Assembly: GCA_027026255.1 (NCBI GenBank)
Contig: JALVOT010000017.1
Coordinates: 143,562-177,669, forward strand
From: Caldifarciminota bacterium
GTDB taxonomy: Bacteria > Hydrothermota > Tepidihabitantia > SM23-42
Length of the DNA: 34,108 bases
Reading direction: 5' to 3'
The notes under the pieces were generated by a model. The model made no database searches and was not told the origin of the DNA. It saw only the letters and a program-made list of their open reading frames with translations. Below, one piece after another: positions 1 to 34,108 of the stretch. The stretch's first letter is position 1. Every line of letters starts with the position of its first letter. The position numbers and the translations under genes were made by a program.

Positions 1-21
1 CTCCCCGCCCTTGATGGGAGG
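1..21. repeat. Short repeat D, left copy
   Basis: The 21 bases CTCCCCGCCC TTGATGGGAGG are identical to 214-234. The sequence folds as a small hairpin with CCCTTGATGGG at its tip. The two copies bracket repeat copy A, so A appears to sit inside or between members of a second dispersed repeat family. The left copy is cut by the window edge. Confidence 0.75.
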
Positions 22-33
22 ATTCATCTCGTA

Positions 34-202
34 ATAGCCGAAGGGCGTCTCGCCCCGAGGCAGGTCACCTGGCGGGCTGCAGGAGTTTCTGAAACGAGTT
101 GAGAATGAGAAACCTCCAGCCGGCGGCGGGGACGCTGCCCGCGCTGAAAAAAATGAAATGCCGCCCACGCTGAAAAAAAATGAAATGCCGCCCACGCTGA
201 GA
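34..202. repeat. GC-rich modular repeat, copy A
   Basis: This is one of three related copies in the window (others at 30192-30400 and 30401-30600). Shared parts in order are a short hairpin (GGGCG, loop TCT, CGCCC at 43-55), a near-palindrome TTCTGAAACGAGTTGAGAA at about 87-105, a second hairpin (GGCGGCG 122-128, loop GGGA, CGCTGCC 133-139, one G-T pair), and then modules of 26-27 bp (134-159, 160-186, 187-203) of the type GCCGCCCACGCTGA plus an A-run. The copy is bounded by the 8-bp direct repeat ATCTCGTA at 26-33 and 203-210. Short open frames cross it on both strands but follow the repeat and have no ribosome binding site, so I treat it as non-coding. The rest of 1-359 holds only the flanking repeat and the ferredoxin promoter. 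Confidence 0.8.
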
Positions 203-213
203 ATCTCGTATAC

Positions 214-250
214 CTCCCCGCCCTTGATGGGAGGGGATTAAGGGGAGGGT
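214..250. repeat. Short repeat D, right copy
   Basis: The first 21 bases repeat 1-21 exactly. Here the hairpin is longer: CCCC 216-219 and CCC 221-223 pair with GGG 229-231 and GGGG 233-236 around a TTGAT loop. A purine-rich tail follows (to about 250). No gene is seen in it. Confidence 0.7.
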
Positions 251-307
251 GTGTTTTATTTTTTTGAACAATTCTGTATTTTTATGAGGAGTCAGCTGTG
301 GAATAGA

Positions 308-335
308 TTGACAAAGGATAGATTTTAGATATAAT
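308..335 (+). promoter_or_regulatory. Consensus sigma70-type promoter of the ferredoxin gene
   Basis: TTGACA (308-313), a 16-bp spacer and TATAAT (330-335) form a perfect hexamer pair. Transcription would begin near 342, leaving a leader of under 20 nt that is mostly the Shine-Dalgarno AAGGAGG (348-354). Confidence 0.85.
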
Positions 336-359
336 GGAATCTATAAGAAGGAGGTAATA

Positions 360-566
360 ATGGCATATAAAATTACTGATGAATGCACTGCCTGTGGACT
401 TTGTGAGCCCGAATGTCCGGTGCAGGCGATAAGCGAAGGAGACCCTATTTATGTAATCGATTATAATAAATGTATTGAGTGTGAAGGCCATTTTGACGAA
501 CCACAGTGTGCCGCGGTCTGTCCGGTTGGCGCCCCGGTGCCTGACCCGGACCATCCCAAAAAATAG
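360..566 (+). CDS. YfhL-type 2[4Fe-4S] ferredoxin
   Basis: A 68-residue soluble ferredoxin that should carry two [4Fe-4S] clusters and act as a low-potential electron carrier in the cytoplasm. The first binding motif is [12 protein letters not shown] (C-x2-C-x2-C-x3-CP). The second is CIEC, then an 8-residue insert EGHFDEPQ, then CAAVCP; this longer spacing between the second and third cysteine is the hallmark of the YfhL / Allochromatium-type ferredoxins. The start is fixed by AAGGAGG five bases upstream of the ATG. The gene is monocistronic, with its own perfect promoter and a hairpin terminator. Its redox partner cannot be told from this context. The family assignment is secure; the physiological role is open. 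Confidence 0.93.
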
Positions 567-574
567 TGTTAAAT

Positions 575-616
575 TAAAAAAGGGGGCGGCATCGCAATTT
601 TGACATTGCCGCCCCC
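575..616. terminator. Two-way rho-independent terminator between convergent genes
   Basis: A 10-bp perfect stem, GGGGGCGGCA (582-591) with TGCCGCCCCC (607-616). The A-tract on the left (575-581) becomes a U-tract for minus-strand transcripts coming from the lipoprotein gene. On the right the T-rich stretch is weaker and serves the ferredoxin gene. Confidence 0.8.
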
Positions 617-658
617 AAAACTTTATATTTTGCGCACGGCGTGAAGTGTAAAGTTTAA

Positions 659-1594
659 CTACTCAGAAGACTTTGAAGGTGCAGGTGATGTTAAGGTAAA
701 CCTCGCCTCTAAAAAAGCCCCATCTGAATCGGTGGCGCGCACCATTACCTCTAAGGAACTCGTATCCTCTACGCTTCCGTATATTACACCCCTGTCTTTA
801 TCAATCTTCAGACCTTCGGGTGCGGAAAGAAGTTCAAATGTTATCGGGTCGCCATCAGGGTCGATAATAGGCAGCGGAAAGTATATACTATCAGGTTTAT
901 AAGGGATTGAATCAATATTCCTCGCCAGTATGGGATGGGCATTTACGACATCAATTTGTAATAAATATGGCGTTGATACAGTATCTCCATCAAAAGCGTA
1001 TAACTCAGCAATGATGTGTGAACCCTTTTTCAATTTCAGATTTTTTAAATTAAGCGTTGTCGATGAATCCGGTAACCTTTCAGAATAATCAAGCACCCAG
1101 TAACATAACCAGGATATTGAATCGCCATCCGGGTCATAACCTTCACCATTAACCGTTAAATTGGGCGTCGAAACCAACACAGTATCCGGTGTTATTGTTG
1201 CATTGGTGATTTTGGGTGGTGTATTACCAACCTCGATTGTCTTTGTCCGAACCGTCTCTCCCCGCCTTTTGCCGTCATCTGGAGTAACTTCGGCATATAT
1301 CTTATCACCCCTTTTCGCCCGGTCTAAATAAAATTCAATTCCTTCACCAATCTTTGTATCATTTAGAAACCACTGGACCGAGAAATTAATTTTGTCCCCC
1401 TCTTTATCCCCTGCCTTAATCCGTAATAAAACCCGGGAACCGAGTTTGGGATGTTCCGGTAAAATCTCCACGCTTTCAATAAAAGGGGGTGTATTGATTT
1501 TCTCTTTTGTTTGACTCTTCCTCGATTCCTCATTGCCTCCGCAGCTTAATAATAAGACAATGAAAACAGATAATAAGCCAATTAAATTTTTCAA
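659..1594 (-). CDS. Lipoprotein with Ig-like/cadherin-like repeats
   Basis: About 311 residues. The N-terminus is a lipoprotein signal peptide ending in the lipobox LLLSC, so the mature protein would be lipid-anchored and exported. The body is a run of about three beta-sandwich units with acidic loops such as DPDGDSIS and DPDGDPIT; the last (FELLSAPEGLKIDKDRG) resembles the He_PIG putative Ig family. Repeats of the type NTPPKITNATITPD separate units. I chose TTG at 1594 because GGAGGTGAAT stands just before it, the same sequence that precedes the ATG of the GspH gene. A GTG at 1606 in the same frame is an alternative and would fit a leaderless mRNA. Monocistronic, convergent with the ferredoxin gene. 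Function unknown; probably surface or periplasmic binding or structure. Confidence 0.8.
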   Translation of the reverse strand: MKNLIGLLSVFIVLLLSCGGNEESRKSQTKEKINTPPFIESVEILPEHPKLGSRVLLRIKAGDKEGDKINFSVQWFLNDTKIGEGIEFYLDRAKRGDKIYAEVTPDDGKRRGETVRTKTIEVGNTPPKITNATITPDTVLVSTPNLTVNGEGYDPDGDSISWLCYWVLDYSERLPDSSTTLNLKNLKLKKGSHIIAELYAFDGDTVSTPYLLQIDVVNAHPILARNIDSIPYKPDSIYFPLPIIDPDGDPITFELLSAPEGLKIDKDRGVIYGSVEDTSSLEVMVRATDSDGAFLEARFTLTSPAPSKSSE

Positions 1595-1612
1595 ATTCAC
1601 CTCCACAATTTA

Positions 1613-1640
1613 AATATATCGAATTTTGTTGGAAAGTCAA
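1613..1640 (-). promoter_or_regulatory. Promoter of the Ig-like lipoprotein gene
   Basis: On the minus strand TTGACT (1640-1635), 16 bp, TATATT (1618-1613). The predicted +1 lies at about 1606, which coincides with an in-frame GTG, so the transcript has at most a leader of about 12 nt before the preferred TTG start. Confidence 0.65.
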
Positions 1641-1686
1641 GATTTTTGTGTGTAAACAAAAAGCTCAGCTGTATTGGAATATTAAT

Positions 1687-1732
1687 TAAAAAAAGTTGAG
1701 GGCCAGGTTATGGACAAACTGACCTGACCCTC
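1687..1732 (-). terminator. Terminator of the minor-pilin operon
   Basis: Read on the minus strand, GAGGGTCAGGT (1732-1722) pairs with ACCTGGCCCTC (1708-1698), 11 bp with one G-U pair, and is followed by AAC and a run of seven T. It lies 24 bp after the last gene of the operon. Confidence 0.85.
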
Positions 1733-1755
1733 TTTTGGCGTTCTTGAGTATGAAG

Positions 1756-2109
1756 CTATCTATAGAATTTTCCGTGCTTATAATCTTTTATTGACATATG
1801 TTTTACGAAATGCACAAATCGTAAATACAGGTTCCCGTTGGCGTCTTTACAATAACTAATATCAGCAAGAAATGGTGTCTTTAGGGAACGGATATTTACT
1901 CGGTCGCCTTTTGCATTCGTGATTGATATTTCAGGTGCAAATTTAACCCAGCGTTCTTCAATATTAACCGCATCCTCTCTCACGCCGAAGACCCAAACAT
2001 GTTTTGATGTTGTTTTGGAATCAGTATATTTTTCCGGTATTCTATTCACCTGTGCATTTATTAAGATTATTGGTAACAATAATAGGTAGATGTATTTCAT
2101 TATCTTCAT
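1756..2109 (-). CDS. Small secreted protein at the end of the pilus operon, unknown function
   Basis: A 117-residue protein with a signal peptide (MKIMKYIYLLLLPIILINA, cleavage expected near AQ). The mature part of about 97 residues has no motif I recognise; it is rich in lysine and aromatic residues and ends HGKFYR. The ATG at 2109 is preceded by AAGGAGG at the right distance; an ATG farther upstream in the same frame would translate the ribosome binding site itself. The gene begins 11 bp after pilY1 ends and is followed by the operon terminator, so it is made together with the tip protein. It may be a periplasmic partner or processing factor for PilY1, but that is inference from position alone. 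Confidence 0.75.
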   Translation of the reverse strand: MKIMKYIYLLLLPIILINAQVNRIPEKYTDSKTTSKHVWVFGVREDAVNIEERWVKFAPEISITNAKGDRVNIRSLKTPFLADISYCKDANGNLYLRFVHFVKHMSIKDYKHGKFYR

Positions 2110-2120
2110 TATATCCTCCT

Positions 2121-5100
2121 TTATCGTCCACGCCATAATATTACCCCACCACGGGGATTATAGGGAAGAGGTGTATCAACCCCAACTAAGCCACCAGCCG
2201 ATTGGACAAACACCTTTTCCTGTTTTGCACCAATATGCATTGCCGGTTCTGAAGGCATATCACCGAGAATCGGCACATGGGTTTTAAATTCCCCGGTCGC
2301 ATTTGTGTCAAGCATCGCCTGTTTATAAGCCGTACCGGTCAGATAGAACAACGCCCAGAGATTACCGGTTTGAGGACCGCCGCCTCCTCCAACACAGAGG
2401 TCAGACCCCTGCGCGCTTCCTGATGTATCGCTTGGAATAAAGGTGGTGAAAATCACGGCTCCGCCAATAACAATTGCTGGTGTCACCACCCTTTCGCCCG
2501 GGATAGAATCGAACTTTCGATACCAGCCGTCGGCTCCCTGAATTAAAGTAACGAGGTCGTCGAAATTATTTACGCCTGATATTCCAGTAACCGAATCAGC
2601 ATAAATCTTTACATTTGTAACATCAACCAAATCGTTAAAAGTATACGGCGAGGTTCGAGTGGTATCATCTTTCAGTCCGAAGAAAACCATTGTATCTGTA
2701 TTGGCAACATCAACATTAGAAAAATATTTACCGGTACCAAAGTATATCCAGAGATTACCTGCATTATCAGTTGCAGCAGTTCCTTCAGCAGTAACAGGTT
2801 TGTTGAGATTAATCACTTCATGCAATGTCCAATTTGCCGGATTCGGGTCATTGTGAGTCAAAATGCGATAGACCTTTCCGCCATTGTTATTGTCGTAAGT
2901 GCCAAAGTATATTAGATTGGTGAAGTAGTTAAGGCCAAAATCTGCAGTAAATATATTCGTCACCGCGGAATTACTATCGGGTAAATTAATCTTACCCACG
3001 AGCGACCCGTTTAACGGATCAACGACATATATCCTTGCCTTTTGTGTGCATTCACCATATAGTGTTTGGGGACCAGAACCAAATACAAGATACCATTTAT
3101 CATTCCTGCCGCTGCTAAAGTCCTTAATTTTCACCACTCCGGGAACACACAGGGTAAAACCGAGACTATCATCTGTAAACTCCCACATAAACTGAGGTTT
3201 TCGGTTATCAACTTCTGGGTTTGTTATATCAAAACAGCAGTAGGATGAATGATAGGTTTTTGAGCCGATCGAAATCTTCGGGCCACCGAATCCCATACCG
3301 GATACTAATATCGTGCCCCAACCGTCAGGATGGTTGGGATCCGCCGTGAATATCTTCATATCGGTAGGATACGGTTTTAAATCCACAAAATAAACATGAC
3401 AATAACTGGTGTCAGTAAGCCATTTCAGATGAGGAAGGACATTATACGGAACAAAAGCCCATAGTTCTTTTCCCAGAGCCGGAGGAACCGAATCAATCCT
3501 CCCGATCTTAAATGGGTCTTCCAGTTCCGTATAGTAGCCGCCATTAAATGCGTGCAACATTCCATCATTTGCGCCGACATATATCATTGTGCGTCGGTCC
3601 TTATATTTGTTCCAGAAATTGAGATATGAATCATCACCGTATATAAGATGGTATCCTTCACTGGGTTCACCAACCGGCAGTGGGGATGCATGAATTACAT
3701 CACCGAGTTTCCATACTTTATTATTTTTATAGGTTCGACTGCGCCAATGCCAGGATGAAAAATCATATCCCCGGATAAATTGAATTAATGTATCACAGGA
3801 ATCTGCATCACCAAAACCGAGGTGCGAATCAAGCCAGTTTTGATTGGGGGTGAAAGGCCTTCGATTACCATTTCTATTGTAAAATATCTTTCTACTATCT
3901 GGAGACCGGTTGAGCAATTGCTTTGCTCCATCCCAGACAAAGTTAAGACTTTCCACAGGAACAGTATCTACGGCAGCGAATAAAGCTTCTATTCCCAGAC
4001 CCGCAGTATCAGCGAATCGAGCAGCCACTGTTTTTTGAGCGCTCGTAGAGAAAAACATCTTCAGGGCATAATCATGTTTCAAATCTAATGTCCTTTGACC
4101 GGGGCGGTAATTATCTTCCCGTAGATAACCAAAGGGATCCAGCCATAATGCCCCAATCTTTCCAACCCAGGTAAGGAAAGCGTTACCGATATCCCATCTG
4201 GGATAAAATTGTCCATGATATGCAAGGCCGGCACTACGGACACCTCCGCCAGTTATTGCTCCGGATGATGCACTGGTTATTCTGGTAAGAACATTTATAT
4301 TAATAAAAATATCGTTTAATGCCTTTTCTAAAGCATAGCCGTCATTCGCATAATAGTAATTATCTGGAACCCCGTTACTGTCGCTGTCCCATTCGCTCTG
4401 TAAGTCCGGCTTGCGGTTGTTATTCTTATCAACAAAGCCACCGTTTTTTGCAACATCCTTCATCAATTGCATACCGCCTTGTTCTGTCCCGAAGAGATAA
4501 ATAGAATAGAAAGTAATCGTCTGATCATCAGGGAGGCCAAAAACAGGGTCATTGTCAGGGCGTAAATCTACAATATGTGCATAATAAGCATAATCATCCG
4601 CACAATCATACCATTCCTGCCAACTATCACCATCAAATACATTAAAATTATTATACTGTGAACCATACGGTGATGTCGCATGGGGAAGATGATCACAAGT
4701 TTGCACAGCCTCATCAGCATTGGATTCACCATCAGTCAATGAAATTATAAACATCGGCCTACAGGAAACCGAAACTGTATCACCGCCCACCACTTCATAC
4801 CAGGGATCATAGCCATCCTGAATCGGTTTTCCAACCCAGCTTTGGGACCAATTATAGTTACCATCCCAGTGGGGATGAACATAAGTGAGATAATGAATCG
4901 CCTCAAATATTGCATCACCCACCCAGGTTCCACCCCAGGGTATTGGTTTATCCAGACTATCAAGGAACGCACTGAGTGAAGAGCCGAATGGACATACAAT
5001 TTTTCTGTCAAAAACTGAGTAAGTGCTGAATACCTGCAGGGCAAAATATGGGGCATCTGAATCCCACATATAATCATCATCCTGGTCGGCAATTTCTCTG

Positions 5101-5702
5101 ATGACTCCCTTGGACACCTCATCCGTGGTGATTATTCCACCATAAGTCCAGAATTCATAATCATACTGACCAGAACCATTAGCCCACTTCCACACAAAAC
5201 AGTCCATTATCTGATTCCAGTAAAAATCTGTATATCCCCGCTCAAAGAACAGAACACTTCTATCGTTATATGCCCGCCCTTTACCACCGGTGAATACTTT
5301 TCGTGCAATATCTATTCGCGCCGTGCATTTATAATTTATCCAGTTTCCGGATATTGTATCATTCGGGTCCTTTTTTAGATAATATATATGGTCCAGCACC
5401 TTATATGTCGTAGTATCCTTCAAGTTGAACCAATTATATGTAGTATCCTTAATATAAACTCTGCGATAAGTTGCCGTCGGGTCTGCATAGCCGTAGTAAG
5501 TCTTATTAGAATCATAGGGCTCGTTATTAAAATGATAGGCAGAAAAAACCATACTTCCTGTCATATCCTGAGAGATAAGAATCGCCGGCGTCACAACTGC
5601 ATTCTTACCGCCTACAAATGGCGGAGAACTGCAGTATTGATTCATATTCTGGGCAGATAGCCAGATAACCCCCAGCAGGGTTAGCAATATTAATCTTTTC
5701 AT
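2121..5702 (-). CDS. pilY1: PilY1/PilC-type pilus tip-associated protein
   Basis: A 1193-residue exported protein: signal peptide (about 1-17), then a von Willebrand A-like domain (about 36-440), then a PilC-type beta-propeller (about 660-1193). The VWA start ILISQDMTGSM carries a metal-site variant D46-x-T48-x-S50, and MFIISLTDGESN near residue 320 is the matching TDG strand. A calcium-binding-type loop DSDSNGVPD lies before YYYANDGYALEKALNDIF. The propeller is recognised by YVGANDGMLHAFNGG, GKELWAFVPYNVLPHL and ILVSGMGFGGPKI. In PilY1 families this protein sits at the pilus tip and is needed for pilus biogenesis, adhesion and surface sensing. The canonical propeller calcium loop (D-x-D-G-D-G type) is not obvious here; the matching stretch reads TADFGLNYFTNLIYFG. 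The start follows AAGGAGG; it begins 13 bp after pilX. Confidence 0.92.
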   Translation of the reverse strand: MKRLILLTLLGVIWLSAQNMNQYCSSPPFVGGKNAVVTPAILISQDMTGSMVFSAYHFNNEPYDSNKTYYGYADPTATYRRVYIKDTTYNWFNLKDTTTYKVLDHIYYLKKDPNDTISGNWINYKCTARIDIARKVFTGGKGRAYNDRSVLFFERGYTDFYWNQIMDCFVWKWANGSGQYDYEFWTYGGIITTDEVSKGVIREIADQDDDYMWDSDAPYFALQVFSTYSVFDRKIVCPFGSSLSAFLDSLDKPIPWGGTWVGDAIFEAIHYLTYVHPHWDGNYNWSQSWVGKPIQDGYDPWYEVVGGDTVSVSCRPMFIISLTDGESNADEAVQTCDHLPHATSPYGSQYNNFNVFDGDSWQEWYDCADDYAYYAHIVDLRPDNDPVFGLPDDQTITFYSIYLFGTEQGGMQLMKDVAKNGGFVDKNNNRKPDLQSEWDSDSNGVPDNYYYANDGYALEKALNDIFININVLTRITSASSGAITGGGVRSAGLAYHGQFYPRWDIGNAFLTWVGKIGALWLDPFGYLREDNYRPGQRTLDLKHDYALKMFFSTSAQKTVAARFADTAGLGIEALFAAVDTVPVESLNFVWDGAKQLLNRSPDSRKIFYNRNGNRRPFTPNQNWLDSHLGFGDADSCDTLIQFIRGYDFSSWHWRSRTYKNNKVWKLGDVIHASPLPVGEPSEGYHLIYGDDSYLNFWNKYKDRRTMIYVGANDGMLHAFNGGYYTELEDPFKIGRIDSVPPALGKELWAFVPYNVLPHLKWLTDTSYCHVYFVDLKPYPTDMKIFTADPNHPDGWGTILVSGMGFGGPKISIGSKTYHSSYCCFDITNPEVDNRKPQFMWEFTDDSLGFTLCVPGVVKIKDFSSGRNDKWYLVFGSGPQTLYGECTQKARIYVVDPLNGSLVGKINLPDSNSAVTNIFTADFGLNYFTNLIYFGTYDNNNGGKVYRILTHNDPNPANWTLHEVINLNKPVTAEGTAATDNAGNLWIYFGTGKYFSNVDVANTDTMVFFGLKDDTTRTSPYTFNDLVDVTNVKIYADSVTGISGVNNFDDLVTLIQGADGWYRKFDSIPGERVVTPAIVIGGAVIFTTFIPSDTSGSAQGSDLCVGGGGGPQTGNLWALFYLTGTAYKQAMLDTNATGEFKTHVPILGDMPSEPAMHIGAKQEKVFVQSAGGLVGVDTPLPYNPRGGVILWRGR

Positions 5703-5715
5703 TATTTCCTCCTTG

Positions 5716-6180
5716 TTAATCAATCCCAATCACCTTCTTTTGCTCCACTTCAAGGATGACTGCTTCACCACCATGTCCGATAGATTTAGCCACGATTCGA
5801 TAGTAGCGATTGACGCCTCCTTTAGCCATACCCTGACCGACGCCGAAATAACCCCGGGCAAACTTTAGCGCCGCACCGGTAACCATTGATGCCGATAAAT
5901 AATTGGACACAACCGTATCCACATAATTACCGATATTCCCCATATAAGACGCCGAATCACCACCAACCGCAAAAACACTATCAACCATTGCCATACCAAT
6001 TTCTAATCCACCTTCACAGGCTTCAAATGCGCTCTGATATCTCTTCTGCCCGCTGGCCACTTTGAGACCTCGAGTAATAAGATATATCCCCAGCGCAGCA
6101 ATAATGAAAATTAATATCATCGTTCCGATCGCCACAAGGAGAGCAATTCCTCTTTGACCATCTTTTTTTATCTTCAACAT
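5716..6180 (-). CDS. pilX: PilX-type minor pilin-like protein
   Basis: About 154 residues. After a short basic leader the sequence QRGIALLVAIGTMILIFIIAALGIYLITRG forms one long hydrophobic helix, typical of the PilX N-terminal family, which has this helix without the usual G-F-T-L-x-E pilin motif. The stretch YQSAFEACEGGLEIGMAMVD after the helix also fits PilX. Its role would be in the initiation complex at the pilus tip together with PilV, PilW and PilY1. Three start codons in a row (GTG 6186, ATG 6183, ATG 6180) follow the AGGAGG; the ATG at 6180 has the best spacing. It lies between pilW and pilY1, the usual order for this cluster. Confidence 0.85.
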   Translation of the reverse strand: MLKIKKDGQRGIALLVAIGTMILIFIIAALGIYLITRGLKVASGQKRYQSAFEACEGGLEIGMAMVDSVFAVGGDSASYMGNIGNYVDTVVSNYLSASMVTGAALKFARGYFGVGQGMAKGGVNRYYRIVAKSIGHGGEAVILEVEQKKVIGID

Positions 6181-6189
6181 CATCACCTC

Positions 6190-7152
6190 CTAAAATTGAA
6201 GATTTCTTGGCCAGGATATGGCGCGCACAATCTTCCTCTTGTACCTTTTATCCAGAGCGGATAAATTATAACTGTGATTTTCATTCGTAATAGAATCAGC
6301 AAGATATCGGTAATCATTAAGCCGGCGATTTGAAAGGACAACAAATGTCGAGCGGATCGCATTTTTGTGGCGATATAGTAAAGTAGGTTCATAATTGGGA
6401 ATGTCCGATAAATTATTGAACCATTCATTGGCCTCAAATGTTCCATTGTCATTCAAATCAATTCCATAAGCAAACTGAATATCCTCAACATTTTCGAGGA
6501 AATCATCATTTCCCCGCTTCAGAGTTTTTCCAACAACTTTATAGGTTATCCCATTAAAATATGTTATTGAATCTGTCCTGAAGATAATAGCACCCTGAGG
6601 AGCATTTACACTACGACTTAGGGTAAGCTCAAACGCCGGCATACTGTCCTCCCCCCCAAGGTACTGCGTCGTATCAATCTGGGTGATAATTAAATTTGAA
6701 TCTAACAGCATCTTATTCTGATCAACGATAATTATCCTGTCATTCAAACCGATATTGACCGAAGGCTCTGGAAAACGGTATACGATAATCTTATTCGATT
6801 GACGTGCGACTTGAAGAACTGGAGTCCAGTTGGTAGCCTTTGCCTCAAATGCAAGTCCTGCACCGTAAAGGGTAACACTATCCGGTGCAGTGGTATTGTC
6901 ATACGATACGATCGATTGTCGATCCGGAGCAATGCCATACCCGGCCATAAAAAGGTCCCAGCGCAATAATGAAGCAGCAATCTCCGCATCGGTTTGAAGA
7001 ATAGTTGTAGACTGCACATTTATCGCTTTGGTTCGCTGGAGATTTAATATCGAAAAAATCGCCCCCAGCACAATCATCATAATAACCAAAGAGACCAATA
7101 TTTCCACCAGCGTCATACCACAATTTTTATGTTCTTTTTTAACACGCAACAT
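6190..7152 (-). CDS. pilW: PilW-type minor pilin
   Basis: A 320-residue type IV pilin-like protein. The prepilin motif is CG|MTLVEILVSLVIM: cleavage after Gly, with Met as first mature residue and the conserved Glu at +5. The hydrophobic helix is followed by TTILQTDAEIAASLLRWDLFMAGYG, the pattern seen in PilW proteins. A large C-terminal globular part of about 250 residues includes a calcium-like acidic loop DLNDNGTFEANEW. The ATG at 7152 follows GGAGGTAGGT; the upstream in-frame start would translate that site. It starts 2 bp after the pilV stop. In known systems PilW helps build the pilus-initiating tip complex in the inner membrane. Confidence 0.88.
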   Translation of the reverse strand: MLRVKKEHKNCGMTLVEILVSLVIMMIVLGAIFSILNLQRTKAINVQSTTILQTDAEIAASLLRWDLFMAGYGIAPDRQSIVSYDNTTAPDSVTLYGAGLAFEAKATNWTPVLQVARQSNKIIVYRFPEPSVNIGLNDRIIIVDQNKMLLDSNLIITQIDTTQYLGGEDSMPAFELTLSRSVNAPQGAIIFRTDSITYFNGITYKVVGKTLKRGNDDFLENVEDIQFAYGIDLNDNGTFEANEWFNNLSDIPNYEPTLLYRHKNAIRSTFVVLSNRRLNDYRYLADSITNENHSYNLSALDKRYKRKIVRAISWPRNLQF

Positions 7153-7154
7153 AC

Positions 7155-7595
7155 CTACCTCCATTTCACATAATCTGCATCAATGAGATGCTTGCCAAAT
7201 CTGTTATAGACCATCATATGAATCGTCTTGACATCCGGTTTCGGGTAATCATCAAGGACATTCCAGTATACATTATAACCGGTCGGGTCAATCGTAATTC
7301 CAATAATATTGGTGGTATCTGCATAATAGGCGAAAGGAATAGAATCAAGTTCTGATGTATCAGTACAGGTAGCTGTTAACAGCGGGTCATCGATATTAAG
7401 TAATCGTAAAACCTCCAAACCTCTGGCCAGAATTTCTCTTGATTCCATATGCTGACGCATAATTTCATTTGTCCTTATACCCATCACTGTCATCTGACTT
7501 ACAGTCAAAATACCAATCGCCAGGATAATCACCGCAACCATAATCTCCACCAGGGTAAAACCCGGATTTATTCGAGTAATTTTCCTTCCCTTCAT
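7155..7595 (-). CDS. pilV: PilV-type minor pilin
   Basis: About 146 residues. The prepilin motif is NPG|FTLVEIMVAVIILAIGILTVSQM, with Gly at -1, Phe at +1 and Glu at +5, followed by a classic pilin helix that ends in the MxIGILxV pattern of PilV. The remaining 110 residues would form the small globular head. Maturation needs a prepilin peptidase, which is not encoded in this window. The ATG at 7595 follows AGGAGG. The gene is second in the minor-pilin operon, and only a few bases separate it from both neighbours. Confidence 0.87.
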   Translation of the reverse strand: MKGRKITRINPGFTLVEIMVAVIILAIGILTVSQMTVMGIRTNEIMRQHMESREILARGLEVLRLLNIDDPLLTATCTDTSELDSIPFAYYADTTNIIGITIDPTGYNVYWNVLDDYPKPDVKTIHMMVYNRFGKHLIDADYVKWR

Positions 7596-7605
7596 CACAC
7601 CTCCT

Positions 7606-8127
7606 TTATAAACTCACCCAGGACCCATTACCATAGGTATAAACCTTTATTCTTCCAATGTGATTTATTCCCACTGCAAAGTTTGCACGGCCATCAGTGA
7701 TATAAATAACACCCTTTGAAGCAGCTCCGAATGGTTCAAAAATCAGTGTATTACCCGGAAAGTCAAAACCATTTGTCGGTGGTGATGATTGATTCGCCTC
7801 AGGCGGGGTTGAACTTACTCCTCCAGTCACACCGAAACGAAGATGACCACCGGTTGTTTGCCCCAGCATGAAAGAGGACACACTACCACCCGGGCCGGTT
7901 ACTTGATAGTGCCTTGAATCTGGTATCGTTATCGAAAATCTCTGTCCCCTTGATAATGCCCGCTCCCTTATCTGTCTGAAGTCCTGGGCAATTGCCTGGG
8001 CCCCGGAACGTATCCGCGCCCTCTGCTGATTCCTTGCAAAATCCGGTATTGCAATAGCCAGTATAATACTGATAATTCCAATCACCACCATCAGTTCAAT
8101 CAGAGAAAAGCCTGATCTCTTTCTCAT
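7606..8127 (-). CDS. GspH/FimT-type pseudopilin, first gene of the minor-pilin operon
   Basis: A 173-residue protein with a textbook prepilin start: RKRSG|FSLIELMVVIGIISIILAIAIPDF. The following QRARIRSGAQAIAQDFRQIRERALSRGQ and the beta-rich tail (LRFGVTGG, GVIYITDGRANFAVGINHIGRIKVYTYG) match the GspH/FimT fold of minor pseudopilins. It should be part of the pilus initiation complex. The ATG at 8127 is preceded by GGAGGTGAAT. Being first in the operon followed by PilV, PilW, PilX and PilY1 favours the FimT (type IV pilus) reading over a type II secretion role. No major pilin, PilB/T motor or PilQ gene is present here. Confidence 0.9.
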   Translation of the reverse strand: MRKRSGFSLIELMVVIGIISIILAIAIPDFARNQQRARIRSGAQAIAQDFRQIRERALSRGQRFSITIPDSRHYQVTGPGGSVSSFMLGQTTGGHLRFGVTGGVSSTPPEANQSSPPTNGFDFPGNTLIFEPFGAASKGVIYITDGRANFAVGINHIGRIKVYTYGNGSWVSL

Positions 8128-8174
8128 ATTCACCTCCATTCTCTAAGAATCTATAATGCAAGATTCGTGCCTGA

Positions 8175-8202
8175 ATTTTAAATTTTTCTTCTGCAATTTC
8201 AA
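8175..8202 (-). promoter_or_regulatory. Likely promoter of the minor-pilin operon
   Basis: On the minus strand TTGAAA (8202-8197), 16 bp, TAAAAT (8180-8175). It would give a leader of about 40 nt ahead of the GspH/FimT start. The hexamers are imperfect, but spacing and position fit. The 227-bp gap between the two divergent operons holds this site and the M6 protease promoter and nothing else I can see. Confidence 0.5.
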
Positions 8203-8318
8203 AACTTTTTTTCGTGTTAATCACAAATTAGGAACTTTTTTACATATTCTGGGTAAAAAATTACACATTGTGTTGATGCCTGCAGCAATTATTATTATCC
8301 AATCAGAAAAATATCCGG

Positions 8319-8346
8319 TTGACAGGCAATCTGGTTTATATATAAT
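8319..8346 (+). promoter_or_regulatory. Consensus promoter of the M6 protease operon
   Basis: TTGACA (8319-8324), a 16-bp spacer, TATAAT (8341-8346). Only 8 nt separate the -10 box from the ATG at 8355 and no Shine-Dalgarno sequence exists, so the transcript should be leaderless or nearly so. Confidence 0.8.
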
Positions 8347-8354
8347 AATATATT

Positions 8355-10013
8355 ATGTATCTTCTATCCCTTATCCTATTTTTAATGCCCCCCAACCCAT
8401 TTGTAAGAAGTCCAATTACACCACCCCGATTCCCCGCCTTGATGAATCAGGGAATTAAACGCATCCCTGAGGCAATCGGCACAAAAAAGGCCCTGGTAAT
8501 ATTAATCGACTTCCCTGACAATCCTCACCAATATCCAAAGATTTCATTTGACTCTCTTATCTATTATGAAAACTGTAACTCATTAAGAGATTATTATACT
8601 GAGGTATCTTACGGTAAATTTACAATCAGTCAGCAGAGTTATATCAGTGATTGGGTGCGGGCACCGCACAACTACTCTTATTATATCGGAGATTCCTTCG
8701 GCCTTTACCCGGGAAACTTCCCCCGGAATGTTCAGGGAATAGTCTGGGCCGCCTGTAGCCTTGCCGACCCGGTGATAGACTTCTCCCAATTTGATGAAGA
8801 TAATAATGATACAGTGGATGCAATCTTTATTGTCCATGCCGGGCCAGGTGCTGAAGAGACCAGAAATATCAATTATGTATGGTCCCATCAATGGCAGCTC
8901 TCAAACACAGGTTCAGGTTGTCCCGGGGCATATCCAACTGATGATGGTGTATACATTGACCACTATTCAATGGAACCGGAGAAATTTGAAAGCCATACAG
9001 GAAGAATTACAGTCGGTGTCTTCGCCCATGAATTTGGCCATATCCTTGGGCTGCCAGACCTCTATGACAGAGATTATTCAACCTACGGGCTTGGAATATT
9101 TGCAATTATGGCTGCCGGCTCCTGGGGAAGAAAAAGTGAGCAGGACCTGCCTGGTTCCTCACCGGTCCATTTCTGTGCCTGGTCAAAGTATCAGCTGGGC
9201 TGGGTTCAACCGGTACCGGTTGAGCGCATCGGCAATTCAAAACTTATTGATCAAAAACTTCCTCCATCTGCTGATACCGGAAAGATTTACAGATTGTTGA
9301 GTGACCCTGACGGTCCGGACTGGGAGTGGTCCGGAGGAAGCGGTGAATATTTTCTGGTTGAGAACAGACATCAGTCCGGATTTGATAAAAGTCTGCCTGG
9401 TAATGGTCTATTAATCCTCCATATTGATGATTCCCGGAGCGATAATGATGACCAGAACCATCCCTTAGTTGGAATAATACAGGCTGATGGAGAAACAGGA
9501 TTCCTCTTAAACAATCTGGGTGAGGCGAAAGACCTCTGGAAAAATTCCACCTACGGGTTCGGCGATACCTCAAAACCGGCCAGTCTTGATTACAACGGTA
9601 ATCCTACCGGAGTCTGGGTATATAATATCGGTCCGGCTGATTCAATAATGACCGCATCTTTCTGGGTTACTCCAATCCTTCTGGGCAGGGTCTATTCATT
9701 CCCCAATCCCTATCGTGCTGACCATCCTCCTCCCTGGGGCGATAAAGTAGTCATAACCTATGTCCCGACCGATACGACCGAACTCACTTCTAAGTTCCCC
9801 AGGTTTAAGGTTACTATCTACAATATTGCGGGTGAACGTGTCAGAATACTTGACACCGGGCCTAAAGAAATCGACCGCTTTTCCCGACGCGCCTTCTGGG
9901 ATTTAAAAAATGAAAACGGCCAGGATGTTGTAAGTGGAATGTATCTTTATGTAATTGAAACCCTCGATAATAAACACGAAAGAAATAAAGGTCGGCTGAC
10001 CATTATTCGGTGA
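8355..10013 (+). CDS. Secreted M6-family zinc metalloprotease with FlgD-like C-terminal domain
   Basis: A 552-residue protease. A short hydrophobic N-terminus (MYLLSLILFLM) is a likely signal peptide. The propeptide/catalytic region has ALVILIDFPDN and SLRDYYTEVSYGKF, typical of the immune-inhibitor-A (M6) family. The zinc site is HEFGHILGLPD: H225, E226, H229 and D235 in the HExxHxxGxxD pattern. The last 105 residues (from about 444, YSFPNPYRA to GMYLYVIETLD) form a FlgD-like Ig domain, used in FCB-type bacteria as an export or surface-attachment tail. It probably degrades extracellular protein. The gene overlaps the next one by the four bases GTGA, so it is translationally coupled to a histidine kinase. 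It lacks a ribosome binding site and appears leaderless. Confidence 0.93.
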   Translation: MYLLSLILFLMPPNPFVRSPITPPRFPALMNQGIKRIPEAIGTKKALVILIDFPDNPHQYPKISFDSLIYYENCNSLRDYYTEVSYGKFTISQQSYISDWVRAPHNYSYYIGDSFGLYPGNFPRNVQGIVWAACSLADPVIDFSQFDEDNNDTVDAIFIVHAGPGAEETRNINYVWSHQWQLSNTGSGCPGAYPTDDGVYIDHYSMEPEKFESHTGRITVGVFAHEFGHILGLPDLYDRDYSTYGLGIFAIMAAGSWGRKSEQDLPGSSPVHFCAWSKYQLGWVQPVPVERIGNSKLIDQKLPPSADTGKIYRLLSDPDGPDWEWSGGSGEYFLVENRHQSGFDKSLPGNGLLILHIDDSRSDNDDQNHPLVGIIQADGETGFLLNNLGEAKDLWKNSTYGFGDTSKPASLDYNGNPTGVWVYNIGPADSIMTASFWVTPILLGRVYSFPNPYRADHPPPWGDKVVITYVPTDTTELTSKFPRFKVTIYNIAGERVRILDTGPKEIDRFSRRAFWDLKNENGQDVVSGMYLYVIETLDNKHERNKGRLTIIR

Positions 10014-11296
10014 AATCTTCTTATCCCAAAAATGTCAGCATTATTGCAGTTGTATTTATTATCTGCATACTATTTGTTGCCGGAATAAATTTATATATCA
10101 GCATTCAGTTTCGCAATCAATTAATTAAGTATGACCACAACAGGATTATCGCAATGGGCACAATCTGCCGGGGGTTTTTGAATCATTATCAAGACCCCCG
10201 AACAAAAAACTCCCTGTTTCGTATTTTGATGAAATCATTTCAGCTTAATACCCTGATTATCAGTGACACCCTCGATAACATCATCTATGATTCTCGTAAT
10301 CCATTTAATCCAAGCAGCATACCACAACGCATAAGCCTCCAGGGGAAATTCCCGAATCTGCCCAAACCAGGTCAGGTTATCCGAAAAGGAAAAGCCTATC
10401 TCTATCTTAATGATGAACCACGATTTTATCTCTACACAACCTTATCCGTTCTTTACATTCCGACCTTTGATAAAATCTTCCAGTGGCACATATTTTATAT
10501 AACAATTTCCCTGATATTTGTAGGATTTTTAGGAATATTTTTAATCCGCAACCTGTTTCTGCCGATGCGATATGTAAGCAAACTTGCTGAAGAACTGGGT
10601 GTTGAAATGAAATCTGAGGATTTTGTATCAAAAACATTCAAAGAAATTTATGATAAACTGCGCTTAAGGGAAGAGGCCATTAAAGAATTTTCCGGATATA
10701 TCGCCCACGAATTCAGAAACTCAATCGGTGCAATTGTGGGTATTGCCCGGCTTATTGAAAAAGGGAAAAAATCATCTGCAGAAATCATTCAGGAATGTCA
10801 AACTATGGAAGAATTAATCAATCATCTCTTAGAATTCGCCCGCCCCTTAAAACCTCAAAAAACCCGGATTGAAATCGACCAGCTGATTGATGATGTTGTT
10901 AAACAGATTCCGCTCGGCAAGGATATAGAGGTTTATAAAATACCGGAGCGGTCCGGTATATCAATAATGGCGGATTATGAACTTTTAAGCAATGCGATAA
11001 AAAACCTATTAAGAAATGCGGTTGAGGCAATAGATAAAAAAGGGGTAATCAAAATAGAAAAAGGCCGGTCCCAGGATTTTATAACGATTTCAATAATTGA
11101 TAACGGCTGCGGAATTGATCCCCAGGATGCTATAAAAATATTCACCCCATTCTATTCAAAAAAAGAGCAGGGTATAGGTCTGGGCCTCGCCTATGTCAAA
11201 AAAATTATGGAGGCACATAATGGCAGAGTTGAGCTGGAATCAAAAAAGGGTCAGGGGTCAAAATTTACATTATTTATCCCAATCTTGACCCCTTGA
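10010..11296 (+). CDS. Membrane sensor histidine kinase, orphan
   Basis: A 428-residue kinase. A first membrane helix (about 9-33) and a second (about 160-180) enclose an extracytoplasmic sensor of about 125 residues. After the second helix comes a HAMP-like linker, then the dimerisation/phosphoacceptor domain with GYIAHEFRNSIG; H233 is the predicted phosphorylation site. The ATPase domain shows the N-box NAIKNLLRNAVEAI, G1 box DNGCGID, F box FTPFYSK and G2 box GIGLGLAYV. No PAS domain and no response regulator are found next to it. It starts with GTG inside the stop of the M6 protease gene, which suggests equal expression of the two. The link between the extracellular protease and the sensor is inference from coupling. 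Confidence 0.92.
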   Translation: MKSSYPKNVSIIAVVFIICILFVAGINLYISIQFRNQLIKYDHNRIIAMGTICRGFLNHYQDPRTKNSLFRILMKSFQLNTLIISDTLDNIIYDSRNPFNPSSIPQRISLQGKFPNLPKPGQVIRKGKAYLYLNDEPRFYLYTTLSVLYIPTFDKIFQWHIFYITISLIFVGFLGIFLIRNLFLPMRYVSKLAEELGVEMKSEDFVSKTFKEIYDKLRLREEAIKEFSGYIAHEFRNSIGAIVGIARLIEKGKKSSAEIIQECQTMEELINHLLEFARPLKPQKTRIEIDQLIDDVVKQIPLGKDIEVYKIPERSGISIMADYELLSNAIKNLLRNAVEAIDKKGVIKIEKGRSQDFITISIIDNGCGIDPQDAIKIFTPFYSKKEQGIGLGLAYVKKIMEAHNGRVELESKKGQGSKFTLFIPILTP

Positions 11297-11320
11297 TTTT
11301 AGCCGCGATTTGATTATATT
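11293..11320 (+). promoter_or_regulatory. Likely promoter of the tldD-pyr operon
   Basis: TTGATT (11293-11298), 16 bp, TATATT (11315-11320), overlapping the last codons of the histidine kinase gene. The transcript would start near 11327 and contain AAGGAG (11336-11341) before the tldD ATG. Confidence 0.6.
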
Positions 11321-11350
11321 TATCAGGATGCCAAAAAGGAGCAGTTAATT

Positions 11351-12778
11351 ATGAAAAAATTTATAAAGAATTTAATCGATACCCTATCCTTAAAAAAGGT
11401 CGATTATGGAGATATCAGAGTTGTGGAAACAGAAATTGAAACAATCACATTAAAAAATGGGGTCGTTGAGGCGATTTTGCACGATACCGACCTCGGTTTT
11501 GGGATAAGGGTTTTAAAAAATTCTGCCTGGGGGTTTTCATCCGCAAATCAACTTACCAGAAAAGCCGGAAACAAAGTAATCAAAGAAGCCCTTGATATCG
11601 CCCGGGCATCAGCCCGAATCAAAGGTTCCGGAGTCAATCTCACCCCGCTTAAACCCCAGAAAGGCACCTATCGCACCCAGTTTAAGATTGACCCGATGAA
11701 GATTTCACTTGATCAGAAATTAGAACTCCTCCTTACCTGTAATAGTATTATGCGCCGGGAGAAACTTATAAAGGTAAGCCAGGGTTTTCTCCGCTTTAAA
11801 AGGATAAAGGTGTATTTTGCCTCAACCGAGGGTTCTCTTGTCAGCCAGGATTTTGTCTATAGTGGCGGGGGTATAAAGGTCTATGCAGTGGACAAAGAAG
11901 AGATGCAGTCGCGTTCCTATGGTGATTTCAGTCAGCAGGGATATGAATTCATTAAAGAACTCAACTTTATCAAAAATGCGCCCCGAATCGCCGAAGAGGT
12001 TGTAATGCTGCTCAAGGCAGAGCCCTGCCCGGAAAAGAAGGCTACTGTGGTGCTCGATTCTGACCAGATGGTCCTGCAGGTCCATGAATCGTGCGGACAT
12101 CCTGCTGAGCTGGACCGGGTTCTGGGGACTGAGGCATCATATGCCGGCACCAGTTTTCTTACCCCTGATAAACTCAATAAATTCAAGTATGGTTCAGAGA
12201 TAGTTAATATTGTAGCGGATGCAACCGTGCCTAAGGCATTGGGAACATTCGGCTGGGATGACGAAGGTGTTCCAGCCCGGAAGGTCTATCTTGTGAAGAA
12301 CGGCCTGTTTGTCGGCTACCTGACTTCCCGTGAGACTGCAGGGATATTGAATCAAACCTCGAGTGGTGCGATGAGGGCCGACGGCTGGAACCGCATTCCG
12401 CTTATCAGGATGACAAATATCAATCTTCTTCCCGGAACCTGGAAATTTGAAGAGATAATTCAGGATACAAAAGACGGTATATTTATGCAGACCAATAAAT
12501 CCTGGTCTATTGATGATAAAAGGCTGAATTTCCAGTTCGGTTGTGAATTTGCCCGCGCCATAAAGAACGGTCGATTGACAAAGGTCTATAAAAATGCTAC
12601 ATATGCCGGCATAACACCCCGATTCTGGAAAAGTTGTGATGCAATTGCCAACCGCCGTTCCTGGAAGGTCCACGGCGTTCCAAACTGCGGCAAGGGGGAA
12701 CCGGGCCAGAGTATGTTTGTTGGTCATGGAACTGCACCGGCACGCTTTCGAAATATTCAAATTGGAATTGCACGATAA
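11351..12778 (+). CDS. tldD: TldD/PmbA-family metalloprotease, TldD type
   Basis: A 475-residue cytoplasmic protein, normal length for TldD. The zinc motif HESCGH (H245, E246, H250; HExxxH) followed by PAELDRVLGTEASYAGTSF is diagnostic of TldD rather than its partner TldE/PmbA, which lacks it. The C-terminus GHGTAPARFRNIQIGIAR also fits the family. TldD with TldE degrades unfolded peptides and matures some modified peptides such as microcin B17. No TldE gene lies next to it, which is unusual because the two are often adjacent; the partner may be elsewhere. It is the first gene of a run of seven genes leading into pyrimidine synthesis, with 18 bp to the next gene. Confidence 0.92.
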   Translation: MKKFIKNLIDTLSLKKVDYGDIRVVETEIETITLKNGVVEAILHDTDLGFGIRVLKNSAWGFSSANQLTRKAGNKVIKEALDIARASARIKGSGVNLTPLKPQKGTYRTQFKIDPMKISLDQKLELLLTCNSIMRREKLIKVSQGFLRFKRIKVYFASTEGSLVSQDFVYSGGGIKVYAVDKEEMQSRSYGDFSQQGYEFIKELNFIKNAPRIAEEVVMLLKAEPCPEKKATVVLDSDQMVLQVHESCGHPAELDRVLGTEASYAGTSFLTPDKLNKFKYGSEIVNIVADATVPKALGTFGWDDEGVPARKVYLVKNGLFVGYLTSRETAGILNQTSSGAMRADGWNRIPLIRMTNINLLPGTWKFEEIIQDTKDGIFMQTNKSWSIDDKRLNFQFGCEFARAIKNGRLTKVYKNATYAGITPRFWKSCDAIANRRSWKVHGVPNCGKGEPGQSMFVGHGTAPARFRNIQIGIAR

Positions 12779-12796
12779 GAAAGGGATAGCACAGCT

Positions 12797-14104
12797 TTGC
12801 ATAAAGGTCTGAATAATAACCTTATAGATTCCATACGGTTGCTCTCAATCATTATCTTATCGACTATCTCGTGCGCTTATTTTAATACATTCTACAATGC
12901 ACAGAGTTATTATCATAAGACACGACAACTGGTTACGAATGATACCCTGAAGGTCGATTCTGACTACTTTGATAAGACAATAGAAAAGGCTACATCGCTC
13001 ATAGTAAAATATCCAAATTCGCGCTGGGTAGATGATGCCCTCTTTATGATGGGTGTTTCATACTATTTTAAGGGTGATTATCCAAGGGCATTAGAGAAAT
13101 TTGACTATCTCTTGCTAAATTACCCGGAAACCGGCTTTTACGACGACGCCCTCTATTACAAAGGTCTTACCTATTTCAAACAGAACAACCTATCCAAGGC
13201 AGTAATCGCCCTCAAGGAGGCGGCAGAATCAAAGGCATACAAGAAAAATGCCGGCATTATTCTTTTATATATCTACAAAAGAGAGAAAAATTACGAAGCC
13301 ATAAATGAACAGGCACGGCAGTTGCTTGAACTTGGATTGTCAAAAAAAGAGAAAAATGATGTCCTCGAAATCCTGGGTGAAGCCCAATTCAATCAGAAAG
13401 AATATACTAAGGCATTAGACACCTACAATAAAATGCTTGAAATTACCAAGGCAAAGACAAAAAAGGATTCTCTGAAATTGAAGATCGCCCGTATCTATCT
13501 GCAGGTAGGAAAATATGACATCTGTAAGAAACTCCTTGAACCAGAACATAGCCCGCCATTCCGTCTCCTCCTTGGTGATTTGAATCTTAAATTGAATAAT
13601 AAAGAAAAGGCAGAGGAAATCTATCATAAGGTGACAAAAGAGGGCGGCGGTAATTTCTCTGCACAGGCATACTATAAACTGGCAAGGCTTTATGAAGAAA
13701 CCGATAGTATCGATAAGGCAATCGCCTATTATGACTCTTCACTTAATAAATCCGTAACCGATGAATATGCCCTGGAGGCGAAGAAAAAAGCCGATATCTT
13801 AAGAAAAATAAAAGAACTGCAGGGGAAAACTGAAGACCCGGCTGGAGCAAAATTTCATCTTGCTGAAATCTATTTTACAGAATTGAATGATATAAACCGG
13901 GCACTCAAATTCTATCGCACCGTAACCGAGGATTACCCCGGGTCTAAATGGGCATCAAAGGCACTTTATGCCCGTTTCTGGATAACCAAAAATATTGTAA
14001 AGAATGACTCTGCAGCCGGGATCCTTGCCGATGAACTATTTAAAAAATATCCCGATACCGAGTATGCAATAAGTGCCAGAAAAATACTGGGCATCGAGCA
14101 ATGA
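12797..14104 (+). CDS. TPR-repeat lipoprotein (BamD/YbgF-like style)
   Basis: A 435-residue protein with a hydrophobic N-terminus ending in the lipobox STISC; the mature protein begins CAYFNTFYNAQSYYHKTRQ. Nearly all the rest is tetratricopeptide repeats, for example YPNSRWVDDALFMMGVSYYFKGDYPRALEKF and DPAGAKFHLAEIYFTELNDINRALKFYRTV (quoted in parts in the sequence at about 13010-13110 and 13830-13930). Such proteins act as scaffolds at the inner leaflet of the outer membrane, as BamD does, but this one is longer than BamD and its partner is unknown. The start is uncertain: TTG at 12797 is the longest choice and has only a weak AAGGGA before it. Its last bases overlap pyrK by ATGA, so it is in the pyr operon. 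Confidence 0.82.
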   Translation: MHKGLNNNLIDSIRLLSIIILSTISCAYFNTFYNAQSYYHKTRQLVTNDTLKVDSDYFDKTIEKATSLIVKYPNSRWVDDALFMMGVSYYFKGDYPRALEKFDYLLLNYPETGFYDDALYYKGLTYFKQNNLSKAVIALKEAAESKAYKKNAGIILLYIYKREKNYEAINEQARQLLELGLSKKEKNDVLEILGEAQFNQKEYTKALDTYNKMLEITKAKTKKDSLKLKIARIYLQVGKYDICKKLLEPEHSPPFRLLLGDLNLKLNNKEKAEEIYHKVTKEGGGNFSAQAYYKLARLYEETDSIDKAIAYYDSSLNKSVTDEYALEAKKKADILRKIKELQGKTEDPAGAKFHLAEIYFTELNDINRALKFYRTVTEDYPGSKWASKALYARFWITKNIVKNDSAAGILADELFKKYPDTEYAISARKILGIEQ

Positions 14105-14850
14105 ATTTTCAGACACGGATTAAAAGAAAAATCTTATTTAATAGAGATATATTCGGCTTAGAGGTATTCCTTCCCCGTATCAGACCTGTTCCTGGCCAGT
14201 TCTTCCAGCTCCAAGCAAACCCGGGAATCGACCCCTTTTTGCAGCGGCCAATCAGTATCGCTTCTCACAAAAACCGGCATGCCCTCTTTATAATCAAGAT
14301 TGTCGGTAAGGGAACTAAGATACTGTCTGAAAAAAGACCGGGTGATCCTATCTTTTTAAGGGGACCGATGGGTAAGGGAATCAGACCAAAAAAGGGTAAA
14401 ACCCTGCTCATTGCCGGAGGGATTGGAATCGCCCCGCTCTACTTTCTTGCCCAGCACTGCCGGAAAAGAAAAATCCCATTTTCCATAATCTACGGAGCGA
14501 AAACCGAAAAAGACCTGATTCTGAAAACAGCACTAAAAAAATTGACCTCCTCCTGTTTCTTTGTTGTTGAAAAAGGGAAAGGGGAAAAAGGAACCGTCAT
14601 ATCATTTCTAAAAAACTTTCCAGTTAAGAATTATAAATTCATCTATGTATGCGGCCCAAGACCGATGCTCATTCAATTACAGAAACTCAAAATTACCAGG
14701 CCGGTCTATGCATTCTGTGAAGACTTTCTGGGATGCGGCTGCGGCATCTGCCTGGGATGTGCAATAATGGTCAAAAATACCTATAAAAGGGTCTGCACTG
14801 ATGGTCCGGTATTTAAATTAAAAGAAATCAATTTTTTAAACTATGATTGA
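14101..14850 (+). CDS. pyrK: Dihydroorotate dehydrogenase B, electron transfer subunit
   Basis: A 249-residue iron-sulfur flavoprotein that passes electrons from PyrD to NAD+ in the class 1B enzyme. The N-terminal part is the FAD-binding barrel (PGQFFQL, LQRPISIAS); the middle is the NAD-binding domain (LLIAGGIGIAPLYFLA). The C-terminal [2Fe-2S] site is CGCGICLGC, which fits C-x4-C-x2-C with one extra cysteine, and a fourth ligand in RVCTDGPVF. The gene overlaps the TPR gene by ATGA and pyrD by 8 bp, so translation is coupled. Its presence shows that the organism uses the NAD-linked dihydroorotate dehydrogenase and not a quinone-linked one here. Confidence 0.94.
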   Translation: MNFQTRIKRKILFNRDIFGLEVFLPRIRPVPGQFFQLQANPGIDPFLQRPISIASHKNRHALFIIKIVGKGTKILSEKRPGDPIFLRGPMGKGIRPKKGKTLLIAGGIGIAPLYFLAQHCRKRKIPFSIIYGAKTEKDLILKTALKKLTSSCFFVVEKGKGEKGTVISFLKNFPVKNYKFIYVCGPRPMLIQLQKLKITRPVYAFCEDFLGCGCGICLGCAIMVKNTYKRVCTDGPVFKLKEINFLNYD

Positions 14851-15694
14851 ACTATTCGGAATGAAATTTAAAAATCCTGTATTCATTGCATCCGGGGTTT
14901 TTGAATTTGGTCTTAAATACAAAAGGGTGAGCAACCGGGTTGGTGCCCTGTTTACCAAGGGCATCACCTTAAAACCCAGAACAGGTAACCCCCCACCCCG
15001 GATATATGAAACACCCTGCGGTTTGATTAATACCGTGGGTCTTGAAAATCCCGGGGTTAAAGAATTTGTCAAAAAGATTCTCCCCCGGATAAAAAAACTC
15101 AAAACCCGTATCTTTGTTAATGTTGCAGGATTTACAAAACAGGAATTTGTCCAGATTGTCCAGGAAATCGGTAACCGGGTTGACGGCTTTGAACTGAATG
15201 TCTCCTGCCCCAATGTAAAAGAAGGTGGTGTCCAGTTCGGACAGGACCCCCAGATCTGCGGCCGGATTGTTACTGCAGTGCGTAAGAAAACAAAACTTCC
15301 TGTAATCGTCAAACTTACTGCCAATTTTTGTGATCCCCTGATAACAGCAAAAGCCTGTGTGGATGCGGGCGCCGATGCCATAGCATTGATAAATACGCTC
15401 CATGCAATAAAGTTTGATACAACGAAAAAGAAACCCTTAATAATCGGAGGACTTTCTGGCCCGGCAATAAGACCATTTGCCCTCTATTGTGTCTATCGAT
15501 TAAAAGCATTGAAGGTGCCGGTCATCGGCGGCGGCGGCATTGTCAGTGCCCGGGATGCCTATGAATTTATCCTTGCCGGGGCATCGGCAATCACCCTGGG
15601 CTCAATCTGTTTCAGGGACCCCTATGCACCTTTAAAGATTATCAAGGAACTAAAAAAATTTATGTCTGAACAAAAACCAAGGAGGTTAAATTAA
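14843..15694 (+). CDS. pyrD: Dihydroorotate dehydrogenase B, catalytic subunit
   Basis: A 283-residue FMN enzyme (TIM barrel) that oxidises dihydroorotate to orotate. Class 1 signature: FELNVSCPNVKEGGVQFG, in which C122 is the catalytic base. FMN phosphate binding is seen in PVIGGGGIVSARDAYEFILAGASAITLGS (split over 15520-15605). It is slightly shorter than the common 300 residues, with no missing core motif. The start overlaps pyrK by 8 bp and the stop overlaps the pyrF start (TAATG). Confidence 0.95.
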   Translation: MIELFGMKFKNPVFIASGVFEFGLKYKRVSNRVGALFTKGITLKPRTGNPPPRIYETPCGLINTVGLENPGVKEFVKKILPRIKKLKTRIFVNVAGFTKQEFVQIVQEIGNRVDGFELNVSCPNVKEGGVQFGQDPQICGRIVTAVRKKTKLPVIVKLTANFCDPLITAKACVDAGADAIALINTLHAIKFDTTKKKPLIIGGLSGPAIRPFALYCVYRLKALKVPVIGGGGIVSARDAYEFILAGASAITLGSICFRDPYAPLKIIKELKKFMSEQKPRRLN

Positions 15695-16407
15695 TGAAAG
15701 AACATCTCATTGTCTCGCTTGACCTGAACAACCTTGAAGATATCAAAGACCTGGTCAAAAATTTAGGTGACCTGGTTGCATTTTACAAAATCGGCTCAAT
15801 TCCATTTATCTATTTTGGCAGGGAAATCATTACATTTCTCAAAGAGAACAATAAAAGAGTGATGCTCGACTTGAAATTTCACGATATTCCCAATACAGTT
15901 GCTCGAACCTGTGAAGGGGCATTAAAACTGGGCGTCGATTTTATCACCCTGCATACAAGCGGCGGTTTTTCAATGCTTGAAGAGGCGGTAAAGGCAACCC
16001 TATTATATGAAGATAAAAAAATCCCACGCCCCAAACTGCTCGGCGTGACTGTTCTGACAAGCATTGATGAGGCACATTTCAGAGACCTGTTCGGTGATAT
16101 TAAAAGGTCACTCTCTGAACAGGTTCTATTTCTTGCCGGTCTTGCCCGCAGTGCTGGACTTGATGGTGTTGTAGCATCACCCAAAGAGATCAAAATGATA
16201 AGAGAAGAATGCGGTAAGGATTTTCTTATCGTCACACCAGGAATCAGGTTAAAACCGGGTCAGGATGACCAGGCGAGAACTATGACGCCGGGACAGGCAA
16301 TAAGTGCCGGGGCTGACTATATTGTTGTGGGTAGGCCGATAGTAAAGGCACCTGACCCGGTATCTGCAGCCGAAGAAATCATTAAGGAGATGGAAAGTGG
16401 AAATTGA
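15694..16407 (+). CDS. pyrF: Orotidine 5'-phosphate decarboxylase
   Basis: A 237-residue cytoplasmic TIM-barrel enzyme that converts OMP to UMP. The catalytic motif is LDLKFHDIPNT with D59, K61 and D64 in the D-x-K-x-x-D pattern. The phosphate-binding end is seen in VTPGIRLKPGQDDQARTMTP and GADYIVVGRPI. The ATG overlaps the pyrD stop by one base (TAATG) and AAGGAGG lies just upstream. The end overlaps pyrE by 11 bp. Length and motifs are those of the bacterial PyrF group. Confidence 0.96.
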   Translation: MKEHLIVSLDLNNLEDIKDLVKNLGDLVAFYKIGSIPFIYFGREIITFLKENNKRVMLDLKFHDIPNTVARTCEGALKLGVDFITLHTSGGFSMLEEAVKATLLYEDKKIPRPKLLGVTVLTSIDEAHFRDLFGDIKRSLSEQVLFLAGLARSAGLDGVVASPKEIKMIREECGKDFLIVTPGIRLKPGQDDQARTMTPGQAISAGADYIVVGRPIVKAPDPVSAAEEIIKEMESGN

Positions 16408-16945
16408 AAAATTATTAAAAGAACTGAGGGTCCTTCAACAAGGGCATTTTCTCTTAAACTCCGGACTCCATTCTGAATTCTATTTTGAAAAATTTCGGAT
16501 TCTTGAAAACCCCTTAGCAACAACAAAACTCTGTGCACTCATTGTTGAGCATTTTAAAGAACTTAATATTGACTGGGTAATCGGTCCAACCACCGGAGGA
16601 GTGATCATCGCCTTTGAGACCGCCCGGCAGTTAAACAGTTATGCAGGTTTTGCTGAAGAACGCGAGGGTAAAAGAATTATCGGCCGGGGATTTGATATAA
16701 AAAATAAACGCATACTCGTTGTTGATGATGTCCTGACCACCGGGAAATCATTAAAACAGACCCTGAAGGCGATTGAAGCAAGTCAGGGTGATGTTGTCGG
16801 TATCGGGGTATTGGTCGACCGCAGCAATCAAACAATGCCCTTCGAATACTATGCAACCTATCAAAAGGAGGTGGTGAATTACTCACCTGATAACTGCCCA
16901 CTCTGCAAAAAAGGGATACCCCTTATCAGACCCGGAGGGATTTAA
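16397..16945 (+). CDS. pyrE: Orotate phosphoribosyltransferase
   Basis: A 182-residue enzyme that joins orotate and PRPP to OMP. The PRPP-binding loop is ILVVDDVLTTGKS (about 106-118), and GPTTGGVIIAFETAR supplies the preceding loop. The C-terminus carries CPLCKKGIPLIRPGG, a Cys-x2-Cys tail seen in a subgroup of PyrE proteins. It starts with GTG at 16397 within pyrF, with AAGGAG upstream. Its stop TAA is followed in the same frame, with no spacing, by the AUA codon that appears to start the MFS gene; the codons for the final PGG residues contain the GGAGG used by that gene. Confidence 0.95.
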   Translation: MEIEKLLKELRVLQQGHFLLNSGLHSEFYFEKFRILENPLATTKLCALIVEHFKELNIDWVIGPTTGGVIIAFETARQLNSYAGFAEEREGKRIIGRGFDIKNKRILVVDDVLTTGKSLKQTLKAIEASQGDVVGIGVLVDRSNQTMPFEYYATYQKEVVNYSPDNCPLCKKGIPLIRPGGI

Positions 16946-18013
16946 ATACCAGCCCTTCTAAACTTCTTTTATCTTTCATCCTGGACATTAACCCTGATAT
17001 TCATCCCCTTAACTGCCCGGCAGTACACAGATAATCTTTTCATAATCTCTCTTGTCTCTGCAGTCTATAATGGAATGGTTCTTTTTTCCTCAATCATTTT
17101 CGGCCGGCTTGGTGATACGCTCGGCCGAAAAAAGATTGTCCTTTTGGGTTTTCTAATCTGCGGCCTCATATTTGCCGGACACAATTTTATTCGTGATATC
17201 TTCAGCCTTTTTATATGCCGGGGGCTTGCCGGTATCGGAGTTGGAATGATTCCCGGTTCACTCGCGGCTTTAGCCTGGGGAGGTTCCTTAGGCTTCTTTA
17301 CAGGCCTGGGTTCCCTGGGTTTTACCGGGGCAAGTCTGGTCGCCGGAATATTAAAAAAGAATATCTATATCTTTTCCGGCTCGGCACTACTTGCCTTTAC
17401 CGGATTCATTATCGCCCTGTTTATAAAAGAAAAACCGATTCAACTCAATGTGCCTCTTTTCCCTATTAAAATTATCTTCAAAAACATCCGCGTATATCTC
17501 CCCTATCTAATCCGGCACAGTGCCGCAACTGCAATCTGGGCGATATTCCCCATCTATCTGACGACACTTGGTGCCGATAAATTCTGGATTGGAATAATTT
17601 ATGCAATAAATCCCTTAATGCAGTTTATCTTTATGCTCCTGCTTGACCGCTATAAAAGCACATCCCTTATATCGGTCGGACTTATCGCCTCTTTTATTAC
17701 ATTCTCGGGATATGCATTATCAAAAAACTGGCAGGTGGTCATCGCACTCCAGGTCCTGCTCGGCTTTTCCTGGGCAAACCTCTATCTCGGTTCAATCAAA
17801 TTTTTGCTTGAAAACAATGCCGAGAAGGCAACCGCTACCGGTATTCTCAATTCAATATTTGGACTCTCGGGAATTATCGGACCGATTATCGGCGGCCTGG
17901 TCCTCTTCTTTGGACTCCGCACCCTCTTATACTTTTCAGCAATCCTTGCCCTGAGTGCAATTATAGTTTTAAGAATCCTAAGGCGGTCAGCACAAACAGT
18001 ATCACCGCAATAA
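16946..18013 (+). CDS. MFS transporter, probable AUA start codon
   Basis: A 355-residue major facilitator with 12 predicted membrane helices. The family motif A is GRLGDTLGRKK in the loop after helix 2. No ATG, GTG or TTG exists in this frame between the pyrE stop and the ATG at 17075; a start at 17075 would remove helix 1 and half of helix 2 and has no ribosome binding site. The frame is open back to 16946, where ATA lies 7 nt after GGAGG (16934-16938). I therefore place the start there. It may move a pyrimidine or related compound, judged only from its place at the end of the pyr operon. Its 3' end overlaps the convergent COG2426 gene by 53 bp. Confidence 0.82.
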   Translation: MPALLNFFYLSSWTLTLIFIPLTARQYTDNLFIISLVSAVYNGMVLFSSIIFGRLGDTLGRKKIVLLGFLICGLIFAGHNFIRDIFSLFICRGLAGIGVGMIPGSLAALAWGGSLGFFTGLGSLGFTGASLVAGILKKNIYIFSGSALLAFTGFIIALFIKEKPIQLNVPLFPIKIIFKNIRVYLPYLIRHSAATAIWAIFPIYLTTLGADKFWIGIIYAINPLMQFIFMLLLDRYKSTSLISVGLIASFITFSGYALSKNWQVVIALQVLLGFSWANLYLGSIKFLLENNAEKATATGILNSIFGLSGIIGPIIGGLVLFFGLRTLLYFSAILALSAIIVLRILRRSAQTVSPQ

Positions 18014-18497
18014 CTGCACCGTACCAGCCCAGCATACATAAAGAAAGCACAATTATTCCAGCGATAAGCACGCCCAGGGAAATAATCAAAAGTGATTTTT
18101 TAAATTCAAGGTCAAAGAGAAACGCAATTAAGGCGCCGGTCCAGGCACCGGTTCCGGGCAGGGGCACGGCGACAAAAGCCAGAAGACCGATTTCCTTGTA
18201 TTTTTTGATCACATAATCACCCCTTTTTCTTGTCCGGTTAAACAGCCAGTCAAAGAATTTACTTAAGATTTTTATCTTTGATAAAAATCTCACCGCCGGC
18301 TTCAAAAGTAAAATTATAAAAGGCACCGGAATGATATTTCCCAAAAATGAAATTAGAAATGCCTTGAACCAGGCAATATGGAAAAGATTTATTGCCAAAG
18401 GTAAAGAACCGCGCAGTTCAATAATCGGCAGCATTGATGTAATAAATACGGCAAGTTCCGGGCTCAATCCCCGGGCAACCAGGTCCTGAGGATTCAT
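17961..18497 (-). CDS. COG2426 small membrane protein (putative small multidrug export family)
   Basis: A 178-residue integral membrane protein with about four to five helices. The segment PIIELRGSLPLAINLFHIAWFKAFLISFLGNIIPVPFI (18420-18310) and the later VAVPLPGTGAWTGALIAFLF are characteristic of the Sm_multidrug_ex family; the conserved ELRG and PGTGAWTG motifs are present. Despite the family name no substrate is established. The start ATG overlaps the stop of the upstream VWA gene (ATGA). The 3' end lies 53 bp inside the oppositely transcribed MFS gene. Confidence 0.85.
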   Translation of the reverse strand: MNPQDLVARGLSPELAVFITSMLPIIELRGSLPLAINLFHIAWFKAFLISFLGNIIPVPFIILLLKPAVRFLSKIKILSKFFDWLFNRTRKRGDYVIKKYKEIGLLAFVAVPLPGTGAWTGALIAFLFDLEFKKSLLIISLGVLIAGIIVLSLCMLGWYGAVIAVILFVLTALGFLKL

Positions 18498-20413
18498 ATA
18501 CCTCCTCTCCGCCTCCTTAATATCCAGTCAAATGAAAAAAGCAGTATAATCAAAACGGCAAATATCGGGTGATTAAATTTAATGCGGGTATAGGTATCAC
18601 GCCGCTTTATTCTCGGTGCTTTCAAATTTTTAAGGCTGTCAACGGGATAGTATTTTCCCATTGTCTTTTTCGCAATCATCTGTAATAATCGATGATTAAT
18701 CGGTTCTGTGGTTTCGAGCGGATGTGGTCTAATCTCGATATTTAAGGGTCGGCTCTTCAAAATCTCATCACCGAGTCGACCCTGTGCATAGATTTTATAT
18801 TTACCTGGATTCCGGGCAAAAAAGGTAGCTTCATACATACCCTTTTCTACTTCATAGAACGGAATCTTTAAATTACCAAATTTAAGATAGAAATCACCGC
18901 CTGAAGCAGGCTTCAGGGATGAATCAAAACTCTGCAGTTTCACCCTGATCTCCTCACCGGCGCGATAATCTTTTTTTACGGCTTCCAAAAAAAGACGACC
19001 TTTTCCCTTAAGGATATAAGTAAATCTTATAATATCTGACAGTAAAGCAGCAAGTATATCCTTCTGCTGCAGCCCTTTCTGAAGAAATTGCCAGGTGCCC
19101 AAATCAACAATGTTAATTTGAAACACTATCCCCCCATATTTATGATAGGCGATGATTGGAAGATTAGCCGACCGGGCGATAACCACCGCATCATCTTTGC
19201 TACCATAAACACGATTAATCGCCGAAATCGGTGGAACCTCATCCCCCGGCTTGAAAACTGAAAAAGGCTGGAGAATATCAAGCCGATATTCCCCCCTGAT
19301 AACACCACCTGTCATATTTATAGGCAGGATATTCTGCCAGACACTATCCACACCCTCAAGCGAACCGATAATCAGCATCCCCTTTCCCTGCTTTAAAAAT
19401 ACCCGGACATCAGAAATAGAAATGTCATCAAAATTTATGTTATCAAGAATCACGACATCAACCGAATCGAATTCGATATGCGATTTTATCCTCCTGTTCG
19501 TCTTTACATCAAGGTATCTTCCAGAACCAAGTGTAATAATAGAAGAAAGGGCAATGTGCGAGTCCTTGTTTAAGGCATCAAGGATAAATTTTGTATTAAA
19601 AGAGGGATGACTTGTAAAATATTGAACCCGAATCTTCTCACTCAAAACATTGAGGGATGTATAAAAGATATTATTCTCATAGGTCTGTTCCCGGGATTCT
19701 GGTCTAATTTTGATGACCAGATTCTTCTCGCCGGGTTTCTTAAAAACAGTCTTAAATACTACACGTCTCTGTGCACCAACCAGACTCAGCGGAAAGGAAC
19801 TCCTCAACTTACCCGAAGGAAGTTCAATCTCAACAATACCTTTTTTCTTCTTATAGCCGGCAGATTGAACTATAACTTCGATCTTTGTTGTATCATTGAT
19901 ATAAACAAACTTCGGAACCACCACATCCGCCACGGCTATGTCTTTTATTGTCTCAACCCCGACCCCGAATGTATATACTACAGGTCCCGGTTCATCAAGA
20001 ACATCAATTGGTGACCGTCCATAATTATGATTACCATCACTGAACAAAAAAATTACTGCAGGGTTCTTTTCTTTAACCTTTCTTAATGCAGCGGTGATAT
20101 TCGTATAACTGCCGAGACGGGCCGGTTTTCGGCTACACAATGATTCACTGAAAAAATATAATCTATGCGGAAATTCAACATCGTCGATAGTCTTGAGCAA
20201 TTGAGAGAAGACCGGCTTCATACTTAAAGATGCATCCACCAGGAAAACAGGCGAATCATTCTCTGATGGTTTCTTTACAGGAAGAACAAAATTTGTGGTC
20301 AAAAGGACAAGAAATAAAAGCGCAAATATTCTTATGAGTAAATTCAGCAGACTCTTTCGATACAAGAGAACAATAATTACAACCGCAATCAGACTAATGG
20401 AGTAGACTATCAA
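18494..20413 (-). CDS. Membrane protein with VWA and GATase-like domains
   Basis: A 639-residue protein. Two N-terminal membrane helices (about 1-45) are followed by a VWA-type domain with an intact metal site, FLVDASLSM (D-x-S-x-S), and IFLFSDGNHNYGRS. Then come Ig-like segments (about 160-260), a glutamine-amidotransferase-like Rossmann domain without a visible catalytic Cys (VQYFTSHPSFNTKFILDAL to GKGMLIIGS), a further Ig-like part, and a C-terminal helix FAVLIILLFSFDWILRRRRGG. This layout is like BatA/VWA-GATase membrane proteins found in Bacteroidetes-, Planctomycetes- and FCB-type genomes, whose role is unclear. The start is TTG at 20413, overlapping the preceding lipoprotein gene by 20 bp. 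Confidence 0.8.
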   Translation of the reverse strand: MIVYSISLIAVVIIVLLYRKSLLNLLIRIFALLFLVLLTTNFVLPVKKPSENDSPVFLVDASLSMKPVFSQLLKTIDDVEFPHRLYFFSESLCSRKPARLGSYTNITAALRKVKEKNPAVIFLFSDGNHNYGRSPIDVLDEPGPVVYTFGVGVETIKDIAVADVVVPKFVYINDTTKIEVIVQSAGYKKKKGIVEIELPSGKLRSSFPLSLVGAQRRVVFKTVFKKPGEKNLVIKIRPESREQTYENNIFYTSLNVLSEKIRVQYFTSHPSFNTKFILDALNKDSHIALSSIITLGSGRYLDVKTNRRIKSHIEFDSVDVVILDNINFDDISISDVRVFLKQGKGMLIIGSLEGVDSVWQNILPINMTGGVIRGEYRLDILQPFSVFKPGDEVPPISAINRVYGSKDDAVVIARSANLPIIAYHKYGGIVFQINIVDLGTWQFLQKGLQQKDILAALLSDIIRFTYILKGKGRLFLEAVKKDYRAGEEIRVKLQSFDSSLKPASGGDFYLKFGNLKIPFYEVEKGMYEATFFARNPGKYKIYAQGRLGDEILKSRPLNIEIRPHPLETTEPINHRLLQMIAKKTMGKYYPVDSLKNLKAPRIKRRDTYTRIKFNHPIFAVLIILLFSFDWILRRRRGGI

Positions 20414-21323
20414 GATTCACCGATCCCGGCTCAAGAATGATGCAATTGGTATCCCCGACCGAAACCTCTCCCTTACCTGAATAATTCTTGTAGAGCACAA
20501 TAATATCATAAGAAAGCGAATCCCGCACCTCGAATCTGAATTTACCCTGAATAACCCTGGATATCCCCAGAGCAATATTTCTTTTAATTATTGCCAAACC
20601 CTGCTTCAGGAGTGTATCATTAAGCAATACCTTACCTTCTAAAATCAGCGGCTCATAGGTTGTATCCGGGGTAATAGATGTTATCAATGCTCCAACCCGA
20701 TTCTGGCTGATATCCTTCGCCTCTTTTATATAAAGATAATATGTGGTATCATAACATAATGTATCACCGATTGAATCGGGTGAAAAGAGTGCGGTGCGTA
20801 GATTCCGCCATTTCAGGAACAACTTTTTCTCAGGAATAATATAGTATCTCAAGGATGTTGTATCCATCGCCTTGGAGAACTGAACAAAAAACTCTTTATA
20901 CCCCCTGCCTCGAGAATATTTTACGGGCCAGGCAGGGATTGTGTCCGGTGTGAGAGAACCAACAAATTCTGCAGTAAAGTTTCCTCTGTTTTCCGCCGTG
21001 TCATATACAGTTCCCGAAACATTATATGTAATCATTTTCTGAAGCGGCGTAATCGCAACAATCTCGGTCCGGGAAAGTGAGGGATAAAGACTTATGATAT
21101 TGAGCGTTTCCGTATCTGCAGTAATAAGAAAATTTTTCGGACTAAGGCTCAGGGTATCAATCTCCTCAGAGAATGTAAACTGAACCTGGCGGTTGTTTAA
21201 GGCAGCGATATGCTTCAAACGCGGAGCAACACGGTCTCGGGCAATCGGCGGCGCCTTATGTGCACAGGCGAGGATGAAAACGACTGCAAATGGAATTAAA
21301 TCGCGGAATTTGACAAATTGCAT
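20394..21323 (-). CDS. Lipoprotein with SbsA-type Ig-like domain
   Basis: A 309-residue exported lipoprotein; the signal peptide ends at the lipobox ILAC. The N-terminal part, RVAPRLKHIAALNNRQVQFTFSEEID followed by a domain ending in GTVYDTAENRGN, matches the SbsA Ig-like (Big_5) pattern, in which a folded beta-sandwich describes an 'S-layer/adhesin-like' unit. A second similar segment follows (YKEFFVQFSKAMDTTSLRYYI to TYYLYIKEAKDISQN). The C-terminal third resembles a carboxypeptidase-regulatory-like beta domain (LEGKVLLNDTLLKQGLAII). It begins 4 bp after the DUF2520 gene and overlaps the VWA gene by 20 bp. The pairing with a VWA membrane protein suggests an envelope role. Confidence 0.8.
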   Translation of the reverse strand: MQFVKFRDLIPFAVVFILACAHKAPPIARDRVAPRLKHIAALNNRQVQFTFSEEIDTLSLSPKNFLITADTETLNIISLYPSLSRTEIVAITPLQKMITYNVSGTVYDTAENRGNFTAEFVGSLTPDTIPAWPVKYSRGRGYKEFFVQFSKAMDTTSLRYYIIPEKKLFLKWRNLRTALFSPDSIGDTLCYDTTYYLYIKEAKDISQNRVGALITSITPDTTYEPLILEGKVLLNDTLLKQGLAIIKRNIALGISRVIQGKFRFEVRDSLSYDIIVLYKNYSGKGEVSVGDTNCIILEPGSVNLDSLLH

Positions 21324-21327
21324 ATAT

Positions 21328-22173
21328 CTAAAACCACTCCCCTTTTTTATCCAGACATCTTCTTATCTCTGAAATTACCGAATTGTCAAGCTCTGTTATT
21401 CGACCCTTCAGGATAGAACCGGATAATAATCTATAGATGTCATCAAGACTCTTTTTCTTTTTCAGAATCTGTAAATGGCGCCTTACGGTCTCGACATCAC
21501 CCCTTTTTAACGGCCCGCTCAGGGCATTTTTCAATCCATCCCTTTTAATGTTTTCAAGTGTATCTTCAATGATCGGAATAACAACCTCATAAAATTCCTG
21601 TCCTTTCCAGCCGATCTCCCGACTCAATTCCCTGATTAAATTAAGATATCCAATCAGAAGATTAGAAGCGAACACACCAATCAGATGGTATTTACCTTTA
21701 AATTCGGGTTTTATCATTCTAATCAAAAAACGGTCTTTGGGAAAGATTTTCTTTATTGCACTTATTGCCGGGCGGTCGCCTTCAACATATAAGAATATCT
21801 TTTTCAAAGACAATTCCACCCCGGGGAATGTCGCAAAAGGATGGATTGACCCCCGACAGACATTCTTGGATTTCGGAATTACCCTTGAACTGAGACAGCC
21901 ACTGAAATGAAAAATAAATTTTTTTGTCTTGATATATTTCTTTATCTCCTGATAAACTACTTTTATCTTATCGTCAGGAGTGGCAATAAAAATCGCCTCG
22001 CTCCTCTGACAGACCTCTTCAGGCGTCAAATCACCCTTCAATCGAAGCAGTCTTTTCCCGAGGGCGAGATTTCTTTTATCAATATCATAAATACCAACAA
22101 TTTTATTATATCGTCTCAATGAATAAAAGATTGAAATACCCACCCGGCCGCAGCCAATCAATCCAATTTTCAT
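21328..22173 (-). CDS. Rossmann-fold / DUF2520 oxidoreductase-like protein
   Basis: A 281-residue protein with an N-terminal NAD(P)-binding Rossmann fold (IGLIGCGRVGISI, dinucleotide motif G-x-G-x-x-G) and a C-terminal DUF2520 domain. The latter is recognised by SGCLSS, GSIHPFATF, VFASNLLIGYLNL and the end motif LSGPLKRGDVETVRRHL. The family resembles F420-dependent NADP reductases and ketopantoate reductases, but the substrate is unknown. The ATG at 22173 is preferred over an in-frame TTG two codons upstream. There is no ribosome binding site; the -10 box ends 5 nt before the ATG, so the mRNA should be leaderless. First gene of a four-gene minus-strand operon. Confidence 0.88.
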   Translation of the reverse strand: MKIGLIGCGRVGISIFYSLRRYNKIVGIYDIDKRNLALGKRLLRLKGDLTPEEVCQRSEAIFIATPDDKIKVVYQEIKKYIKTKKFIFHFSGCLSSRVIPKSKNVCRGSIHPFATFPGVELSLKKIFLYVEGDRPAISAIKKIFPKDRFLIRMIKPEFKGKYHLIGVFASNLLIGYLNLIRELSREIGWKGQEFYEVVIPIIEDTLENIKRDGLKNALSGPLKRGDVETVRRHLQILKKKKSLDDIYRLLSGSILKGRITELDNSVISEIRRCLDKKGEWF

Positions 22174-22178
22174 AGCCA

Positions 22179-22206
22179 ATTATATCCGCAACCATTGATA
22201 TGTCAA
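22179..22206 (-). promoter_or_regulatory. Consensus promoter of the DUF2520 operon
   Basis: On the minus strand TTGACA (22206-22201), 16 bp, TATAAT (22184-22179). The ATG follows after only 5 nt, which predicts a leaderless transcript. Confidence 0.85.
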
Positions 22207-22334
22207 CGGCGGCGGTGTTTGACATCCGGCATATCCAGGCTTGCCGGGAAAATTCATCAATAAATAAGAAAATCAGCAAAATATCTGCAGACCGGGAAAA
22301 TATCGAGTGTCAGGCACCGTCTACAAACTGTGAA

Positions 22335-22362
22335 TTGACTAATTCAGGAAATTCGTTATAAT
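22335..22362 (+). promoter_or_regulatory. Promoter of the tRNA-Arg gene
   Basis: TTGACT (22335-22340), 16 bp, TATAAT (22357-22362). The predicted +1 near 22369 lies about 3 nt before the mature tRNA 5' end. Confidence 0.85.
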
Positions 22363-22371
22363 TAGGCAGTC

Positions 22372-22448
22372 GCGCCCGTAGTTCAATTGGATAGAACGGT
22401 GGACTCCGGCTCCGCAGGTTACGCGTTCGAATCGCGTCGGGCGCGCCA
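22372..22448 (+). tRNA. tRNA-Arg, anticodon CCG
   Basis: All arms fold: acceptor GCGCCCG with CGGGCGC, D-stem GTTC/GAAC, anticodon stem GTGGA/TCCGC with loop CTCCGGC, T-arm ACGCG-TTCGAAT-CGCGT. The anticodon CCG (22406-22408) reads the codon CGG. The 3' CCA is encoded. It has its own promoter and no terminator before the nitroreductase gene 39 bp downstream. Confidence 0.97.
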
Positions 22449-22487
22449 GGTTATAAAATTTAAGGGATTTGCGCAAAGGAGGTTAGA

Positions 22488-23003
22488 ATGGAATTCTATG
22501 AGGTCATAAGAAAAAGGCGCAGTGTGAGAAAATATCAATCAAAAAAGGTCCCCGACGATATCCTGAATAGGATTCTCGAGGCTGGCAGGATCGCACCATC
22601 AGCAAAAAATATCCAGCCCTGGCACTTTATTATCATTCGGGATCCGGAAATAAAGAATAAGGTCGCCCGGGCCTGTCGGGGGCAGCACTTTGTTGCCGAA
22701 GCCGATGTAATTATCTGCGGATGCGCCCGGGAAAAGCTCGCCTGGGGAAGGATGGGCGGCTATATGAGTTCATTTGCCGTGGACCTGGCGATTGCAATGG
22801 ACCATATAATTTTAGCTGCGGCAAATGAAGGACTCGGCACCTGCTGGATAGGGGCGTTTAATGAAAAAGAGGTAAAAGAAATTCTCAGGATTCCTGAGGA
22901 TGTCAGGGTTGTTGCCCTTACCCCGATTGGTTATCCTGCAGAACAGCCCCGGGATCGGGGCAGAAAACCGCTCAATGAGATTGTCTCTTATGAACATTAT
23001 TAG
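22488..23003 (+). CDS. Nitroreductase-family FMN oxidoreductase
   Basis: A 171-residue flavoprotein of the nitroreductase fold. The N-terminal FMN contact is RKRRSVRKYQ, then APSAKNIQPWHFIII; the C-terminal part has NEGLGTCWIGAF and VVALTPIGYPAEQP, all typical of the short subgroup. Such enzymes use NAD(P)H to reduce nitro compounds, quinones or other acceptors, and the natural substrate cannot be read from the sequence. The start follows AAAGGAGG by a good distance. No separate promoter is evident, so it is probably transcribed together with tRNA-Arg. Confidence 0.93.
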   Translation: MEFYEVIRKRRSVRKYQSKKVPDDILNRILEAGRIAPSAKNIQPWHFIIIRDPEIKNKVARACRGQHFVAEADVIICGCAREKLAWGRMGGYMSSFAVDLAIAMDHIILAAANEGLGTCWIGAFNEKEVKEILRIPEDVRVVALTPIGYPAEQPRDRGRKPLNEIVSYEHY

Positions 23004-23051
23004 AGAAACACCTTGATTTCGTATCAAAGATTTAACCGACATTCTAAAACC

Positions 23052-23079
23052 TTGATTTTTTAGTCAATTTATCTATTAT
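23052..23079 (+). promoter_or_regulatory. Promoter of the SPOR-ridA-rnc operon
   Basis: TTGATT (23052-23057), 16 bp, TATTAT (23074-23079). The ATG at 23085 follows after 5 nt and there is no Shine-Dalgarno sequence; the same geometry as the DUF2520 promoter. Confidence 0.65.
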
Positions 23080-23084
23080 TATTT

Positions 23085-24329
23085 ATGCCATTTTTCCCGA
23101 TTTTACTTATTATGTACCCCCTTATCCTCGATTCAACAATACTCTCAATAAATACAGCGGACCGAACCGCAGAGAGACTATCCCTGAATGAAGAAATCAT
23201 TGATTATGTTCCGGATACCGCCCTCTATGTCCTGACCGAGCATAACCTTTATAAGATTAATCCCCGGCATCTCAAAATAATGGACCACATTCCATTACCG
23301 GTTCGTTTCAACTACTTTAAAGTCGACCAGGAAGATATTGCACTCATATCAAGCAATGAAATCGTTGTTCTGAAAACAAAAAATCTTAACTATAAAATGG
23401 GTATCGGGGTCGATTATGCAGATTACCAGCCTCTTCTTATTCAACACAATATTATCTATCTTAAAGTAGATACCGAAAAAAGGAGTATCATAAAAAAATT
23501 TGATTTAAGAACCGGCCATCTTATCAAAAAATTGGTCACCTCAAGGATTCAACAATGGCGATACGATACCCTGAATCAGCGATTTATTTTTCTTGACATT
23601 AACAACCGAATTATGATTATTAATCGTAACCTGAAAAAAGAAAAGACAATAAAATTGAAATTTGACACCAATGGTTTCATTCCACTCCGTTACGGCCTGC
23701 TCCTTTTCCACCCCCAGGCAGTATCTACGGTTGACAAAAATGGTTTACTAATCGATTTCCAGCCCCTGCCTGCACAAATGGAGCACAAAGATTTAATTTT
23801 TTACAATAAAGATATTATCATTAATCTTGATTCTTTAACAATACGCATAAAAAGAAGATTTGAAAACCGGTTTCAAATTACAGACCTCTATCACCTGAAC
23901 CATCCCGGCTATGCAATTGGTATAAATAAAGATAATAAATTCTTTTTTCTGAGAAATGATACATCAGCCTTTCTGCCCCTGAGTATCAGGGAAATCGCCT
24001 TAGCCCAGGCAGCATATCCCGAGCCAAAAGCAGATTCCCTATGGTACATCCAGATTGGTGCGTTCAGCATCCTGAATTATGCCCAGCATCTACGCCAAAA
24101 GTTTCTCGAGCAGGGAATACCGGTATTCATCGATTCTTCCGGCTTATATCGTGTTAAACTGGGTGGTTTTAGAAAAAAGGAGGATGCCGTAGCATTTATT
24201 GAAACAACCCATATTCAGGGCTGGATTGTCCTTGATAAAATCCTTGGCAGCAAGTCGAATATCGATTTTAACATAAATAAAAAGAAAGAAATCATTGAAA
24301 AAGGAGGAAAAGATGAAGGAGGTCATTAA
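23085..24329 (+). CDS. Exported beta-propeller-like protein with C-terminal SPOR domain
   Basis: A 414-residue protein. A hydrophobic N-terminus (PFFPILLIMYPLIL) is a likely signal or anchor. Residues about 20-300 are short beta-strand repeats (for example LYVLTEHNLYKINPRHLKIMDHI and FDLRTGHLIKKLV) that suggest a propeller, though with low similarity between blades. The C-terminal SPOR domain (about 316-392) is clear: LWYIQIGAFSILNYAQHLRQKF and GLYRVKLGGFRKKEDAVAFI. SPOR domains bind denuded peptidoglycan at division sites. The protein is thus probably periplasmic and bound to the septal cell wall. It is predicted to be leaderless. Its end overlaps ridA by 17 bp. Confidence 0.85.
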   Translation: MPFFPILLIMYPLILDSTILSINTADRTAERLSLNEEIIDYVPDTALYVLTEHNLYKINPRHLKIMDHIPLPVRFNYFKVDQEDIALISSNEIVVLKTKNLNYKMGIGVDYADYQPLLIQHNIIYLKVDTEKRSIIKKFDLRTGHLIKKLVTSRIQQWRYDTLNQRFIFLDINNRIMIINRNLKKEKTIKLKFDTNGFIPLRYGLLLFHPQAVSTVDKNGLLIDFQPLPAQMEHKDLIFYNKDIIINLDSLTIRIKRRFENRFQITDLYHLNHPGYAIGINKDNKFFFLRNDTSAFLPLSIREIALAQAAYPEPKADSLWYIQIGAFSILNYAQHLRQKFLEQGIPVFIDSSGLYRVKLGGFRKKEDAVAFIETTHIQGWIVLDKILGSKSNIDFNINKKKEIIEKGGKDEGGH

Positions 24330-24690
24330 GACCGGTTCCGCCCCTGAGGCAATCGGTCCATATTCCCAGGCTGTTAAGTCTAAAGGCTTAATTTTCACCG
24401 CCGGCCAGATTGCAATTTCTCCAGGGGATAATAAACTGCTTGAATCAGATATAAAAATCCAGACCCGGCAGGTATTAGAAAACTTAAAGGCGGTGCTTGA
24501 GTCGGCAGGCAGCAGCCTTTCAAAGGTTTTAAAGACCACTGTCTATTTAATAAAACCCGATGATTTTCCCGAAATGAATAAGGTCTATGCAAAATATTTT
24601 GAACACCAACCGCCCGCGCGCACCACGGTCTTTGTTAACAGCCTTCCCAAGGGTGCTTTAATAGAAATCGATGCCGTTGCTGAATATTAA
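24313..24690 (+). CDS. ridA: RidA family (YjgF/YER057c/UK114) enamine/imine deaminase
   Basis: A 125-residue cytoplasmic protein, normal length. RidA hydrolyses reactive 2-aminoacrylate-type enamines released by PLP enzymes. Conserved parts are EAIGPYSQAV, FTAGQIAI, VLKTTVYL and PPARTTVFV, where R103 is the substrate-carboxylate-binding arginine, and IEIDAVAEY at the end. The ATG at 24313 follows AAAGGAGG; a longer in-frame start at 24295 would translate that site. It overlaps the SPOR gene by 17 bp and rnc by 20 bp, so all three are coupled. Confidence 0.95.
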   Translation: MKEVIKTGSAPEAIGPYSQAVKSKGLIFTAGQIAISPGDNKLLESDIKIQTRQVLENLKAVLESAGSSLSKVLKTTVYLIKPDDFPEMNKVYAKYFEHQPPARTTVFVNSLPKGALIEIDAVAEY

Positions 24691-25348
24691 TCAATTAGAA
24701 AAGAAACTGGGAATAAAATTCAAGAATCAGGACCTGTTGATAAACGCATTCACCCATTCATCATCAATAAGGGATACCAGGGCTTCAAGGAATAGAACCA
24801 ATGAAGTTCTTGAATTTCTCGGCGATGCAGTTCTGGAATTAGTATCAAGAGAATACTTTATTAAAAATTATCCCGACTTTGATGAAGGGGAACTGAATAA
24901 GTTAAAAAAAATGTATACAAATGAACAGACCCTTTACAAAATCGGTTATGAACTTGGCCTGGGCAATTATCTCATAATGGATAAAGGCGAGGAGCTTACC
25001 GGAGGCAGAGACCGGCCATCAAATATCGCGGACTGTTTAGAGGCATTGATTGGGGCGTTGTATCTTGACCAGGGACTGAATAGTGCACGAGAATTTATCC
25101 GGAGAACCATTCTCAGTCGTAAGATAGAAAAACATCAGGATTATAAATCAATCCTGAATGAATGGGTAATGCAGACAGGACATACAATCCGCTATGAGAT
25201 TTCGGCTGAAGATGGCCCTCCCCATCAAAAAATATTCTATGTGCAACTTTTTATAAATGAAAAAATGGCTGCCCGGGGAAAAGGTAAGACAAAAAAAGAG
25301 GCAGAGCAGGATGCGGCACGGAACTATATAGACAAAATCGGTATATAA
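24671..25348 (+). CDS. rnc: Ribonuclease III
   Basis: A 225-residue double-strand-specific endoribonuclease. The RNase III signature is NEVLEFLGDAVLEL (44-57) with the catalytic acidic residues E48 and D52, and the second catalytic cluster is in DCLEALIGALYLD. A double-stranded RNA-binding domain fills the last 70 residues (YKSILNEWVMQTG to GKGKTKKEAEQDAARNYI). It matures rRNA and regulates structured mRNAs. It starts inside ridA, 20 bp before that gene ends, with no strong ribosome binding site, so it depends on coupling. It ends 38 bp from the convergent ABC-F gene with no obvious terminator between them. Confidence 0.96.
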   Translation: MPLLNINQLEKKLGIKFKNQDLLINAFTHSSSIRDTRASRNRTNEVLEFLGDAVLELVSREYFIKNYPDFDEGELNKLKKMYTNEQTLYKIGYELGLGNYLIMDKGEELTGGRDRPSNIADCLEALIGALYLDQGLNSAREFIRRTILSRKIEKHQDYKSILNEWVMQTGHTIRYEISAEDGPPHQKIFYVQLFINEKMAARGKGKTKKEAEQDAARNYIDKIGI

Positions 25349-25386
25349 AACAATACCCCTCTTAATGATAGATTCAGACCATAAAT

Positions 25387-27198
25387 TTAAAGATTTTCTT
25401 CTATCTCTTTAATCTCCCGGGTTAATTTATGATACTCTTCAAAGAGCTTTTGATATCTTCGTGGATTATCAAAAGCCCCGGGTTGAGAAAACAGTCGGCG
25501 CAGTTTATTAAGGCGCGCCTCCTTTTTTGCAATCCTCAACCGCAACTTTTCTTTCAATGAGATAGATTTTTTCTTTCCCTTTTTTCCTCCTGTTAGAACG
25601 CTGTTTCTTTTACTCAAATAATAAGAAAAATTACCAGGATAATTAAACAGCTTTCCATCTTTCAATTCAATTATTCTGGTTGCAAAAGGAATAATCAGCT
25701 CCCGATTATGACTCACCAGAATGACCGTTCCATCATACGAAGATATCGCCTCTTTTATTGCATCGGTTGAATCCTTATCAAGATGATATGTGGGTTCATC
25801 CATAATCAGAAGATTGGACGGTTTAATCATCGTCAGCAAAATCACAAGCCTTGTCTTCTCACCACCGCTCAAGACCTTTATCTTTTTATTTATATCATCT
25901 CCAGAAAAGAGAAACAGACCCAAAAATTTACGGATATTCTGATGCGCCTCCGGACCTGCCTTTTCCGATACGGTTTCAAAAACGGTGTATTCAGGATTCA
26001 ATTTGAGCAATATCTCATGGGAGAATGCACCGACCTGTAATTTCTCACTGGTCCACCTTGTGCCGTGGTTCGGTTCTTCATATCCCGCAATAATTCTGCA
26101 GAGTGTAGACTTACCGGCGCCATTCCGGCCTAAAAGGGCAATCCTTTCACCCCTCTCAACCGTCAGATTAATATTTTCAAAAATCTTATTATCATTATAA
26201 TATTTACTGATGTTCTTGAGTTGAACAATCTTCTGAGAGTGAATCTCGGCAAGGGGAAATCGAACCTTGATACTTTTTATCCTTTTTTCGGTTTCAATCG
26301 GTTTCAATTTTTCCAAGTATTTTTCCCGACTCTTAACAATCCTCGCCTTCGCCTTATTCGCCCGATTGCGCATAATGAATTCCTTAATCTGTTTGATATG
26401 TCTCTGCTGGGTCTTTGCCTGATGCTCTAATTGTTCCCTTCTTATCTGCGCCTTATGCAGATATCCGGTATAATCGGTTCGATATTTATGAAACCTGCCC
26501 TGATTGATTTCTAATATACCGTTTGAACCACTTTTGACCTGAAGAATCTTATCAAGAAAATATCGGTCATGCGAAACCACAATCATCGCGCCCTTAAAAT
26601 GTTCCAGATAATCTTCCAGCCACATTATGGATTCAATATCAAGATGGTTTGTGGGCTCATCCAGCAGTAAAAGGTCGGGCTGATTTAAAAGCAGCCGGGC
26701 AAGCACAATCCGCATCTGCCAACCACTTGAAAATTCTTCCACCCTCTTTTCATAATCATCCTGTAAAAAACCCAATCCGGCAATAACCTTATATGCCTCA
26801 ACCTCATAATTATATCCACCCGTGCTGAGAAATCGCTCTTCTTCGGTTTCATATTTTTTAATTAATTGCTGGTCTGAAGGATTTTCACCGATCATTGTCT
26901 GTAATCGGGTAATCTCTTCAAGCTGCCGGTGATAGTCCTTTAGCACCTCATCAATAAGTCTATTACCCCTCAGGATAATCTCTTCCTGAGGCAGGTATCC
27001 GATCTTCAAATTTCTTTGTTTCAATACCTGACCACGGGTAGGGGTCAATGAACCATTTATAATGCGCAATAATGTAGTCTTGCCTGCACCATTTTGTCCG
27101 ACCAGACCAAATCGGTCCCGGGGATTAATATTAAAATCCACCCCGGTAAAAAGTATCCGCTCGCCGATTGTATATTCAACATTATTCAGACTGAGCAT
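25387..27198 (-). CDS. ABC-F family ATPase (ribosome-associated)
   Basis: A 603-residue soluble protein with two ABC ATPase domains and no membrane part. Domain 1: Walker A GQNGAGKTT (34-42), signature FSSGWQMR, Walker B LLLLDEPTNHLD. Linker (about 235-315) is basic and helical (QQRHIKQIKEFIMRNRANKAKARIV), the P-site tRNA-interacting motif. Domain 2: Walker A GRNGAGKST (about 355), LSGGEKTR, Walker B LLIMDEPTYHLD, where Tyr replaces the usual Asn. A coiled coil closes the C-terminus. ABC-F proteins act on stalled ribosomes and some confer antibiotic protection; the subgroup is not resolved. There is no Shine-Dalgarno sequence at the start; TACGAT ends 6 nt upstream, which may mean a leaderless mRNA. 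The 137 bp upstream (27199-27335) show nothing else. Confidence 0.93.
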   Translation of the reverse strand: MLSLNNVEYTIGERILFTGVDFNINPRDRFGLVGQNGAGKTTLLRIINGSLTPTRGQVLKQRNLKIGYLPQEEIILRGNRLIDEVLKDYHRQLEEITRLQTMIGENPSDQQLIKKYETEEERFLSTGGYNYEVEAYKVIAGLGFLQDDYEKRVEEFSSGWQMRIVLARLLLNQPDLLLLDEPTNHLDIESIMWLEDYLEHFKGAMIVVSHDRYFLDKILQVKSGSNGILEINQGRFHKYRTDYTGYLHKAQIRREQLEHQAKTQQRHIKQIKEFIMRNRANKAKARIVKSREKYLEKLKPIETEKRIKSIKVRFPLAEIHSQKIVQLKNISKYYNDNKIFENINLTVERGERIALLGRNGAGKSTLCRIIAGYEEPNHGTRWTSEKLQVGAFSHEILLKLNPEYTVFETVSEKAGPEAHQNIRKFLGLFLFSGDDINKKIKVLSGGEKTRLVILLTMIKPSNLLIMDEPTYHLDKDSTDAIKEAISSYDGTVILVSHNRELIIPFATRIIELKDGKLFNYPGNFSYYLSKRNSVLTGGKKGKKKSISLKEKLRLRIAKKEARLNKLRRLFSQPGAFDNPRRYQKLFEEYHKLTREIKEIEENL

Positions 27199-27335
27199 AA
27201 ATTAATCGTAATGAAGACAAATTTTCATCATAATGAATATTTGAGTCACCCACTCCACTGATATTGCCGCACATACAGGATAACAGGCAGAGGAAAATCA
27301 TTGCAGGAACTATAATTTATCTTAACTAATTTTTT

Positions 27336-30125
27336 TTAAAATTTAAGCGCAACTCCTACGCGCGCACGGAATCCAGGTTTCCAGTGGAATGGATTGTTGT
27401 AATATGTTCGTCGTGCCTTTAGATATTCCTGACATAATTCATCCGGGGCATTAAGGCCATCGTGGTTATAATCAGCCTGTGGTGTATAGTATGCACTCGA
27501 CATTGAAATGGTTGAAAAACCTGAAATCTTTACCTCAACTTCACCCCCATCATCATCCGGCCTTCCTGTAGAACTGTAAACTTCTTTAACCTGGTCAGTA
27601 TTGAAGAGATTATAGATATTGCTGAAGATAGAAAATTTTAATCCGGCAATTTTAATCTCCTTGGAAAGGTTGGCGTCAACATTAACATAACCAGGCATCC
27701 TTGCTGAGTTATTATCACCCAGTTTATTTCCTTTCAAATCAATTGGGGTATAGGGAAATCCGGAGTGGAAGGAGATAACAAAATCAGCGAAAAAGTCTCT
27801 CAGGGGCATAACCATAAAATCTTCGGGAAAATCAACGGCGACACTTGAATTAACCATATGCCTTTCATCAAAATCGAGCCAGTAGTCAATATTGGGCAGT
27901 GGATATTCTCCAGTGATTGGATCGCGTGACTGATTATAGATATCATAATAGTGCTGCCAGGCATAGGATGCAGTGCCCTTTGCAAACTGCAGGGTGTAGG
28001 AAAGGTCAAAACTCCAGTAGTTCGAAAGGCGTTTCTTTACAGTAATTTCCATACCTTTAACACTTCCATAATCAATATTTGTTACCTGATAATAGGGACT
28101 GGGTAAAACAAGAATCTGCCTCGTCTGGATTAAATCGTAAATATCCTTAAAATAGGCGATAAAACTAAATGCAATAATATCTGAAATCTGATTCTCATAT
28201 CCAACTTCATACTGAATTGTCTTTTCTGCAGTAAGGTTGGGATTACCAACAACAGAATTATAGCGCCTCAACAAAAGCCAGACAACCATCGGCTCGGTAG
28301 AACGGTAAAGGTCATGGGCGGTTGGGGTCTGGAAGAAATGGCCGTAATTGAATCTCAATTTTGAACACTCAGTAATAGGAAGAGAAAAACCCAAACGGGG
28401 TGAAATACACCACCTGGGTTCTGCCCGGAGCACAGTGGAATCGGTCGGGTCTGATGGATTTTCTAAACCTGCCGCCCTGGAATCAAAATAGTCAAATCGC
28501 AAGCCGAGGCGCGCAATAATTCCTTCAAAATCCATACGGTCCTGGACAAAGGCGGCAAACTTCACCGGGTCCTTTTCATAAATATCCCAGAAAGGAATCC
28601 GATAGAACGGCAGATTATTATCATACCAGCCGACATGCTGAAGGGTGAGATCGGCGCCGGTCTTTACCTCATGGATATTACCGATTGAATTGGTCACCGC
28701 AAGTTTCGCCTGCCAATCACGATTAAATTCGTATCTCCATAATCTCTGGTCTCCTATTGTGTAGAAAAATCCGGTTGCCCCATATGGATTATTTCTAAGG
28801 CTCGCTGCATTGTAACTATTCATCTCCTCATAGTAGTTAACCATTGAGTCAACCAGATAATTTTTCTTTAAGGTATCTACATCAAGTTTCGGAATAATAT
28901 CGATAAAGTGCTGGGCCTTAAATATATAATCATCATACCATTTGCGATTTTTTTCAGCCTCGGCTTCGAGGTCACGCACCGCACGGAATTGTGAATATCT
29001 TGTGTAGCCGAGTTTTGATTCTACAATCATATTTGAAGACGGCATATAATTGAAGGCAATTGTGAATAATTTACTCCTTCGACGCACCCCGTAATTATGG
29101 TCAAGGTGATAGATAAAACTCAGATCACCCCAGATATCCTGATAGTGCATATACTGTTCCCGGGAGATGAAACCTGAAAGGGTCAATTTTCCCTTTGCCT
29201 TTGGTAGATGATAAGAGAGTTTCCCTTCAAGTTTGTAATCAAATCTTTCAGAAGGAACCTTGTATTTCGTATTTTCATAGGCATCAGTAAGCATTGCCTC
29301 ACTGGATAAGAAATATCGTAAACGTGCCTTCTCCATAATCCCGCCGCCCAGTGACAATTCGTAAAGATTATAGCCATAATTTAATTTGTTTAGTCGGTCG
29401 GAAAAGAATATTTCATCGGTGGTATAGCGTATATTCCCCTTAAATTTCTCACTGCCTTCTCGCGTTACGATATTAACAACACCGGAAAGTGCCTCACCAT
29501 ACTCTGCATCAAAGCCGCCGGTAATAATACCCACCTCTTCAACCGCCTGTTTATTTATATTCACGGATTGATTACCATAATGGGGTGCCCTGGTAAGAAT
29601 ACCATCAACAAAATAGGCAATCTCACTGGGTCTTCCACCCCGAATATGAGTGCCTCGTTCATCGGTCGACACCCCGGCCTGGAGTGTAATTATCTGATTA
29701 ATTTCCGTTATCGGTAAGACATTAATATCCCGGGCAGTAATCGTCCTCCTTGTCTGGGTCTGGGTTTTTATCACCATCGGTCTTTGTGCAGTAACCACCA
29801 TTGGGGGAACTTCAATAACTGTAGGCTCAAGCCGAAAATTTAATTCCGTTGTCTGATTCGAAATGACATATACATTCACCTTGGTTATGGTATTATATCC
29901 GATATAAGAAACCGAAACGCGGTAGGTGCCGGCCGGAACAAAGGGAATAATAAAAACTCCATTATCATCGGTTGCCGCGCCCAATTCGGTTCCTTCAACA
30001 ACCGCATCCGCTCCGACTAAAGGTTCATTATTGGCAGCGTCTACTACCCGCCCCTTAATCACACCCATCTCTGTAGCAAAACTCAAAGCACTGACTATTG
30101 ATATTATAATAAGAAATTTTTTCAT
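27336..30125 (-). CDS. TonB-dependent receptor with carboxypeptidase-like N-terminal domain
   Basis: A 929-residue outer-membrane receptor. Signal peptide 1-17; carboxypeptidase-regulatory-like domain (about 20-105; IKGRVVDAANNEPLVGADAVVEG to YRVSVSYIGYN); a plug domain (about 110-235; VVTAQRP, THIRGGRPSEIAYFVDGI, VEEVGIITGGFDAEYGEALSGVVNIVTREG); then a 22-strand-type barrel that ends FRARVGVALKF. Plug and barrel length are normal for the SusC/RagA-like class. The ligand is unknown: no SusD-like partner is found nearby. The ATG at 30125 is chosen because GGAGG stands 7 nt before it; a longer in-frame reading from 30200 has no signal. Monocistronic. Confidence 0.93.
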   Translation of the reverse strand: MKKFLIIISIVSALSFATEMGVIKGRVVDAANNEPLVGADAVVEGTELGAATDDNGVFIIPFVPAGTYRVSVSYIGYNTITKVNVYVISNQTTELNFRLEPTVIEVPPMVVTAQRPMVIKTQTQTRRTITARDINVLPITEINQIITLQAGVSTDERGTHIRGGRPSEIAYFVDGILTRAPHYGNQSVNINKQAVEEVGIITGGFDAEYGEALSGVVNIVTREGSEKFKGNIRYTTDEIFFSDRLNKLNYGYNLYELSLGGGIMEKARLRYFLSSEAMLTDAYENTKYKVPSERFDYKLEGKLSYHLPKAKGKLTLSGFISREQYMHYQDIWGDLSFIYHLDHNYGVRRRSKLFTIAFNYMPSSNMIVESKLGYTRYSQFRAVRDLEAEAEKNRKWYDDYIFKAQHFIDIIPKLDVDTLKKNYLVDSMVNYYEEMNSYNAASLRNNPYGATGFFYTIGDQRLWRYEFNRDWQAKLAVTNSIGNIHEVKTGADLTLQHVGWYDNNLPFYRIPFWDIYEKDPVKFAAFVQDRMDFEGIIARLGLRFDYFDSRAAGLENPSDPTDSTVLRAEPRWCISPRLGFSLPITECSKLRFNYGHFFQTPTAHDLYRSTEPMVVWLLLRRYNSVVGNPNLTAEKTIQYEVGYENQISDIIAFSFIAYFKDIYDLIQTRQILVLPSPYYQVTNIDYGSVKGMEITVKKRLSNYWSFDLSYTLQFAKGTASYAWQHYYDIYNQSRDPITGEYPLPNIDYWLDFDERHMVNSSVAVDFPEDFMVMPLRDFFADFVISFHSGFPYTPIDLKGNKLGDNNSARMPGYVNVDANLSKEIKIAGLKFSIFSNIYNLFNTDQVKEVYSSTGRPDDDGGEVEVKISGFSTISMSSAYYTPQADYNHDGLNAPDELCQEYLKARRTYYNNPFHWKPGFRARVGVALKF

Positions 30126-30140
30126 TTTTTGACCTCCATA

Positions 30141-30168
30141 CCTCAATTTTATTTTATATAAAATTATA
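30141..30168 (-). promoter_or_regulatory. Likely promoter of the TonB-dependent receptor gene
   Basis: On the minus strand TTGATA (30168-30163), 16 bp, TAAAAT (30146-30141). The short transcript leader would contain the GGAGG of the receptor gene. Confidence 0.5.
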
Positions 30169-30191
30169 GAAATATCAATAGGCATTTGAGC

Positions 30192-30400
30192 TGACTCCAC
30201 GCCACTTTTTGTCCCGGTTTTTTGTAAACTATGTTACAATACAGCCGGGGGGCGTCTCGCCCCGAGACAGGGCGCCCGGCGGGCTGCAGGAGTTTCTGAA
30301 ACGAGTTGAGAATGACAAACCTCCAGCGGGCGGCGGGGACGCCGCCCACGCTGAGAAAAAAGGGAACGCCGCCCACGCTGAAAAAATCAGAAAAATATCC
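30192..30400. repeat. GC-rich modular repeat, copy B (tandem with C)
   Basis: A unit of about 209 bp starting TGACTCC, then a T-rich lead (CGGTTTTTTGTAA), then the shared GC-rich core. The core has a perfect hairpin GGGGCG/CGCCCC with loop TCT (30249-30263), the near-palindrome TTCTGAAACGAGTTGAGAA, and a perfect hairpin of 8 bp, GGGCGGCG (30328-30335) and CGCCGCCC (30340-30347), loop GGGA. Two modules of the type GCCGCCCACGCTGA plus A-run follow at 30341-30367 and 30368-30390. Open frames across it lack starts with ribosome binding sites. The whole 30126-30731 gap holds only the two promoters and copies B and C. Confidence 0.85.
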
Positions 30401-30600
30401 TGACTCCTCTCCACTTTTTATTTCGGTTTTTTGTAAGTACAATATAGCCGAGGGGCGTCTCGCCCCGAGGCAGGGCGCCCGGCGGGCTGCCGGAGTTTCT
30501 GAAACGAGTTGAGAATGGCAAACCTCCAGCGGGCGGCGGGGACGCCGCCCACGCTGAGAAAAAATGGAAACGCCGCCTGCACTAAAAAAAATGGAACCGG
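30401..30600. repeat. GC-rich modular repeat, copy C (tandem with B)
   Basis: This copy begins TGACTCC directly after copy B and is collinear with it. It has the hairpins GGGGCG/CGCCCC (30452-30466) and GGGCGGCG/CGCCGCCC (30531-30550) and two modules (30544-30571 and 30572-30598), the second decayed. Stem bases are unchanged relative to B, while the surrounding bases differ at many places. Confidence 0.85.
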
Positions 30601-30615
30601 GCGAAATTTTGATTC

Positions 30616-30643
30616 TTGACATAATAACAATAATATGTATAAT
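30616..30643 (+). promoter_or_regulatory. Consensus promoter of the outer-membrane protein gene
   Basis: TTGACA (30616-30621), 16 bp, TATAAT (30638-30643). Transcription would begin near 30650 and give a leader of about 82 nt. The leader has a small stem TGAGA/TCTCA and the Shine-Dalgarno AAGGAGG. Copies B and C end 16 bp upstream. Confidence 0.88.
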
Positions 30644-30731
30644 CTCTATAATATGAGAAAGGGGGTGAGAGGCTCTCAAAAAAAGGTTATTTCTGGTTGG
30701 CATTGGTAAATCAGCTCAGAAAGGAGGCAAG

Positions 30732-32372
30732 ATGAAATATGTGCTAACCATAGCGATTATGCTGTCGCTATCTTTCGGATTGGTAACTGAATCATTCAGG
30801 TATCAATCAACGGCCCGACTATTTGAGGACGATTATGACCTGCTTTTTGACCCGGCAAGGATTCCTCAAATAGAAGGTTCAAGACTGTGGACCAGTCTGG
30901 CAAATTTTGTATCAGGCAATGAACAACTATTTTCAAACAACAGCCAGCCTTATGTTCTAATCGGCGGGATGACACACTTCAATAATTTTTATCCGGCAGG
31001 CATCTATGATCGAACTTCAAGCAAAATCGCTCAAAGTACCGGATTAATTAATCCATCTGGAGATACGATTTACGGTGAAGGAACAGTTACAAGGATAAAC
31101 TGGAATCATCCTGACTCACTGGGTAACTATCAGGACCGTGAAGTAACTACAGAAACCAGAAAGGCATTCGACGCTTCTAATTCAAGCGACTGCTATTTTG
31201 CATTTGGTTACAAAACAGAAAAAGCCCGTTTCGGCATAGGTTATATGCACAACGATGCAAAAATAACACGCACCGCCCCTGAAAACAACTATGATTATCT
31301 ATACTATCAGGAAAATCTATCAACCAATAGTTTGACTTATAAAGACAGTGCAACCAGAGTCGGCGATGAAGTTATGAAAAATTCTGAAAACAGAATAATC
31401 CTCAGCGGCTGGATGGATAAAGAAGCGGTATCATTTGGAGCAACGGTAAGTTATTCAATTCTCAGCTCAAGTAACGAAGCATTAATCAACGGTTATGAAA
31501 TTGAATATTTTAACCCATCAGCAACAGAACATAATTATGCGTCTACATCGAGCAATGACTCTTTATACCTGCCGCAGTCAGGGAATAAAATCGACATTGA
31601 AATAAAAGCATTCTACAGGTATAATGACAACGCCCAGGGAAGATTCTATGGTGGTTTTTTCAATAAAACAATGAACTACAGCGATGACGCTACTGCATAT
31701 TACTTTAAAGCGGTGGAAAGAGATATCGAACCGACCCTGACTAATGATACAACCATAAGCAGATTTGACCTTGAAGCCAGATTCAGCCGCACCGGTCTCC
31801 GATTCGGCACAAAACAGCTCTTTTCAATTTCCGATCGCTGCAGATTTGGCATCGGTTTCTTGTGGTATAATACTACTTACAACGACTCCGGCACAACAAT
31901 GGATACATCAACTTATACCCACATTTATAATGACGGCGACACCATTCCTATGGGCGATACAGTCATAACTCAGTGGTCGAGCGAAAACTGGGTGATGACC
32001 AGGACCGGCAGCGTCAATTCACTTGTAATTCCCGTAGGCGTTGAATTTAATGTTACAGAACCTGTCGTTTTCCGAATGGGTGCAGTCCATAGAATTTCAA
32101 AAAAGAATCTAACTACATCATACACCTTAACTGACTGGCAGGCACGGGTCACACATGTGGTAATCGACACCCTGGAATATTACAGTTATCAGGATCCTTC
32201 AGAAAGACCCGAGAATACAACTGAAAAAGATATTTCAACTTCTCCATCTACCAGTTATTACTATGGGCTTGGTTGGCAGGTAACCGACAACCTTCAGCTT
32301 GATCTTATGGGATTCAGTAATATCACGAATTGGGCAAACTGGAGATTGTCAGCAACCCTCCATTTTGATTAA
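30732..32372 (+). CDS. Outer-membrane beta-barrel protein, unknown function
   Basis: A 546-residue protein with a signal peptide (about 1-16, KYVLTIAIMLSLSFG). The mature part is made of alternating aromatic and polar strands with long polar loops, for example KARFGIGYMHND, NAQGRFYGGFFNKTMNY and RCRFGIGFLWYN; it ends WANWRLSATLHFD, with an aromatic residue close to the C-terminus as in outer-membrane barrels. The sequence is rich in Ser, Thr, Asn and Tyr and has few cysteines. I do not recognise the family. The strong promoter and terminator suggest that it is an abundant single-gene product. The ATG follows AAGGAGG. Confidence 0.78.
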   Translation: MKYVLTIAIMLSLSFGLVTESFRYQSTARLFEDDYDLLFDPARIPQIEGSRLWTSLANFVSGNEQLFSNNSQPYVLIGGMTHFNNFYPAGIYDRTSSKIAQSTGLINPSGDTIYGEGTVTRINWNHPDSLGNYQDREVTTETRKAFDASNSSDCYFAFGYKTEKARFGIGYMHNDAKITRTAPENNYDYLYYQENLSTNSLTYKDSATRVGDEVMKNSENRIILSGWMDKEAVSFGATVSYSILSSSNEALINGYEIEYFNPSATEHNYASTSSNDSLYLPQSGNKIDIEIKAFYRYNDNAQGRFYGGFFNKTMNYSDDATAYYFKAVERDIEPTLTNDTTISRFDLEARFSRTGLRFGTKQLFSISDRCRFGIGFLWYNTTYNDSGTTMDTSTYTHIYNDGDTIPMGDTVITQWSSENWVMTRTGSVNSLVIPVGVEFNVTEPVVFRMGAVHRISKKNLTTSYTLTDWQARVTHVVIDTLEYYSYQDPSERPENTTEKDISTSPSTSYYYGLGWQVTDNLQLDLMGFSNITNWANWRLSATLHFD

Positions 32373-32383
32373 GGAAGGTCAAC

Positions 32384-32416
32384 AAAAAGGGAAGAGCCCA
32401 GGCTCTTCCCTTTTTT
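32384..32416 (+). terminator. Strong rho-independent terminator after the outer-membrane protein gene
   Basis: GGGAAGAGCC (32389-32398) and GGCTCTTCCC (32401-32410) form a 10-bp perfect stem with a tight loop, extended by A-T pairs and followed by TTTTTT. It lies 12 bp after the stop codon. Confidence 0.95.
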
Positions 32417-32454
32417 ATTCATTGAACAAATCTCATAATCATTCCTGGATATAA

Positions 32455-32754
32455 ATGGAACTGAATAAATATCAGGATTTAATAAAAGAAATCTATTTTG
32501 ATAAAGATTCAAAAAGAGGACTGGCTCGAACCTTCAACTGGTTTGTCGAAGAAGTGGGTGAACTGGCTCGGGCAATAAGAAAAAATGACCCGACCGAAAT
32601 AAAAAAAGAGTTCGCTGATTGTCTTGCCTGGCTTTTATCGGTCGGCTCAATTTTGAATATCGACGCGGAGAGCTCAATGGAAAAATATAAATCAGGATGC
32701 CCCAAATGCAAAAAAACACCCTGTGTGTGTAAAGAGAAGATTCAGGCAATCTGA
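32455..32754 (+). CDS. MazG-like nucleotide pyrophosphohydrolase with a cysteine-rich tail
   Basis: A 99-residue protein of the MazG/all-alpha NTP pyrophosphatase group. The metal-binding motif is EEVGE followed by EFADCLAWL (E-E-x-x-E and E-x-x-D), which holds the Mg ions for hydrolysis of NTPs to NMP and PPi. It usually has a housecleaning role against non-canonical nucleotides. The C-terminus KYKSGCPKCKKTPCVC has four cysteines that could bind zinc; this tail also occurs in other short MazG-like proteins. There is no clear ribosome binding site ahead of the ATG; the start follows the terminator by 38 bp, so the gene should have its own promoter, which I cannot identify with certainty. Confidence 0.87.
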   Translation: MELNKYQDLIKEIYFDKDSKRGLARTFNWFVEEVGELARAIRKNDPTEIKKEFADCLAWLLSVGSILNIDAESSMEKYKSGCPKCKKTPCVCKEKIQAI

Positions 32755-32829
32755 ATTGAGCAATCTACACCTTTGTTCTTTCAGAAAAAACAGCATTAAT
32801 TTAATTAAAATAATGTCTAAGGAGGAAAT

Positions 32830-33915
32830 GTGACTGGAATATTATTAATCACAATATTCTGCCTTGCCCCTCCCACAAATGTCCATGCCTGTGATACACC
32901 AAACGATGGCGGCGGTTCAATTACAATCAGATGGCAGCTCTCACCTGACGACCAGACAATTACTGGCTATGAGATATACCGCAGCGAAGACGGCAGGGAA
33001 TTTACAAAAGTCGGTTTTATCGGAAAAGGAAGAACAAGTTTTGAAGATAATACTGAGGACGGACAGAAATATTATTATAAAATTGCGGCACTGCAAGACA
33101 CAAATCGGGCGTTTTCCGAAATATCCAAGCCTGCCTTCAGCACCCCGCAGTGGATAGACCTGAATAAAATAAACATTTTCGTCGGACTCATCATCTTCGG
33201 AGGTCTGATTTTCTACTTCATCTATCACGCAAGAAAAGGGAAGGAATTATACATTAGGAAGATTGCCGGACTCCAGGCAGTCGACGATGCAGTCGGCAGA
33301 GCAACTGAAATGGGAAAATCTATTCTTTATTCATTGGGATTGGGCTATGTCGAGGATGTAGCCACTATTGCATCACTCAACATCCTTGGTGAAGTGGCGA
33401 AGAAATGCGCCCAGTATGATACAAAATTAATCTGTCCCAATGCAGACCCGATTGTCTATACCGTAGCCCGGGAAGTGGTGAAGGAATCATATACCCAGGC
33501 CGGAAGACCGGATGCCTTTAATCCTGATTGTGTATATTTCCTTACCGACTCACAATTTGCCTATGCGGCAGGGGTTGATGGAATAATGGTCAGAGAAAAA
33601 CCCGCAACAAACTTTTTAATCGGTATGTTCTATGCAGAATCACTAATCCTTGCGGAAACCGGTGCTTCAACCGGGGCAATTCAAATTGCCGGTACTGATG
33701 CCCTGGCGCAGCTGCCGTTTTTTGTTACTGCCTGTGATTATACCCTTATCGGCGAAGAATTATATGCCGCCTCAGCCTACATTTCAAAAGAACCATTACT
33801 ACTCGGTGCCATTAAGGGTGAGGATATGGGGAAACTGGTAATCACCATAATCCTGATTTCCGCATCAATCATCGGTGTTTTAACAAAGTTTCCCATTCTT
33901 AAATTATTTAGATAG
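32830..33915 (+). CDS. FN3-domain membrane protein of DUF6754 type
   Basis: A 361-residue protein. A signal sequence (about 1-20) leads to one fibronectin type III domain (about 28-105: ITIRWQLSPDDQTITGYEIYRSEDG, YYYKIAAL). A membrane helix (about 115-133) is followed by a cytoplasmic part of about 200 residues (GRATEMGKSILYSLGLGYVEDVATIASLNILGEVAKKCAQYD and so on) and a final helix (LVITIILISASIIGVL). The middle part resembles DUF6754; its role is unknown. The start is GTG at 32830 after AAGGAGG. The stop is 10 bp before the next membrane-protein gene, so the two form an operon that continues past the window. Confidence 0.8.
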   Translation: MTGILLITIFCLAPPTNVHACDTPNDGGGSITIRWQLSPDDQTITGYEIYRSEDGREFTKVGFIGKGRTSFEDNTEDGQKYYYKIAALQDTNRAFSEISKPAFSTPQWIDLNKINIFVGLIIFGGLIFYFIYHARKGKELYIRKIAGLQAVDDAVGRATEMGKSILYSLGLGYVEDVATIASLNILGEVAKKCAQYDTKLICPNADPIVYTVAREVVKESYTQAGRPDAFNPDCVYFLTDSQFAYAAGVDGIMVREKPATNFLIGMFYAESLILAETGASTGAIQIAGTDALAQLPFFVTACDYTLIGEELYAASAYISKEPLLLGAIKGEDMGKLVITIILISASIIGVLTKFPILKLFR

Positions 33916-33925
33916 GAAGAGAATT

Positions 33926-34108
33926 ATGAAAAGAAATTTTCCATTAATATTGGTCTTCATCTTTGGTATCTTAGGAATTATACCATTTCTTATCCCCCAT
34001 CCTTATATTCAGAATTCCGACGAATTCCTGAGAAATAATCTATTAAGAATACTTGCCGCATTCGCCCTGATTCTCGGTCTGGGAAGTCTATTAAAGGTTC
34101 ATTCCGAT
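33926..34108 (+). CDS. Membrane protein, 5' part only (cut by window end)
   Basis: The first 61 codons are present and open to the end of the window. The start ATG follows GGAAGAGAATT. There are two hydrophobic segments, FPLILVFIFGILGIIPFLIP and LLRILAAFALILGLGSLL, separated by a short polar stretch. It is too short for a family call. It lies 10 bp after the DUF6754-type gene and is probably its partner in the same operon. Confidence 0.75.
   Translation, partial: MKRNFPLILVFIFGILGIIPFLIPHPYIQNSDEFLRNNLLRILAAFALILGLGSLLKVHSD

Follow-up and report, generated by a model that had tools for sequence, protein, structure and literature searches.

A likely AUA start codon directly behind the pyrE stop for a transporter gene in the pyrimidine cluster of a bacterium related to candidate division WOR-3

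The MFS transporter gene that follows pyrE in the genome analysed here likely begins at an AUA codon abutting the pyrE stop, which would make this AUA a genuine weak start, conserved among relatives, that relies on a Shine-Dalgarno (SD) element inside pyrE, is coupled to the termination of pyrE and is probably sensitive to IF3. We infer the initiation at AUA, the coupling, the low yield and the IF3 sensitivity alike from the comparison of sequences. The window, by which we mean the whole stretch of 34,108 nucleotides that was analysed, comes from an uncultured bacterium with a genome of 2.1 Mb (18 contigs); the nearest relatives that carry a name are genomes of candidate division WOR-3. The pyrimidine cluster of the window ends with four successive genes on the + strand: a putative pyrK-like gene named from its sequence (14101-14850), pyrD (14843-15694), pyrF (15694-16407) and pyrE (16397-16945), the last encoding orotate phosphoribosyltransferase from a GTG start at 16397 to a TAA stop at 16943-16945. 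PyrE matches Pfam PF00156 (E=5e-16), and its best NCBIfam match is TIGR01367 (pyrE_Therm; E=1.7e-41), with a score of 141.9 bits that lies slightly below the cut-off of 150.25. The transporter frame follows at once on the same strand (16946-18013, 355 codons plus stop), open and in register with pyrE, with the candidate start ATA at 16946-16948 and a GGAGG at 16934-16938 that coincides with the Gly-Gly codons near the 3' end of pyrE and is separated from the ATA by the 7 nt GATTTAA. The initial annotation had described this arrangement of stop, ATA and GGAGG exactly, as sequence and translation both confirm, and it was also right that no ATG, GTG or TTG occurs in the transporter frame before the ATG at 17075, which is codon 44. 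A convergent membrane protein gene on the − strand (17961-18497) overlaps the 3'-terminal 53 nt of the transporter.

Both profile and fold place the product in the MFS: it matches PF07690 (MFS_1) with E=6e-23 and 81.7 bits against a cut-off of 33.4, and AlphaFold predicts a full MFS fold for the 355 residues (mean pLDDT 91.3, pTM 0.89). Helix 1 is modelled at residues 2-17 and 20-25, with high confidence from residue 2 onward, and the second transmembrane (TM) helix at residues 31-59, in agreement with the earlier assignment of the first TM helix and half of the second to the stretch ahead of 17075 (codons 2-43, 16949-17074, with no canonical start codon among them). The nearest solved structures are those of NorA, MdfA and VMAT2, at 14-18% identity. 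The gene neighbourhood invites the guess that the transporter exports a nucleobase or orotate.

We sought relatives among the 150 nearest genomes and found highly identical transporters in seven further members of the window's own family (f1), namely six from other genera and one from the same genus, and in three genomes of a sister family (f2). An AUH codon (AUA, AUC or AUU) stands directly behind the pyrE stop in all eight f1 genomes with the gene pair, which represent seven genera, and in none of these eight does ATG, GTG or TTG occupy this place. The junction reads TAA-ATA in six of them, including the same-genus genome (80% identical), TAG-ATC in one and TAA-ATT in one, and the next codon specifies Pro throughout. 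Since the f1 transporters are 61-80% identical as protein and their synonymous sites are near saturation, conservation of a stop-AUH junction in eight of eight genomes exceeds chance. AUA initiation is thus the option of the initial annotation that relatives support, and the comparison of this junction in related genomes, which it had proposed, gave no ATG at the AUA position. That annotation had also considered a sequencing error of ATA for ATG, and although a single nucleotide would be enough to turn one into the other, the same state recurs in eight separate genomes, some of them single-contig assemblies, with AUC and AUU variants among them; we therefore regard a sequencing or assembly error as having a negligible probability. 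In f1 genomes that lack the transporter, ordinary spacer DNA lies 3' of pyrE.

The stretch between the AUA and the first canonical codon behaves as coding sequence. Within the same-genus pair, codons 2-43 show a pN of 0.043 against a pS of 0.452, a signal that vanishes in shifted frames, and such strong purifying selection in one frame only indicates that this frame is the one in which the stretch is translated. Across all 11 transporters of f1 and f2, the first canonical codon falls anywhere from codon 31 to codon 47 with no common position, and the Met encoded at 17075 is replaced by V or I in three relatives (L004, L005 and L009). The ATG at 17075 is the first canonical codon of the frame and hence the one that automated annotation would choose, yet translation from it or its equivalent, with the upstream stretch left untranslated, is very improbable when that stretch is constrained, the Met is not conserved and, given the modelled helix positions, the product would be left without TM1 and half of TM2. 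Relatives that start at the equivalent of 17075, which would have spoken against an AUA start, did not appear: the 42 codons preceding it are conserved as protein. Gene callers that accept only ATG, GTG or TTG miss starts of this kind, so the database entries for the transporter likely lack the first helix in all of these genomes, and such callers would shorten the window's gene to 17075-18013. In more distant homologues (families f6, f9 and f19), an ATG, GTG or TTG start lies within two residues of the AUA position.

No start is possible upstream within pyrE in f1, because the pyrE stop is in frame and adjacent, and the initial annotation had named read-through of the TAA as a further option. 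Low-frequency read-through of this stop would yield a PyrE-transporter fusion in which the next codon is decoded as Ile, and in f1 the two frames are indeed in register with no further stop between them, while the codon behind the stop always specifies Ile and has undergone synonymous changes only. In f2, however, an 8-nt indel at the junction places transporter and pyrE in different frames, which rules out read-through there, and still no canonical start is conserved, so that the continuity of one frame across the stop that programmed read-through would demand of relatives is kept in f1 and lost in f2. The identity of the stop also varies, with TAA or TAG in f1 and TAG, TAA or TGA in f2, the homologues outside this arrangement have their own start close by, and an SD element stands at the right distance from the AUA. 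Together these points make read-through, already less favoured than AUA initiation by the comparison of families, quite improbable.

All three f2 genomes carry a CTG 2 nt behind the pyrE stop and 9 nt from a GGAGG-like element, and on the basis of this position we take CUG to be probably the start of the f2 transporter. Upstream of the CUG, two of the three genomes have no canonical start, and the third (L012) has an ATG, a GTG and a TTG, none shared with the other f2 genomes. Near-cognate initiation would then be one explanation that covers both families, and the features expected of it are found together at this locus: conserved coding sequence with no usable ATG, GTG or TTG ahead of it, a near-cognate codon retained in relatives and suitable SD spacing. 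We set aside A-to-I editing of the AUA, as AUC, AUU and CUG also occur at the site.

The SD-like element, GGAGG or GGGGG, lies 7 nt upstream of the candidate start in f1 and 9 nt upstream in f2. Because the C-terminal Gly-Gly of PyrE, part of a ...GG[x] terminus in f1, is kept in both families even where no transporter lies downstream, the SD appears to have been borrowed from protein sequence. The first of these Gly codons is GGA or GGG in all 11 genomes where the transporter follows pyrE versus five of nine without it (Fisher one-sided p=0.026, uncorrected for phylogeny), and this bias towards purine-ending Gly codons lends modest support to an SD function. The distance from the pyrE stop to the transporter start, 0 nt in f1 and 2 nt in f2, is within that of translationally coupled pairs. 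We saw no conserved RNA structure at the junction, where folding was no better than that of shuffled sequences (z +0.2 to -1.0), and no Rfam match within window positions 14000-19000.

We propose that the SD formed by the Gly-Gly codons of pyrE positions the ribosome at the AUA, and that a ribosome ending pyrE would need to shift just two codons to bring the AUA into the P site. With the AUA only two codons away, termination-coupled reinitiation with fMet-tRNA is probable, and the imperfect match between AUA and the initiator anticodon should make the start inefficient. IF3 probably discriminates against it, which would hold the transporter far below PyrE, and selection has probably kept the start weak, allowing drift among AUA, AUC and AUU (and CUG in f2) but never to AUG. 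It could instead be that SD-anchored, coupled reinitiation makes the identity of the start codon nearly irrelevant, so that AUH is tolerated rather than selected to be weak; the absence of any gap between stop and start in f1, the 2-nt gap in f2 and the variation of the codon among AUA, AUC, AUU and CUG would all fit. We consider this unlikely, as AU is fixed in f1 despite near-saturated synonymous sites, and a third-base G is never seen even though AUG is one transition from AUA. Start-codon changes reconstructed in 36 genome triplets also run strongly to AUG, and switches to AUU or CUG have frequencies of about 1e-5 to 4e-4 per start (PMC5622118); given this published preference the persistence of AUH, and of CUG in f2, over the f1-f2 divergence is unlikely to reflect drift. 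By analogy, a selected weak start suggests that transporter output is deliberately kept low. More tentatively, we raise the possibility that across this WOR-3 order ribosomes leaving pyrE restart on AUH or CUG by means of SD anchoring and the abutting stop, and that the start has been held weak over more evolution than separates the members of one order, so that the ratio of transporter to PyrE may be set by the level of IF3 or by the condition of the translation machinery.

Only a handful of bacterial genes are known to have a conserved non-canonical start. Translation of E. coli pcnB is reportedly limited by an AUU start (Binns and Masters 2002), and the transporter would resemble it in having a limiting start of the AUU type; pcnB is an unrelated gene, and its start is not known to abut an upstream stop. 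A closer likeness is infC, which encodes IF3, the discriminating factor, and is autoregulated: in these same genomes infC too has a near-cognate AUH start behind an SD, and that start has been retained across deep divergence. Unlike infC, a discriminator that regulates itself, the gene here encodes a transporter and abuts the stop of pyrE. In Staphylococcus aureus, infC and ccpN start at AUA and cvfC1 at AUU, with about 10-30% of the yield of AUG (PMC13009471). The transporter shares a conserved AUA or AUU start with an SD with ccpN of S. aureus and B. subtilis (AUA) and with staphylococcal cvfC1 (AUU) (PMC13009471), but those firmicute genes encode regulators or small proteins and have an extended SD and no described abutment to an upstream stop. 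Streptomyces sigR has a GTC start that is repressed by IF3, and the same paper gives ATT or ATC as starts of infC (PMC5472188). As in sigR, a rare non-canonical start is kept in relatives behind a strong SD and would hold one operon product below its neighbour (PMC5472188); the differences are that sigR uses GTC and is the first gene of its pair, and that the effect of IF3 is experimental there and only inferred for the transporter. To the genes that have conserved non-canonical starts the present case would add one for a membrane transporter, set in a pyrimidine operon and unusual in that its start abuts an upstream stop. It also offers a natural series of AUA, AUC, AUU and CUG at one site, and with it a testable claim that weak starts set stoichiometry within an operon.

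Like other bacteria, this lineage also uses AUH starts elsewhere, since infC in f1 and f2 (loci L104-L127) starts with ATT, or ATC in two cases, behind GGAGGTG-like SDs; the GTG inside these SDs is likely mistaken for the start by gene callers. A survey covered 219 ortholog pairs, with 400 kb (about one fifth) of the window's genome on one side and 2.0 Mb of a second genome (G007) on the other; the procedure is blind to any gene in which a canonical codon happens to lie upstream and would miss infC itself. In five of the 219 pairs, both genomes had 15 or more aligned codons ahead of the first canonical start: two lay behind a conserved in-frame TGA, two were overlapped by another gene and one was the transporter. 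With overlaps and in-frame TGA excluded, the transporter was the sole case among the 219 pairs, and a genome-wide habit of non-canonical starts was not seen. Two tRNA genes with anticodon CAT were found among the scanned part of the 46 tRNA genes.

A gene for a DUF2723-like membrane protein, named from its sequence (contig C14:36248-38003, locus L208, outside the window), has no ATG, GTG or TTG in its first 141 codons and a candidate ATT at codon 10, which points either to a weak start peculiar to the species or to an error at this spot; we rejected it as a second conserved case because its relatives have canonical starts. The in-frame TGA conserved in both genomes occurs in two genes that also lie outside the window, on contig C17 at 10704-12618 and 9887-10694 (locus L084, with G007 homologues). 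Its context in the first is TEHTC-TGA-GAREEAKVF in one genome and TDHTC-TGA-GAIERAK in the other, and in the second LAELFTEDG-TGA-PYCWLAEQAL and FTEDF-TGA-PFCSLAEQAL, a thioredoxin-like U-P-x-C arrangement, and these TGA are probable selenocysteine codons. Elsewhere on C17, again outside the window, two selD-like frames (C17:85956-86931 and 80170-81163) have an in-frame TGA just ahead of the conserved motif ASK/AGK, the arrangement of SelD proteins that contain Sec. A probable prfB gene, for RF2 (C17:127568-128612, likewise outside), shows the programmed +1 frameshift site usual for this gene, CTT TGA C preceded by AGGAG.
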